In this document: positions 1 to 64,000 of the stretch, in pieces
Numbering within the stretch: position 1 is the stretch's first letter
Layout of the letters: every line of letters starts with the position of its first letter
NCBI GenBank assembly: GCA_903886485.1
Contig: CAISMH010000012.1
Coordinates: 62,001-126,000, forward strand
Direction of reading: 5' to 3'
DNA: 64,000 nt
Source of the DNA: an uncultured Burkholderiales bacterium
GTDB lineage: Bacteria > Pseudomonadota > Gammaproteobacteria > Burkholderiales > Burkholderiaceae_C
Made by a program: the position numbers and the translations under genes
The notes under the pieces: model-generated
Told to the model about the DNA's origin: nothing
What the model saw: only the letters and a program-made list of their open reading frames with translations
The model's database searches: none

Positions 1-113
1 AAGGCTTGCCACACGGTCACACCAGCAGCAATCGACAACACGCGTTCATGCACCACACGGGGTGCAGGTGCATACATCAAGGTAATGTGGATGGTGGTGT
101 TTGCCGTGTTCAC
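1..113 (-). CDS. rnfH: RnfH family protein, N-terminal part (cut by window edge)
   Basis: Translating the minus strand from a GTG at 113 gives 37 residues starting MNTANTTIHITLMYAPAPRV and running off the window. The beta-strand start followed by an Arg-rich segment and hydrophobic turn resembles the ubiquitin-like RnfH (UPF0125) family. The GTG overlaps the TGA of ratA by four bases (GTGA), which suggests translational coupling. A ratA-rnfH pair next to smpB is a common arrangement in proteobacteria, and this context supports the name more than the short sequence does. The molecular role of RnfH is not established. The C-terminal part lies outside the window. Confidence 0.7.
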   Translation of the reverse strand, partial: MNTANTTIHITLMYAPAPRVVHERVLSIAAGVTVWQA

Positions 114-562
114 GCGACGTACACCTGCTCTGCCCGCTTGACAAAGGCATCCACCAAGGTGGCGGCGATTTTGTCAAACACGGGACCCACCAAGGCGCCA
201 AACATGCTTTCGAACGCATAGTTCAGCGTCAGCTCGATGCGACAGGCGCGCTGAGGCTCTTGGGTGTTGGGATCGAGCAGCGGGTGAAAGTCCCACGTGC
301 CATCCAAGTGCTTGAAGGGGCCATCGACAAGCTCAAGTTTGACCTGACGACCTTCGCTGTGCACATTGCGCGTGGTGAAGCTTTTGTGAAAACCACCAAA
401 GCTCATGCCTATCTCAGCCGTCGCGCCATCGGCGTGTGTTTCGAGCACACCCGCGCGGTCACACCAAGGCAAAAACTCCGGATAACGGGCCACATCGGTG
501 ACCAACGCGAACATTTCTTCAGCGCTGAACCAAATAAGAACGGACTTGTGAACGGTTTTCAT
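110..562 (-). CDS. ratA: RatA family toxin / START-like ribosome association protein
   Basis: A protein of 150 residues from the ATG at 562. A GTG at 574 would add four residues, but the ATG gives the usual family N-terminus MKTVHKSVLIWFSAEEMF. It is a single START-like (coenzyme Q-binding, polyketide cyclase) domain with the typical ALVTDVARYPEFLPWC segment near residues 19-35. E. coli RatA was reported to bind the 50S subunit and hinder 70S assembly, and mitochondrial Coq10 is a relative, so either translation control or quinone handling is possible. It is divergent from smpB, with 47 bases between the start codons, and followed by rnfH with overlap. Confidence 0.85.
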   Translation of the reverse strand: MKTVHKSVLIWFSAEEMFALVTDVARYPEFLPWCDRAGVLETHADGATAEIGMSFGGFHKSFTTRNVHSEGRQVKLELVDGPFKHLDGTWDFHPLLDPNTQEPQRACRIELTLNYAFESMFGALVGPVFDKIAATLVDAFVKRAEQVYVA

Positions 563-609
563 AGAATGGCCCACATTGTAAGAAGCTCTACTGTCCCCAC
601 ATTTTCTAA

Positions 610-1086
610 ATGGCTACCAAAAAACCTGCAACTCCCTCACGCATCGCCGACAACAAAAAGGCGGCGTACAACTACTTCTTCGAAGAAAAGTTCGAGGCCG
701 GCATGGTGCTGGAGGGCTGGGAGGTCAAGGCTGCGCGTGAGGGCAAGGTTCAACTCACAGACGGCTATGTGGTCATCCGCGATGGCGAGCTCTACTTGAT
801 TGGTTGCCAAATCAACCCCCTGCACACCGCTTCCAGCCACGTCACGCCTGACAAAGTGCGCACCAAAAAACTGCTGATGAAGAAAGACGAAATCAAACGT
901 CTCATTGGCAAGGTCGAGCAAAAAGGTCACACCCTCGTGCCCGTCAACCTGCATTGGAAGAACGGCAAGATCAAATGTGAAATCGCCTTGGCCAAGGGCA
1001 AGGCCGAGCACGACAAGCGCGACACCATCAAAGACCGCGAGGGCAAACGTGAGGTGGAGCGTGCGATGAAGTCGCGCAGCCGTTAA
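610..1086 (+). CDS. smpB: SsrA-binding protein SmpB
   Basis: A protein of 158 residues, the normal SmpB length. SmpB binds tmRNA (SsrA) and brings it to stalled ribosomes for trans-translation. The OB-fold core begins with the diagnostic [17 protein letters not shown] segment (residues 15-31), followed by GWEVKA and the LIGCQINPL strand. The basic C-terminal tail (residues about 140-158, [18 protein letters not shown]), which enters the empty mRNA channel, is intact. It is transcribed divergently from ratA. The ssrA gene itself is not in this window. The assignment is secure from motif and length. Confidence 0.97.
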
Positions 1087-1107
1087 ATCTGAACTCACTG
1101 CGCTCAG

Positions 1108-1137
1108 TTGACATGCGAGGTGTTACCTAGGTAATAT
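1108..1137 (+). promoter_or_regulatory. Promoter with overlapping palindromic operator of the toxin-antitoxin operon
   Basis: A consensus -35 box TTGACA (1108-1113) is followed after 18 bases by TAATAT (1132-1137). A perfect 12-base palindrome TTACCTAGGTAA (1123-1134) overlaps the -10 box. RHH antitoxins usually repress their own promoter by binding such palindromes, so this is probably the autoregulatory operator. A GGAG ribosome binding site follows before the ATG at 1164. The boxes and palindrome are visible; repression is inferred. Confidence 0.65.
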
Positions 1138-1163
1138 CTAGCTATTCCTCTCTGGAGTTAAGC

Positions 1164-1466
1164 ATGGCCACCCTCTCAGTCAAACTCTCCGACGCCACGC
1201 GAGACCGCGTACAAACTGCGGCACAAAATCTCGGACTAACACCCCATGCACTCATGGTGCACGCCATTGAAGACGCGGTTGAACAAGCTGAGACGCGTCA
1301 AACCCTGATTGAACAAGCACTCGCCTCACGCCAACGCGTGGCGCAAACGGGCTTGGTGGTAGACGGTGAGGCTTTTGGCGACTACCTCAAAGCAAAGGTG
1401 CGCGGTCAAGCTGCGAAGCGCCCAAAAGCCGTGGGCATTGAACACTTCATCACCAGCGGTAAATGA
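1164..1466 (+). CDS. Ribbon-helix-helix antitoxin (CopG/ParD-like)
   Basis: A protein of 100 residues. The N-terminus MATLSVKLSDATRDRVQTAA fits a ribbon-helix-helix DNA-binding domain: an alternating hydrophobic beta strand, then two helices with a NLGLTPHALMVHAIEDAV segment (residues 22-39). The remainder is a helical, charged tail of the kind that wraps around the cognate toxin. Its last codons overlap the toxin start (ATGA at 1463-1466), the classical arrangement for a type II antitoxin-toxin operon. It probably neutralises the toxin and represses the promoter at 1108-1137. The exact family (ParD, RelB or PHD-like) cannot be fixed by eye. Confidence 0.8.
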   Translation: MATLSVKLSDATRDRVQTAAQNLGLTPHALMVHAIEDAVEQAETRQTLIEQALASRQRVAQTGLVVDGEAFGDYLKAKVRGQAAKRPKAVGIEHFITSGK

Positions 1467-1753
1467 CTCGCCACCTTCTTTCCAACGATGCGGCTGAAGA
1501 CTTGACGCAGTTGGTAGATTTTTTATTGGCCAAACACCCCGCAGATGCCATCGCCACGGTTGACTTGGTGGTCAATGCCCTCCAAATTCTGAATGACCAT
1601 CCACTGATCGGGCGCTCCGTGGAGCAAGGGCTTCGCGAACTGGTCATTTCAAGAGGAAAAACAGGCTACTTGGCTTTGTATGACTATGACGAAGCCACAG
1701 ACTTAGTCGTCGTACTTGCCATTCGGCATCAACGCGAGCGCGGTTATCACTAA
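1463..1753 (+). CDS. RelE/ParE-superfamily toxin
   Basis: A protein of 96 residues, the usual size for RelE/ParE toxins. It carries the family pattern: an N-terminal helix rich in acidic residues (NDAAEDLTQLVDFLLAK), the central HPLIGRSVEQGLRELVI strand, YLALYDYDEATDLVVVLAIR, and the C-terminal RHQRERGYH, close to the common RHQRE-GY ending. ParE members poison gyrase and RelE members cut mRNA on the ribosome. The RHQRE ending is shared by many ParE/RelE proteins and does not decide which. The start codon overlaps the antitoxin stop by four bases. The stop codon forms part of a terminator hairpin at 1751-1774. Confidence 0.8.
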   Translation: MTRHLLSNDAAEDLTQLVDFLLAKHPADAIATVDLVVNALQILNDHPLIGRSVEQGLRELVISRGKTGYLALYDYDEATDLVVVLAIRHQRERGYH

Positions 1754-1775
1754 CGCTATTGCGCGTTATTTTTTC
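1751..1775 (+). terminator. Intrinsic terminator built from the toxin and ygiQ stop codons
   Basis: TAACGC (1751-1756) and GCGTTA (1763-1768) form a six-base stem with a six-base loop, followed by six T residues (1769-1774). The first three bases of the stem are the toxin stop codon. The last three, read on the other strand, are the stop codon of the convergent ygiQ. The T-run serves only plus-strand transcription. Confidence 0.6.
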
Positions 1776-4069
1776 TTGCGCGGTGGCAAACCCGTGTGCT
1801 GCGTGAGCAAACGCCCCTTCATCACCCCAGTGCTGTTCTTGCGACGCGCACTGGTGTAGCCACCATCGGTTTGCGGCTGGAAGGTGGGGATCAAATGCTG
1901 CTTGCCATTGCCAATGAGGTCGGCACGACCCATGGCTTTCAAGGCTTCACGCAAGAGTGGCCAGTTGTTGGCATCGTGATAGCGCAAAAAGGCTTTGTGC
2001 AAGCGGCGGCGGCGCTCTCCGCGCACGATGTCGACGACCTCACTGCTGCGTGTCACGCGACCCAAGGGGTTGCGACCTGAGTGGTACATGGCCGTGGCCG
2101 TGGCCATGGGGCTGGGATAGAAGGTTTGCACTTGGTCAGCTCTGAAGCCATTGCGCTTGAGCCACAGGGCCAAGTTCATCATGTCTTCATCGCTGGTGCC
2201 GGGGTGGGCTGCAATGAAGTAGGGAATGAGAAATTGCTTTTTGCCCACTTCAGCGCTGTACTTGTCAAACATCTGTTTGAACTTGTCGTAGCTGCCAATG
2301 CCGGGCTTCATCATCTTCGACAAAGGCCCGCCTTCGGTGTGCTCGGGCGCAATCTTGAGATAGCCGCCCACGTGGTGCTGCACCAGTTCTTTCACATACT
2401 CGGGCGACTTGACGGCCAAGTCATAACGCAGACCAGAGCCAATGAGAATCTTCTTGACCCCTTTCAACGCCCGCGCACGGCGGTACATGTGAATGAGCGA
2501 GCTGTGGTCGGTGTTGAGGTTTTGACAAATGCCGGGGTAGACGCAACTCGGCTTGCGGCAGGCAGCCTCAATCTCTGGGCTTTTGCAGCCGATGCGGTAC
2601 ATATTGGCCGTGGGGCCGCCGAGGTCTGAGATGACGCCTGTGAAGCCCGATACTTTGTCGCGGATGTCTTCAATTTCGCGAATCACAGAGTCTTCGCTGC
2701 GGCTTTGGATGATGCGGCCTTCATGTTCGGTGATGGAGCAAAACGTGCAGCCCCCAAAACAGCCGCGCATGATGTTGACACTGAAGCGAATCATCTCCCA
2801 AGCGGGGATTTTGGTCGCGCCATCGTGGCTGCCGTTCTCGTCGGCATAGGCGGGATGCGGGCTACGGGCATAGGGCAAGTCAAACACATGGTCCATCTCG
2901 GCCGTGGTCAGCGGGATGGGTGGTGGGTTGACCCACACATCGCGTGCGGTATGGCCCTCACCGTGGGCTTGCACCAAGGCGCGTGCGTTGCCGGGGTTGG
3001 TTTCTAAATGCAGCACACGGTTGGCGTGGGCGTAGAGCACGGGGTCTGACTTGACTTGCTCAAAAGCGGGCAAGCGAATCACGCTGCGCTCACGCGGCGG
3101 GACTTTGAGCTTGCCTTTGCCTTGCAGTGCAGGCATGTTTGGGTTCGGCACAAAGTTCAATGGCGAAATGGTGAAACCAGCATCACCTGCTTTGGCAGCG
3201 ACTTGCGCGTTGGTGGCATCGGCCACGGCATTGGCTTCGTCTTCACGCGCGCAAGTTTCGCCTTGTGCTTTGGCTTGGTCACTGACCATCAAATATGGGT
3301 TGACATGCGCCTCAACTCGGCCCGGGACATCGATGCTCGACGAATCAATCTCAAACCAACCCTCGGGCGTTTCACGGCGCACAAAAGCGGTGCCGCGTAC
3401 ATCGGTGATGTCTTGCACAGGCTCTTTGGCCGCCAAGCGGTGGGCAATTTCCACAATGGCACGTTCAGCGTTGCCGTACAACAGCAAATCGCATTTGCTG
3501 TCCACCACAATCGAGCGACGCACTTTGTCGGACCAATAGTCGTAATGCGCAATGCGGCGCAACGACCCTTCAATGCCGCCCAACACAATCGGCACGTCGT
3601 TGTAAGCCTCTTTGCAGCGTTGGCTATAGACCAGCGCTGCACGGTCTGGGCGCTTGCCGCCCACATCACCCGGCGTGTAGGCATCGTCGCTGCGAATTTT
3701 TCGATCAGCCGTGTAACGGTTGATCATTGAATCCATGTTGCCAGCGGTCACGCCGAAAAACAGGTTGGGTTTGCCCAGCGCCTTGAACGGGTCGGCACTC
3801 TGCCAGTCGGGCTGCGCAATGATGCCCACTCGAAAACCTTGGTTCTCCAACATGCGGCCAATCACCGCCATGCCAAAACTGGGGTGATCGACATACGCGT
3901 CGCCGGTGACGATGATGATGTCGCAGCTGTCCCAGCCGAGCTGTGTCATTTCCTCGCGCGACATCGGCAAAAACGGGGCCGTGCCAAAACGAGCCGCCCA
4001 GTACTTGCGGTAACTGGTCAGCGGCTTGGCGTGACGGGGAAAAAGGGAGACGTCGGCGTAGGCATTCAT
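1766..4069 (-). CDS. ygiQ: YgiQ family radical SAM protein
   Basis: A protein of 767 residues, at the long end for this family. The radical SAM cluster motif CxxxCxxC is Cys437, Cys441 and Cys444, within [18 protein letters not shown]. An N-terminal domain (residues about 1-110, with [18 protein letters not shown]) resembles the B12-binding-like fold found before the radical SAM barrel in UPF0313/YgiQ proteins. A proline- and lysine-rich linker with [18 protein letters not shown] lies at about 322-339, and the C-terminus is basic (LPPRKKK). The reaction of YgiQ is not known. It converges on the toxin gene and is divergent from the catabolic operon beginning at 4280. Confidence 0.9.
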
Positions 4070-4173
4070 TAAGGTTGTAAGTGTAAGAGCTTGGGCCCAA
4101 CCTTGACTCTAAAGGGGCTATCTAGAAATGCCGCGCTTGAAGACCTCGCCCCAGCCATCTTTTCACTTGCAAG

Positions 4174-4191
4174 TAGTTGCGCACACAACCA
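4174..4191. promoter_or_regulatory. Upstream copy of the MarR-type operator
   Basis: TAGTTGCGCACACAACCA matches the perfect palindrome at 4206-4223 in 15 of 18 positions, including the whole left arm. The two copies start 32 bases apart, about three helical turns, so dimers on both would sit on the same face of the DNA. The regulator is probably the MarR protein encoded at 5271, which is an inference from proximity. Confidence 0.6.
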
Positions 4192-4205
4192 TTCTCGTAA
4201 ACACC

Positions 4206-4223
4206 TAGTTGCGCGCGCAACTA
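4206..4223. promoter_or_regulatory. Perfect 18-base palindromic operator, probably for the MarR regulator
   Basis: TAGTTGCGCGCGCAACTA is a perfect palindrome 56 bases before the start of the tctC gene. TTGC/GCAA arms of this size are typical of MarR-family sites. It lies in the 210-base region between ygiQ and tctC, where no convincing -35/-10 pair could be assigned. Confidence 0.7.
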
Positions 4224-4279
4224 CTTGGACACAATAACGCTTGATTTCACAACTCCAACTCCTTCAGCGAGATCCTTCT

Positions 4280-5257
4280 ATGTTGTCCATGAAACATTGC
4301 CTTCGTATGGCATTGACTGCCACTTTGGCCGTCACCAGCGCCCTCAGCGGCGCGCAAACTTACCCCAACCGTCCAATTGAGTGGGTGGTGCCCTATGCCC
4401 CAGGCGGCGGAACAGACACGGTGGCGCGTTCGCTGGGTCAAGCCATGGGCACGGTCCTAGGCCAAAGCGTGGTGATCGTCAACAAACCAGGTGCCGCGAC
4501 CAACATCGGCGCTGAGTACGTGGCACGCGCAAAACCCGATGGCTATGTGCTGATGTCTGCGGACACAGGCACCTTAGCGGCCAACCCTTTCATTTACAGC
4601 AAACTCAGCTACAACGTTGAAAAAGACTTTGCCCCTGTGGGTCTGACGGTGCGTTTCCCAATGATCTTGGTTGTCAACCCCAGCGTGCCTGCACAAAATT
4701 TGAAAGAGCTGATGGCTTGGGCAAAAACTCAAGCCAACGGCGTGAGCTACGCCACCCCTGGTGCTGGCAGCCCCCACCACCTCGCCACCGAGTTGTTCCG
4801 CGAGATGGCCGATGTGAACCTTTCGCACGTGCCCTATCGCGGCGCAGCGCCTGCCGTTCAAGACGTAGTTGCCGGTCAAGTTCCCATGATGTTTGTCGAC
4901 ACGGCCAGTGGCTACCAATTCATTACTTCGGGTAAGTTACGTCCCATTGGCGTTGCCAGTGCCAAACGTGTCAAGAACTTCGAAAACATTCCTACCCTCA
5001 GCGAGCAAGGTTTGAAAAACTTCGAGGCCTATGCTTGGCAAGGTTTGGTCGTTCCTGCGGGCACACCGGCCGAAGTCATCAACACCCTCAACCAAGCTTT
5101 GCTGGCTGCCCTCGCCACCACAGAAGTGAAAGCGCGCCTTCAGGTGTTGGGCCTTGAGGCCATTCCCAGCTCACCGAAACAAATGGCTGATTACGCAGCC
5201 AAGGAACGCGCCAAGTGGGGACCGATCATCAAGGCCAACAACATCAAAGCCGACTGA
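4280..5257 (+). CDS. TctC/Bug-family extracytoplasmic solute receptor
   Basis: A protein of 325 residues from the ATG at 4280; a TTG at 4241 would only add an unlikely leader. It has a basic start and hydrophobic signal peptide (ALTATLAVTSALSGAQ), then the hallmark Bug motif YPNRPIEWVVPYAPGGGTD and later VARAKPDGYVL and SHVPYRGAAPAVQDVVAGQV. These periplasmic receptors serve tripartite tricarboxylate transporters for carboxylates and aromatic acids. No tctA or tctB membrane gene is beside it, so it is an orphan receptor, as is common in Burkholderiales. Its place at the head of an aromatic-type operon suggests it captures the substrate or a related acid. The ligand is unknown. Confidence 0.9.
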   Translation: MLSMKHCLRMALTATLAVTSALSGAQTYPNRPIEWVVPYAPGGGTDTVARSLGQAMGTVLGQSVVIVNKPGAATNIGAEYVARAKPDGYVLMSADTGTLAANPFIYSKLSYNVEKDFAPVGLTVRFPMILVVNPSVPAQNLKELMAWAKTQANGVSYATPGAGSPHHLATELFREMADVNLSHVPYRGAAPAVQDVVAGQVPMMFVDTASGYQFITSGKLRPIGVASAKRVKNFENIPTLSEQGLKNFEAYAWQGLVVPAGTPAEVINTLNQALLAALATTEVKARLQVLGLEAIPSSPKQMADYAAKERAKWGPIIKANNIKAD

Positions 5258-5270
5258 GCCTGCGCCCAAC

Positions 5271-5705
5271 ATGACGACTCAACTAGATCGCACACTCACC
5301 TACCGTCTGCATCAACTCCACAAATTAACCGATGCGGACAGTCAGTCCAGTTACCCCGAGCGAACCGGTTTGTCGATGAGTGACGGGCGATGCCTCACCA
5401 CGGTCGGCACATTTGAACCCTTGTCCGTGAAAGAGTTGGCTGCGAAAGCCAACTTGAACAAAGGCCAAGCCAGTCGTGCTGCACAAGCCTTGGTCGACCA
5501 AGGGCTGGTCCTCAAAGCCGACCACCCCGGTGATGGCCGAGGTGTGGTGCTCACTTTGACGCCTGCAGGTCGCAAGGTCTTCAAACGCGCCATGGACATG
5601 GTGACCCAACGCAACGCACAAATCTTTGGCTGCTTGAGCGACAAAGAACGGACGACCTTGAGCGCCATGTTCGACCGACTGATCGCCCATGCTCGCCCAC
5701 GCTGA
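5271..5705 (+). CDS. MarR-family transcriptional regulator
   Basis: A protein of 144 residues starting at the ATG at 5271, 13 bases after the tctC stop. It has a winged helix-turn-helix with FEPLSVKELAAKANLNKGQASRAAQALVD (helix 3-4, about residues 49-76), then the wing KADHPGDGRGVVLTLTPAGR with the conserved Asp-Arg-Gly type turn and a C-terminal dimerisation helix. MarR proteins normally repress catabolic operons and are released by the substrate or its CoA ester. The two TAGTTGCGC palindromes upstream of tctC are the best candidate operators, which would make this an autoregulated operon repressor. Confidence 0.88.
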   Translation: MTTQLDRTLTYRLHQLHKLTDADSQSSYPERTGLSMSDGRCLTTVGTFEPLSVKELAAKANLNKGQASRAAQALVDQGLVLKADHPGDGRGVVLTLTPAGRKVFKRAMDMVTQRNAQIFGCLSDKERTTLSAMFDRLIAHARPR

Positions 5706-5729
5706 CACAGCTCCTCTTGAAATTCACAC

Positions 5730-7421
5730 ATGCACACGCCCACCACACAAGCACGCCCTTCGATTTATTACACCTACGAGGTGTTCAAACCTTGGTTGGC
5801 CTCCGAACATCCCAAACCCACCCGTCAACAAGTGGTGATCGTGGGCTCTGGCCCTGCAGGCATGGTGACCGCATTGGAACTGGCCCGCCACGGTGTGGCC
5901 AGCGTGGTGCTGTCCTCTGAACTGCAGTTCTCGCAGGGCAGCCGCGCCATTTGCTTCACACGGCGTTCGATGGAAATCTTGCAGCAAGTCGGCGTTGCGG
6001 ATCGCATGACCGAAGGTGGCTTGCCTTGGCGTTTCGGCAATTCGTATTACCGCGGCCAACGCGTGTTCCGCATGGAAGCCCCGCACGATGCCGATGACCG
6101 CTTTTTCCCCATCATCAATGTGCAGCAGCAGTTCATGGAGGAATACCTGCACGACGCCTGCAAAGCCAACCCCTTGATTGACTTTCGCTGGGGTAACAAA
6201 GTCAACAAAGTCGAACAAAAAGACGGCTACGCCGTGCTTGAGGTCGACACGCCAGAGGGCATCTATGCCCTAGAAAGCAACTGGGTCGTCGCCGCTGACG
6301 GTGGTCGATCCGGCATACGCACCGCCATGAATTTAGAAATGGAAGGCGCCTCTTACGAAGGCTTTTTCGTGATCGCCGACATCAAGGTCGACTTGCCCTT
6401 GCCCACCGAGCGCTTGGCCTATTTCGATCCTGACTGGAACCCGGGCAACACCATCTTGATGCACCGCGAGCCCCATGGCATTTGGCGCGTTGACTATCAA
6501 TTACCTGAGGGCGAAACACCTGAAGAAGCCTTGAAACCCGAATCGCTCAAAGCGCGCATTGATGCCCAACTCGCCATGATTGGACACGCCGGTGCGCCAT
6601 GGGAAATGGATTGGTCCTCGGTTTACTCCGCACGCACTCTGACCTTGCCAGAATTTGTGCATGGCAGTGTGATCTTCACGGGCGACGCCGCGCACTTGTT
6701 GCCCATCTTTGGTGTGCGCGGTGCCAACACCGCGTTCCAAGATGCGCAGTCTTTGGGTTGGCATTTGGCGTTTGTCGTCAAAGGCTTGGCAAGTCAAAAG
6801 CTCTTGACCAACCACAGCGCCGAGCGCGTGGGTGCAGCACGCGAAATCATCGATGAAGCGGGCAAGAGCACGCGCTTCATGGCGCCTCCGGCAGGTGGTT
6901 TTCAGTTGCTGCGCGATGCGGTCTTATCGCTCTCGCTCACACAAGCGTTCGTGCGCCCGCTCTACCACTGGCGCACCTCGCGTCCACACGCGTACACGCA
7001 TTCCATGCTCAACAGCATGGGCGACGACAACGGCTTGTTCAGGGCAGGCCCAGCCCACGGCGCACCCCCTCAAAACGTGCGTTTGGGCGCCAACGATTTC
7101 TTGCTCGATCATTTGGGCGGTGGCTTTGATTTGTTGTATTTCACAGATGCACCCGCCATCCCTGAATCCCTGCAGCACACCATCCAAGCGGCGCGTGCCA
7201 AAGGCATGCCCTTGCGTGTGATGGCTGTCGGCAGCGCGCTCCCCGTCGCTGGTGCGGACACCACCCTTGCCGATACCCATGGCCATCTGCGTGAGCGCTA
7301 CGGCGTGCCTGCCAACGGCGCTGCGTATTTGTTGCGCCCAGACCAACACATTTGCGCGCGCTGGCTCACGCTGGATGCCACGCGTCTGCAAGCAGCCTTC
7401 CACGCAGCATTGCCCCAGTAA
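5730..7421 (+). CDS. FAD-dependent aromatic hydroxylase (class A flavoprotein monooxygenase)
   Basis: A protein of 563 residues. The FAD fingerprint GSGPAG is at 39-44 after a 36-residue N-terminal extension. The DG motif (ADGGRSGIR) is at 189-197 and the GD motif (TGDAAHLLPIFGVRGAN) at 317-333. The last 170 residues form a thioredoxin-like C-terminal domain (FDLLYFTDAP ... YLLRPDQHICARW) as in phenol hydroxylase and MhpA, 3-(3-hydroxyphenyl)propionate hydroxylase. Such enzymes use NAD(P)H and O2 to add a hydroxyl to a phenolic ring. The substrate cannot be read from sequence. A downstream fumarylacetoacetase suggests the product is a para-hydroquinone such as a homogentisate or gentisate analogue. 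DUF2783 and VOC genes follow closely. Confidence 0.85.
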   Translation: MHTPTTQARPSIYYTYEVFKPWLASEHPKPTRQQVVIVGSGPAGMVTALELARHGVASVVLSSELQFSQGSRAICFTRRSMEILQQVGVADRMTEGGLPWRFGNSYYRGQRVFRMEAPHDADDRFFPIINVQQQFMEEYLHDACKANPLIDFRWGNKVNKVEQKDGYAVLEVDTPEGIYALESNWVVAADGGRSGIRTAMNLEMEGASYEGFFVIADIKVDLPLPTERLAYFDPDWNPGNTILMHREPHGIWRVDYQLPEGETPEEALKPESLKARIDAQLAMIGHAGAPWEMDWSSVYSARTLTLPEFVHGSVIFTGDAAHLLPIFGVRGANTAFQDAQSLGWHLAFVVKGLASQKLLTNHSAERVGAAREIIDEAGKSTRFMAPPAGGFQLLRDAVLSLSLTQAFVRPLYHWRTSRPHAYTHSMLNSMGDDNGLFRAGPAHGAPPQNVRLGANDFLLDHLGGGFDLLYFTDAPAIPESLQHTIQAARAKGMPLRVMAVGSALPVAGADTTLADTHGHLRERYGVPANGAAYLLRPDQHICARWLTLDATRLQAAFHAALPQ

Positions 7422-7430
7422 GGAGAAGAC

Positions 7431-7625
7431 ATGACCCATACCCCTAACGCTTTGACCATCCCCGATCTAGAAATCGTGTACGACAGCTTGGCCAACGCCA
7501 TTGATCAAGCAGGTGAAGAAAAATCTTCGCTATTTTTGGTCAAGCTCGCCCTGCTCAACGCCAACGCACTCGCCAATGCCGAGGTGTTCCAAACGCACGT
7601 GCAAGCCGCTTTGCAAGACCTTTGA
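7431..7625 (+). CDS. DUF2783 small protein
   Basis: A protein of 64 residues with a strong ribosome binding site (AAGGAGAAGAC) before the ATG at 7431, nine bases after the monooxygenase stop. The sequence is acidic and mostly helical (LEIVYDSLANAIDQAGEEKS, then LFLVKLALLNANALAN) with no Cys or His cluster and no signal peptide. It fits the DUF2783 family, which is typically found directly after FAD monooxygenases of this type. A small accessory or stability subunit of the hydroxylase is a plausible role, but no function is known. Confidence 0.75.
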   Translation: MTHTPNALTIPDLEIVYDSLANAIDQAGEEKSSLFLVKLALLNANALANAEVFQTHVQAALQDL

Positions 7626-7642
7626 TTCAATCAGGAACACAC

Positions 7643-8173
7643 ATGCTCGTTAAAAAAGTTCATCACGTGGCGTACCGCTGCATCGACGCCAAAGAAACCG
7701 TGGCGTGGTACGAAAAACACCTTGACATGAAATTTGTGCTGGCCATCGCAGAGGATGAAGTGCCATCCACCAAAGCCGCGGACCCTTACATGCACATTTT
7801 TTTAGATGCGGGTGGCGGCAACATCTTGGCCTTCTTCGAATTGCCCAGCCAACCGCCCATGGACCGCGATCGCAACACCCCTGCTTGGGTGCAACACTTG
7901 GCGCTCGAAGTTGATTCAGTGGAGACCTTGATAGCCACCCAAGCCAAGCTGGAAGCTGCTGGCATTGAAGTGGTCGGCCCCACCAACCACACCATCTTCA
8001 AGAGCATTTACTTTTTCGATCCCAACGGACACCGTTTGGAGTTAGCCGCCAACACGGGGACTCCCGAGATGATGCGCAAGCTCGACGAAGTCAAATGGGA
8101 CATGATCAACGAATGGGCGCAGACCAAGCGCGCACCCAAACACGCAGCATGGATGCACGATGGCAGCATGTAA
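7643..8173 (+). CDS. VOC (glyoxalase/extradiol dioxygenase-type) metalloprotein
   Basis: A protein of 176 residues from the ATG at 7643, preceded by CAGGAA. It has two beta-alpha-beta-beta-beta modules of the vicinal oxygen chelate fold. The likely metal ligands are His8 (VHHVAYR), His85 (VQHLALEV) and Glu133 (HRLELAAN), the 2-His-1-carboxylate set seen in type I extradiol dioxygenases and glyoxalases. The FFDPNGHRLELA segment is the classic VOC ending. A C-terminal helix of about 35 residues is extra. In this operon it is the only candidate for the ring-opening step between the hydroxylase and fumarylacetoacetase, but an isomerase or lyase role is equally compatible. Confidence 0.8.
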   Translation: MLVKKVHHVAYRCIDAKETVAWYEKHLDMKFVLAIAEDEVPSTKAADPYMHIFLDAGGGNILAFFELPSQPPMDRDRNTPAWVQHLALEVDSVETLIATQAKLEAAGIEVVGPTNHTIFKSIYFFDPNGHRLELAANTGTPEMMRKLDEVKWDMINEWAQTKRAPKHAAWMHDGSM

Positions 8174-9488
8174 CGAAACCCACAACCCCGCGCTGCGCAG
8201 TTGGGTCAGCTCGGCCAATACCGCCGCCTGTGATTTCCCCATTCAAAATTTGCCTTTTGGGGTCTTTCGTCGCAAGCGTTCAAACGAAGCGTTTCGCGGT
8301 GGCGTCGCCATTGGTGATCAAATTTTGGACTTAGCCGCAGCCGCCCAAACAGGTCTGTTCACAGGCGACGCCGCGACCGCCATGCAAGCCGGTGCGCAAG
8401 ACAAGCTCAACGCGTTGATGCGCATGGGACCACAGGCTTGGCACGCTTTGCGGTTGGCGCTTTCACATGCGTTGCGCGACAACGCCCCCGAACAAGCCAC
8501 CTTACAAAGCTGCTTGGTGCCACAAGCGCAAGCCGAATACGACGTGCCCGCGCGCATCGGTGACTACACCGATTTCTACACCTCGATTCACCACGCGACC
8601 AACATCGGCAAACAGTTCCGTCCAGACAACCCGTTGTTGCCCAACTACAAATGGGTACCGATCGGTTACCACGGTCGGGCCTCCAGCATTGGGGTGTCGG
8701 GTCAGGCCTTTCACCGTCCCGTGGGACAAACCATGCCACCTGGCGCGACCGAACCCTCATTCGGACCTTGCAAGCGGATGGACCTTGAGTTGGAGCTGGG
8801 CATCTTCATCGGCCGCGGCAACGCCCTGGGTGACGCCTTGACCATGGAGGAAGCCGAAGACCATGTATTTGGCATTTGCTTGCTCAATGATTGGTCTGCC
8901 CGTGACATCCAAGCTTGGGAATATCAGCCTTTAGGTCCGTTCTTATCCAAGAATTTTGCGTCCACCATTTCGCCTTGGGTTGTGACCTTGGAGGCCCTCG
9001 CTCCGTATCGCGTGCCCTTCAAGCGCGCCGCAGAAGACATCCAACCCATGGCCTATCTGGACTCAGAGGCCAACCGTCAGCAAGGTGCATTGGATATCCA
9101 ACTCCAAGTTGGCATCCACACGCCCAAGATGCGCGAGGCAGGCGAGCCCGCAGCCATCGTGTGCAACACCAGCTACCGTCACGCTTATTGGACCGTGGCG
9201 CAAATGGTGACGCACCACACCGTGAATGGCTGCAATTTGCAAGCGGGTGATTTCTTAGGCAGTGGCACTTTGTCTGGCCCCACCTTGGACCAAGCTGGTG
9301 CCTTGATTGAACTCACCCAAGGTGGCAAACCCCCCCTGCAATTCGCCAATGGTGAGCAACGTGTTTACTTAGAAGATGGCGATACCGTGGTACTGCGCGG
9401 CTGGTGCGAAAAAACAGGTGCGACACGCATCGGTTTTGGCGAGTGTGTGGGCACGGTATTGCCCGCGAAGCCACACCAATCAATCTGA
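8160..9488 (+). CDS. fahA: Fumarylacetoacetase
   Basis: A protein of 442 residues, full length for the two-domain enzyme that hydrolyses fumarylacetoacetate to fumarate and acetoacetate. The N-terminal domain opens with LRSWVSSAN and FPIQNLPFGVF. The metal site is complete by comparison with mouse FAH: Asp138 (DYTDFY), Glu210 and Glu212 (DLELELGIF) and Asp244 (LNDWSARDIQ). Catalytic His145 (HHATNIG) and Lys264 (SKNFAST) are also present. It starts inside the VOC gene (14-base overlap), indicating coupled translation. Its stop overlaps the convergent murI by nine bases. No homogentisate dioxygenase or maleylacetoacetate isomerase gene lies next to it. Confidence 0.95.
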   Translation: MAACNETHNPALRSWVSSANTAACDFPIQNLPFGVFRRKRSNEAFRGGVAIGDQILDLAAAAQTGLFTGDAATAMQAGAQDKLNALMRMGPQAWHALRLALSHALRDNAPEQATLQSCLVPQAQAEYDVPARIGDYTDFYTSIHHATNIGKQFRPDNPLLPNYKWVPIGYHGRASSIGVSGQAFHRPVGQTMPPGATEPSFGPCKRMDLELELGIFIGRGNALGDALTMEEAEDHVFGICLLNDWSARDIQAWEYQPLGPFLSKNFASTISPWVVTLEALAPYRVPFKRAAEDIQPMAYLDSEANRQQGALDIQLQVGIHTPKMREAGEPAAIVCNTSYRHAYWTVAQMVTHHTVNGCNLQAGDFLGSGTLSGPTLDQAGALIELTQGGKPPLQFANGEQRVYLEDGDTVVLRGWCEKTGATRIGFGECVGTVLPAKPHQSI

Positions 9489-10310
9489 CGTCAGCGCTTC
9501 AACCTGTGCGGTGGCGCCCCAAAGGTGCGTCACCGCAAGCTGCGCTTGAGCCACATCCCCTGTGGTGAAAAACTTGACAGAACCCAGCGCTGTTTGAGTG
9601 GTCAAACTGCCGTTGTCGGCCAAGCGCCGTGTCAGCTCGCGCGCCACCGCCTCGGCTGGGTCAAGCAAGGTCACCCGCTCGCCTGCGATGCGCGCAAGGG
9701 TGTCACGCAAGAAAGGGTAATGCGTACAACCCAGCACCAAGGTGTCTGCCCCCTGCTCTAGCAGCGGCGTGATGAACTGCCTCAGCAAGGCCTCGGTTTC
9801 TGCGCTGTGCAAATCGGCACGTTCGACTTGCTCGACCCAGCCGGGGCAAGCTTGCAGCAAGATGCGTTTGTCAGCCCCATACAGTGCCACCAGTCTCGCG
9901 ACCGCCGCACTGTGAACAGTTTGGCGCGTCGCCAACACACCCACCACCCCGCTGCGCGTGAGTGCCACTGCGGGTTTGATGGCGGGCTCTATGGCCACGA
10001 CAGGCAAATGCGTTTGTTCCCGCAAGGTTTTGGCAGCCACCACCGTGGCTGTGTTGCACGCAATCGTGATGGCTTTGACACCCTGCTCGGCCAGCCAGTT
10101 GCCCACAGTAAGTGTGCGTTGGGTGATGTGCGCTTCAGATTGGTCACCATAAGGCGCATGGCCCGAATCGGCCACATACACCAAATGCTCATGCGGCAGC
10201 GCCGCGCGGATGGCGCGCAAGACAGACAGGCCGCCCACGCCGGAGTCAAAGACGCCGATGGCGCCTTGAAGCTGCTTTGCGGTGGTGGCTGATGCGATGG
10301 GCTGGGACAT
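9480..10310 (-). CDS. murI: Glutamate racemase
   Basis: A protein of 276 residues from the ATG at 10310; a longer frame begins at 10358, but MSQPIAS is the natural start. It interconverts L- and D-glutamate for peptidoglycan. The two catalytic cysteines are Cys85 (ITIACNTATV) and Cys195 (LVLGCTHYPF), with the FDSGVGGLSVL substrate loop at 21-31 and ADSGHAPYGD at 48-56. It is monocistronic here, divergent from hexR across 127 bases and overlapping the end of fahA by nine bases. Confidence 0.96.
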   Translation of the reverse strand: MSQPIASATTAKQLQGAIGVFDSGVGGLSVLRAIRAALPHEHLVYVADSGHAPYGDQSEAHITQRTLTVGNWLAEQGVKAITIACNTATVVAAKTLREQTHLPVVAIEPAIKPAVALTRSGVVGVLATRQTVHSAAVARLVALYGADKRILLQACPGWVEQVERADLHSAETEALLRQFITPLLEQGADTLVLGCTHYPFLRDTLARIAGERVTLLDPAEAVARELTRRLADNGSLTTQTALGSVKFFTTGDVAQAQLAVTHLWGATAQVEALTSD

Positions 10311-10413
10311 GGTCCGAATGTGCAAAACTGGGTTTTCGTAAAAGAAGAATTTGCACATTCTCGCCGACTGAAAATGGCCGCCACATGAAGATGTAACCCG
10401 ACTGGATAATGCA

Positions 10414-10428
10414 TGAAACTAAGTTACA
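10414..10428. promoter_or_regulatory. Likely HexR operator upstream of hexR
   Basis: TGAAACTAAGTTACA is an imperfect palindrome (six of seven pairs) and agrees with the published gamma/betaproteobacterial HexR consensus TGTARTTWWAYTACA at 12 of 15 positions. It ends nine bases before the hexR ATG and begins four bases after a possible -10 box GATAAT (10405-10410), so it would cover the transcription start and repress. A further TGTAAC half site lies at 10392-10397. Binding is inferred. Confidence 0.6.
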
Positions 10429-10437
10429 TTAACAACC

Positions 10438-11286
10438 ATGCTGGAACGTATCAAATCAAGCCTTTCATCCTTAGCCCCCGCGGAGCAGCGCGTGGGCAAG
10501 CTGCTTCTCACTGACCCACGCACTTTCTCAACCCTACCCGTCACCGAGTTGGCGGATCGCGCAGGCGTCAGCAAACCCACGGTGGTGCGCTTTTGCCGCA
10601 GCATGGGTTACGAAGGCTTGAGTGATTTCAAACTCAAACTCGCAGGCAGCCTCAGCGAGGGGGTGCCGTTCATCCACCGCAACGTGGGCGCGCAAGACAA
10701 CAGCAATGATGTGCTGGTCAAGGTGATTGACAACACGGTGACGGCATTTTTGAAGTACCGCAACGATGCCTCTTCTGCGCAAATTGACAAGGCCGCAGAA
10801 GCCATCGCTCTCACGCATAAAAAAGGCAAACGCCTTGAGTTTTTTGGCGTGGGCAACTCAGGCATCGTGGCGCAAGATGCGCAACACAAATTTTTCCGCT
10901 TGGGTTTTCACACCATCGCGCACAGCGATGGCCACCTGCAAATCATGAGCGCCTCCTTGCTCGGCCCTGGCGACTGCTTGGTGGTGTTCTCAAACTCGGG
11001 CCGCACCCGCGATTTGCTCGACTCCTGCGAAATCGCCAAAAAGAACGGTGCGACCACCGTGGTGGTCACGGCCTCTGGCTCGCCATTGGCCAACGCCGGA
11101 AAAATCCACCTCGCCGCAGATCACCCCGAGAGCTACGAAAAATTCAGTCCCATGGTGTCACGCTTGCTGCATCTGATGATCGTGGACGTATTGGCCACCA
11201 CCGTGGCACTGCGCATCGGCAGTGCGCAGTTGCAACCCCTGCTGCGCAACATGAAACAAAACCTTCTCAACAAACGTTACTCATGA
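10438..11286 (+). CDS. hexR: RpiR-family regulator HexR
   Basis: A protein of 282 residues with an N-terminal RpiR helix-turn-helix (residues 1-77, containing VTELADRAGVSKPTVVRFCR) and a SIS sugar-phosphate-binding domain (about 120-255, with FFGVGNSGIVAQDAQHKFFR and VVFSNSGRTRDLLDS). HexR represses Entner-Doudoroff and related genes and is released by 2-keto-3-deoxy-6-phosphogluconate. Its position at the head of zwf-pgl-edd-eda-pgi supports the name over other RpiR proteins. The stop overlaps the zwf start (ATGA), so the repressor is produced from the operon it probably controls. Confidence 0.92.
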   Translation: MLERIKSSLSSLAPAEQRVGKLLLTDPRTFSTLPVTELADRAGVSKPTVVRFCRSMGYEGLSDFKLKLAGSLSEGVPFIHRNVGAQDNSNDVLVKVIDNTVTAFLKYRNDASSAQIDKAAEAIALTHKKGKRLEFFGVGNSGIVAQDAQHKFFRLGFHTIAHSDGHLQIMSASLLGPGDCLVVFSNSGRTRDLLDSCEIAKKNGATTVVVTASGSPLANAGKIHLAADHPESYEKFSPMVSRLLHLMIVDVLATTVALRIGSAQLQPLLRNMKQNLLNKRYS

Positions 11287-12749
11287 CACACACCACCCCA
11301 CCCGCGGGCACGCTGGACATCGTGATTTTTGGCGGCGCTGGCGACTTGTCGTTTCGCAAACTTTTGCCCGCGCTCTACATGGCGCACCTGCATGACAAGC
11401 TTGACGCCACAACACGCATCATTGCCGTGGGCAGACAAGACTGGACACGCCAAGCGTATTTAGACTTCATCGACAAGAACTCGCCCGCCTTCATTGAGCA
11501 AGACGCTTTCACAGCCGATGATTGGAAAAGTTTTTTAAACCGATTGGCCTATGTGAGCATGGATGTGACCAACGCCCATGACTTTGCCAAACTCAAAGAG
11601 CTGTGCAACACGCCCGCCTTGCGTGTGTACTACTTGGCCACAGCACCGAGCTTGTTCAGCCAAATTTGCGCCCATTTATCGGGCGCTGGTTTGGTCGATG
11701 CGCAATCACGGGTGGTGCTTGAAAAACCACTGGGCACCGACCTTGCCTCTGCACGCGACATCAATGTGAATGTGGCCCGTTACTTTGACGAGCCACAGAT
11801 TTATCGCATCGACCACTACCTCGGCAAAGAGACGGTGCAAAACCTGATGGTGTTGCGTTTTGGCAATGCGATTTTCGAACCGCTGTGGCGTGCGCCCTAC
11901 ATCAAGAGCGTGCAAATCACCGTGGCCGAGAGCGTGGGCGTGGGCAGTCGGGCTGGTTTTTATGATGGCGCGGGAGCCATGCGCGACATGGTGCAAAACC
12001 ACCTGTTGCAGCTCTTGTGCATTGTGGCGATGGAGCCGCCTATCTCCTTGGGTGCGGACGATGTGCGTGATGAAAAACTCAAAGTCTTGCGCTCCTTGCG
12101 CAAGATGGATTTGAGCGACATCAAACGTGACACCGTGCGCGGCCAATACACCGCTGGCGCTTCAGAAGGCGCTGCTGTCAAAGGCTATTTGGATGAAGAC
12201 AATGTGCCCGCCAACAGCCGCACCGAAACTTTCGTGGCCTTGCGCGCGCACATCAACAACGCACGCTGGGCCCATGTGCCCCTTTTCTTGCGCACGGGCA
12301 AACGCATGCAGCGCCGCGAATCGCAAATCATCATCGAGTTTGCAGACCAACCGTTTTCTATCTTTGGCTCCACGGCACAACAAGAACCCAACCGACTCAT
12401 CATCACCTTGCAACCCGAAGAATCCATTCAGTTGGAGATGATGGTCAAAGAGCCGGGCACGGGCATGAACTTGCATCCGGTGAAACTCGGCCTTGACTTG
12501 CAACAGTCGTCCGACAAACGTCGCGCCGAAGCCTATGAGCGTTTGCTGATGGACGTCATCAAAGGACGCCTCACCCACTTCATGCGTCGTGACGAATTGG
12601 AAGCCGCATGGATGTGGGTCGAGCCCATCATCAACGGCTGGGCTGAGTTAGACGACAAACCACGCGCTTACTCTGCGGGTAGCTGGGGCCCTGCCGCTTC
12701 GTCGGCCTTGATGGCGCGCGAAGAGTTGTCATGGTTTGAGGAAGCCTGA
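11283..12749 (+). CDS. zwf: Glucose-6-phosphate 1-dehydrogenase
   Basis: A protein of 488 residues, the usual size. It oxidises glucose 6-phosphate to 6-phosphogluconolactone with NADP or NAD. The dinucleotide motif is GGAGDLSFRK (17-26), a variant of the usual GASGDLA-RK. EKPLG is at 147-151 and the active-site stretch RIDHYLGKE at 175-183, with catalytic His178 region intact. FLRTGKRM near residue 340 binds substrate. It overlaps hexR by four bases and shares one base with pgl, so the three are translationally linked. Confidence 0.97.
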   Translation: MTHTTPPAGTLDIVIFGGAGDLSFRKLLPALYMAHLHDKLDATTRIIAVGRQDWTRQAYLDFIDKNSPAFIEQDAFTADDWKSFLNRLAYVSMDVTNAHDFAKLKELCNTPALRVYYLATAPSLFSQICAHLSGAGLVDAQSRVVLEKPLGTDLASARDINVNVARYFDEPQIYRIDHYLGKETVQNLMVLRFGNAIFEPLWRAPYIKSVQITVAESVGVGSRAGFYDGAGAMRDMVQNHLLQLLCIVAMEPPISLGADDVRDEKLKVLRSLRKMDLSDIKRDTVRGQYTAGASEGAAVKGYLDEDNVPANSRTETFVALRAHINNARWAHVPLFLRTGKRMQRRESQIIIEFADQPFSIFGSTAQQEPNRLIITLQPEESIQLEMMVKEPGTGMNLHPVKLGLDLQQSSDKRRAEAYERLLMDVIKGRLTHFMRRDELEAAWMWVEPIINGWAELDDKPRAYSAGSWGPAASSALMAREELSWFEEA

Positions 12750-13492
12750 TGGGCAACACGTGGCTACCCGAATCACGCGGCACCTTGACGGTGCACACCG
12801 TCAGCCAAGCCGAGCTGAATGTGCGTTTGGCGCAAGACATGGCCCAGCGTTTGGCTGAGGCCATTCAAGCGCGCGGGTTCGCCGTGTTGAGTGTGTCCGG
12901 TGGCAGATCGCCTGTGGCCTTGTTTGAGGCCTTGCGCGTGATGGACATCGATTGGTCGCGTGTGCGCATCACCTTGGTGGATGAACGTTGCGTACCACGC
13001 CTTCACCCCGACAGCAACGCCCTGTTGGTGCAGACCCATTTATTGCAAAACTTGGCAGCCAAAGCGCAATTGGTGTTCATGGTGCCCCGTGCGACCGAGC
13101 CTTTGGAATCTCCCACCACCTTGGCCCAAGCAGCAAGCATGGCCCTGAGTGCAGCAGGCACAGCAGATGTGTTGGTCTTGGGCATGGGTGCAGATGGTCA
13201 CACGGCGTCGTTGTTTCCTGATGCACCCAACTTGGCAGAGGCGCTTGATTTACGCAACACGAAAAGCTGTGTGGCCATTGAACTGAAGAGCCCACCGCCC
13301 AATGCCCCCTATGCACGCATCACGCAAACCTTGGCGCAAATTTTGTCGGCACGCCACATCGTATTGCCCGTGACGGGCGCTGACAAACGGCTCACTTTGC
13401 AGCAGGCGTGGACAGCCGCCACACCCGCGCTCCCCATTTCATTTGTCTTGCACCAAACCCAAACGCCCGTCGCGGTTTGGCTTTCAAACTGA
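12749..13492 (+). CDS. pgl: 6-phosphogluconolactonase
   Basis: A protein of 247 residues of the NagB/DevB-type family. It hydrolyses 6-phosphogluconolactone to 6-phosphogluconate. Conserved pieces are LSVSGGRSPVALFEAL (about 47-62), ITLVDERCVP with the acidic active-site residues, and VLGMGADGHTASLFP (about 146-160). The start codon shares its A with the last base of the zwf stop (TGATG), a strong sign of coupling. The edd gene follows after six bases. Confidence 0.95.
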   Translation: MGNTWLPESRGTLTVHTVSQAELNVRLAQDMAQRLAEAIQARGFAVLSVSGGRSPVALFEALRVMDIDWSRVRITLVDERCVPRLHPDSNALLVQTHLLQNLAAKAQLVFMVPRATEPLESPTTLAQAASMALSAAGTADVLVLGMGADGHTASLFPDAPNLAEALDLRNTKSCVAIELKSPPPNAPYARITQTLAQILSARHIVLPVTGADKRLTLQQAWTAATPALPISFVLHQTQTPVAVWLSN

Positions 13493-13498
13493 TCAACC

Positions 13499-15322
13499 AT
13501 GACCACACCTTTGCACCCCACCCTTGCGGCTGTCACTGCGCGCATTGAACAACGCAGCGCCATAACGCGCCAAGCTTATTTAGACGTGTTGGCCCAAGCC
13601 AAAAAGCCTGGCCCGTACCGCGGTGGCATGGGCTGCGCCAATGCCGCGCATGCTTATGCGGCCATGCCTGCCAATGACAAGCTGGTGTTGCGCCAAGAGC
13701 GTCAGCCCAACGTCGGCATCATCACCGCGTACAACGACATGCTCTCGGCCCATCAGCCGTATGAGCACTACCCCGAAAAAATTCGTGCGGCTGCACGTGC
13801 CGCAGGTGCCACCGCACAAGTGGCGGGTGGCGTGCCCGCCATGTGCGACGGCGTGACCCAAGGCGAAGACGGCATGGAGTTGTCGCTGTTCTCGCGCGAT
13901 GTGATTGCTTTGGCCACCGCGGTGGGTTTGTCGCACAACGTGTTTGATGCCGCTTTGTTCTTGGGCGTGTGCGACAAGATCGTGCCCGGCCTCTTCATCG
14001 GCGCCTTGCAGTTTGGGCACTTGCCTGCTGTGTTTGTGCCCGCTGGCCCCATGACCTCGGGTTTGTCCAATGACGACAAAGCCAAAGTGCGTCAGCAGTA
14101 CGCACAAGGCTTGGTCAGTCGCGACGTGCTGTTAGAGGCCGAACAAGCGGCCTACCACAGCGCAGGCACCTGCACGTTTTATGGCACGGCCAACTCCAAC
14201 CAAATGCTCATGGAAATCATGGGCTTGCACTTGCCCGGTTCCTCGTTCGTCAACCCCGGCACACCGCTGCGTGACGCCCTCACCGTGGAAGCGGTGAAAC
14301 GTGCCGTGGCCTTGTCACAAGACACAGACGCGGGGATGGGCTACCAAATCAATGCCAAGGCCATCGTCAACGGCATCGTGGGTTTGCTCGCCACAGGCGG
14401 CTCGACCAACCACACCTTGCACATCGTCGCCATGGCGCGTGCCGCAGGCCTGATCGTCAATTGGGACGACTTCTCTGACCTCTCGGCCTGCGTGCCTTTG
14501 CTGGCCCGCGTGTACCCCAATGGCAGCGCCGATGTGAACCACTTCCAAGCCGCAGGTGGCATGGGCTACTTGATTGCGCAATTACTCAGCGCAGGTTTGT
14601 TGCATGACGATGTGCAGACCCTCATGGGCCAAGGCCTGCACCGCTACACGGTGGAGCCTTGGTTGAACATGGGGCAACTCGATTGGCGTGATGTGCCAGT
14701 GAAGTCTGCCGACGAAGCTGTTTTGCGCCCTGTGACACATCCTTTCAGCGCCGATGGCGGCTTGCGTTTGCTACAAGGCAACTTGGGCCGTGCGGTGGTG
14801 AAAGTGTCAGCCGTCAAGCCCGAACACCGCCAAGTGCGCGCACCTGCCATCGTGTTGACCGATCAAAAGCAGCTCGGCCAACTCTTCAAAGAAGGCAAGC
14901 TCGAACGCGACTTCGTGGCCGTGGTGCGCAACCAAGGCCCCCAAGCCAACGGCATGCCCGAGCTGCACCGCCTCACCCCCGTGCTGGGCGTGTTGCAAGA
15001 CAAAGGTTTCAAAGTGGCCTTGGTCACCGATGGCCGCATGTCAGGGGCCTCGGGCAAAGTGCCTGCGGCGATTCACCTCAGCCCCGAATCTGTCAATGGC
15101 GGCTTGATTGGCAAGGTGCAAGACGGCGACATGATTGCGCTAGATTGCGACACCCAAACCTTGCAACTCGAAGTCAGCGAGGCCGAACTTGCCACTCGCA
15201 CCGCCCCCACGCCTGACTTGTCTGGCAACCAACACGGCACTGGCCGCGACCTCTTTGCCCTGTTTCGCGCCAACGCGGCACTGGCCGAAGAAGGTGCATC
15301 GCCTTTGTTCACACACCGCTAA
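13499..15322 (+). CDS. edd: Phosphogluconate dehydratase
   Basis: A protein of 607 residues, standard for Edd of the IlvD/Edd family. It dehydrates 6-phosphogluconate to 2-keto-3-deoxy-6-phosphogluconate (KDPG). The iron-sulfur cluster cysteines appear as Cys116 ([20 protein letters not shown]) and Cys158 ([11 protein letters not shown]), with a third in the [16 protein letters not shown] region (about 221-236). The C-terminal [19 protein letters not shown] motif is present. It is the committed enzyme of the ED route and sits between pgl and eda in the HexR-headed cluster. Confidence 0.97.
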
Positions 15323-15334
15323 AGCAAATTCGAC

Positions 15335-15979
15335 ATGACCCAACTCAACCCCGCCTTCACACGCCCCGCTTTCAAATCACGCGTGGTCCCCGTCATCGTC
15401 ATCACCCATCCGGACCAAGCCGTGCCCATGGCACACGCGCTGCTCGAAGGCGGTGTGGATGTGATGGAAATCACCTTGCGCCACGCCGCAGGTTTGTCCG
15501 CGATTGAACAAGTCGCCAAGCATGTGCCGCAGATGCACGTGGGGGCAGGCACCGTCACACGTGCCGACGAGATGGCCCGCGTGCAAGCCGCAGGCGCGCG
15601 CTTTGCCCTCTCGCCCGGCATGACCGATGCATTGGTGCAAGCCGCTGTGGCTTGCAAGCTGCCCTTCATGCCCGGTGTGATGACGCCCGGTGAAGTGATG
15701 GCGGCGCGTGACCACGGATTTGGTTTGGTCAAACTCTTTCCCGCCGCACAAGCAGGCGGCTTGGCCATGCTCAAGGCCTTGGGCGGGCCATTGGGCGATA
15801 TGCGTTTTTGTCCGACGGGCGGTGTGTCGCTGGCCAACATGGGCGATTTTTTGAAACAACCCAATGTGGCGATGGTTGGCGGCTCTTGGCTCACCCCTGT
15901 GGAGGCTGTCGAGCGCGGAGACTGGGCTGAAATCACTCGCCTCGCACGCGAAGCCACAGACGCGGCAGGTTTAAGTTAA
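15335..15979 (+). CDS. eda: KDPG aldolase (2-dehydro-3-deoxy-phosphogluconate aldolase)
   Basis: A protein of 214 residues, a single TIM barrel. It cleaves KDPG to pyruvate and glyceraldehyde 3-phosphate. Catalytic Glu45 and Arg49 are in MEITLRH, the Schiff-base Lys133 in GLVKLFPA, and the phosphate loop in PTGGVSLANM. The gene begins 12 bases after edd. A 70-base gap before pgi holds a weak hairpin with ATGGGTT/AGCCCAT arms at about 16009-16028 but no T-run, so readthrough into pgi is expected. Confidence 0.96.
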   Translation: MTQLNPAFTRPAFKSRVVPVIVITHPDQAVPMAHALLEGGVDVMEITLRHAAGLSAIEQVAKHVPQMHVGAGTVTRADEMARVQAAGARFALSPGMTDALVQAAVACKLPFMPGVMTPGEVMAARDHGFGLVKLFPAAQAGGLAMLKALGGPLGDMRFCPTGGVSLANMGDFLKQPNVAMVGGSWLTPVEAVERGDWAEITRLAREATDAAGLS

Positions 15980-16049
15980 TTCAAGCGCTCGATCAAAAGT
16001 TTCATTCGATGGGTTCGAGAAAGCCCATTAATTTGACGAAAATCCACAC

Positions 16050-17657
16050 ATGACGCCATTCATTCCTCCTCAAAAGCGCCAAGCTTGGCAAGCCCTGCAA
16101 GCCTTGGCCCAAGGTCCACAACCGCACCTGCGTGATTTGCTCAAAAGCTCAGAGCGCAACGCGGCCTTGCACGCCAGCGGCGCGGGCATCAGCATTGACT
16201 ACGAGCGCCAACGCGTCACCCGCGAAGTGATGGCACAGCTCTTGGCCTTGGCCGACGAATCACAGGTCATGTCGCAAGCCCACGCCATGTTCAAAGGCGA
16301 GCCCATCAACGCCACCGAGCAGCGTGCGGTGTTGCACGTGGCCTTGCGTGGCAGCCATGTGCCCAACCCACCTTGGGGCCATGACATCTCCAAGCAAGTG
16401 GCGCATGAGTTGCACCGCGTGTGTACGTTTGCCGAGAAAGTGCGCGAAGGCCACATGAAAGGCTTTGGCGGCGAGTCCATCACCGATGTGGTCAACCTCG
16501 GCATTGGTGGCTCAGACCTCGGCCCACGCATGACCACCGAAGCCCTCAGCCATTTGACGCGCGACAGCTTCAAAAACAAAGTGCGTGTGCACTATGTGTC
16601 CAACGTGGATGCGTGGAGCTTGTACACCGCGCTGGCTTACCTGAACCCCGCCCGCACGGCCTTTGTGGTGCAAAGCAAAACCTTCACCACGCAAGAGACC
16701 ATGACGCTGGCGGCCTCTGCCAAGCGTTGGTTGACCGACGGGGGCTGTCCCGCAGATCAACTGGGCCAACACCTGATTGCGGTCACTGCCCATCCACAAA
16801 TCTCTGCGGCGCAGGGCTTCACGCCTGAGCACACCTTTGGATTTTGGGATTGGGTGGGGGGGCGCTACTCGGTGTGGTCGGCCATTGGTTTGCCACTGGC
16901 CATCTCCATTGGCGCGTTTGCTTTCCAAGACATGCTCTTGGGTGCACGCGCGATGGACGAGCATTTTTTAAGTGCCCCCTCCGATCAAAACTTGCCCTTG
17001 CTGATGGCCTTGTTTGGTATTTGGAACCGCAACTTTTTGGGCGCCACCTCCCACAACATTGCGCCCTATGCCTCACCACTGGGCAAGTTCGCCTCGTTCT
17101 TGCAACAAATGGACATGGAGTCCAACGGCAAAGGCACCCACGTCGATGGCAGCCCAGTTGAAGTGGCCACCGCGCCTGTGCTGTGGGGCGGCTTAGGCAT
17201 TGACGGCCAACACGCGTATTTCCAACTCATCCACCAAGGCAAACACTTGGTGCCCATGGACTTCATTGGTTTGCGCACCGAACGCAGCCCCTTGCCATTT
17301 GCGGCCGAGCACCACCGCGTGGTGCTGCTCAACATGCAAGCCCAAGCCCAAGCCTTGGCGATTGGACGCACACCCGAAGAAACCATGCGCGAGTTGCGTG
17401 ACAGCGGTCTAGACGAATCCGAAGTGCAGCGCTTGGCCCCGCACCGCAGCTATCCCGGCAACGTGCCCAGCACCACCATTTGGGTCGACGCCCTCACGCC
17501 ACGCAGCATGGGCGCACTCATGGCCTTGTACGAACACAAGGTGTTTTGCCAAGCCGCCATTTGGGGCATTCATGCCTATGACCAATGGGGCGTTGAGCTG
17601 GGCAAGAAGATGGCCAAGGACATGGAAGCTGCTGAAGCGGCACGCCTCAAGGCGTGA
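16050..17657 (+). CDS. pgi: Glucose-6-phosphate isomerase
   Basis: A protein of 535 residues. It interconverts glucose 6-phosphate and fructose 6-phosphate, letting fructose 6-phosphate and triose-derived carbon re-enter the ED route. Visible signatures are [18 protein letters not shown] (substrate phosphate loop), [11 protein letters not shown] with the catalytic Glu, [15 protein letters not shown] with the catalytic His, and the C-terminal signature [20 protein letters not shown] with GKKMAKDM. It is the sixth gene of the HexR-headed cluster. Confidence 0.97.
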
Positions 17658-17715
17658 TGCGTGTTTGAGTCGCGTGACCCAGACTTCACTTACATCTCAT
17701 CACCCAAAGCAAACC

Positions 17716-20574
17716 ATGACTGACAAAACTTCAGCCAAAGCCACCCAGCAAGCCAAAGAAAACGAACGCCCGTTGGTCGAAGACATTCGACTCTTGGGTC
17801 GCATCTTGGGCGATGTGATTCGTGAACAAGAAGGCCGTGATGCTTATGAGTTGGTCGAGCAAGTACGCAAGCTCTCGGTCGCGTTTCGTCGCGACTCGGA
17901 CGCCAATGCGGACAAGACATTGAAAAAACTCTTGGCCTCACTCAGTGCCCAAGCCACCGTCAGCGTGATTCGTGCCTTCACTTACTTCAGCCATTTGGCC
18001 AACCTTGCAGAAGACCGTCACCACATTCGCCGCCGCGCCATCCATGAACGTGCAGGCCACACGCAAGAAGGCAGCTTGTCTGTCGCCTTCAGTCGCCTCA
18101 AAGCCGCTGGGATTGCGCCTAAGAGCATTGTGCAAACACTGGCGCACAGCCATGTGTCGCCCGTGCTCACCGCCCACCCCACCGAAGTGCAACGCAAAAG
18201 CATCTTGGATGCCGAGCGTGGCATTGCCCAACTTTTGGCGCTGCGTGACGACATCAAATCACGCGCCGCCCTTCACACCTCCGGCAAAGCCGCACCCGAT
18301 GCTTTGGCCCTGCGTGAACTCGCCGCCAACGAAATGCAACTGCGCGCACGCGTGTTGCAGCTGTGGCAAACCCGTTTGCTGCGCTTCACCAAACTCACGG
18401 TGTCGGATGAAATTGAAAACGCCTTGAGTTATTACGAGTCCACCTTCTTGAGCGAGATCCCCAAGCTCTACGCTGACCTCGAAGCCGAACTCGGCCAAGC
18501 CCACGTGCACAGCTTTTTGCGCATGGGCCAATGGATTGGCGGTGACCGCGATGGCAACCCCAACGTCAACGCCGACACCTTGCGTTTTGCCTTGCGCCGT
18601 CAATGTGATGTGGCCTTGCGCCACTACCTGACCGAGCTGCACTACCTCGGCACCGAGTTGTCCATGTCGGCCATGCTGGTCGATGTCACGCCCGAGATGC
18701 ATGCCTTGGCCGAGCGTTCACCCGACACCAATGCGCATCGCCAAGACGAGCCCTATCGCCGCGCCCTCACCGGCATGTACGCGCGCTTGGCCGCCACCCT
18801 CAAAGACCTCACGGGAGGGGATGCCGCCCGCCATGCGGTGGCACCACAAAACCCGTATATATCATCCCAAGAGTTGCTCACCGATTTGCGCGTCATTGCC
18901 AATTCACTCGCATCTCAACACGGCAGTGCCTTGATGGCCCAACGCCTCACGCCGCTCATGCGCGCGGTGGACGTGTTTGGTTTTCACCTCGCCACGGTGG
19001 ACTTGCGCCAAAGCTCGGACCAGCATGAATTGGTGGTGGCCGAATTGCTGGCCACGGCGGGTGTGGAAAACCATTACGCCAAACTCAATGAAGCACAACG
19101 TGTCGAGGTACTGAACAAGCTCCTGCACGACGCACGCCCCCTGCGCGTGATGGGCGCGCGCTACTCTGAACTCGCCCTCAAAGAGCTGGCAATTTTTGAA
19201 ACCGCGCGCGAGATGCTGGCAACGTTTGGCAAGGACGCGATTCGCCACTACATCATCAGCCACACCGAAACGGTGAGCGATTTGCTCGAAGTGTTGTTGC
19301 TGCAAAAAGAAACTGGCTTGATGCGCGGCACCTTGGGCAGCAAAACATCGACTTGCGATTTGATCGTGGTGCCCTTGTTTGAAACCATCGACGACTTGCG
19401 TCGCGCCGCCGACATCATGGGTGGTTTTTATGCCCTCGACGGCATCGCCCACTTGGTCCAGCGCAGCGGTGGTGAGCAAGACATCATGCTGGGCTACTCC
19501 GACAGCAACAAAGACGGCGGCATCTTCACCAGCAACTGGGAGCTGTACCGCGCCGAGATTGACTTGGTCACCTTGTTTGATGGCTTGTTCAAACAACACG
19601 ACATCACGCTGCGCATGTTTCACGGCCGTGGCGGCACTGTGGGGCGTGGCGGCGGCCCGAGCTACCAAGCGATTTTGGCGCAGCCCCCAGGCACGGTGCG
19701 TGGGCAAATTCGCCTCACCGAACAAGGCGAGGTCATTGGCTCGAAATACGCCAACCCCGAGATTGGCCGTCGCAATTTAGAAACACTGGTGGCGGCCACC
19801 TTGGAAGCCACGCTGCTACAAACCACCAAGCCTGCACCACAGGCCTTTTTGGAGGCCGCGCAACGCTTGTCTGCGAACAGCATGGCCGCTTACCGTGGTT
19901 TGGTGTACGAGACACCGGGCTTCACCGACTACTTCTTCGCGGCCACACCCTTGCGCGAAATTGCCGAACTCAACATTGGCTCGCGCCCCGCAGCGCGTCC
20001 CAAAAGCGGCAATGCCTCGCCCCGCATTGAAGACTTGCGCGCGATTCCATGGGGCTTTAGCTGGGGCCAATGCCGCTTGACCCTGCCCGGCTGGTTGGGC
20101 TTTGGCTCTGCGGTAGACCAATTCATCCACCACCACCCCACACTCAAACCCAAAGACGCGCTGGCCTTGCTGCAAAAAATGCAACGCCAATGGCCGTTCT
20201 TCCGCTCACTGCTGTCGAACCTCGACATGGTGTTGTCTAAGAGCGATTTGGGGCTCGCGTCACGCTACGCCGAGTTGGTGAGTGACGCTCGTTTGCGCAA
20301 GAAGATTTTTGGTTTGATCGAAGCCGAATGGCATCGCACCTCGGACGCCTTGAAGCTCATCACGGGCGACAAGCAACGCTTGGTGAACAACGCGGCACTC
20401 GAGCGCTCGATGCGTCACCGCTTCCCCTACATCGACCCGCTGCACCATTTGCAAGTCGAGTTGATTCGCCGCTACCGAGAAGGCAAACGCCCGCAAGACC
20501 GCGATGAAAAAGCCCAGCGCGGCATTCACATCTCCATCAACGGGATTGCAGCAGGGTTGCGCAACACAGGCTAA
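17716..20574 (+). CDS. ppc: Phosphoenolpyruvate carboxylase
   Basis: A protein of 952 residues from the ATG at 17716; the frame is open further upstream into pgi, but [12 protein letters not shown] is the natural start. It carboxylates PEP to oxaloacetate, refilling the TCA cycle. Active-site blocks are [16 protein letters not shown] (catalytic His), [35 protein letters not shown] and [17 protein letters not shown], and the chain ends RNTG, the conserved C-terminus. It lies 58 bases after pgi and may be cotranscribed. A hairpin terminator follows. Confidence 0.97.
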
Positions 20575-20597
20575 GTCGTCGCGACCCATCAACCCAT

Positions 20598-20627
20598 AAA
20601 AAAACGCCACCCTTGGGTGGCGTTTTT
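20598..20627. terminator. Bidirectional intrinsic terminator between ppc and dctP
   Basis: AACGCCACCC (20603-20612) pairs with GGGTGGCGTT (20615-20624). A run of A precedes it and a run of T follows, so both converging genes, ppc on the plus strand and dctP on the minus strand, have a hairpin plus U-tract. Confidence 0.88.
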
Positions 20628-20651
20628 CATGGCGCATTCAGTTGCAAGGCA

Positions 20652-21671
20652 TTACTTCTTCGCACGCAAGCGTGTCAGCTCTTTCTGTGTGTCGCCCCAC
20701 AAGTCCATGCCAATGTTGGAGGCAATGCCTGCGTTGACGTGGGTGAGTTTGTCGCGCATGCGGTTGACTTCAGCCACCGACAACTCATTGACTTGCATGC
20801 CTTTGGCTTTCAAGTCGCCCAAGGCTTTGGCTGCTTCGTCGCGCGTGTCTTTGCGTTCAAAGTCGCGGCTCACGCGTGCCGCATCGAGCAAGATTTTTTG
20901 TTCGGTCTTGCTCAAACCATCCCACCACTTTTTGCTGACCGTCACGATCCAAGGGCTGTAGACGTGGTTGGTCACGCTGAGGTACTTTTGCACTTCGTAG
21001 AACTTGCTCGACAAGATGGTGTTGTACGGGTTCTCTTGACCGTCCACCGTGTTGGTTTCCAAGGCGCTGAACAATTCAGAGAAAGGCATGGGCACGGCGT
21101 TGGCACCCAAGATCTTGAAGCTGTCGAGGTAGACGTTGTTTTGCATCACGCGCAGCTTGACGTCGTTCAAGTCTTCAAGTTTGGTGACAGGACGCTTGTT
21201 GTTGGTCAGGTTACGAAAACCGTTTTCCCAATAAGCCAGACCGACCAAGCCTTTGTCTTGTAACTTGTCCATCACCTTTTGACCGATGGGGCCGTCCAAC
21301 ACAGCGTCGGCTTCTTTGACGTTGTTGAACAAGAACGGTGTGTCCCACAAGGCCATCTCTTTGGTGATGCCCACCAAGGTGGCGGTTGAACCCACCATCA
21401 TTTCTTGCGCACCGCCAATCAAGGCTTGTTGCATTTGTGTGTCGGGGCCCAAGGCCGCGGCGCCAATGGCGCGCACTTTCATCTTGCCGCCAGAGGCTTT
21501 TTCAACTTGCTCAGCAAACACCTTGGCTGCACGGCCTTGGTTACTTTGCTCATTCAAGCCGTAGCCAAAACGAATCAAGCGGGGCTTGATGTCTTGTGCG
21601 AAGCTCGAAAAAGAGGCACTGGCCACGGCCACAGTGGCAGCGGCAATCAGGGTTCGACGAAGAAATTTCAT
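20652..21671 (-). CDS. dctP: TRAP transporter solute-binding protein (DctP family)
   Basis: A protein of 339 residues with a signal peptide (basic MKFLRRTL, hydrophobic core, cleavage near SSFAQ-D at 25/26). DctP-family blocks are FAEQVEKASGGKMKVRAIG, the substrate-contact region KLRVMQNNVYLDSFKILGANAVPMPFSELFSALETNTVDGQENP, and VVTVSKKWWDGLSKTEQ-like helices. The Arg in KLRVMQN normally binds the ligand carboxylate. It is last in the gntK-dctQ-dctM-dctP operon, so gluconate or a related sugar acid is the likely ligand, by context only. Confidence 0.93.
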   Translation of the reverse strand: MKFLRRTLIAAATVAVASASFSSFAQDIKPRLIRFGYGLNEQSNQGRAAKVFAEQVEKASGGKMKVRAIGAAALGPDTQMQQALIGGAQEMMVGSTATLVGITKEMALWDTPFLFNNVKEADAVLDGPIGQKVMDKLQDKGLVGLAYWENGFRNLTNNKRPVTKLEDLNDVKLRVMQNNVYLDSFKILGANAVPMPFSELFSALETNTVDGQENPYNTILSSKFYEVQKYLSVTNHVYSPWIVTVSKKWWDGLSKTEQKILLDAARVSRDFERKDTRDEAAKALGDLKAKGMQVNELSVAEVNRMRDKLTHVNAGIASNIGMDLWGDTQKELTRLRAKK

Positions 21672-21693
21672 AACAGTCTCCTTGGGTTAAAAC

Positions 21694-22986
21694 TTATCGC
21701 ATCCACGCCACAGGGGCGATCACGAGGTCTGGGAACAAAACAAACACAGTCAAGATGATGAGGTAAGTCACCAAAAAGGGGTTCACGCCTTTGATGACTT
21801 GGTGCATGGACAAGCGCCCCACACCGGCCACCACGTTGAGCACGGTGCCCACGGGCGGCGTGATCAAACCAATCGCACCATTGAGCACAAACATCAAACC
21901 GAAATACACAGGGTCAATGCCTGCCTTCACCGCGATGGGCAGCATCACGGGCGCAAAAATCAAAATCGTGGGGGTGAGGTCCAGTGCCGTGCCAATCAAG
22001 ACCAAGGTCACCATCATCACGGCCATGAGCACGCGTGGGCTCTCGACCAAGGGACCTAGCCAGCCTGTCAGCACGGTGGGCAAATCCGCCAAGGTGATCA
22101 TGTAGCTGGCCACCTGTGCCCCCGCGCACAAGAACATCACCACCGCTGTGGTTTTGGCGGCACGCACCAGCACTTCATGAATTTCAATCAACTTCATTTC
22201 GCGATGAATCACAAGGGCCACAACCAAAGCGTAAAACGCAGCCACGACCGCCGCCTCGGTGGGTGTGAAGATGCCCGTCTTCATGCCGCCGATGATGATG
22301 AGTGGCATCAACATGGCCCAGAAGGCTTTGCGTGTGGCGTGCAAACGCTCAACCAAAGGCAGCTTGTCGCCTTGGGGCAAATCCATGTCGCGCAGTTGAA
22401 GCTTCCACGCCACGATCAAACCCACGCCCATGATCAGTCCGGGCACGATGCCAGACAAGAACAGAGAAGAGATGGAGGTGTTGGTCGTCACACCGTAAAT
22501 CACAAACGGCATCGACGGTGGAATGATGGGCGCGATGATGCCGCCCGAGGCAATCAAGCCTGCCGAGGTGTGCATGGGGTAGCCTTGACGCTTCATCATG
22601 GGCAACAAAATCGTGGCCAACGCAGCTGTGTCGGCCAATGCCGAACCACTCATGCTGGCCATGAGGACCGCAGCACCAATCGCCACAAAGCCCAAGCCGC
22701 CTCGGATGTGGCCGACCCACGCTTGGGCCATGTCGATGATGCGGCGGCTGATGCCACCCGAGTTCATCAACTCGCCCGCCAAGATAAAAAACGGAACGGC
22801 CAACAAAGGAAAGCTGTCCACGCCAGCGACCAAGTTTTGCGCGAGCAACTGGGTGTCCCAAAAGTCGAGAACCCAAGCCATGCCCGCACCCGTCAAAACC
22901 AAGGCAAAGGCCATGTTGAGGCCAATGCCCATGAGCAACAACATGCCCACAGAGAAAACAATGAATGCTTGTGCTTCAGGTGTCAT
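21694..22986 (-). CDS. dctM: TRAP transporter large permease (DctM family)
   Basis: A protein of 430 residues with about 12 hydrophobic segments, the sodium-coupled transport subunit of a TRAP system. Typical motifs are LLAVPFFILAGELMNSGGISRRIID, MASMSGSALADTAALATILLPMM and GGIIAPIIPPSMPFVIYG. It begins five bases after the dctQ stop and is followed by dctP after 22 bases. Full length, with no disruption. Confidence 0.95.
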   Translation of the reverse strand: MTPEAQAFIVFSVGMLLLMGIGLNMAFALVLTGAGMAWVLDFWDTQLLAQNLVAGVDSFPLLAVPFFILAGELMNSGGISRRIIDMAQAWVGHIRGGLGFVAIGAAVLMASMSGSALADTAALATILLPMMKRQGYPMHTSAGLIASGGIIAPIIPPSMPFVIYGVTTNTSISSLFLSGIVPGLIMGVGLIVAWKLQLRDMDLPQGDKLPLVERLHATRKAFWAMLMPLIIIGGMKTGIFTPTEAAVVAAFYALVVALVIHREMKLIEIHEVLVRAAKTTAVVMFLCAGAQVASYMITLADLPTVLTGWLGPLVESPRVLMAVMMVTLVLIGTALDLTPTILIFAPVMLPIAVKAGIDPVYFGLMFVLNGAIGLITPPVGTVLNVVAGVGRLSMHQVIKGVNPFLVTYLIILTVFVLFPDLVIAPVAWMR

Positions 22987-22991
22987 GCTGT

Positions 22992-23492
22992 TTACTCCAC
23001 ATCCACGCCGTGGTCAAAATCTACGGGCTTGTTTTGAATCAATTCTTTGAGCGCCATCAGGCCAATCGCCAAGGATGACAACAACACGGGCAAGGGCAGC
23101 AACCAATTGGGGTAGCCCAGCACCACAGAATTGCTGCTCAAACCCACTTCGACTTGTTGCCATGCACCACGCCCTAACAACACACAGCTCAGGACGACCA
23201 AGGCACGAATCAGAAGGGTCAATGCTTGCATCGTTTTGGGATGCTGGCGCAAGCCCGCCACAAAGCTGGTGAACGCCATGTGCTCACCAGCGGGGTAGGC
23301 TGCGGTGGCACCAACGAAGACCATCCAAACAAACAACAAACGTGAGAGTTCTTCACTGGCTGCAATGCCACTGCCAAAGCCGTAGCGCAACACCACGTTG
23401 AAGAACACAGCCACCGCCATGATGCCCAAGCACGCCGCCATCAGCACTTGTGCGATGGACTGAATGCGTGAAGGGGATGAATTCGAACTCAT
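22992..23492 (-). CDS. dctQ: TRAP transporter small permease (DctQ family)
   Basis: A protein of 166 residues from the ATG at 23492, with four predicted membrane helices. It contains the DctQ pattern NVVLRYGFGSGIAASEELSRLLFVWMVFVGATAAY (about 31-65), where the Arg-Tyr and Glu-Glu pair is characteristic. The start overlaps the gntK stop by four bases (ATGA), tying the transporter to the kinase. It ends FDHGVDVE in the cytosol. Confidence 0.93.
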   Translation of the reverse strand: MSSNSSPSRIQSIAQVLMAACLGIMAVAVFFNVVLRYGFGSGIAASEELSRLLFVWMVFVGATAAYPAGEHMAFTSFVAGLRQHPKTMQALTLLIRALVVLSCVLLGRGAWQQVEVGLSSNSVVLGYPNWLLPLPVLLSSLAIGLMALKELIQNKPVDFDHGVDVE

Positions 23493-23992
23493 ACACACTC
23501 CTTTTTTGTCACCCAAGCACACACCTGCGCTTGGATGGTTTCGATACCTTGCGTGGCATCCACCGTCAACACGCCAGCTTCATGGACAGGTTTTTCTAGG
23601 GCAGCAAACTGACTGTCTACCAAAGTGGGTTGAAAGTAGTGGTCGCGGCGTTGGGTGACCCGTGCAATGGATTGCTCACGCGTGAGCTCCAGATGCACAA
23701 AACGTAAGGACGGCACGCTTTGGCGCAAGCGGTCACGGTAGGCCTTTTTCAAAGCCGAACAGGTCAGCACCGCGCACGCGCCATGGCGAACCAATTGGTT
23801 GGCCAAGATGTCCAACCAGCCTGCACGGTCCTCGTCCGTCAGTGCAATGCCCGCACGCATCTTGTTGACGTTTGCAGACGGATGAAACTCGTCACCTTCA
23901 ATCAACTGCCACCCCAAAGCCTGTGACAACGCGGCAGCCAAACTCGACTTGCCGCAACCGGCGACACCCATGATGACGACTGGACCATTCAT
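23489..23992 (-). CDS. gntK: Gluconokinase
   Basis: A protein of 167 residues from the ATG at 23992 (a longer frame reaches 24064 but would span the operator). It phosphorylates gluconate to 6-phosphogluconate. The P-loop GVAGCGKSS is at 9-17, and IEGDEFHPSANVNKMRAGIALTDEDRAGWL (about 34-63) is the GntK signature with the substrate-binding DEFHP. CSALKKAYRDRLR and a lid with RRDHYFQPTLVDSQFAALE complete the family pattern. It heads the operon with dctQMP, giving uptake plus phosphorylation, and the product enters the ED pathway encoded at 13499-15979. Confidence 0.95.
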   Translation of the reverse strand: MNGPVVIMGVAGCGKSSLAAALSQALGWQLIEGDEFHPSANVNKMRAGIALTDEDRAGWLDILANQLVRHGACAVLTCSALKKAYRDRLRQSVPSLRFVHLELTREQSIARVTQRRDHYFQPTLVDSQFAALEKPVHEAGVLTVDATQGIETIQAQVCAWVTKKECV

Positions 23993-24003
23993 TTTTGAAT
24001 ACT

Positions 24004-24017
24004 GGATAGCGCTATCC
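24004..24017. promoter_or_regulatory. Palindromic LacI-family operator near gntK
   Basis: GGATAGCGCTATCC is a perfect 14-base palindrome with a central CG, the standard shape of a LacI-family site. It is 12 bases upstream of the gntK start. The second copy at 24072-24085 lies 68 bases away, nearer the regulator gene. Confidence 0.8.
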
Positions 24018-24071
24018 CATTTGGATAAAAAGTAGAGAGCTTGGGTGTTTTGGATCACACGCATGGCTCTC

Positions 24072-24085
24072 GGATAGCGCTATCA
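24072..24085. promoter_or_regulatory. Second palindromic LacI-family operator
   Basis: GGATAGCGCTATCA shares the 12-base palindromic core GATAGCGCTATC with the site at 24004-24017. It is 46 bases before the regulator start at 24131, so it could govern both divergent promoters. Two sites invite a DNA loop or cooperative binding; that is an inference. Confidence 0.8.
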
Positions 24086-24130
24086 TAAAGAATCAGAGTC
24101 GCACAAACCCTAGCAAAAACCCTAGCCCTC

Positions 24131-25156
24131 ATGACATCCAAAAATACCCGTTCACGCGCCACAGGCCGTGTCACGCTGGCAGATGTGGCTGCGTTGGCAA
24201 AAGTCAGCCCGATCACGGTGTCGCGTGCGCTGCGGGGTGAACGCGCCGTCGCCAGTGATTTGACCGACCGCGTGAAAGCCGCTGCCTTGAAACTTGGCTA
24301 CACGCCAGACCCCGCAGCACGCGCCCTTGCCTCTCGCCATAGCGACCATGTGGCCGTGCTGATCCCCATGTTGTCCAACAACCTGTTTGTCGACGTGTTG
24401 GAGTCCATTCAAAAAACATTGCGTCATGCGGGTTATCAAACACTGATTGGCATCACGCACTACAACACGCGCGAAGAAGAGCAACTCTTGCGCGAGCAAC
24501 TGCAGCACCGCCCCGCAGGGATCTTGGTGACGGGCTTGGATCGCAGCGAAGCAGCACAATCCTTGATCGAGAAAAGTGGCATCCCTTGTGTGCACATGAT
24601 GGAGTTGGCCCAATCGACGTATGTCAACAGCGTGGGCTTCTCACAAACGCAAGCGGCCAGCGCACTCACCCAGCATTTGCTCAGCCGTGGGCGCAAACGC
24701 ATTGCTTTTGCCGCCGCACAGTTAGACCCACGCACGATGCAACGACTGGATGGATGGCGCCAAACACTCAAATCGGCCAAGTGCTATGACAAAGCTTTGA
24801 GTTACACCAACAAGTCGCCATCGTCGATGGCCTTGGGCGGTCAGATGTTGCAACACATCCTGTCGGAGGACCCCAGCATTGATGCCATCTTCTTTTGCAA
24901 TGACGACTTGGCACAGGGTGCTTTGCTCGCCGCTCAGCGGATGAAAATCAAAGTGCCGCAGCGTTTGGCCATTGCTGGCTTCAACGACCTCACGGGCAGT
25001 GACTTGATTGGCCCTGGCTTGACCACCATTCGAACCCCACGCGCGGCGATTGGCGAAGCTGCCGCCCACATGTTGCTGGCCTTGATGCGCGATGAAGAAG
25101 TGGCCTCGTCTAGCGTGGACGTCGGGTATGAATTGATGGTGCGCGGCAGCACCTGA
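24131..25156 (+). CDS. LacI-family regulator, probably GntR-like gluconate repressor
   Basis: A protein of 341 residues. The N-terminal LacI helix-turn-helix [20 protein letters not shown] and hinge helix [10 protein letters not shown] (about 15-66) are followed by a periplasmic-binding-protein-like domain ([21 protein letters not shown] onward) and [18 protein letters not shown] near residue 258. The overall pattern is close to E. coli GntR. It is divergent from gntK-dctQMP with two identical-core operators between them, so it should repress that operon until gluconate or a phosphorylated derivative binds. No clear Shine-Dalgarno precedes the ATG. Confidence 0.85.
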
Positions 25157-25203
25157 TTGAGCCAGAACGACAAGGGACCGATGGGCTGATTACACTTCAA
25201 GCT

Positions 25204-25971
25204 ATGCAAGCAAATACACCCTCCCCCGCGCAGCGTCTGGCAGGCAAAGTCAGCCTGATCACTGGCGCCGCACAAGGCATTGGTTTGGCCACTGCCCTCA
25301 AATTTGCCCATGAAGGCGCCATCGTCATCGTGTGCGATGTCAAGCAAGCGGCGGTCGATGCCGCAGTCACGCAATGTCAGGCCACGGGCGCACAAGCCGT
25401 GGGTTATGTGGTGGATGTGACGCAGCGTGACATGGTGGATGCCACTGTGCAATCCGTGTTGGCGCAGTTTGGTCGCATTGATGTGCTGGTCAACAACGCA
25501 GGCATCACGCAAGATGCGCGCTTGCAAAAAATGACGCTCGAGCAATTTGACCGCGTGATCGATGTCAACCTGCGCGGTGTGTTCCATTGCGCACAAGCGG
25601 TCACGGACAGCATGGTGGCCCAAGGCAGCGGGGTGATTTTGAACGCCTCATCCGTGGTCGGTATTTATGGCAACTTTGGACAGACCAACTATGCCGCCAC
25701 CAAGTTTGGCGTGATTGGCTTTACCAAAACTTGGAGCCGTGAACTCGGCCCCAAAGGGATTCGTGTGAATGCGGTCGCCCCCGGTTTTATTGCCACGCCC
25801 ATCCTCTCAACCATTCCAGAAAAAGTGATCACCGAGATGGCAGCACGTGTGCCACTCCAACGCCTCGGCGAGCCCGAAGACATTGCCAATGTGTATGCGT
25901 TTTTGGCGAGCGACGAGGCCGCCTATATCAGCGGCGCCGTGATTGAGGTAGCCGGTGGCTTGACCCTATGA
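25204..25971 (+). CDS. SDR-family oxidoreductase (FabG-like)
   Basis: A protein of 255 residues, a classical short-chain dehydrogenase. The coenzyme motif TGAAQGIG is at 20-27, NNAG at 97-100, and the catalytic set is Ser150 (NASSVV), Tyr163 and Lys167 (YAATK). An acidic residue at the end of beta 2 (VCDVKQ) hints at NAD rather than NADP preference. Similarity to 3-oxoacyl-ACP reductase is general and does not fix the substrate; a sugar or hydroxyacid dehydrogenase is as likely. The gene begins 47 bases after the LacI gene and overlaps chrA1 by four bases. Confidence 0.85.
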
Positions 25972-26561
25972 CCCCCTACACAAGCGCTGCGGCCCACGCG
26001 CCGCGCAGCAAAACTGATTTGTTTATTTCGTTCACGCTGTTGGCCTTGCAAGGGTTTGGCGGTGTTTTGGCGGTGGTGCAACGCGAGTTGGTAGATAAAA
26101 AACAATGGCTCACGCTGGATGAGTTTGTGGAGGACTGGGCTGTTGCGCAAATCTTGCCTGGCCCTAATGTGGTGAACCTTGCACTCATGATGGGTGGACG
26201 TCACTTTGGCTTGGCAGGCGCTCTGGCTGCGCTCAGCGGATTGCTGTTGGCGCCGACAGTGCTGGTGTTGTTGCTGGCCGCAGCGGTGGCAGGTGTCGCA
26301 GACACCCCCACCGCACAAGGCATGTTGCGCGGCATGGGCGCTGTCTCGGCAGGGCTGATTGCAGCCGTAGGCATTAAGCTCATGGGGGCTTTGAAAAACA
26401 ACCCCATGGGCCTGTTGACTTGCCTTGGCATGGGCACGCTGACCTTTGTTGCCATTGGCTTGTTGCGCTTGCCATTGGCTTGGGTGTTGCTCAGTCTTGG
26501 CCCCTTGGCTAGCGTGTGGGCTGGACATTGCATCAAACAACGAGAGGTGGCCCAAAAATGA
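25968..26561 (+). CDS. chrA: Chromate transporter, first half-size ChrA subunit
   Basis: A protein of 197 residues corresponding to one ChrA (CHR) domain with about six hydrophobic segments. The CHR signature is visible: [47 protein letters not shown] (about 27-73), including the conserved PGPN. Short CHR proteins work as heterodimeric pairs and export chromate, or possibly other oxyanions. The start codon overlaps the SDR stop and the stop overlaps the second chrA gene, both as ATGA, so three genes are coupled. Confidence 0.88.
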
Positions 26562-27160
26562 TGACACCCATCACACTCAGCTTGGCCGATTGGGGCGCTT
26601 TGTTTTTGCACTTCATCTCGCTCTCGCTGTTGGCGGTGGGCGGCGCCATCACCACCGCGCCTGATATTCACCGCTACTTGGTGGATGAAATGCATTGGTT
26701 GAGCGACACCCAGTTCACCTCGTCGATTGCTTTGGCCCAAGGTGCGCCGGGTCCCAATGTGATGTTCGTCGCCCTGATGGGTTGGAACGTGGGGCTCAAT
26801 GCAGGTGGTGGTTTGGCTGCGGGGTGGCCTGCCTTGGCCTTGGCCTTGTGGGGCGTGCTCATCACCATGGTGGGCATCATGATTCCCTCATGCACGCTCA
26901 CCTTCGTCGCCACGCAATGGGCACACCGCAATCGCGACATGCTCGCCGTCAAGGCCTTCAAGTCGGGCATGGCCCCCATCGTGATTGCGCTGCTCATTGC
27001 CACAGGCTGGTTACTCATGGGCAACCATGAAAACCCCGCACATGATTGGCCGCTTTGGGTCTTGACAGGTGCCACCACACTGATTGTGTGGAAGACCAAA
27101 ACGCACCTCTTGCTGCTCTTGGGTTTTGGCGCCTTGCTAGGCGCACTGGGCTGGATCTAA
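26558..27160 (+). CDS. chrA: Chromate transporter, second half-size ChrA subunit
   Basis: A protein of 200 residues from the ATG at 26558. It is the partner CHR domain, with VGGAITTAPDIHRYLVDEMHWLSDTQFTSSIALAQGAPGPNVMFVALMG and again the PGPN core. The two halves differ clearly from each other, as expected of an antiparallel heterodimer. Together they equal a normal bidomain ChrA of about 400 residues. No chrB regulator is adjacent. About 37 bases separate its end from convergent rlmB, with no obvious terminator. Confidence 0.88.
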   Translation: MMTPITLSLADWGALFLHFISLSLLAVGGAITTAPDIHRYLVDEMHWLSDTQFTSSIALAQGAPGPNVMFVALMGWNVGLNAGGGLAAGWPALALALWGVLITMVGIMIPSCTLTFVATQWAHRNRDMLAVKAFKSGMAPIVIALLIATGWLLMGNHENPAHDWPLWVLTGATTLIVWKTKTHLLLLLGFGALLGALGWI

Positions 27161-27197
27161 AAAACAGAAACGCAGGCCGAAGCGAGCTCAGAACAAA

Positions 27198-27947
27198 TTA
27201 AGAAACAGTCCGCTGACGCCGCGCCTCGTACAAGCACACCCCACTGGCCACCGACACGTTCAAGCTCTCCACACCGCCACACATGGGGATGCTGATGAGT
27301 TCATCGCAAGTCTTGCGTGTGAGTTGACGCATGCCGTCCCCCTCGGCGCCCAAGACCAAAGCTGTGGCGCCTTTGAGATCCACTTGGTACAAAGTTTTAG
27401 GCGCATCGTCGCTGGTGCCAATGATCCAAATGTTGCGCTCTTTCAATTCGTTCAAGGTACGCGCCAAATTGGTCACCATGAAATACGGCACCGTCTCTGC
27501 CGCGCCACTCGCTACTTTGGCCACCGTGGCGTTGATGCCTACCGCGTGGTCTTTGGGCGCGATCACCGCATGCGCCCCCGCACCATCGGCCACGCGCAAA
27601 CACGCGCCAAGGTTGTGCGGGTCGGTCACACCGTCGAGCACCAAAATCAAAGGTGCTTCAATTTTTTCAATGCCTTCGAGCAACTCATCCAACGAATGCA
27701 CTTGTTTGATTTCGCTCACACGTGCCGCCACACCTTGGTGGCCATGGCCACCCGAGAGCTTGGCCAAGCGTGGGCCATCGGCTTCGATCAAGCGGATACC
27801 GGCTTCGGTGGCGCGCTCGACAAATTGACGCATGCGCGCATCGCGACGCGTGGGGTCAAAGTAGATTTCGATGATGGATTGCGGCGCTGTTTTGACGCGC
27901 ACGCCGACGGCATGAAAGCCGAAGAGAACTTTAGGGGCTGAAGACAT
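27198..27947 (-). CDS. rlmB: 23S rRNA (guanosine(2251)-2'-O)-methyltransferase
   Basis: A protein of 249 residues of the SpoU family with a deep trefoil knot. An N-terminal substrate-binding domain (VLFGFHAVGVRVKTAPQSI) precedes SpoU motif 1 (DPHNLGACLRVADGAGAHAVI), motif 2 (LVLGAEGDGMRQLTRKTCDELISIPM) and motif 3 (VESLNVSVASGVCLYEARR). It methylates G2251 in the ribosomal P loop. Length and the motif-3 wording favour RlmB over TrmH. It lies nine bases downstream of the ABC ATPase gene. Confidence 0.94.
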   Translation of the reverse strand: MSSAPKVLFGFHAVGVRVKTAPQSIIEIYFDPTRRDARMRQFVERATEAGIRLIEADGPRLAKLSGGHGHQGVAARVSEIKQVHSLDELLEGIEKIEAPLILVLDGVTDPHNLGACLRVADGAGAHAVIAPKDHAVGINATVAKVASGAAETVPYFMVTNLARTLNELKERNIWIIGTSDDAPKTLYQVDLKGATALVLGAEGDGMRQLTRKTCDELISIPMCGGVESLNVSVASGVCLYEARRQRTVS

Positions 27948-27956
27948 ATGAGGGGA

Positions 27957-28661
27957 TTATCCCTTGACCTGCCCTGCCTCTATCGTGATGGCCTGATCGC
28001 ACCGCGCAGCCAGCTTCAAATCGTGCGTCACCAACACCAGCGTTGTGCCCAATTCTTGGTTCAGTTCAAACATCAAGTCCATGATGCGTTCGCCACTCGC
28101 GTGGTCGAGGCTGCCTGTGGGCTCGTCGGCCAGCAACAAGGCAGGCTTGACCACAAAGGCGCGGGCCAAGGCCACACGTTGTTGCTCACCGCCCGAGAGC
28201 ACTTTGGGGTAGTGGCCCAAACGCTCGCCCAAGCCTACGCGCACCAACATGTCTTTGGCGGCGGCACGCGGGTTGGGTAAGCCCGCTAACTCCAATGGCA
28301 GCATGACGTTTTCTAGCGCGGTCATATTGCCCAAGAGCTGAAAACTCTGAAACACAAACCCAACTTGACGCGCACGCAAGGCTGCACGCGCGTCTTCGTT
28401 CATGGCAAAGATGTCCACCCCGCCCAGCCACACCGTGCCCTGCGTGGGGGTGTCCAGCCCCGCCATGATGGACAACAGGGTGCTTTTGCCAGAACCCGAA
28501 GCGCCCACAATGGCCAGCGACTGTTGGGGCGCCAAGACGAAGTCGATATCGCGGAGAATGTGCAGGGTTCCGCTGACATCTTGTACCGATTTGGACAAAT
28601 GCGAAACGGCAATCAAGGGCGAGACGTGTGTGGATGAATTTACAAATGAAGGCGTGGTCAT
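27957..28661 (-). CDS. ABC transporter ATP-binding protein (LolD/YbbA type)
   Basis: A protein of 234 residues from the ATG at 28661. Walker A is GASGSGKST (53-61), the Q-loop FVFQSFQLLGNMTALENV, the signature LSGGEQQRVALARA and Walker B LLLADEPTGSLD. The LGNMTALENVMLPLEL wording is typical of the MacB/LolD/YbbA group that drives FtsX-like permeases. No permease gene is adjacent. The neighbour across 13 bases is a divergent GDSL esterase, the same pairing as ybbA/tesA in E. coli, where ybbP would follow ybbA; here rlmB follows instead. Confidence 0.88.
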   Translation of the reverse strand: MTTPSFVNSSTHVSPLIAVSHLSKSVQDVSGTLHILRDIDFVLAPQQSLAIVGASGSGKSTLLSIMAGLDTPTQGTVWLGGVDIFAMNEDARAALRARQVGFVFQSFQLLGNMTALENVMLPLELAGLPNPRAAAKDMLVRVGLGERLGHYPKVLSGGEQQRVALARAFVVKPALLLADEPTGSLDHASGERIMDLMFELNQELGTTLVLVTHDLKLAARCDQAITIEAGQVKG

Positions 28662-28674
28662 TAAGCGCAATGGT

Positions 28675-29445
28675 ATGTTGAGACGCGACTTTAACTGGAG
28701 CGCATTGAGCGCCACTTTGCTAGGGACTTTGGGCCTAGGCACAGCTTCGGCGCAACAACAAGTCATCACCTCCACAGGCCAAGGCATGGAGGGCGACATC
28801 ACCTCCACAGGTCCGCACCGCCGACGTGGACAGCCTTACCCCAGCCAAGTGCCGCCCCCCGGCTCTGCCCCCGCCCCCGGCACGATGCCGGCGGCCAGCA
28901 TTTTGGTGTTGGGTGATTCGCTCAGTGCCGAGTACGGCATTCCACGCGGCAAAGGTTGGGTGGCTTTGCTGGCCGACAAACTGCAAGCCGAGCGCCCTGA
29001 TGTGCGCGTGGTCAACGCCAGCATCAGCGGCGACACCACCGCAGGTGGCCGCTCTCGCCTGCCCGCCATGCTCGACCAAGTGCGCCCCGTGCTAGTGGTG
29101 ATTGAGTTGGGCGGCAACGATGCCCTACGCGGCCTTGACCTCAACAACACGCAAAACAATCTGGAAGCCATGATCCAAGCCTGCCGAGCCGTCAATGCAC
29201 GGGTGGTATTGGTCGGCATGCAGATACCGCCCAACTACGGGCCAGACTACAGTGCCAAGTTCTCGGTGATGTTTGCCAATCTGGCCAAACAATACCGCAC
29301 GGGCTTGGTGCCGTTTTTTCTCAAAGGCATTGCCGATGGACCCGACACGGCTGCACAGTTTCAACCTGACCGCATCCACCCCAAAGCCGAAGCGCATCCG
29401 CGCATGTTGGCCAATGTGTGGCCCGAAATCAAAAAGAATTTATAA
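28675..29445 (+). CDS. GDSL/SGNH-family esterase (TesA-like arylesterase)
   Basis: A protein of 256 residues. An N-terminal signal-like segment (residues 8-26, ending ASAQ) and a proline-rich linker (about 53-70) precede the SGNH domain. Block I is VLGDSLSAEYG with nucleophile Ser82, block II Gly119, block III GGND with Asn148, and block V DRIHP with Asp232 and His235. This set matches E. coli TesA (acyl-CoA thioesterase I, lysophospholipase L1), a periplasmic enzyme. Its start is only 13 bases from the divergent ABC ATPase start, so the two promoters must overlap the coding regions. Confidence 0.9.
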   Translation: MLRRDFNWSALSATLLGTLGLGTASAQQQVITSTGQGMEGDITSTGPHRRRGQPYPSQVPPPGSAPAPGTMPAASILVLGDSLSAEYGIPRGKGWVALLADKLQAERPDVRVVNASISGDTTAGGRSRLPAMLDQVRPVLVVIELGGNDALRGLDLNNTQNNLEAMIQACRAVNARVVLVGMQIPPNYGPDYSAKFSVMFANLAKQYRTGLVPFFLKGIADGPDTAAQFQPDRIHPKAEAHPRMLANVWPEIKKNL

Positions 29446-29448
29446 ATC

Positions 29449-30525
29449 GTGAGCGTTACTTTTATCTCAGCGCAAGACGCTCTGGAGCGCATGGCCATTC
29501 CCCTCGGCACCCCCGGAGGTTTCAGCACCATCATCGACGCACGCAGTGAAGACGAGTTCGCCCTCGACCACTTGCCAAACGCTGTGAACTGGCCCTCGCT
29601 GAACAACGAAGAACGCATCTTCGTGGGCACCATGTACAAGCAAGTCAATGCCTTTGAAGCACAAAAGCACGGTGCGGCTTTGGTGGCGGCGAACATTGCG
29701 CGCCATATTCAACGTGAAGTCCTCGCACTGCCTAAAAATTGGCAGCCTCTGATTTATTGTTGGCGTGGCGGCAAACGCAGCGGCTCACTGTCCTTGGTGC
29801 TGGGGCAAATTGGTTTCAAGGTGAACTTGATTGAAGGTGGCTACAAAGCGTTTCGTGCGGCCATGGTGGAAGACATCCCTAAGCGTGTGGCACCACTGCA
29901 ATTCAAAGTCATCTCAGGCCCCACAGGCTCGGGCAAAACACGTTTGCTGCATGCACTCGCTGCCGAAGGTGCGCAGGTATTGGACCTCGAAGACCTCGCC
30001 TGCCACCGCAGCTCTGTGCTGGGCCATATTCCAGGCCAGCCACAGCCAAGCCAAAAACGTTTTGACACCTTGGTGTGGCAAGCCTTGCGCAGTTTTGACC
30101 CAACGCGTCCTGTGTTTGTGGAATCGGAGAGCCGCAAAGTGGGCAACCTGTCGATTCCCGAATCCTTGATGCTGGCCATGCGTGACAGCCCCTGCTTTGA
30201 GTTGCAACTGAGCTTGGAGGAACGGGTCGCCTTGCTGATGGAGGACTACAACTTCTTCGTGCATGACAGCGATTTGTTTTGCCGTCGCTTGGATGCCTTG
30301 GTGGCCATTCGTGGCAAGGCCGTGGTAGAGGCTTGGAAAGAGCAAGTCCATCACGGGCACATCGAAGACGTGGTGCGCGACCTGTTGGTCTTGCATTACG
30401 ACCCCACCTATGCATCGTCCATGTTGCGCAACTTCACCCAATCGCCCCAAGCCACCGTGTGTGCGGCCAAAAACCGTCACAGCGACAGCTTGCGCCAAGT
30501 GGCTCAGGCCTTGTGCCAAGCCTAA
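29449..30525 (+). CDS. mnmH: tRNA 2-selenouridine(34) synthase
   Basis: A protein of 358 residues from a GTG at 29449, three bases after the esterase stop. An N-terminal rhodanese domain carries the catalytic Cys104 in LIYCWRGGKRSGS, followed by a P-loop domain with SGPTGSGKT at 156-164. MnmH (SelU/YbbB) replaces sulfur by selenium in 2-thiouridine of tRNA Lys, Glu and Gln, via a geranylated intermediate, and needs selenophosphate from SelD. No selD gene is in the window. The tesA-mnmH adjacency resembles the E. coli ybb region. Confidence 0.93.
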   Translation: MSVTFISAQDALERMAIPLGTPGGFSTIIDARSEDEFALDHLPNAVNWPSLNNEERIFVGTMYKQVNAFEAQKHGAALVAANIARHIQREVLALPKNWQPLIYCWRGGKRSGSLSLVLGQIGFKVNLIEGGYKAFRAAMVEDIPKRVAPLQFKVISGPTGSGKTRLLHALAAEGAQVLDLEDLACHRSSVLGHIPGQPQPSQKRFDTLVWQALRSFDPTRPVFVESESRKVGNLSIPESLMLAMRDSPCFELQLSLEERVALLMEDYNFFVHDSDLFCRRLDALVAIRGKAVVEAWKEQVHHGHIEDVVRDLLVLHYDPTYASSMLRNFTQSPQATVCAAKNRHSDSLRQVAQALCQA

Positions 30526-30551
30526 AGGGCCGTTGACAAAAACCTAGCGCT

Positions 30552-31340
30552 TCACGCAGCTTGCACGGGCGTCACACGCACGGCAGCGCGGTAGGCATGC
30601 CAGCTGGCAAAGCCCAGCCACGGCCCCACCACCAACAGACCTGCGGCGGTGGGCAGCATGGCGAGCACCACCAGCAGTGTGATCAATGCGCCCCAAAACA
30701 CGGACACAGCGGTGCGGTCCACAAACACACGCAGGCTGGTGATGCAAGCGGTGATGGCATCTGTGTCGCGGTCCAAAATCATGGGGACAGACACCATCAT
30801 GCTGGCAAACACCAAGCCCGCAAAAAACCCACCGACGCAAATGTAGGCGACGACGAATTCCCAATTCTGTGGATTGAACACCGCCTCCAACACCGTGGCG
30901 GTTGTCGGCATGCCTGCACTGTTGAAGCACACGGCAAACACCACCAGCGATGCGCGCCCCCACAGCAACTCCAACACCACCATGACCATGACCAGCATGC
31001 TCATGCTGCGAATGTGAGATTCCCAGCATGTGAGCGAACTGCCCATGCTTGGCGGCTCACCACGCTCCATGTGCATGCTCACGTCATACAAACCCATGGC
31101 CAAAAATGGACCAATCAACAAACACCCAGACACGACCGACAAGGTGTACTCGGGGTTGCTTTTGAAGACGGCTAACAGGATCAACGCCATCAACCAAAAA
31201 CACGCCCCATAAAACAAGGAAATCAAGGGCTGCGACACCATGTCGCGCAAGCCTCGCCAAAGCCAGCGTAGAGGATCGCTCAGGTGAATGGGATGGATCT
31301 CAATGCGGTCATGTGCTTCGTCGGGTACCAGTTGCTGCAT
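30552..31340 (-). CDS. DUF2189 membrane protein
   Basis: A protein of 262 residues with a very strong ribosome binding site (GAGGGGGAGAC) ahead of the ATG at 31340. About six hydrophobic segments are visible, and the family wording includes SDPLRWLWRGLRDMVSQP at 21-38, LISLFYGACFWLMALILL and GPFLAMGLYDVSMHMERGE. This fits DUF2189, a family of inner-membrane proteins without known function. The N-terminal 20 residues are acidic and His-containing. It is downstream of the cystathionine beta-lyase gene after 19 bases and may be cotranscribed, but no functional link is evident. Confidence 0.75.
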   Translation of the reverse strand: MQQLVPDEAHDRIEIHPIHLSDPLRWLWRGLRDMVSQPLISLFYGACFWLMALILLAVFKSNPEYTLSVVSGCLLIGPFLAMGLYDVSMHMERGEPPSMGSSLTCWESHIRSMSMLVMVMVVLELLWGRASLVVFAVCFNSAGMPTTATVLEAVFNPQNWEFVVAYICVGGFFAGLVFASMMVSVPMILDRDTDAITACITSLRVFVDRTAVSVFWGALITLLVVLAMLPTAAGLLVVGPWLGFASWHAYRAAVRVTPVQAA

Positions 31341-31359
31341 GTCTCCCCCTCATGTGGGT

Positions 31360-32583
31360 TTAGTTTTGTAAATGAGCCGCGGTCAGCGCGCGCAACACAT
31401 CGTTTTGTAAATCTGTCACGTCCTCCAGCCCGATGCAAAAGCGCACCACCCGGCCCTGCTGTAAATGCGAGCTGGACCGCACACGGCTGGATGCCATGTG
31501 GTAAGGCATGACCAAGCTCATGGGTCCACCCCAGCTGTAACCAATTTTGAACAAGTGCAAGGCATCGCAAAACGCATCGACTTGCGCTGCACTGAACCGT
31601 TCGTCCATCACCACGCTGAAAATGCCCGCAGCCAAACCCTCGGGCGCTTGCGGCGTGATGCACAGTTGCTGCCAATGCGTGTGACCGGGTGAACCGTTGA
31701 GGGCCGGATGCAGCACTTGGCTGAATGCAGGCTGTGATGCACACCAAGAGGCCAAGCTGCGTGCGGCAAGGTCTTGGGCGCGGTAGCGCAGCGGCAAGCT
31801 GGGCAAAGCGCGCAACACCGCTTCTGCATCGTTGGCCCCCACACCGGTGCCCAAGCGCATGTGACTGAGCTTCAAGCGACGTGCCAATTCATCGCTGCGC
31901 GTGACGATACTGCCCATCAACACATCACCGCCACCACTGGGGTATTTGGTGAGGGCGTGAATGGTCAGGTCAACGCCTAGCGGGGCATCACCCTGCCCTG
32001 GCGTGAGGTCAAACGCGTTGAACGCCAAGCCTGCGCCCCAGGTGTTGTCGAGTGCGCAGAGCACGCCACGAGCTTTGCACAGCTGCACCAAAGCCACCAA
32101 GTCTGGAAACTCCATCGTCACCGAGCCCGCCGCCTCCAGCCACACCAAACGCGTACGCGCTGTGATGCGAGCCGCCAAGTCGCTCACGTCCAACGGGTCA
32201 TACACCTGATGCGTGATGCCAAACCGCGCCAACTCGCCCTCAGCCAAGGACTTGTTGGGGGCATAGGCGTTGTCTGGAATCAACACCTCGTCGCCTGTAT
32301 TGAGCAGCGCGAAATCGACATGTGCAATGGCCGCCAAGCCACTGGGGGTGAGGATGCAATGGGTGCCGCCCTCCAGCGTGGCCAAGCGTTCTTCCAGCGT
32401 GAAGGTGGTGGGCGTGCCGTGCAGGCCATAGGTGTAAGCCGACTTGTCCATCCACTCGCGTGTGCGCATGGCGGCCACGTTGGGAAAGATCACCGTCGAG
32501 GCTTTGAACACGCCGACTTGCGGGGCTTCAAAATCGGTGGGGGGCTGATACGGGTGGTGAATGAGGTCGGTGCTGCATGACAT
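31360..32583 (-). CDS. metC: Cystathionine beta-lyase (Cys/Met metabolism PLP enzyme)
   Basis: A protein of 407 residues from the ATG at 32583. It is a fold-type I PLP enzyme of the trans-sulfuration family. The Schiff-base lysine is Lys213 in HALTKYPSGGGDVLMG, Asp179 (CALDNTWGAG) contacts the pyridine nitrogen, and YTYGLHGTPT plus LEGGTHCILTPSGLAAI bind PLP phosphate. The ALDNTWGAGL and YSWGGPMSL wording matches MetC-type beta-lyases (cystathionine to homocysteine, pyruvate and ammonia) better than MetB or MetZ. A cysteine desulfhydrase activity would also fit. Confidence 0.88.
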   Translation of the reverse strand: MSCSTDLIHHPYQPPTDFEAPQVGVFKASTVIFPNVAAMRTREWMDKSAYTYGLHGTPTTFTLEERLATLEGGTHCILTPSGLAAIAHVDFALLNTGDEVLIPDNAYAPNKSLAEGELARFGITHQVYDPLDVSDLAARITARTRLVWLEAAGSVTMEFPDLVALVQLCKARGVLCALDNTWGAGLAFNAFDLTPGQGDAPLGVDLTIHALTKYPSGGGDVLMGSIVTRSDELARRLKLSHMRLGTGVGANDAEAVLRALPSLPLRYRAQDLAARSLASWCASQPAFSQVLHPALNGSPGHTHWQQLCITPQAPEGLAAGIFSVVMDERFSAAQVDAFCDALHLFKIGYSWGGPMSLVMPYHMASSRVRSSSHLQQGRVVRFCIGLEDVTDLQNDVLRALTAAHLQN

Positions 32584-32603
32584 GCGCACATATTACGACA
32601 GGC

Positions 32604-32629
32604 AAAAAAAACTCCGCCACAGCGGAGTT
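32604..32629 (-). terminator. Intrinsic terminator of the purA-phosphoribosyltransferase operon
   Basis: ACTCCGC (32611-32617) pairs with GCGGAGT (32622-32628) around a CACA loop. The seven A residues at 32604-32610 give a U-tract for minus-strand transcription. It closes the long minus-strand series that ends with the phosphoribosyltransferase gene. Confidence 0.88.
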
Positions 32630-32651
32630 CTTCAAACCTGCAAGGGAGAAG

Positions 32652-33176
32652 TTAGACCTTCCATTTCTCCAGCAAAGCCGCGGGTCGCATGTTGTCATAC
32701 GGCTCGAAGGGTTGATGAATCCATGGGTTGGTGGGCAAGTAGTCCATCGAGTAGTCAGGCGCAAACGCCGAAACGCCCTTGGTCCAGATCACAGCGGTGC
32801 GCAACTCAGTGATAGGCGCATAGTTGTTTTTGAGTTGGTCCACCACAGCCTTCAAGGTGTGGCCGGTATCTGCCAAGTCATCCACCAACAGCACCTTGCC
32901 GGCGATCTCACCTTTGGGGGTGGTGATGAAGCGCGCAATGTCCAAGTGGCCCTGCACCGTACCAGCATCGGCACGGTAAGAGCTGGTGGACATGATGGCC
33001 AAGGGCTTGTCAAAGATGCGCGACAAGATGTCGCCGGGGCGCATGCCGCCACGGGCCAAGCAAAGAATGGTGTCGAACTCCCAGCCCGATTGGTGAATCT
33101 TGATGGCGAGTTTCTCAATCAGGTTGTGGTACTCGTCATACGACACGTACAGGTGTTTGCCGTCTTCAGTCAACAT
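32652..33176 (-). CDS. Purine phosphoribosyltransferase (hypoxanthine/xanthine-guanine type)
   Basis: A protein of 174 residues of the type I PRTase fold. The PRPP-binding motif is VLLVDDLADTGHTL at 95-108, the pyrophosphate loop LARGGMRPGD at 40-49, and the hood ends WIHQPFEP. It converts a purine base and PRPP to the nucleotide. Length and motif fit xanthine-guanine or hypoxanthine PRTases, but base preference cannot be read. It follows purA by 18 bases, an association of salvage with AMP synthesis. Confidence 0.85.
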   Translation of the reverse strand: MLTEDGKHLYVSYDEYHNLIEKLAIKIHQSGWEFDTILCLARGGMRPGDILSRIFDKPLAIMSTSSYRADAGTVQGHLDIARFITTPKGEIAGKVLLVDDLADTGHTLKAVVDQLKNNYAPITELRTAVIWTKGVSAFAPDYSMDYLPTNPWIHQPFEPYDNMRPAALLEKWKV

Positions 33177-33194
33177 GGTTTGATCCTTTAAAAA

Positions 33195-35736
<2,542 letters not shown>

Positions 35737-35786
35737 GAAATTAAGGGAGGCTGTTAAAACCGAGATTTTACAGGGCTTATCGCCCG

Positions 35787-35981
35787 TTAACTCAGCCACC
35801 ACAACATCAAAAGACCTATCAAAACGCAGACCAAACCGAAAAATCGAATTTGCCCGTCTTCGAGGACCAAGATTTGGGCCATTTTGTCGCGCCACCCTTT
35901 AGGCGACATGAAGGGCAGGATGCCTTCAAAGACCAGCATCAGACCGAACGCGAGCCACAGCGTATCGCCGTCCAAATTCAT
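35787..35981 (-). CDS. DUF2065 small membrane protein
   Basis: A protein of 64 residues ([16 protein letters not shown]) with two membrane segments, about 6-25 and 45-62, and a short loop [20 protein letters not shown]. This matches DUF2065 (YjeT family), typically found directly downstream of hflC, as here (12 bases). E. coli yjeT sits in the same hflK-hflC-yjeT-purA order. Function is unknown; a link with the HflKC complex is suggested only by position. Confidence 0.85.
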
Positions 35982-35993
35982 CACGTAGACCTT

Positions 35994-36902
35994 TTACTTC
36001 TTGGGTGCAGGTGCGCTGGCGCCACCGCTGCCACGCAGGGCTTTGAAGAAGTCGCTCGATGGATCGACCACCATCACGTCACTCTTTTTGCTGAACGTGG
36101 TTTTGTAGGCTTCCAAGCTGCGATAGAACTGAGCGAAGTTGGCGTCACGCCCAAACGAGTCAGCGTACAAACGCGCAGCTTCGGCATCGCCCTCGCCTTT
36201 GATTTTTTGGGCTTCACGGTAGGCATTGGCCAAGGTGACTTCACGTTGACGATCGGCATCGGCGCGGATCTTTTCGCCCTCTGCCGCGCCGGTCGAACGC
36301 AACTCATTGGCCACGCGTTTGCGCTCGGCTTCCATGCGGCGGTAAACAGACTCGGTGATGGCGTCCACGTAGTCTGAGCGTGTGATGCGCACATCGATCA
36401 CATCCACGCCCCAAGGCTTGGCGCCTTTGACCGCAGCCAACACCTCACGCTTGACGTTTTCCAGTAACTCCTCACGCTTGAGTGAGAGCAACTCTTTCAC
36501 CGTGCGTTTGTTGATTTCTTCTTGAAATGCATTGCGCACCACGCGAGCGAGCTGAAGCGCGCCTGCGTTTTCATCCAAGCCCACGTTGCGAATGTATTGA
36601 GAAGGGTCCGTGATGCGCCAACGGGCATACCAGTCAATCACCACACGTTGCTTTTCAGCCGTCAGCATGGGCTCGGTGTCAGCGTTGTCGAGCGTGAGCA
36701 AACGCTTGTCGATGTAGCTCACGTTTTGAAAAGGTGGCGGCAGCTTGATGTTCAGGCCTGGCTCTGTGATGACGTTCTTGATTTGGCCGAAGGAATAGAC
36801 CACACCAAACTGGCGTTGGTCCACCACAAAGAGCGTTGAGCTGATCAGTGCCAAGACCACCAGCACCGTGGAAATATAAAAACCGATTTTGTTGCTTTTC
36901 AT
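35994..36902 (-). CDS. hflC: HflC, SPFH-domain regulator of FtsH
   Basis: A protein of 302 residues: a short cytoplasmic start (MKSNKIG), one membrane helix (FYISTVLVVLALISSTLFVV) and a periplasmic SPFH/band 7 domain with QRQFGVVYSFGQIK and a long coiled region rich in AEGEKIRADADRQREVTLANAYREAQKIKGEGDAEAA. With HflK it forms the large cage around FtsH and modulates degradation of membrane proteins. It is 12 bases after hflK and followed by DUF2065. Confidence 0.96.
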   Translation of the reverse strand: MKSNKIGFYISTVLVVLALISSTLFVVDQRQFGVVYSFGQIKNVITEPGLNIKLPPPFQNVSYIDKRLLTLDNADTEPMLTAEKQRVVIDWYARWRITDPSQYIRNVGLDENAGALQLARVVRNAFQEEINKRTVKELLSLKREELLENVKREVLAAVKGAKPWGVDVIDVRITRSDYVDAITESVYRRMEAERKRVANELRSTGAAEGEKIRADADRQREVTLANAYREAQKIKGEGDAEAARLYADSFGRDANFAQFYRSLEAYKTTFSKKSDVMVVDPSSDFFKALRGSGGASAPAPKK

Positions 36903-36914
36903 GTTCGCTCCCTA

Positions 36915-38291
36915 TCAACGGCCATCACGGTCGCGTGAACGACCATCGCGAGCGCGGGCATCTGCCGCGGCTGCTGGATTGGGGGTGGCCGTGTTCGCCG
37001 CGTTGTGTGCGGGGTCTGTCGGTGTTGCAGGTGCTGCACTGCTGGCTTGCTGGGTGCTCTGCTGCATGATTTTGTCCAGCGGCAAATACAACATGTTGGA
37101 GCCTTGCTTGGTGTCCACCAAGACCTTGGTGGTGTTGCTGTAAATCTGCTGCATGGCGTCGATGTACAAACGGTCGCGCATGACTTGCGGGGCCTTTTGA
37201 TACTCACCCACCAAGGACTTGAAACGTTGCGCATCACCCTCGGCTTGCGCCACGATGCGCGCTTTGTAGCCATCAGCCTCTTGCTTCAAACGCGAGGCGG
37301 CGCCCACTGCACGTGGCACCACGTCGTTGGCATACGCCTCGGCTTCGTTCTTGGCGCGCTCGCGTTCTTGGCCCGCTTTGAGCACATCGTCAAACGCGGC
37401 TTGCACTTGCTCAGGAGGACGCACGCCCCCTTGCTGCAAGTTGATGCCGACCACTTCGACGCCGACTTTGTATTGGTCAAGAATGGCTTGCATGATGGTG
37501 CGAATGCGTGGGCCAATTTGGTCACGCTCTTCGGACATGGCCGCATCCATCTTCATCTTGCCGACCACTTCACGCACCGCAGTTTCAGCAGCTTGCACAA
37601 CGGTGTCGGTGGGATTCTTGGTTTCGAACAAATACGCCCGCGCATCGGTCAATCGGTACTGCACGGCAAATTTAATTTCGAGAATGTTCTCGTCTTCGGT
37701 CAGCATGGCTGACTCGCGCAAGCCTGTAGATTTGACGATCGTGTCACGTCCAACATCGACCGAGCGAATTTGGGTGACAAACACCATCTCATGGCGTTGG
37801 AACGGATAAGGCAAACGCCAATTGAAACCGGCACCCACGGTCGAGTGGTAACGGCCAAACTGCGTGATCACCGCTTGCTGGCCTTCTTGCACGATGAAAA
37901 AACCAGTGCTCATCCAGATCGCCAAGGCGACGGCACCGATGACACCGACACCAAAGCGTGCGGCTTTGAAATCTGGGCCCGACGGCGCGCCGTTGTTGTT
38001 CGGTGGCTCTGAGCCACTGTTCTTATTGCCAAACAAGCCTGTCAGCTTGGCGTTGAAGTCTCGCCACAGCTCATCCAAATCAGGGGGACCACCTGCACTC
38101 GGACGCGAGGGATCGGCTTGCGGTTTTTTCTCGTCGCTGGACGAGGGAGGCTGTTGACCACCGTTGGGGTCGAAGGTGGGATTGCCGTCTTTGTCTCGAC
38201 CCCAGCGACCATCGTTGAGGTTGAACATGCCGAGCAGTCGCGCGCGCCAAGAGGTGGAGCTGACCTTGTGGGTGTTGGAGTTCATGCGCAT
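36915..38291 (-). CDS. hflK: HflK, SPFH-domain regulator of FtsH
   Basis: A protein of 458 residues taking the ATG at 38291; GAGAAG nine bases upstream favours it over the ATG two codons later. The cytoplasmic N-terminal region is glycine/proline-rich (NLNDGRWGRDKDGNPTFDP), then a membrane helix (GVGVIGAVALAIWMSTGFFI), the SPFH domain starting VQEGQQAVITQFGRY and the coiled-coil arm. The C-terminus is a low-complexity Ala/Pro/Thr tail ending in an Arg/Asp-rich repeat (RARDGRSRDRDGR). Partner of HflC. Confidence 0.95.
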   Translation of the reverse strand: MRMNSNTHKVSSTSWRARLLGMFNLNDGRWGRDKDGNPTFDPNGGQQPPSSSDEKKPQADPSRPSAGGPPDLDELWRDFNAKLTGLFGNKNSGSEPPNNNGAPSGPDFKAARFGVGVIGAVALAIWMSTGFFIVQEGQQAVITQFGRYHSTVGAGFNWRLPYPFQRHEMVFVTQIRSVDVGRDTIVKSTGLRESAMLTEDENILEIKFAVQYRLTDARAYLFETKNPTDTVVQAAETAVREVVGKMKMDAAMSEERDQIGPRIRTIMQAILDQYKVGVEVVGINLQQGGVRPPEQVQAAFDDVLKAGQERERAKNEAEAYANDVVPRAVGAASRLKQEADGYKARIVAQAEGDAQRFKSLVGEYQKAPQVMRDRLYIDAMQQIYSNTTKVLVDTKQGSNMLYLPLDKIMQQSTQQASSAAPATPTDPAHNAANTATPNPAAAADARARDGRSRDRDGR

Positions 38292-38338
38292 CGTTGTTTT
38301 CTTCTCTGAAGTCTTGATTGTGCCTAATGAATCAGGCC

Positions 38339-39505
38339 TCATTGCAATTCCTGCGAATCAGCATGGTCTTGCGCAGGCATTTGGGCCATGGCCTCTTGCG
38401 CCAAAAACTCACGCAACGCAGGCAAGCCCTCGCCCGTTCGGGCGCTGACAAAAAAGCGGGGCACGTTCTGGCCCTCCACGCTGTAATGGTCGTGCAACTG
38501 AAGCGGGCGAGTCTCAGGGCTCATGGCATCGAGTTTGTTGAACACCAAGACTTGAGGCACATCAGCGGCACCAATTTCGGCCAAAACCTTTTGCACCTCG
38601 TCCATTTGCTCGGGATAGTTGGGGTTCGAGGCATCCACCACATGCATTAACAGTGTGGCATCTGCCGCCTCTTGCAGCGTCGCTTGAAAGGCGTCAATCA
38701 ATCCGTGCGGCAAGTCACGAATAAAGCCCACCGTGTCCGACAACGACACCGAGCGGCCCGTGCCGTCTTGGTTACCCAAATAAAGTTGGCGCGTGGTGGT
38801 GTCGAGCGTGGCGAACAGTTGGTCGGCGGCATAGGCACGGGCTTTGACCAAGGCATTGAACAAGGTGGATTTGCCTGCGTTGGTATAACCCACCAAGGAG
38901 ATGGTGAACGCATCGCGGCGGTTGCGCTGGCGGCGTTGGGTGCTGCGCTGCTTCTTGACCTTTTCAAGACGCTCCCTTGTGCGTTTGATGGCGTCGTTGA
39001 TCATGCGACGGTCCAGCTCAATCTGGGTTTCACCGGGGCCGCCACGCATGCCGATACCACCGCTTTGCCGCTCCAAGTGCGACCAGCGTCGAACCAGACG
39101 CGTGCTGAGGTAATGCAGCTTGGCCAATTCGACTTGCAACTTGCCTTCGTGACTGCGCGCGCGTTGGGCAAAGATTTCCAAAATCAACAAGGTTCGGTCA
39201 ACCACGGCCAGCCCCAAGTGGCGCTCTAAGTTGCGTTGCTGTGCAGGACTGAGGGATTGGTCAAACAAAATCTCCGTGGCGCCGTGCATGAGTGCCAATT
39301 CTTTGATTTCATCAGCTTTGCCACTGCCGACAAACAAGGCCGCATCTGGCGCTTTGCGCTTGCACGTGATGCGCGCCACCGGCTTGAGGCCCGCAGTTTC
39401 AGCCAGTAGGCCGAGTTCTTCAAGCTCGCCATCGAAATGCGGCAGGCCAAAATCGACACCCACCAAAATGGTGGTGCCAGCGGTTGGTTGAGATGTGTCG
39501 TTCAA
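38339..39505 (-). CDS. hflX: GTPase HflX
   Basis: A protein of 388 residues. An N-terminal HflX domain with GSGKADEI and a glycine-rich linker (SGGIGMRGGPGETQIELDRR) precedes the G domain with G1 GYTNAGKS at 206-213, G3 DTVGFIRDLP and G4 NKLD. HflX splits stalled or hibernating ribosomes after stress. It lies 47 bases upstream of hflK and 67 bases downstream of hfq with a terminator hairpin between, so it may be expressed partly by readthrough. Confidence 0.95.
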   Translation of the reverse strand: MNDTSQPTAGTTILVGVDFGLPHFDGELEELGLLAETAGLKPVARITCKRKAPDAALFVGSGKADEIKELALMHGATEILFDQSLSPAQQRNLERHLGLAVVDRTLLILEIFAQRARSHEGKLQVELAKLHYLSTRLVRRWSHLERQSGGIGMRGGPGETQIELDRRMINDAIKRTRERLEKVKKQRSTQRRQRNRRDAFTISLVGYTNAGKSTLFNALVKARAYAADQLFATLDTTTRQLYLGNQDGTGRSVSLSDTVGFIRDLPHGLIDAFQATLQEAADATLLMHVVDASNPNYPEQMDEVQKVLAEIGAADVPQVLVFNKLDAMSPETRPLQLHDHYSVEGQNVPRFFVSARTGEGLPALREFLAQEAMAQMPAQDHADSQELQ

Positions 39506-39530
39506 GCGGTCAGTCTAAAAAATAAGGCAT

Positions 39531-39557
39531 AAAAAAAGGGCTGAAACAGCCCTTTTT
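39531..39557 (-). terminator. Intrinsic terminator after hfq
   Basis: GGGCTG (39538-39543) pairs with CAGCCC (39547-39552) around an AAA loop, extended by five A-T pairs on each side. The seven A residues at 39531-39537 form the U-tract for minus-strand transcription leaving hfq. It sits between hfq and hflX. Confidence 0.85.
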
Positions 39558-39572
39558 GCAGAGCGTTCAAGC

Positions 39573-39839
39573 TCAGACTTCAGGCGAACTGCCTGTGCCG
39601 TCCGTCGGGTTGAAGTTGACAGCGCGGCCCGGCACGATGGTCGAGATGGCGTGTTTGTAAACCATTTGTGTGACTGTGTTGCGCAGCAACACCACGTATT
39701 GATCAAACGATTCGATTTGGCCTTGCAGCTTGATGCCGTTGACCAAGTAAATGGACACGGGCACATGCTCGCGGCGCAGGATGTTCAAAAATGGGTCTTG
39801 CAACAGTTGGCCTTTGTTCTTTGAGTTGTCGGTGTTCAC
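39573..39839 (-). CDS. hfq: RNA chaperone Hfq
   Basis: A protein of 88 residues, an Sm-like hexamer-forming RNA chaperone that pairs small RNAs with mRNAs. The Sm1 region includes [20 protein letters not shown] with the proximal-face Gln14, Asp15 and Phe17 equivalents, and Sm2 is [12 protein letters not shown] with Lys-His. The C-terminal tail is short ([14 protein letters not shown]) compared with E. coli, as usual in betaproteobacteria. It follows der after 67 bases. Confidence 0.97.
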
Positions 39840-39906
39840 GATATTCTCCGTGTCTGATAGGTTGGAAGAAATCCCACGTTACCACAGAGCCAAAAGTTTT
39901 TTGTAC

Positions 39907-41247
39907 TCAGTCGTCTTTGTCAGCGTAAGGGTTACTTGAGGTCTTCATCTCAATTCGCAAGGGGGTGCCTTCCAAATTAAAGGCTTTGCGAAAACGCCCT
40001 TCTAGGAACCGTTTGTAGGTCTCTGTCACGTGTTCGAGTGAATTGCCGTGAATCACGATGATGGGCGGGTTCATGCCACCTTGGTGGGCGTAACGCAGCT
40101 TGGGGCGGTACATGCCACCGCGCTGGGGCGACTGAAACTGCACGGCCTCTAACAACAAACGGGTGAGCAGCGGCGTGGGCATCTTGCACATGGCGGCTCG
40201 GTGCGCTTGCGCAATGGCGCCCCACAAAGGGCCCAAACCTTGGCGCTTTTTGGCCGAGATGAAGTGCATGGCAGCAAACTTCAAAAATGGCAAACGGGTC
40301 TCAATCGAACGCATGAGCAATTCGCGTTGGTACGAATCCACCGCATCCCATTTGTTGACAGCCACCACCACGGCGCGGCCGCTTTCCAAGATGTAACCCG
40401 CGATGTGGGCATCTTGGTCAGTCACGCCTTGGGTGGCATCAAGCAACAACAACACCACATTGGCGGACTCAATGGCTTGCAAGGTTTTGACCACTGAAAA
40501 CTTTTCGATGGCTTCAAACACTTTGCCTTTGCGGCGCAAGCCTGCGGTGTCGATGAGTTCAAACATCTGACCGTTGCGCTCGAACGGCACACTGATGGCG
40601 TCACGCGTGGTGCCCGGCATGTCAAACGCCACCAAGCGCTCTTCGCCCAGCCATGTGTTGATGAGGGTTGATTTGCCCACGTTGGGGCGACCTGCCACAG
40701 CCAGCTTGATGATGCCGTCGTCGGCATTGGCGTCTTCGGCATCGGGATCAGCCAAATGCAAGGGGGCCAAAGCGCTCGCCATCATGTCTCGGATGCCTTG
40801 ACCGTGTGACGCAGACACCGGCAACACTTCGCCTAAGCCCAGCTCGTAAAACTCGACCAACTGAGCGCCCTCTTTCATGCCCTCGGCTTTGTTGGCGACA
40901 AGAATCGTCGGCTTACCCAAGCGGCGCAGATAGTTCGCAATGTCGTGGTCTTGGGCCGAAATGCCGCCACGGGCATCCACCACAAACACCACCACATCGG
41001 CCTCAGCCACGGCTTGCTGGGTTTGACGGGCCATCTCTTTGTAGATGCCTTTGTCAGCGGTTGGCTCAAAGCCACCCGTGTCGATGACGATGAATTCGTG
41101 CTTGTCAAAACGAGCGTTACCGTAGTGACGGTCACGGGTCAGGCCCGCGAAGTCGGCCACGATGGCATCACGCGATTTGGTCAAACGGTTGAACAACGTG
41201 GACTTGCCGACGTTGGGGCGGCCTACCAAGGCCAAGACGGGTTTCAA
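39907..41247 (-). CDS. der: Ribosome biogenesis GTPase Der (EngA)
   Basis: A protein of 446 residues with two tandem G domains, P-loops GRPNVGKST at 9-17 and 186-194, G3 motifs DTGGFEP and DTAGLRR, and a C-terminal KH-like domain ([20 protein letters not shown]). Der is essential for 50S subunit assembly. The gene follows bamB by 23 bases in the usual Burkholderiales order yfgM-bamB-der-hfq. Confidence 0.97.
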
Positions 41248-41270
41248 AACGGAATCCTTTAACTTCCCAA

Positions 41271-42422
41271 TTACGGGATTTGGAGGCCTGTCACGCGGCC
41301 GTCGCGTGTGACCACCACATAATGCCCACCTGCAAATACAGGGGCCGTGGCCAATTCTTCGTTGTCAAGTTTGATGCGATTGAGCAACGCGCCATCCGCC
41401 AGCGACAAGAGGTAGAGCCAGCCACCATTGTCGGCCACCAGCACACCACGCGGGGTCACCAAAGGTGCGCTCAAGATGCGATATTTCAAGCGGTCGGTCT
41501 CCCACAAGCGCTCGCCCGTGGTTCGACCCCAAGCCTGCACCACGCCGTTGGACAAGGGTGCGATCAGCAACGTTTCGTTGCCACTCACACCGATTTCGCC
41601 CACAGAGGGACGGGTCCAAAGGGTTTGTCCACGTTCGGCGTTCACACAGCCCACGGCGGTTTGAAATGCGCGAACGCAGACCACCTCACCCACACGGTCC
41701 GATGGACTGACCAAATCAACCAAACGTTCGATGTCATTGATGCCACGGGGGGTGGCAATGGCAGACTCCCAGCGAATCACACCTGTGTTGGGGTCCAGCG
41801 CCACCAAGCGGCCCGACAAGCCCACCAACAACGTGTTCTTGTAGGCCAGCATCACACTGGCTTGCTTGAGCACCAAGGGATCGCCCGGACGTTGCTGCGT
41901 CCAAAGTTGGCGACCGGTGACACCATCAAACGCAATCACTGAACGATCCGCTGTGAGCACGAACACGCGCGCACCGGCCACCAAGGGCGGGGTGAACGAC
42001 TGTGCAGGCAGGCTCTTGCGCCACTGAACTTTGCCATCTTGCAAGGTCACGAGTTCGTTGTTGCGCGTCACCACAGCGACTTGCTGACCATCACTGCCAA
42101 CACCAGCCGCAATGGGTTGATCGAGTGTCAAACGCCAAATGTCTTTGCCAGTGGTGGCATTCAGAACCGCCACCACGCCTTGGCTGTTGGCCAAAGCGAT
42201 GCGGTCTTCCCGAGCCGAGACGACCAAGGGGAAATCCACCTTGCCCATCTTCGTAGTCCAGCTGCTGCGCACTTCTTGCAACACAGGAACACCAGGAATT
42301 TCTGTGGGCTTGGGACGCGCAGGTCCAGAACAAGCGGCGATTGCGACACAAACGCCAGCCAAAGCAAAGCGCATCCAGCTCGCGCGCGTCATGTCCATCC
42401 AGCTCGGCGTTGTTGTGTTCAC
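41271..42422 (-). CDS. bamB: Outer membrane assembly lipoprotein BamB
   Basis: A protein of 383 residues if the GTG at 42422 is used, which overlaps the upstream stop as GTGA. An ATG at 42392 ([13 protein letters not shown]) gives a more compact signal peptide and is also possible. The lipobox IAAC places the lipidated Cys at 31 of the longer form. The body is an eight-bladed PQQ-like beta-propeller with repeats such as [20 protein letters not shown] and [17 protein letters not shown]. BamB binds BamA in the beta-barrel assembly machinery. Confidence 0.93.
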
Positions 42423-43090
42423 TTTTTGCTCTCCGCAACGGGGGTTTCTTCAGGATCTGCGCCCAAGGCAGCCAACTTCACGGCAACCAGACGGCGGTAC
42501 TCTGCGTTGGGCTCAAAGCCTTTCCACGCATTTTTGTAATGTTGTACGGCTTGGTCCGGCTGAGATTGCAGCATGGCCAAGTCGCCCAAACGGTCCGCCA
42601 TCAAGGGGGCAAAGGCCTCTGGCGTTTTGGCGCTGAGTTGTTGGCGGGCGGCATCGTAGGCCTTGTCGTCAATCAGCAAAGAGGCCAATCGCAGGCGGGC
42701 CAACGCTTGGTAGCCCTCATCGCTGGCTTTGTCGACCACCCGGGTGAGTTGCGCTTTGGCATCGGCATTGCGATTTTTATCTTGGTACACGCGCGCTGCA
42801 AGCAACGCAGCCTGTTGCGCATAAGTGGTGCTGGCAAATTTGTCTTTGATGTCTGCGACAGAGCGATCGAGCAAGGCCATGTCAGCCCCCATCGCAGCAC
42901 GCTCTACCGTGTCGTACAAAGCGGCAGATTGCGCAGCTTGCTTGGACGAATAAGACTGCCACCCCATCCAAGTGGCATAGCCACCCAAAACGGCAATCAG
43001 TACCCACGTGATGAGATCGCCCCAGCGCTTCCAAAAGTGCTTGAGCTCATCCAGTTGTTCTTGTTCTTCAAGGTCGAGGTGGGAGGCCAT
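42419..43090 (-). CDS. YfgM-like tetratricopeptide membrane protein
   Basis: A protein of 223 residues. A soluble start rich in acidic residues (LDLEEQEQLDELKHFWKRWG) is followed by one membrane helix (DLITWVLIAVLGGYATWMGW, about 25-44) and a periplasmic TPR-like helical region. This is the YfgM (DUF2133) architecture, which in E. coli is a SecYEG-associated periplasmic chaperone subunit working with PpiD. It sits between hisS and bamB, as yfgM does in E. coli, and its stop overlaps the bamB start. Confidence 0.9.
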   Translation of the reverse strand: MASHLDLEEQEQLDELKHFWKRWGDLITWVLIAVLGGYATWMGWQSYSSKQAAQSAALYDTVERAAMGADMALLDRSVADIKDKFASTTYAQQAALLAARVYQDKNRNADAKAQLTRVVDKASDEGYQALARLRLASLLIDDKAYDAARQQLSAKTPEAFAPLMADRLGDLAMLQSQPDQAVQHYKNAWKGFEPNAEYRRLVAVKLAALGADPEETPVAESKK

Positions 43091-43150
43091 GGTGTGGTTG
43101 CTTAACTAAAAATGGAATGGATTGTAGGGCGCGGCGTGTCACACACTTGT

Positions 43151-44509
43151 CTAGGCGAGGCTGGCACCTTGCGCCAGTTTCGCCGCGACACAGGCACACA
43201 CATCGATCAAAGGCACAGCAGCTTGCGATCCCGCGCCATCACGCAGAGATTTGAGGGTGACTTCGCCTCGAGCCAGTTCATCCTCACCAAAAATCAACGC
43301 AAACTCGGCACCGCTGTGATCGGCTTTTTTGAACTGCGATTTCATGCTGCCCATGCCCACGTTCTCACTGCCACCTGCGCCCTGGGCAGCATGCATTTGC
43401 ACCGACACGCCTTGCGCACGCAAAGCTTGGATGGTTTGAAACACCACGGGTAAGGCAGCCGCATCAGGCACGATGGCATACACATCTGGCCCCACGGCCT
43501 CGGGCAAGCTGCCTTGCTCTTTGAGCAATTCGAGGACACGCTCCACCCCCAAGGCCCAGCCCACCGCAGGGGCAGCTTTCCCGCCGACTTGCTCGATCAA
43601 GTAGTCATACCGCCCGCCCCCGCAAATGGTGCCCTGCGAGCCTAAGCGGTCCGTCACAAATTCAAACACCGTGAGGTTGTAGTAATCCATGCCACGCACC
43701 AAGCGCGGGTTGATGCGGTAAGTGACACCACTGGCATCCAAAATCGCACGCACAGCATTGAAGTGGGCCAACGAGGCTTCGCCTAAAAAGTCCATCAGCT
43801 TCGGGGCTGCTTCCACCACGGCCTGCATAGCTGGGTTCTTGGTATCCAAAATGCGAAGCGGATTGCTGTGCAGGCGACGCTTGGCTTCTTCGTCCAGCAC
43901 GTCAAGGTGCTGCTCCAAATGCGTGATCAATGCGGCACGGTGGGCGGCACGCTCGTGGGGTTGCCCCAAGCTGTTGAGTTCCAAACGCACATCTTGCAAG
44001 CCCAACTCTTGCCACAGCGTGGCGGCCAACAAAATGAGTTCAGCGTCGACTTCTGCGCCGGGAAAACCCAAAGCCTCCGCACCGATTTGGTGGAACTGGC
44101 GATAGCGTCCGCGCTGGGGGCGTTCGTGGCGAAACATCGGCCCCATGTAATACAAGCGCTTGCCCCCGTCATAGAGCATGTTGTGCTCCACCACGGCACG
44201 CACCACACCTGCCGTCGCCTCTGGACGCAGTGTGAGTTGCTCGCCATTCAAGCGGTCTTCAAAGGAGTACATCTCCTTTTCCACGATGTCCGTCACTTCA
44301 CCTAAGCCACGCACAAACAAGGCTGTGGGTTCAACAATGGGTGTGCGCAAGTTGCGGTAGGCATGCCGTGCCATCAAACCACGCACCTTTTCTTCTAGCC
44401 ACTCCCATTGAGCCGAGGTAGGTGGCAGCAAATCATTCATGCCTTTGACGGCCACGAGTGCTTGGGCTTTGCTAGGTTTGGCTGTTGTTGTTTTGTTTTC
44501 AGTCGTCAC
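43151..44509 (-). CDS. hisS: Histidyl-tRNA synthetase
   Basis: A protein of 452 residues, class II synthetase. The start [20 protein letters not shown] shows the family KG-NDLLP block. Motif 2 is [19 protein letters not shown], the histidine loop [18 protein letters not shown], and motif 3 [26 protein letters not shown], followed by a complete anticodon-binding domain. This distinguishes it from hisZ at 34570. It is 61 bases downstream of ispG. Confidence 0.97.
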
Positions 44510-44570
44510 GGTAAATAGGCGCAGGCGTTAATAGAGGAAAAGACTTGCATGATGGAGGTGCGACGCACCT

Positions 44571-45828
<1,258 letters not shown>

Positions 45829-45839
<11 letters not shown>

Positions 45840-46485
45840 CTGAAACCCTTGGGGTGCTGGCAGCGGGAACAGGGGCACTGGCAGCTTGAGCCGTCACTGC
45901 CACAGAGTGGACGGTGGTGACCACCATGTTGCTTGTCTGGGCTTGCACCTCAGGCTGCACCTCTTCAGGAGGGAGTAAGGTGACCGCAGGCAAGGGTGTG
46001 GGGACTTCCACGACGCTGGCGGGAGGCTCATCTTTAAAAACAATCAAGCCGTGGATGTCGGGCCAAAACCCCAAAATTGATGCGGCAGCCAAGACTGCCA
46101 AAGCAGCCCAACGCATGGGCGTGAACAAGCGTGCGACGACGAGAAAGCTCGACTGCGGCAAAAAAGAAGGACGGTCCAGCGGGAAATCTAAACCACGTTC
46201 GTTTTTAGAAGCCAAGCGCGAGACATCTTGGCTAGGCAACAAGGCCAACACAGGCGAGGCATCGACGCCCAAATGACGGCACACGGCCAAGGTCAAGGCG
46301 CGGGCGAACATCGTATCTGGCAATTCGTCCAAATGGTCAGCCTCTAAGGCTTTGAGCTTGGTGGGAGAGACGCGCAACACTTGCGCCAATGCTTCCACCT
46401 TGAGACCGCGGGTTTCACGGTACTGGCGCAGCAATTCACCTGCCGTCACGCCAGGTGTTGTCGGTGTATGGTTTTCTTCAGTCAT
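45829..46485 (-). CDS. RodZ-like helix-turn-helix membrane protein, short form
   Basis: A protein of 218 residues from the ATG at 46485. The cytoplasmic HTH_25 domain ([33 protein letters not shown], about 19-51) and a single membrane segment ([17 protein letters not shown], about 123-139) fit RodZ, the MreB-binding cell-shape protein. After the membrane segment there is only a Pro/Val/Ala-rich periplasmic tail. The C-terminal DUF4115 beta domain usual in RodZ is not recognisable. It lies between pilF and ispG, the usual place of rodZ. Confidence 0.8.
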
Positions 46486-46545
46486 CAGTTTCGAATTTTT
46501 CTCTGGGTCCAGAGTTTGCACTCCAACCCATGTCAAAGGTTGGTG

Positions 46546-47109
46546 TCAATTATTGCGTTTACCTGCGTCCGTGTGAATCGCGGCGCGATCTTTGCAAAAG
46601 GCAATCGCGGCCACAGTCTTATCCACTTGGCGGTATCCGGTGCGAGTCAGGGCATGATCAAACTGGGTTTGGGCTTCTGGGAAAAGGTTTTGTTGGCACA
46701 AGAACCAACCATAGTTGTGTTCTATCGCAGCAAAATCGGCTGGTGAGGCCTTGGGCTGAGAGGCCAATTGCAACGCTTGCTCAAAACTTTTTTGGGCCAA
46801 CACCACTTGGTTGTCGCGCATGTGAATCAGCCCCAACAAACTGTAGGCATCGGCGAAGTTGGGATCAATTAGCAATGCGGCGCGCACCTCTTGTTGCGCC
46901 ACTTCGGTTTGACCTTGCTCGTAATAAGCGCTAGCCAAATTCAATCGGCGCATGGCACGTTGTCGTGTGTGGTCTGGTTCGGCTTGTGTGAGCGTGTCCA
47001 GTGGTGAAGTTGACGAGCTGCAAGCGGTCAATGCCAACACGGCCCATAGCAAGCTCAAAAACAAGCCCATGAACCAGCGCAAATCGAACGGCCAACGTCG
47101 CCAGCTCAC
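46546..47109 (-). CDS. PilF/PilW-like type IV pilus TPR lipoprotein, short form
   Basis: A protein of 187 residues. A basic, hydrophobic leader ends in the lipobox ALTAC (Cys30), then TPR repeats: [42 protein letters not shown] and [22 protein letters not shown]. PilF/PilW helps assemble the secretin of type IV pili at the outer membrane. Typical members have about 250 residues and five to six TPRs; here the chain stops after the third or fourth repeat. The start overlaps rlmN by four bases. The pilus role may be lost or reduced. Confidence 0.8.
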
Positions 47110-48236
47110 GACGACACCTGTGTGAGGGGAATCACGCGCTGTTTGGCCATGCGCTCGTCCACCTTGGTGCGGTCTTTCACATCACCAGCAAGTTGACCGC
47201 AAGCCGCATCAATGTCGTCGCCACGCGTTTTGCGCACGGTGGTGATGATGCCTGCCTCGCTGAGTTGCGCGGCAAACGCTTTGACCGTCGCTGCGCTGGA
47301 GCGCGTGAGGCCTGAGGCAGGAAATGGGTTGAAGGGAATCAGGTTGAACTTGCAAGGCACAGGCTCACCCAGCCCGCGTTTGGGTTTGACCAAGTCAATC
47401 AGGGCTTGGGCGTGTTCGGGCTGGTCGTTCACGCCATCCAACATGCAATATTCAAAGGTGATGAAGTCACGCGGCGCATGCGCCAAGTAACGTCGACAGG
47501 CGTCCATCAACTCATCCAAAGGGTATTTGCGGTTGAGCGGTACCAAGTTGTCACGCAAGGCATCGGTCGGCGCATGCAGCGAGACGGCCAAGGCCACGGG
47601 GCAATCGTCACCCAAGCGGTCCATCATGGGCACCACGCCGGAGGTGGACACCGTGACACGTCGGCGTGACAAACCATAGCCGTGGTCATCCAACATCGAA
47701 CGCAACGCAGGCACCAAAGCACTGTAGTTTTGCAATGGCTCGCCCATGCCCATCATCACCACATTGGAGATGACGCGCTCGGTGGTGTTGAACTGCTGGC
47801 GCAGCGTGTGCTCAGCAAACCACAGTTGCGACAAGATTTCGCCCGTGGTGAGGTTGCGGCTAAAGCCTTGGTGGCCTGTGGAGCAAAAGCGGCAGCCCAC
47901 GGCGCAACCCGCTTGGGATGAGACGCACAAAGTGCCTCGGTCATCCTCGGGAATGAACACGGTTTCCACGGCATTGCCGTCGCCCACGTCGAACAACCAC
48001 TTGATGGTGCCGTCGGCGGAGTCGTGTCTGGAAATGGGGGTGAGTGGCTGAATCTGCGCGCAGGTTTTGAGCTTCTCGCGCAGCGACTTGGCGAGGTCAG
48101 ACATCTGATCGAAGTCTTGGGCGCCCTTTTGGTGAATCCAGCGAAACAACTGTGTGGCGCGAAAGCGTTTCTCGCCCAAGCGCTCACAAAAAACGGCCAA
48201 ACCGTCGAGATCAAAATCAAGCAGGTTGGCCGTCAT
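47106..48236 (-). CDS. rlmN: Dual-specificity 23S rRNA/tRNA m2A methyltransferase RlmN
   Basis: A protein of 376 residues from the ATG at 48236. It is a radical SAM enzyme methylating C2 of A2503 in 23S rRNA and A37 in some tRNAs. The cluster motif is Cys111, Cys115 and Cys118 in [16 protein letters not shown], and the resolving Cys near the C-terminus is Cys346 in [10 protein letters not shown]. The N-terminal accessory domain [21 protein letters not shown] is complete. It is 43 bases after ndk and overlaps pilF. Confidence 0.96.
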
Positions 48237-48279
48237 TTTTTGCTTAGGCGCGCTGTCTGGCAGCAACGCCCATTGCCTC

Positions 48280-48702
48280 TTAGTGACCGTAAACGTTCAT
48301 GCCGGCAAAGAAAAAGCCGATTTCAACAGCGGCTGTGTCTGGGCCGTCAGAGCCGTGCACTGCGTTGGCATCAATGCTGTCAGCAAAGTCTGCACGGATG
48401 GTGCCAGGCGCTGCATCTTTAGGGTTGGTAGCACCCATCAAGTCACGGTTTTTCAAAATCGCGCCTTCGCCTTCCAAAACTTGGATCATGACGGGGCCAG
48501 AAACCATGAAGTCGACCAAATCTTTGAAGAAAGGACGGGCTTTGTGGACGGCGTAGAACTGTTCAGCTTCGCCACGTGACAGGTGTGCCATGCGAGCAGC
48601 CACCACTTTCAAACCAGCCGCTTCAAAGCGCGCGTAGATTTGGCCGATGACGTTCTTGGCAACTGCGTCAGGCTTGATGATGGAGAGAGTACGTTCGGTC
48701 AT
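48280..48702 (-). CDS. ndk: Nucleoside diphosphate kinase
   Basis: A protein of 140 residues, standard length. It exchanges the terminal phosphate between nucleoside di- and triphosphates. [13 protein letters not shown] at the start, [15 protein letters not shown], and the active-site [20 protein letters not shown] with the phosphorylated His116 are all present. It is the promoter-proximal gene of the minus-strand series that runs through rlmN, pilF, rodZ, ispG and hisS. Confidence 0.97.
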
Positions 48703-48772
48703 TTGGAATTTCCCTGTATTGACTGTGATTGAAACTTTTGTGCGCCATGCGCGTAACCTAGTATTTTAACCG

Positions 48773-48794
48773 TTTCAAGGGATTTCCCTTGAAA
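48773..48794. repeat. Inverted repeat between rluB and ndk
   Basis: TTTCAAGGGA (48773-48782) and TCCCTTGAAA (48785-48794) form a ten-base inverted repeat with a two-base centre, so about nine pairs could form. There is no U-tract on either side. It lies in a 125-base gap upstream of ndk, next to a possible -10 box (TAAAAT on the minus strand, just past the repeat), and could be an operator for ndk or a weak terminator after rluB. Confidence 0.4.
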
Positions 48795-48827
48795 TACACG
48801 GCGTTTTTGGTGCATCTTCACTGTGAT

Positions 48828-50144
48828 TTATCGACCACCTCGGCCACGATTGCCACCCGCGCCCCCGCCATTGCCGCCACCTGAGCGACCACCCCCAAAG
48901 CTGCCACCGGCTGAACCGCCACGACGAGGGGCGCTGCTGGACGGACGTGGGCCACCCACCAAACCTGCTTTGAAGGCTTTTTGGCCATCTTTTTTACGTT
49001 GACGCTCAATGGCATAGCTGTCTGCACCGATATAGCCCACCGAGGTTTGCATCGGATCAGGTTGCGGCGCACGCTCTGGCGGCTTGCCGCCACGGCGACG
49101 CTCGGTACGCACCAAACGCTCGGGGCCGCTGCGCTCTTCTGGGGCACGCGGTGTCGAAGGTCGCGGACCCACGCTGTTGCCACGACGGCGGCTGTTGGCA
49201 CGCTCGCTACGGTCATGGCGTGAGGGGCCGCTTTGCATCGGCGCTTCAGCGCCTGCGGCTTCCATCAAAGCACGAATGTCACGCTCACCCAGTTCCACAA
49301 AGGCACCGCGTTTCAAACCTCGAGGCAAGACCATGGCGCCATAACGAATGCGAATCAAACGGCTCACGGCATGGCCCACCGCTTCAAACATGCGGCGCAC
49401 TTCGCGGTTTCGGCCTTCAGAAATGGTGACGCGGTACCAGCAGTTAGACCCCTCGCCACCGCCCTCTTCGATCGAGCCAAACTGGGCAGGGCCATCATCC
49501 AATTGAATGCCAGTGATGAGTTGTTCTTTTTGGTCTTTGCTGAGCTTGCCCAGCGAGCGCACCGCGTATTCGCGTTGCAAGCCAAAGCGTGGGTGCATCA
49601 GTTGGTTGGCCAATTCGCCCGAGCTGGTGAACAGCAACAGGCCTTCGGTGTTCAAGTCCAAGCGCCCGACCGATTGCCATTTGCCTTGGTACAGGCGCGG
49701 CAAACGACGAAACACGGTGGGACGGTTTTGCGGGTCATCGGTGGTCACCACTTCGCCCGCGGGCTTGTGATACGCAATGACGCGAGGCGGCGGCGGTGCA
49801 ATACGCACCTTGAGCTGGCGCCCGTTGACTTTGATTTGGTCACCAAACTGCACACGTTGGCCGGTGTGGGCCACTTCGTTGTTGACCGACACGTGGCCTT
49901 CGGCAATCAGGCGTTCCATTTCAATGCGAGAGCCCATGCCCGATTGAGCCAAGACCTTGTGCAATTTGGGGGACTCAGGCTGAGGCAACAGAACGCGCTT
50001 TTCGGGGGCAGCTTCGGCGCGAATGAGTTCAGCATCGAATTCGCCAGAGACCACGTCTTCAAAATCGAAAGCACTGTCGTCGTCCAGCAGCTCGTCATGC
50101 GGGTCGATGGGTTGGCCACCCGCGTCGTGGTGTTTAGTGTTCAT
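48828..50144 (-). CDS. rluB: 23S rRNA pseudouridine(2605) synthase RluB with RGG-type tail
   Basis: A protein of 438 residues from the ATG at 50144. An acidic N-terminal extension (1-55) is followed by an S4 domain ([26 protein letters not shown], 63-88) and the RsuA/RluB catalytic domain with Asp163 in [13 protein letters not shown] and [16 protein letters not shown]. From residue 300 onward there is a low-complexity basic tail ending in Gly/Arg repeats ([19 protein letters not shown]). The start overlaps the scpB stop by 11 bases, the usual scpB-rluB order. Confidence 0.92.
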
Positions 50145-50838
50145 TCGGTGTGTCGCCGGTTGGGGCGGTGTCTCTGGGTGAGGAAAGTTCAAAAACAGGC
50201 GCGTCCGCGTTGTCAGCCGCGGGAACATCGACCACCACGGTTGCGTCTTCGGAAGACTCAAGCGCCATGTTCAATTGCAAAGAGGGGTCGTCTTCACCCA
50301 AGCGGGCAAAGGCGTTGGCTTGTGCTTGGGCGCTGTCAAACACGGGCAACTGGTCGAGCGAGGCCAAACCAAGGTCGTCCAAAAACTGGCGCGTGGTGGC
50401 ATACAACGAGGGACGACCCACGGTTTCGCGGTGGCCGATCACCTCCACCCAACCACGGTCTTCGAGTTGTTTGATGACGAGGGAGTTGACGGTCACGCCG
50501 CGGATGTCTTCCATGTCGCCACGAGTGACCGGTTGACGGTAGGCGATGATGGCCAAAGTCTCCATGACCGCGCGTGAATATTTGGGCGGCTTCTCGGGAT
50601 TGAGGCGATCCAAAAACTCACGCATCTCTGGGCGACTCTGGAAACGCCACCCCGTGGCAACTTGCACGAGCTCAACGCCGCGCTGCGCCCAATCGAGCTG
50701 CAATTCTTCCAGCAAGGTGCGAATGGTGTCGGCGCCCAAGGCGTCAGAAAACAGCACGCGCAAATCGCGAATCTGGATCGGTTGGTGCGAACAAATCAGG
50801 GCGGTCTCAAGTACGCGCTTGGCATCCACGGTGTTCAT
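50134..50838 (-). CDS. scpB: Segregation and condensation protein ScpB
   Basis: A protein of 234 residues with two winged-helix domains: [63 protein letters not shown] (the ScpB signature, about 95-135) and [26 protein letters not shown]. ScpB is the kleisin-binding partner in the SMC-ScpAB condensin. The last 60 residues are acidic and non-conserved. No scpA is in the window. Upstream there is a 155-base gap before rluD in which nothing else was seen. Confidence 0.95.
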
Positions 50839-50993
50839 CGTGAGAGTTCCGGGTCAAGGGTCGAGGAAATGGCCTACGAAAATTCATCTCGAGGCTGGTA
50901 AGGGCCATGCGGGGCATCGCCAAAGTCAGAGCCAAAGGGCTCACCGCTTTCACAAGCGTGGACGCATATTGTAACGGAGGCCGCCTTGAGGAC

Positions 50994-52037
50994 TTATTCG
51001 GGGCGCTTGAGGCCCAAACCAGCCAACAATTGGACCATGTCATCAGGCAACGGCGCTTCAAACTTGAGGGGTTTGCCTGTGATGGGATGGTCGAAGCTCA
51101 AACGAAATGCGTGCAAGGCTTGGCGGTCAATGCCCAAATTCATGGGGCCTGCGTAGAGAGAGTCACCCACCAAGGGGTGGCCAAAGTGCGCCATGTGGAC
51201 ACGAATTTGGTGTGTGCGCCCCGTGTGCAAGGTGCATTGCACCAAACAGGCTTCTTCTTGGCTGCTGAGACACTCAAACGTGGTGTGGGCTTCTTTGCCG
51301 GGTAAACGCTCGAGGTCCACCACAGCCATGCGTAAGCGGTTGCGGTAATCGCGACCAATGGCCGCCACGATGTCGCGCACAGGCGTGCCACTCCATTTGC
51401 GATAAGCCACGGCCAAGTATTCGCGATGCACTTGGCGCTCGGCAATCATGGCCACCAAGGCATCCATGGCGCGGCGCGTGCGCGCCACAATCATCAAGCC
51501 GCTGGTGTCTTTGTCTAAACGATGCACGATGCCTGCACGCGGCAGCATGACGGCTTGTGGATCTAAGGCCAACAAACCGTTGAGCAAGGTGCCGCTCCAG
51601 TTGCCGGGTGCGGGGTGCACGACCAAACCTGCGGGCTTGAACAACACGCGCAAATCTTCATCTTCGTGGATCACGTTCAGCGCAATGTCTTCGGGCTTGA
51701 AGGCTTGGCTTTGTGGCGTGGGCCTCAAAATGAGTTGGTAGCGCTCGCCCATGCGCACCTTGGCGGAGGCTTTGGTCATGATGCGAGCCATGGGGTGCAC
51801 ACAACTCACACATCCTTCACTCAATAGCTGCTGCGAAAAGCTGCGCGAGAACTCGGGCAGCAGCAGAGCCAAAGCTCGGTCCAGGCGCTCCCCATGCATA
51901 TCCGAGGGAATCAAAAGTTCGCGTGTTTCTACCTCTGGACCGTCGATGAGGTCGACATGCTCATCAAGTGAAACATCTTCCGACGAAGGGACTGCAGATG
52001 ACGGTGGAGCCGATAGAATGGTTTGACTTTGCTTCAA
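50994..52037 (-). CDS. rluD: 23S rRNA pseudouridine(1911/1915/1917) synthase RluD
   Basis: A protein of 347 residues. An S4-like domain (GERLDRALALLLPEFSRSFSQQLLSEGCV, about 49-77) precedes the RluA-family catalytic domain with Asp175 in GIVHRLDKDTSGLMIVAR and the HTGRTHQIRVHMAHFGHPLVGD motif. The acidic, non-conserved N-terminal 35 residues are longer than in E. coli. It is divergent from bamD with 11 bases between the start codons, as in many proteobacteria. RluD rather than RluC is favoured by that context. Confidence 0.9.
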   Translation of the reverse strand: MKQSQTILSAPPSSAVPSSEDVSLDEHVDLIDGPEVETRELLIPSDMHGERLDRALALLLPEFSRSFSQQLLSEGCVSCVHPMARIMTKASAKVRMGERYQLILRPTPQSQAFKPEDIALNVIHEDEDLRVLFKPAGLVVHPAPGNWSGTLLNGLLALDPQAVMLPRAGIVHRLDKDTSGLMIVARTRRAMDALVAMIAERQVHREYLAVAYRKWSGTPVRDIVAAIGRDYRNRLRMAVVDLERLPGKEAHTTFECLSSQEEACLVQCTLHTGRTHQIRVHMAHFGHPLVGDSLYAGPMNLGIDRQALHAFRLSFDHPITGKPLKFEAPLPDDMVQLLAGLGLKRPE

Positions 52038-52048
52038 GAGGTTGACCT

Positions 52049-52861
52049 GTGGTGTTACGACTCAAATTATCGACGGTATGGATGGCCTTAGGCCTGTCTA
52101 TCGCTATTCTTTTCACCGGATGTGCCAACAGCAATTACGACCCAACCAAAGATTGGAGCGTGGACAGGCTCTACAGCGAAGCCAAGGACGAAATGGCCGC
52201 AGGCGCTTATGACAAAGCGATTGGCTTTTACGAAAAACTCGAAGGTCGTGCCGCAGGTACCGCCTTGGCCCAGCAAGCCCAACTGGACAAAGCTTGGGCC
52301 CAATACAAAACCAACGAACCCGTGCAAGCTGTTGCCACCTTGGATCGCTTCATCAAGCTGCACCCTGCCAGCCCCGCGCTGGACTATGCGCTCTACCTCA
52401 AAGGCTTGGTGAACTTCAACGACAACTTGGGATTGATGTCCTCTTGGACGAACCAAGATTTGGCCGAACGCGATCCCAAGCAAGCTAAAGAATCTTTCGA
52501 AGCCTTCCGCGAGTTGGTGACTCGTTTTCCTGACTCCAAATATTCCGAGGATGGACGCTTGCGTATGGCGTTCATCAAGAACTCACTGGCACGCTCCGAT
52601 GTCCATGTGGCGCGCTACTACTACCAACGCGGCGCCTATGTAGCGGCCATCAATCGTGCACAAACCACGGTGCAGGAATTCCGCGATGTGCCCGCCGTCG
52701 AAGAGGCTTTGCTCATCATGATCCAGTCATACGACAAGCTGGGCTTAACTCAGTTGCGTGATGACACCCAACGTGTGCTGGAAACAAGCTACCCCAACAG
52801 CGTGCTCTTGCACCCCGAGCGCGTGCCGGCTAAAAAGTCGTGGTGGAAGTTTTGGCAATAA
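52049..52861 (+). CDS. bamD: Outer membrane assembly lipoprotein BamD
   Basis: A protein of 270 residues from a GTG at 52049 (a second GTG follows directly), with AGAGG just upstream. The signal peptide ends in the lipobox LFTGC (Cys25), followed by TPR repeats: YSEAKDEMAAGAYDKAIGFYEKLE, AVATLDRFIKLHP and FRELVTRFPDSKYSEDGRLRM. BamD is the essential lipoprotein of the BAM complex, anchoring BamC and BamE to BamA. The 3' end overlaps the convergent dinG by 32 bases. Confidence 0.95.
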   Translation: MVLRLKLSTVWMALGLSIAILFTGCANSNYDPTKDWSVDRLYSEAKDEMAAGAYDKAIGFYEKLEGRAAGTALAQQAQLDKAWAQYKTNEPVQAVATLDRFIKLHPASPALDYALYLKGLVNFNDNLGLMSSWTNQDLAERDPKQAKESFEAFRELVTRFPDSKYSEDGRLRMAFIKNSLARSDVHVARYYYQRGAYVAAINRAQTTVQEFRDVPAVEEALLIMIQSYDKLGLTQLRDDTQRVLETSYPNSVLLHPERVPAKKSWWKFWQ

Positions 52862-54920
52862 GGTATTGACTCAGCGCATCCAAGGCCTGCGCCAAGTCGT
52901 CCGTGGTTTGTAGTTGTCGCATGGGCGGTAGCGCGGCAATCAAACGACGGCCGTAGCCGGTGGTGACCAAACGGTTGTCACACAAAACCAAAATACCTTG
53001 GTCTGACTCAGTGCGAATCAATCGGCCAGCGCCTTGCTTGAGAGCGACCACGGCTTCAGGCACAAAATAATCATTGAATGGGCTGCGCCCTTGCGCCTCT
53101 AATCGTTTGCTGCGTGCCTCGACCAGAGGGTCATGTGGTGGTGGAAACGGCAGCTTGTCGATGACCACCAGTTGCAGCGCGTCACCCGGTACGTCAAAAC
53201 CTTCCCAGAAGGTGGCTGAAGCGACCAACACACAACCGCCCTCGCCAGCATGAGCGCCATCACGAAAGCGCTCCATCAAATGGCGTTTGGGCCATTCGCC
53301 TTGCACCAGCACCTCGATGCCAGACCCCTCCAGCTGCTGCTTCATCACATCGCCAATCGCACGCAAGGCTCGCAAGGTGGTGGTCAGAACCAAGGTCCGT
53401 CCACCCAGACGACGCACGGCATCGCTGGCTATCGCGGCCACTTGTGCGCTGTGTGCGGGGTCGTTCGGGCGCACGATGTCGCGCGGCACGAAAAGACAAG
53501 CCTGCGCGGGGTAATCGAAAGGACTGCTGACGCGCAAGATGGTCGCGGACTCCAAGCCACAAGGCTCCGTGAACCAACGCAGACGTGGGTCATCGCCCAA
53601 AGTGGCGGAGGTAAAAACCCAGCTGCGTGGCCGCGTGTCTTCGGCGGGACGCATGGGAAAAGCGCTGTCAAAGGGGGACTCATCGCAGACGTCCTCAGGC
53701 GTTGCAACCACCGTTTGTTTCATCAACCGTTCACGCACCGTTTGGGCAATGTCTAAGGGGGCTTGCATCAAGCGCATTTGGGAGGCGCTGACATCGACCC
53801 AACGCACCGCATCGGGGGCGCACGGGTTCAAAAAGGTATCCACACGCTGGGCGATTTCACCCACACGGTCATGCAGGCGCATGAAGTCGGGGGCGATTTC
53901 ACTCACCGTGTCTAAGGCTTGCAGGGCTTGCACGCAAGCAGCGCCCACGTCTTGGAGCGACTGCTCCCACGCGCCGAGGTGGATGCCTTCTGGCGCTTCC
54001 TCTGTCCACCGCAGCTTGACCGCGCCGGGTCGCTTGCCGCCAATGAGTCGCAGTTCACGTGCGGCGCGTTCCAGCGCGGCGCACACGCCTTGCCAGTCGG
54101 CCAGACCGCGAGCCAGCTGTAAACCGGTGGCGAGCATGTCGCGCGTCACATCCAGCAACTGAGCCGTGCCGAGTTGCTGGCCCAAGAAGTTGACGCCTGT
54201 TTCGTTGAGCTGATGCGCCTCGTCAAAGATCACCACGCGCACGCTGGGTAACAACTCGGCCATGCCGGTTTCGCGCACGGCCATATCAGCAAAAAATAAA
54301 TGGTGGTTGATGACCACCACATCGGCGCCGAGTGCATCACGACGTGCCGCGTTCACGTGGCAGGTTTTGAATTTGGGGCATTGAGAACCCAAACAGTTTT
54401 CGCGGTTGGAGGTGATGAGTGGGATCAAGGGCGAGCGCTCGTCCAAGCCCGGCAACTCCGCCAAGTCACCCGTGCGGGTGCTGAGGGACCAAGTTTCCAC
54501 ACGCGACAACAAGTGCGTGGTGTGGCGATCGGGCATGCTGGTGTCGCGTCGCGCCAACTCCATGCGATGGGTACACAGATAGCTAGAGCGTCCTTTGAGC
54601 AAAGCCAAGCGCACGGGTAGGTTGAGTGCCAGCACCAACCGTGGCAAATCACGCGCGAAGAGTTGGTCTTGCAAGGCCTTGGTGGCGGTGGAAAGCAACA
54701 CGCGTTCGCCGCTCAACAATGCTGGCACCAGATAGGCAAAGGTCTTACCTACACCTGTGCCAGCCTCCACCACCAAACTGCCGCCATGCGCGACCACATC
54801 GGCGACCGCCAAGGCCATGTCCGTTTGTCCTTGGCGGGGGCTGAATTGATCGGTGGCGCGAGCCAAGACACCGAGGGGTGCAAAGGCCTCTTGCACCATG
54901 TCACGCAAGGGGTGGGTCAT
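52830..54920 (-). CDS. ATP-dependent DNA helicase of the DinG/YoaA family
   Basis: A protein of 696 residues, XPD-like superfamily 2 helicase. Walker A is VEAGTGVGKT (51-60) and the DEAH box is at 233-236 (VIFDEAHQLNE). The four cysteines Cys116, Cys176, Cys181 and Cys187 (TSNRENCLGSQCPKFKTCHVN) are spaced for a [4Fe-4S] cluster. The late motif ALKQGAGRLIRTESDQGILVLCD is motif VI. The short N-terminus lacks an exonuclease domain. The wording fits YoaA, linked to repair of blocked replication forks, as well as DinG. It overlaps its upstream neighbour by four bases. Confidence 0.9.
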   Translation of the reverse strand: MTHPLRDMVQEAFAPLGVLARATDQFSPRQGQTDMALAVADVVAHGGSLVVEAGTGVGKTFAYLVPALLSGERVLLSTATKALQDQLFARDLPRLVLALNLPVRLALLKGRSSYLCTHRMELARRDTSMPDRHTTHLLSRVETWSLSTRTGDLAELPGLDERSPLIPLITSNRENCLGSQCPKFKTCHVNAARRDALGADVVVINHHLFFADMAVRETGMAELLPSVRVVIFDEAHQLNETGVNFLGQQLGTAQLLDVTRDMLATGLQLARGLADWQGVCAALERAARELRLIGGKRPGAVKLRWTEEAPEGIHLGAWEQSLQDVGAACVQALQALDTVSEIAPDFMRLHDRVGEIAQRVDTFLNPCAPDAVRWVDVSASQMRLMQAPLDIAQTVRERLMKQTVVATPEDVCDESPFDSAFPMRPAEDTRPRSWVFTSATLGDDPRLRWFTEPCGLESATILRVSSPFDYPAQACLFVPRDIVRPNDPAHSAQVAAIASDAVRRLGGRTLVLTTTLRALRAIGDVMKQQLEGSGIEVLVQGEWPKRHLMERFRDGAHAGEGGCVLVASATFWEGFDVPGDALQLVVIDKLPFPPPHDPLVEARSKRLEAQGRSPFNDYFVPEAVVALKQGAGRLIRTESDQGILVLCDNRLVTTGYGRRLIAALPPMRQLQTTDDLAQALDALSQYLIAKTSTTTF

Positions 54921-55525
54921 TGGCTCGGCACGGGCAGTGGAGCTGCGGGTTCTTTGTTGCGCTCGCGCAATTTCTTTTCCACATCAGCGCGACGCTGCGC
55001 CGCTTCACGTTGTTTCAGTTCGTACTCGCCGCGTTTGGTGCCTTGCAAGGCATGGTCGATTTGCTTTTGTGCATTGGCGTCAGCGCGCTCTTTGGAGGCG
55101 GCGATCGAAGCGGCTCGTTCGGCTTCTGCCTTTTTGAGCTCGGCTTCGCTGTTGCGTTCTGCCAAGCTGCGAATGGCTTCATCGCCTTGAATTTGACGCT
55201 CCATGGCGTTGAAATTCAGCTCCTCTTTGCGCAACACGGCATTGGCCTGAATACGCCGCTCACGCGCTTGGAGGCGACAGGTGTTGACATCGAAGTTTTG
55301 ATAACACTGCTTCATGTCTTGTCGGTATTGCGCTTCGAGTTGCTGGCGGCGTCGCGACAAGTCCGTGCGCTGAAGGTTGCGTTCGTCTACGGATGGAAAG
55401 GCCGTGGCAGCTTGGCTTGCTGCCAATGTCGGCGCTGACGCTGAGGCCTCCGTCACCACCGCAGGCTGTGCCAGCGCAGCAGCGGCGCAAACACCGGCGA
55501 GCAAAAACAAAAGAAGTTTTTTCAT
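54917..55525 (-). CDS. Exported coiled-coil protein of unknown function
   Basis: A protein of 202 residues. The signal peptide MKKLLLFLLAGVCAAAALAQ has a predicted cleavage after ALA. An Ala/Ser linker is followed by a long, highly charged helical region (about 48-195) rich in Glu, Arg, Gln and Ala, very likely a coiled coil. Two cysteines (KQCYQNFDVNTCRLQARERR, about residues 88 and 97) are nine residues apart and could form a disulfide. No family is recognised. It overlaps zapE upstream and dinG downstream, each by four bases, so it is translated with both. A periplasmic scaffolding role is conceivable but unsupported. Confidence 0.75.
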   Translation of the reverse strand: MKKLLLFLLAGVCAAAALAQPAVVTEASASAPTLAASQAATAFPSVDERNLQRTDLSRRRQQLEAQYRQDMKQCYQNFDVNTCRLQARERRIQANAVLRKEELNFNAMERQIQGDEAIRSLAERNSEAELKKAEAERAASIAASKERADANAQKQIDHALQGTKRGEYELKQREAAQRRADVEKKLRERNKEPAAPLPVPSQ

Positions 55526-56631
55526 GTCAGCGAGGTATCCACTGTGCGACGCTCAAGCGCCAAAAATTCCGCCGATTGCATCTCATTCAAGCGCGACACG
55601 GTGCGCGGAAACTCATGCGCCATCGGGCCTTCGGTGTAGAGCTCTTCAGGTGGCACAGCCGCAGACAGCATCAACTTGACGCGGCGGTCATACAGCACAT
55701 CCACCAGCCAAGTGAAGCGCCGCGCCTCAGCGGCTTTGTTGACGGGCATGTGCGGCACATCACTCAGCAAAACGGTGTGAAATTGGCTGGCTATTTCCAA
55801 ATAATCATTTTGTGAACGTGGGCCACCACACAAATCTTTGAAGTCAAACCAGACCACACCACCGGCACGACGACGCGCTTTGATTTGACGCGCTTCGATG
55901 TGCAATATGGGCTCTTCGTCTTGACACTCGGCCAAGCGGTTGAATGCATCTGTCATGGCGGCATCGGCTTTTTCGCCCAAGGGCCGCAAATACAGCTCGA
56001 CTTGCTCTAGGGTGCGGCGGCGGTAGTCGGTGCCGTTGTCCACGTTGATGATGTCAAGCTCTTTGTTCAGCAAATCTATCGCGGGCATGATGCGGTCACG
56101 GTGCATGCCCCCCGGATACAAATCATCGGGTTTGAAGTTAGACGTGGTGACAAAGCCCACACCGTTGTCAAACAAGGCGTCGAGCAAGCGGTGCAAGATC
56201 ATGGCATCCGTGATGTCGGCCACATGAAACTCGTCAAAGCAAATCAGCTTGTAGCGTTTGGACATTTGTTTGCCCAAGACATCGAGTGGGTTGACCGTGC
56301 CTTGCAACTCGCGCAGCTCACGATGTACCTCGCGCATGAACTCATGAAAGTGCAAACGCGTTTTACGCTGGATGGGTACAGCCTCGAAAAAGCAATCCAT
56401 CAAAAAACTTTTGCCACGTCCTACGCCACCATACATGTAAACCCCACGAGGGATGGCTGGGCGATTGACCAGCTTTTTCAAGGAGTTGGAGCGCTTCTCT
56501 TTGTAAGCGGCCCATTCACTCGCGCAACGCTCCAGAGCGTCAATCGCACGCAGTTGCGCAGGGTCACTTTGAAAGCCTCGGGCTTGAAGTTCTTTGAGGT
56601 AGTTTTGGTGAACGGGCTGATGGTCTGACAT
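55522..56631 (-). CDS. zapE: Cell division protein ZapE (AFG1-like ATPase)
   Basis: A protein of 369 residues of the AFG1/ZapE AAA-like family. Walker A is GGVGRGKS (68-75), followed by FLMDCFFEAVP and FHEFMREVHREL; Walker B is LICFDEFHVADITDAMI, with LLDALFDNGVGFVTTSNFKPDDLYPGGMHR after it. ZapE binds FtsZ and destabilises polymers during constriction in E. coli, and mitochondrial Afg1 is a relative. It is separated from lpdA by 76 bases containing a terminator. Confidence 0.94.
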   Translation of the reverse strand: MSDHQPVHQNYLKELQARGFQSDPAQLRAIDALERCASEWAAYKEKRSNSLKKLVNRPAIPRGVYMYGGVGRGKSFLMDCFFEAVPIQRKTRLHFHEFMREVHRELRELQGTVNPLDVLGKQMSKRYKLICFDEFHVADITDAMILHRLLDALFDNGVGFVTTSNFKPDDLYPGGMHRDRIMPAIDLLNKELDIINVDNGTDYRRRTLEQVELYLRPLGEKADAAMTDAFNRLAECQDEEPILHIEARQIKARRRAGGVVWFDFKDLCGGPRSQNDYLEIASQFHTVLLSDVPHMPVNKAAEARRFTWLVDVLYDRRVKLMLSAAVPPEELYTEGPMAHEFPRTVSRLNEMQSAEFLALERRTVDTSLT

Positions 56632-56656
56632 AGGCCTCTATTGTGCCTTGCCCATG

Positions 56657-56684
56657 AAAAAAGCCCGCTGTCACCAGCGGGCTT
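56657..56684 (-). terminator. Intrinsic terminator of the odhA-odhB-lpdA operon
   Basis: AAGCCCGCTG (56661-56670) pairs with CAGCGGGCTT (56675-56684) around a TCAC loop. The A-run at 56657-56662 gives the U-tract on the minus strand. It lies just after the lpdA stop codon and before zapE. Confidence 0.88.
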
Positions 56685-56707
56685 CGCGAAGCAAAATTTG
56701 AAATTCT

Positions 56708-58135
56708 TTAGAAGTTCAAAGTGCGCTTGTCCACGGCCAAAGCCGCTTCTTTGGTGGCTTCGCTCAACGAGGGGTGCGCATGGCAAATGCGCGCGATGTC
56801 TTCAGCCGAAGCCTTGAACTCCATCGCCACCACAGCTTCAGAGATCAACTCTGACACCTGTGGGCCCACCATGTGCACGCCCAAGATTTCGTCGGTCGTG
56901 GCATCGGCCAAGAACTTCACCATGCCGGTGGTGTCGCCCAAAGCGCGTGCACGGCCGTTCGCGAGGAACGGGAAAGTGCCAGCTTTGTAAGCCACGCCAT
57001 CGGCCTTGAGTTGCTGCTCCGTACGGCCCACCCAAGCGATTTCAGGGCTTGTGTAGATGACCCAAGGGATGGTGTTGAAGTTGACGTGACCGTGTTGTCC
57101 AGCAATACGCTCCGCCACAGCAACGCCTTCTTCTTCGGCTTTGTGCGCAAGCATGGGGCCACGCACCACGTCGCCCACCGCCCACACACCGGGGACGTTG
57201 GTTTTGCATTCACCGTCCACCACAATGGCGCCGCGCTCGTCGAGTTGCAGGCCAATGGCTTCGGCATTCAAACCGATGGTGTTGGGCACGCGGCCAATCG
57301 ACACGATGAGCTTGTCAGCGTCGAGCACAATGGCTTCGCCTTTGGCGTTGGTGTAGTTGACAGTGACACCCTTCTTGCCGTTAACGATCTCGCCGACTTT
57401 CACACCGAGTTCGATCTTCAAGCCTTGCTTATCAAAAGCCTTCTTGGCTTCTTTGGCGATTTGCTCGTCCACAGCGCCGAGGAAGGTGGGCAGACCTTCG
57501 AGGATAGTCACGTCAGCGCCGAGGCGACGCCAGACAGAGCCCATCTCCAAACCGATCACGCCTGAGCCAATCAAGGCCAGCTTCTTAGGCACCGCGCCCA
57601 CGCGCAAAGCGCCATCGTTGGACAACACGTTGACTTCGTCAAACGGCGTGCCAGGCAAGGCACGGGCGTTCGAGCCTGTGGCGATGATGACTTGCTTGGC
57701 TGTGATGGCCTCTTCGGTTTTGCCGGCCACGTGGATGGTGTAACCACCTTCAGCTTTGCCCGCAAAGCTGCCGCGACCGTGGAAGAACGTGACCTTGTTT
57801 TTCTTGAACAGGTACAAGATGCCGTCGTTGTTTTGCTTCACAACGTTGTCTTTGCGGGCAATCATCTTGGCCACATCCATCTTCACATCCTTGGCCGTGA
57901 TGCCGTGGTCTGCGAAGTGGTGGTTGGCCTGCTCAAAGTGTTCGCTGGATTGCAGCAAAGCCTTGGAGGGAATGCAACCCACGTTGGTACAAGTGCCGCC
58001 GGGGGCTGGGCCACCGGCTGCGTTTTTCCATTCGTCGATACAAGCGACTTGGAAACCGAGTTGTGCAGCACGAATGGCTGCGATGTAGCCACCGGGGCCA
58101 CCACCAATGACGACGACGTCGAATTGTTTAGACAT
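56708..58135 (-). CDS. lpdA: Dihydrolipoyl dehydrogenase (E3)
   Basis: A protein of 475 residues. FAD motif GGGPGG at 11-16, the redox-active disulfide Cys49-Cys54 in [15 protein letters not shown], the NAD domain with [21 protein letters not shown] and the C-terminal interface with [14 protein letters not shown] (catalytic His-Glu). It re-oxidises the lipoyl group of the E2 component, here OdhB. It has no N-terminal lipoyl domain, so it is the stand-alone form. It starts 13 bases after odhB. Confidence 0.97.
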
Positions 58136-58148
58136 ATGAATCCTTTAA

Positions 58149-59405
58149 TCAGATATCAAACAACAGACGTGCTGGATCTTCCAGCGCTTCTTTCATCGCC
58201 ACCAGACCCAAGACAGCTTCGCGGCCGTCAATGATGCGGTGGTCGTACGACATCGCGAAGTAGTTCATGGGGCGCACCACCACTTGACCGTTCTCCACCA
58301 TGGCGCGGTCTTTGGTGGCGTGCACGCCAAGAATCGCTGACTGGGGTGGGTTGATGATCGGGGTCGACATCATGGAGCCGAAGGTGCCGCCGTTGGAGAT
58401 CGAGAAGGTACCGCCTGTCATCTCTTCGAGGCCGAGCTTGCCGTCACGTGCTTTCGTGCCAAATTCAGCAATCTTCTTCTCGATGTCGGCAAAGCTCATT
58501 TGGTCAGCGTTGCGCAGGATAGGCACCACCAAACCGCGTGGTGAACCCACCGCGATACCGATGTCAAAGTAGCCGTGGTAGACGATGTCGTTGCCGTCGA
58601 CCGAAGCGTTCAAGACAGGGAATTTCTTCAAGGCGTGCACCGCGGCTTTGACGAAGAAGCTCATGAAACCGAGCTTCACGCCATGCTCTTTCTCGAAACG
58701 CTCTTGCATGCGCTTGCGCATGTCCATGACGGGTGCCATGTTGATTTCGTTGAAGGTGGTCAAAATCGCGTTGGTCGATTGCGATTGCAACAAACGCTCG
58801 GCCACGCGCGCACGCAAACGTGTCATGGGCACACGTTGCTCAGGACGCTCGCCCAAGTTCACAGCAGGTGCTGCCACTTGTGGCAATGCCTTGGTGGGTG
58901 CGCCTGTGGGAATGACAGCGGCCGTCGACTGGACGCCACCCGCCACAGCAGCGAGCACATCACCTTTGGTGACGCGGCCATCTTTGCCTGTACCAGCCAC
59001 AGAGCCTGCGGCCAAGTGGTTGTCGGCCATCAGCTTGCCAGCAGCGGGCATGGCCACGCCAGCTTTGCTGCTAGATGTGGCAGCAACAGGCGCGGTTGCC
59101 GCAGGAGCAGCAGCAACGGGAGCTGCTACAGCAGCTGCAGCGGGGGCAGCAGCACCCACTTTGCCATCGGTATCGATGCGAGCAATGAGCTGCTCAGCCG
59201 CGACGGTGCCACCATCGGCGACCAAGATTTCGCACAACACGCCAGCAGCGGGTGCGGGCACTTCAAGCACGACTTTGTCAGTTTCGATGTCGATCAAGAT
59301 TTCGTCAGCCGCCACCGACTCACCGACCTTCTTCTTCCATTGCAGCATGGTGGCTTCGGCCACGGATTCAGACAGCTGTGGAACTTTAACTTCTACGATT
59401 GCCAT
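58149..59405 (-). CDS. odhB: 2-oxoglutarate dehydrogenase E2, dihydrolipoyl succinyltransferase
   Basis: A protein of 418 residues. One lipoyl domain with Lys44 in [12 protein letters not shown], an Ala/Pro-rich flexible linker (about 82-115), an E3/E1-binding segment ([29 protein letters not shown]) and the catalytic acyltransferase core ending [13 protein letters not shown] with His389 and Asp393. It transfers the succinyl group to CoA. Single lipoyl domain and context with odhA identify it as SucB/OdhB rather than the pyruvate E2. Confidence 0.96.
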
Positions 59406-59443
59406 ATCAATTCTTTCTGTATTGGGTATTTCGATTCAACGAT

Positions 59444-62308
59444 TTATTTGGTCAGCACGAAGCCTTTGAGCTTGCTGAATGCACCTTCAACCAGCGACTT
59501 TTGCTGCTCTTGGTGCAAGTGTGAGTAACCCACGGCAGGCGACGCAGAAGCGGCGCGGCCAGAGTAGCCAAGCTTTTGGCCTGGCAACATGTTTTCGTGG
59601 ATGTAGTGCTGAACAAAGAACCATGCACCTTGGTTTTGTGGCTCGTCTTGCGTCCATACCAATTCAGTGGCGTTGGGGTATTTCTTGAGTTCCGCAGCGA
59701 AGGCTTTGTGTGGGAAGGGGTAGAGCTGCTCGGCGCGCAAAATGGCGACGTCGTCAGCGCCCAGTTCTTCACGCTTTTTGACCAAGTCGTAATACACCTT
59801 GCCTGAGCACACCAGCACGCGTTTGACCTTGTCGGTCTTGAGCGCTTTGTTTTCAGGAATGATGGTTTGGAACGAACCCTTGGTGAATTCAGACACAGGC
59901 GATGTCGCATCTTTGTTACGCAACAAGGACTTGGGTGTGAAGATGATCAAGGGCTTGCGCAAGTCGCGCACCATTTGACGACGCAACACGTGGAAGATCT
60001 GACTGGCCGTGGTGGGCTGCACGATCTGCATGTTGGTGTCAGCAGCCAATTGCATGAAGCGCTCCAGACGCGCAGAGCTGTGCTCTGGGCCTTGGCCTTC
60101 GTAGCCGTGCGGCAACATGACGGTCAAACCGTTGACGCGGCCCCACTTCACTTCGCCCGAGGCGATGAACTGGTCGATCACCACTTGGGCGCCGTTGGCG
60201 AAGTCGCCGAACTGAGCTTCCCAGATCACCAAGGTGTTGGGATCGTTCGAGGCGTAGCCGTATTCAAAGGCGAGCACCGCTTCTTCAGAGAGGATCGAGT
60301 CAATCACGGTGAAAGGTGCTTGGTTTTCAGTCACGTGTTGCAGTGCAACGTAAGTGCCGGTGTCCCACTTTTCACGCTTTTGATCGTGAATCACAGCGTG
60401 GCGGTGTGTGAACGTGCCACGGCCGCAATCTTCACCCGACAAACGCACGGGGTAGCCACTGGCCACCAACGAGGCAAACGCCATGTGCTCGCCCATGCCC
60501 CAGTCGACGTTGACTTCACCACGGCCCATGGCTGCGCGGTCGTCATACACCTTCTTCACCAATTGGTGTGGCGTGACAGATTCAGGGATGGTGGTGATCT
60601 TCTCGGCCAGACGCTTCCACTCGGCCATGGGGATGGCGGTGTCTGCCGCGTCTGTCCACTTCTTGCCCATGAAAGGAGCCCAGTCCACCGTGAACTTGGT
60701 CTTGAAGTTGGTCAGGACCACATCGCCCACGTGCTTGCCAGCGTCCAAAGCGGCGCGGTAGGCTTTGACCATGTCGTCGCCCAAGGTCTCGCCCAAGCCT
60801 TGTGTGGCCAACTTGTCGGCGAACAGCTTACGGGTGCCAGGATGCGCGGCGATTTTTTTGTACATCAGCGGCTGGGTCAGCGCAGGGGTGTCTTGCTCGT
60901 TGTGACCGAGTTTGCGGAAACACACGATGTCGAGCACCACGTCCTTGCGGAACGTCATGCGGTACTCGAGGGCCAACTGGGTGGCCAACACCACCGCTTC
61001 TGGATCATCCCCGTTGACGTGCAACACGGGGGCTTCCACCATCTTCACGATGTCGGTGCAGAACACGCTCGAGCGCATGTCGCGTGGGTCAGAAGTGGTG
61101 AAGCCAATTTGGTTGTTCACGATGATGTGGACTGTGCCGCCGGTGGTGTAACCACGGGTTTGGGCCAAGGCCAAGGTTTCTTGGTTCACGCCTTGGCCGC
61201 CGAAGGCGGAATCACCGTGGACCAGCACGGGCAACACTTGGCTGCCGGTGGGGTCCGCACGGCGGTCCATGCGCGCGCGCACAGAGCCTTCCACCACGGG
61301 GTTGACGATTTCCAAGTGAGATGGGTTGAACGCCAAAGACAAGTGCACAGGGCCGCCTTTGGTGGACACATCCGAGCTAAAGCCTTGGTGGTACTTCACG
61401 TCACCCGATGGCAACTCTTCTGGTGCAGTGTGATCGAACTCAGCAAACAAGTCGGCTGGCAACTTGCGCATGGTGTTGACCAACACGTTCAAACGGCCTC
61501 GGTGGGCCATGCCAATCACCACTTCTTGCACGCCTTTGAGGCCCGCTTGTTGAATCAACTCGTCCATCGCGGCGATAAAACTTTCGCCGCCTTCGAGTGA
61601 GAAGCGTTTTTGACCCACGTATTTGGTGTGGAGGTAACGCTCCAAGCCTTCAGCCGCCGTCAGGTTTTCAAGGATGGTTTTCTTTTGGTCAGAGTTGAAG
61701 TTGGGCTTGCTGCGAATGCTTTCCAACTTCTCTTGCCACCAACGCTTTTCGCCCATCTCGGACGTGTACATGAACTCGGCGCCCAGCGTGCCGCAGTAGG
61801 TTTCACGCAAAGCGTTGAGCAACTCGCGCAAGGACATGTTGTTCTTGCCGAAGAAGGTGTTGCTGGTGTCGAACACGGTTTCTTGGTCTGCATCTGAGAA
61901 GCCGTAGAAAGCGGGATCGAGATCAGGAATATTGGGGCGCTCTGTGCGCTTGAGGGGATCGAGATCGGCCCAGCGCTGGCCCACGTTGCGGTACGCGGCG
62001 ATGAGCTGCTGCACTGCAGTGCGCTTGCGACCCATTTCCACGTTTTCGCTGGCCATCACGACCTTGGTGCCACCCGCTTTGGCGCGTTCAGCAAAGGCGT
62101 TGATGACGGGCAAGTGCGGCACGTCTTTGGCGTTCGAGCCATCGACGGCAGGTACATGCGACAAGGCATCGAAGTACTCGCGCCACGAATCGGGCACGCT
62201 ACCAGGATTGGCTAGATAGTTTTCATACATCTCTTCGACGTAAGGGGTGTTGCCCCCGAAGAGATGGGTATTGCCTGAATAGGCTTGATAGACGGTTGTC
62301 TCACTCAT
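59444..62308 (-). CDS. odhA: 2-oxoglutarate dehydrogenase E1
   Basis: A protein of 954 residues from the ATG at 62308, with GGAGGT eight bases upstream. It decarboxylates 2-oxoglutarate using thiamine diphosphate. The N-terminal NTHLFGGNTPYVEEMYENYLANPGSVPDSWREYF (about 13-46) is the OdhA/SucA start. Active-site regions include GMAHRGRLNVLVN, VHGDSAFGGQGV, NNQIGFTTSDPRD and the C-terminal RLERFMQLAADTNMQIVQPTTASQIFHVLRRQ. First gene of odhA-odhB-lpdA. Confidence 0.97.
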   Translation of the reverse strand: MSETTVYQAYSGNTHLFGGNTPYVEEMYENYLANPGSVPDSWREYFDALSHVPAVDGSNAKDVPHLPVINAFAERAKAGGTKVVMASENVEMGRKRTAVQQLIAAYRNVGQRWADLDPLKRTERPNIPDLDPAFYGFSDADQETVFDTSNTFFGKNNMSLRELLNALRETYCGTLGAEFMYTSEMGEKRWWQEKLESIRSKPNFNSDQKKTILENLTAAEGLERYLHTKYVGQKRFSLEGGESFIAAMDELIQQAGLKGVQEVVIGMAHRGRLNVLVNTMRKLPADLFAEFDHTAPEELPSGDVKYHQGFSSDVSTKGGPVHLSLAFNPSHLEIVNPVVEGSVRARMDRRADPTGSQVLPVLVHGDSAFGGQGVNQETLALAQTRGYTTGGTVHIIVNNQIGFTTSDPRDMRSSVFCTDIVKMVEAPVLHVNGDDPEAVVLATQLALEYRMTFRKDVVLDIVCFRKLGHNEQDTPALTQPLMYKKIAAHPGTRKLFADKLATQGLGETLGDDMVKAYRAALDAGKHVGDVVLTNFKTKFTVDWAPFMGKKWTDAADTAIPMAEWKRLAEKITTIPESVTPHQLVKKVYDDRAAMGRGEVNVDWGMGEHMAFASLVASGYPVRLSGEDCGRGTFTHRHAVIHDQKREKWDTGTYVALQHVTENQAPFTVIDSILSEEAVLAFEYGYASNDPNTLVIWEAQFGDFANGAQVVIDQFIASGEVKWGRVNGLTVMLPHGYEGQGPEHSSARLERFMQLAADTNMQIVQPTTASQIFHVLRRQMVRDLRKPLIIFTPKSLLRNKDATSPVSEFTKGSFQTIIPENKALKTDKVKRVLVCSGKVYYDLVKKREELGADDVAILRAEQLYPFPHKAFAAELKKYPNATELVWTQDEPQNQGAWFFVQHYIHENMLPGQKLGYSGRAASASPAVGYSHLHQEQQKSLVEGAFSKLKGFVLTK

Positions 62309-62322
62309 TTGCGCTGACCTCC

Positions 62323-62339
62323 GTTTCCCTGCAGGAAAC
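62323..62339 (-). promoter_or_regulatory. Leader hairpin next to the odhA ribosome binding site
   Basis: GTTTCC (62323-62328) and GGAAAC (62334-62339) form a perfect six-base stem with a CTGCA loop. In the odhA leader it ends directly against the GGAGGT Shine-Dalgarno (complement at 62317-62322). It could affect ribosome access or protect the 5' end. The stem is visible; any regulatory role is a guess. The rest of the 156-base odhA-prpE gap shows no clear promoter. Confidence 0.4.
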
Positions 62340-62464
62340 ATTAGTTGGTTGGAAAAAAAACCTCCGCGACACGGCTGGACCGGTTAGCGGATGCGACTTT
62401 GATCAGGATTGACCTAAGTAACATCCAAGATTGTGCCACCGAAAGCCCGCCGTATGCGCCTTGT

Positions 62465-64000
62465 TTAGACGATTTGGTCTTTGATTTGTTGCAATGCCGT
62501 TGGGTCGTCGATGGTGGTCAAGTCACCGGGATCGCGCTTCTCGCAAACGGCTTGGATGGCACGGCGCAGCAATTTGCCGCTGCGTGTCTTGGGCAAAGCC
62601 GTCACAAAAATCACACGTGCGGGACGGGCCACAGCGCCCAGCTGGCCGTCCACCACCTTCATGACTTCGGCTTCCAAGGCTTTGCGCGCGGCATCATTGG
62701 TCAAGCCTGAGGTGTCTTTGGCAATGGCAAATGCCATCGCCACTTGGCCCTTGAGCTGGTCAGCCACACCCACCACCGCTACTTCGGCAATGTTGGGGTG
62801 GCTAGAGATGCTCTCTTCGATTTCACGGGTGCCTAAGCGGTGACCGGCCACGTTGATCACGTCGTCGGTACGGCCCAAGATGAAGTAGTAGCCGTCTTCG
62901 TCGCGCACCGCCCAGTCAAAAGTGCTGTAAACGAGCTTGTTCGGCACGGTCATCCAGTAGGTGTTGACGAAACGGGTGTCGTCACCCCAAATGGTTTGCA
63001 AGTTGCCGGGAGGCAGTGGGCCTTCGATGGTCAACACGCCTTTTTGATTGGCGCCGGTGAGCTCTTCCCCAGTTTGGTCGTCCACCAACTTGACGTTGTA
63101 GCCATACACCGCTTTGCCGGGTGAGCCAAACTTGCTCGGCGCTTTTTCCACGCCGTTGCAAATCGTCAAAATAGGCCAGCCCGTTTCGGTTTGCCAATAG
63201 TTGTCGATGATGGCTTTGCCGTTGAGCCCTTCAGAAATCCACTTGGCAGTTGGCTCGTCCAGCGGTTCGCCTGCTAAGAACAAGGCTTTGAGAGTGGACA
63301 AGTCGTACTTGGTGAGCAAGGCAGGGTCTTGTTTTTTGAGCACACGAATCGCGGTGGGTGCGCTGAACATGACCGAGACCTTGTACTTCTCAACCAAGCT
63401 CCACCAAACACCGCCGTCGGGACGGATGGGCAAGCCTTCGTACATGATGGTGGCCATGCCGCCAATCAGTGGGCCATAAATGATGTAGCTGTGGCCCACC
63501 ACCCAACCAATGTCGCTGGTACAGAAGAAAGTCTCGCCAGGCTTGCCTTGGTAAATATGAGGAATGCTAGAAGCCAACGCCACGGTATAGCCACCGGTGT
63601 CGCGTTGCACGCCTTTGGGCTTGCCTGTGGTGCCCGAGGTGTAGAGCGTGTAGCTGGGGTGGGTGGACTCGACCCACTCGCAAGGCACCACCGTGTCCAT
63701 GTGCTTGGCGCGCTCGGTGGCGTAATCCACATCGCGGCCTGCCACGGGGGCAAACGCCGCCAATTTGCGGTCCACCATGATGACGTTGTGGGGCTTGTGT
63801 GCGGACAGCTTGATGGCTTCGTCCAACAACGGTTTGTAAGGCACGCCTTTGCCGCCACGAGAACCTGCATCCGCACTGATGATGACTTTGGGCGAGGCAT
63901 CTTCAATGCGTGTGGCCAAGGAATGAGAGGCAAAACCACCAAACACCACCGAGTGAATCGCCCCCAAACGCGCACAAGCCAACATGGCAAATGCAGCCTC
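62465..64000 (-). CDS. prpE: Propionyl-CoA synthetase PrpE, C-terminal part (cut by window edge)
   Basis: 511 residues are visible, and the frame continues past base 64000 (EAAFAMLACARLGAIHSVVF at the edge). It is an acyl-CoA synthetase of the ANL superfamily. The adenylate loop is LYTSGTTGKPKGVQRDTGGY, later motifs include NYWQTETGWPI and GRTDDVINVAGHRLGTREIE, and the C-terminal regulatory Lys lies in KTRSGKLLRR. The SADAGSRGGKGVPYKPLLDEAI region and QRDTGGYTVAL are PrpE rather than Acs wording, so propionate to propionyl-CoA is the likely reaction. About 120 N-terminal residues are missing. Confidence 0.9.
   Translation of the reverse strand, partial: EAAFAMLACARLGAIHSVVFGGFASHSLATRIEDASPKVIISADAGSRGGKGVPYKPLLDEAIKLSAHKPHNVIMVDRKLAAFAPVAGRDVDYATERAKHMDTVVPCEWVESTHPSYTLYTSGTTGKPKGVQRDTGGYTVALASSIPHIYQGKPGETFFCTSDIGWVVGHSYIIYGPLIGGMATIMYEGLPIRPDGGVWWSLVEKYKVSVMFSAPTAIRVLKKQDPALLTKYDLSTLKALFLAGEPLDEPTAKWISEGLNGKAIIDNYWQTETGWPILTICNGVEKAPSKFGSPGKAVYGYNVKLVDDQTGEELTGANQKGVLTIEGPLPPGNLQTIWGDDTRFVNTYWMTVPNKLVYSTFDWAVRDEDGYYFILGRTDDVINVAGHRLGTREIEESISSHPNIAEVAVVGVADQLKGQVAMAFAIAKDTSGLTNDAARKALEAEVMKVVDGQLGAVARPARVIFVTALPKTRSGKLLRRAIQAVCEKRDPGDLTTIDDPTALQQIKDQIV

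Follow-up and report, generated by a model that had tools for sequence, protein, structure and literature searches.

Homogentisate dioxygenase, usually a cupin (HmgA), catalyzes a textbook step in the breakdown of tyrosine and hydroxyphenylacetate. The operon described here raises the question of which protein would open the aromatic ring where a fumarylacetoacetase (Fah) is encoded and HmgA is not. It lies in the window, the whole 64-kb stretch of DNA that was analysed, and consists of six genes, all on the + strand, with the tight spacing that the preliminary description had given: 13, 24, 9 and 17 bases separate the first five genes in turn, and the last two genes overlap by 14 bases. The genes encode a TctC-type solute receptor (325 aa, positions 4280..5257; PF03401, 227.8 bits, cut-off 27), a MarR regulator (144 aa, 5271..5705; PF01047, 44.3 bits, cut-off 24.6), an FAD aromatic hydroxylase (563 aa, 5730..7421), a small protein of 64 aa (7431..7625), a VOC-fold protein predicted to be a homogentisate 1,2-dioxygenase (176 aa, 7643..8173) and Fah (442 aa, 8160..9488). 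The substrate of Fah normally derives from homogentisate, a para-hydroquinone. Fah scores 553.6 bits against TIGR01266 (cut-off 375.3) and matches solved fumarylacetoacetate hydrolases, which supports the hydrolysis step proposed earlier.

We propose, with a probability of roughly 0.78, that this MarR-linked six-gene cluster degrades 3-hydroxyphenylacetate (3-HPA) via homogentisate, the VOC-fold protein replacing the cupin HmgA. The hydroxylase and its small partner protein would make homogentisate from 3-HPA, and the VOC protein would bind Fe(II) through H8, H85 and E133 and cleave homogentisate to maleylacetoacetate in the manner of a type I extradiol dioxygenase. Maleylacetoacetate may then be isomerized to fumarylacetoacetate in trans by maleylacetoacetate isomerase (MaiA), or by glutathione alone, and fumarylacetoacetase would complete the route.

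The preliminary description had found neither HmgA nor an isomerase in the operon, and had suggested a genome search for hmgA, maiA and gentisate dioxygenase. The lack of HmgA extends to the rest of the genome, which is scored 100% complete and has no match to TIGR01015 over the cut-off; the separate complete hmg locus that had been considered as evidence against the route was thus not found. The lack of an isomerase holds for the operon only, and the idea of a genome without one was dropped, because MaiA is encoded at C12:338136-338765 (TIGR01262, 269.8 bits, cut-off 171.05). MaiA is adjoined by a gentisate-dioxygenase-like cupin that stays below the cut-off (253.4 against 442.1 bits). No HPPD (TIGR01263) over the cut-off of 277 bits was found in the genome, the best match reaching 82.2 bits.

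The VOC protein is 62–64% identical over nearly its whole length to a crystal structure from Acinetobacter (PDB code 9u42), with which it has the fold, the metal triad and the motif in common. That entry was solved with Zn and is titled homogentisate 1,2-dioxygenase; this title is the only indication of activity seen, and no accompanying paper was found in a literature search. The residues H8, H85, E133, H116 and Y123 are the same in all 56 proteins of an alignment, so that the metal ligands are indeed intact, as had been noted, and the extradiol motif was found in 71 of 71 cases. We take this pattern to be a 2-His-1-Glu triad together with the type I extradiol motif, with H116 and Y123 presumably standing where catechol 2,3-dioxygenase has its catalytic His and Tyr. 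A structure predicted from the 56-row alignment has a pLDDT of 92.4; a single-sequence prediction (pLDDT 43.5) was discarded. The identity to the titled structure supports the ring opening assigned to this protein earlier, and it is predicted from sequence that the VOC protein opens the homogentisate ring in a genome without detected cupin HmgA.

The cluster resembles the mhaAB-hmgABC system of Pseudomonas putida U and Paraburkholderia xenovorans LB400, where a ~560-aa hydroxylase, a ~60-aa protein, a ring-cleaving enzyme and a fumarylacetoacetate hydrolase likewise occur, in LB400 encoded side by side. The ring-cleaving enzyme of that system is the cupin HmgA, however, and the LB400 cluster includes the isomerase gene hmgC, while the isomerase of the present genome is unlinked. 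In the same family, three loci of the make-up MarR-TctC-hydroxylase-HmgA-Fah (L163, L165, L166) have relatives of its MarR, TctC and Fah and of the operator motif, but carry a cupin HmgA instead of the VOC protein, a hydroxylase only 41–42% identical and a different gene order. Rhodobacterales plasmid clusters (L152-L154) also place a hydroxylase and a small protein beside homogentisate genes, in an MBL hydrolase-hydroxylase-DUF2783 arrangement with hmgA, and with fahA in L152 and L153; they differ in the cupin HmgA, the extra MBL-fold hydrolase and the lack of a VOC match in the stretch.

The twin operators described upstream of the operon are present as operator-like palindromes, to which no strand applies, TAGTTGCGCACACAAC at 4174..4189 and TAGTTGCGCGCGCAACTA at about 4206..4223, which lie 32 bases apart ahead of the TctC gene. 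Within the window alone they rise only weakly above chance, with 3 matches at up to 2 mismatches against 1.2 expected, a number reached in 9 of 100 shuffles. Their support as operators comes from conservation of the motif RGTTGN6CAACY across MarR-bearing loci: with 8 fragments of the own genome excluded, it occurs in 13 of 18 loci with a MarR relative (at least 130 bits) and in 7 of 143 others, and L010, L019 and L031 keep the 32-base spacing ahead of their related operons. MarR relatives of 59–71% identity adjoin HmgA in L163-L166, and TctC relatives of 67–70% identity belong to the HmgA-type operons L163, L165 and L166. The putative target of MarR is the palindrome pair, and TctC may bind the incoming phenolic acid.

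Among 250 sampled Burkholderiaceae genomes, the VOC enzyme occurs in 112 and HmgA in 99; G598, with no more than a 34-position fragment matching HmgA, is left out of this genome-level count, and G472 with its split HmgA is included. Close VOC proteins were defined by a best E of 1e-70 or better (listed identities 60–100%) and distant ones by E values of 1e-48 to 1e-15 (42–52% among those listed). HmgA was found in 8 of 31 genomes behind loci with a close VOC, out of 80 such loci, and in none of the 8 class genomes. In 41 genomes with HPPD, HmgA and a close VOC are both missing, and 37 of these have a distant VOC. Proximity within 6 kb was counted start to start over the listed places (150 hydroxylase, 120 close VOC and 105 HmgA, the last without a few small fragments). 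Among them, 23 of the 30 hydroxylase places of at least 60% identity, the window's own included, have no close VOC, and 15 of the 120 close VOC genes lie near a cupin HmgA, which counts against a simple swap. Together with six stretches chosen for VOC-HmgA proximity that carry both genes (L112-L117), they contradict strict mutual exclusion, which was dropped. The hydroxylase places without a close VOC, the 8 genomes with HmgA and the 41 genomes with HPPD likewise weigh against the proposal.

Around the VOC gene, neighbours were labelled for the 124 loci (rows) of a tree, within 4 kb (HppD at least 150 bits, hydroxylase at least 90 bits). Most neighbour statements come from tblastn and are, in GC-rich loci, matches and not gene models: GC3-guided tiling of open reading frames missed the VOC frame in 18 of 89 loci, and an earlier tiling chose wrong-strand frames in GC-rich loci. 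Many compared loci end at contig ends, and in L101, L103 and L105 the short stretches cut HppD, so that these score as neither HppD nor hydroxylase. On 13 of the 124 rows no HppD, hydroxylase, HmgA, hydrolase or MaiA was seen near the VOC gene. Operons of related make-up carry HmgA at the VOC place. It appears reasonably probable that in Burkholderiaceae the VOC-fold enzyme, unrelated to the cupin, has repeatedly taken the place of HmgA in MarR/TctC-linked operons that are equivalent in other respects, and that it is by now no rarer there than HmgA. In neither of two sampled congeners (G448, G550) were the VOC or hydroxylase of the cluster found at the limits used, which makes the cluster accessory.

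The A. baumannii counterpart of the VOC protein, 60% identical to the present one, is grouped with fahA and maiA, and the Acinetobacter stretches seen combine the VOC gene and maiA with either hppD or a hydroxylase. The operon of the window, in contrast, has MarR and TctC and no maiA, in a genome without HPPD over the cut-off. According to a suggestion of Fonseca et al., the product of the Acinetobacter gene is devoid of dioxygenase activity (PMC7646211). This was not adopted: Zhao et al. report an insertion in a gene named hmgA that is accompanied by pyomelanin, and loss of the pigment when a copy is supplied on a plasmid (PMC9431530). Their paper states an 11-base target duplication and prints nine letters. 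Within the hmg region of an A. baumannii plasmid (L006, + strand), the reverse complement of these letters occurs only in the VOC gene; the forward letters have no match, and one further copy lies outside this region. It may be inferred, from a different strain, that the hmgA of Zhao et al. is the VOC gene.

The substrate, which the preliminary description had left unknown, now has a likely candidate in 3-HPA, with homogentisate as the likely intermediate. The hydroxylase (PF01494, 187.7 bits; NF006002/PRK08132, 564.3 bits, cut-off 416) is MhaA-like by size and context, and the 64-aa protein is by size and place a putative coupling protein like MhaB. The DUF2783 label given to the small protein is weak, with an E value of 0.048 and 13.8 bits for PF10932, below the gathering cut-off of 25; in six related clusters the counterparts pass in L003, L125, L153 and L154 and fail in L005 and L149. 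Among solved proteins, phmmer places PnpA (E 6.6e-36), a para-attacking phenol hydroxylase, nearest to the hydroxylase, and this leaves some room, although rather little, for a hydroxylase that uses another acid, such as 4-hydroxyphenylacetate with attack at C-1 or 2-hydroxyphenylacetate, ahead of the same homogentisate dioxygenase. The MhaAB report notes that Pseudomonas acidovorans and Azoarcus evansii hydroxylate 4-hydroxyphenylacetate at carbon 1 and thereby channel it into the homogentisate route, but also describes a MhaB of 60 aa adjoining the ~560-aa MhaA, and MhaAB as highly specific for 3-HPA (PMC3053370). The layout of the present pair beside homogentisate genes fits MhaAB and supports the hydroxylation to a para-hydroquinone proposed earlier, and Cupriavidus pinatubonensis is reported to use a P450 for 2-hydroxyphenylacetate (PMC8449657). 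By this analogy the substrate is probably 3-HPA.

It is very unlikely that the VOC protein leaves ring cleavage to another enzyme and has an accessory role in homogentisate pathways, as an isomerase, a hydrolase or a protective protein. Such a role would suit the VOC genes near HmgA, the suggestion of Fonseca et al. and the rarity of MaiA near full-length Fah (8 of 49 rows within 7 kb), but the title of 9u42, the extradiol motif and the failure to find HmgA in this genome and in the class genomes argue against it, as do L005, L006 and L046, where VOC, Fah and MaiA occur together, no HmgA was seen, and the ring-opening step would otherwise have no assigned enzyme. Gentisate, too, is a para-hydroquinone, with a degradation that has the isomerase and hydrolase logic in common with that of homogentisate. 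A VOC protein that cleaves such a different hydroquinone, with Fah acting on the matching product, could accommodate 22 of the 124 rows, which combine VOC, MaiA and a short FAA hydrolase and in which no HppD or hydroxylase was seen. This reading is nevertheless highly improbable here, given the clear assignment of Fah to TIGR01266, the separate gentisate-dioxygenase-like cupin beside MaiA (L121) and the close VOC relatives that adjoin HppD, the product of which is homogentisate.

As a kind of enzyme, the VOC-type homogentisate dioxygenase is already represented in the PDB; how far it has spread in the family, and that it alternates with HmgA between equivalent operons, seem to be less known. 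No paper on it was found by title or abstract opening in a search that left most subscription journals outside, and one may exist. Should the assignment be true across the family, it would close many gaps in the pathways of annotated genomes at once, give a function to proteins annotated as lactoylglutathione lyase, glyoxalase or VOC, and provide a clear gene for the brown-pigment phenotypes of Acinetobacter. One reaction would then be served by two unrelated folds that swap within a single operon type.

The six genes of the operon form one run on the + strand of the window (4280–9488), and the tight spacing of these co-oriented genes in the preliminary description was confirmed (gaps of 13, 24, 9 and 17 bases, then a 14-base overlap). 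Pfam and NCBIfam searches of the window proteins assign the products to TctC, MarR, an FAD_binding_3 hydroxylase (PRK08132 subfamily), a glyoxalase-superfamily protein (VOC, 176 residues) and fumarylacetoacetase (Fah), the last scoring far above the model cut-off. The 64-aa protein, earlier labelled DUF2783, scores under the cut-off for that family and is therefore named DUF2783-like or MhaB-like. Directly downstream on the opposite strand lies a glutamate-racemase-like gene (9-base overlap with Fah), followed within 9480–15979 by a hexR-zwf-pgl-edd-eda-like run (Entner-Doudoroff), all named by eye from translations. The genome of the organism is 2.49 Mb with a completeness score of 100%. VOC and the hydroxylase are absent, at the limits used, from both sampled congeners (G448 and G550), and the operon is therefore accessory in the genus.

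VOC is predicted to be a homogentisate 1,2-dioxygenase. Such an enzyme is already in the PDB (9u42, an Acinetobacter structure of that title, 62–64% identical), and the enzyme type is therefore not new, while no article on it was found in the open-access literature, a scope outside which most subscription journals fall. One paper takes the A. baumannii gene for a distant homologue of HmgA that lacks dioxygenase activity (PMC7646211), and another uses a 633-base interval as the hmgA reference (PMC11945678), equal to the length of maiA on an A. baumannii plasmid carrying fahA-maiA-VOC; both treat the VOC gene unclearly.

According to PMC3053370, 3-hydroxyphenylacetate is turned into homogentisate in P. 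putida U by the 566-aa MhaA with its 60-aa coupling protein MhaB, and BxeA2727/BxeA2726 adjoin hmgABC in LB400. The window has the same layout (563-aa and 64-aa genes), and its putative assignment to MhaAB is made by size, family and neighbours.

The preliminary description found no isomerase in the operon, which holds; elsewhere in the genome a MaiA is present (269.8 bits). It adjoins a cupin scoring 253.4 bits to gentisate dioxygenase, under the model cut-off, and may therefore work as a maleylpyruvate isomerase. A second TctC lies beside these two genes, near propionyl-CoA-carboxylase-like genes (by eye; L121, C12:333000–344000); this is a separate gentisate-type locus. That the operon has no isomerase is unremarkable, because hmgAB with hmgC unlinked has been reported in several bacteria, including Ralstonia, Bordetella and Cupriavidus (PMC3053370).

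Plasmid relatives of VOC show the orders hppD-VOC-fahA (Ideonella, 66% identity) and fahA-maiA-VOC with hppD nearby (A. baumannii, 60%); on two further Acinetobacter plasmids, fahA-maiA-VOC has close to it a hydroxylase (55% identity) that is followed by a small gene. Among the best 80 of 595 relatives and other loci, the partners are HppD, hydroxylases, and Fah or a short FAA hydrolase with MaiA. On a quick tree of 124 loci, many forks of which are weak, HppD lies within 4 kb in 17, a hydroxylase in 53 and neither in 54. The first two contexts are intermixed on the tree, the 71 labelled rows showing no fewer than 9 changes. Homogentisate is one intermediate common to both. Of 35 rows with the short FAA hydrolase, 31 have MaiA within 7 kb, as do 8 of 49 with full-length Fah, and the two hydrolase types seem to accompany different cluster designs. 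An Enterobacter plasmid typed conjugative IncFII (L002) carries VOC, an MFS transporter, an FAA hydrolase and maiA between flanking transposase genes, possibly a mobile homogentisate module. A distant VOC clade (about 41–49% identity) adjoins valS-like and galU-like genes (by eye; L124, L127, L128, L129), with a hydroxylase and a DUF2783 protein in between in L125; it could represent a second clade of homogentisate dioxygenases.

Across 250 evenly sampled genomes of the family, close VOC (best E 1e-70 or better) occurs in 112, distant VOC (1e-48 to 1e-15) in 65 more, cupin HmgA in 99 and HPPD in 204. Either VOC is found in 108 of 112 HPPD genomes without HmgA and 50 of 92 with it, a contrast that p-values overstate because the genomes are related. 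The class sample is cleaner: outside the family, close VOC occurs in 8 genomes, HmgA in none of these (0/8) and HPPD in 7, in 6 of them within 3 kb of VOC.

A simple swap of the two dioxygenases is opposed by HmgA lying within 6 kb of 15 of 120 close VOC genes among the matches listed, and occurring in 8 of 31 genomes (7 above cut-off, 1 split) chosen from those behind the best 80 of 595 relatives. IclR, an MBL hydrolase, VOC, hydroxylase, HmgA and Fah stand together in L112, L113, L114 and L116, and without a Fah match in L117; L115 has VOC, HmgA and Fah. Oxygen or iron demand, substrate range or a replacement in progress may explain why both are kept. Also, VOC does not adjoin 23 of the 30 hydroxylases nearest that of the window (at least 60% identity) among the matches listed, and L155 and L157 pair hydroxylase relatives with Fah without VOC. 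In many homogentisate clusters (L003, L112–L114, L116, L117, Rhodobacterales L152–L154) the MBL-fold hydrolase, absent from the window, accompanies the hydroxylase.

Exchange is seen in loci chosen for closeness of HmgA and hydroxylase. L163, L165 and L166 combine relatives of the window MarR (59–71%) and TctC (67–70%) with a hydroxylase (41–42%), cupin HmgA and Fah; L164 matches MarR, hydroxylase and HmgA, with no TctC or Fah match. The twin palindromes upstream of the operon (4174–4189 and 4206–4223) are weak evidence inside the window but are conserved across loci, the motif occurring in 13 of 18 loci with this MarR (at least 130 bits) versus 7 of 143 others, one of which, L019, is a contig whose MarR match is only partial. 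The motif recurs in an intergenic or start region in each of L163, L165 and L166, and was not found in L164. On three Rhodobacterales plasmids (L152–L154) hydroxylase and DUF2783 protein adjoin annotated hmgA, with fahA in 2. Across 150 hydroxylase places of the family among the matches listed, VOC only is nearby in 44, HmgA only in 30, both in 8 and neither in 68. This case contributes the type of operon, its candidate regulator sites, the HmgA exchange and counts of how widely VOC is spread.
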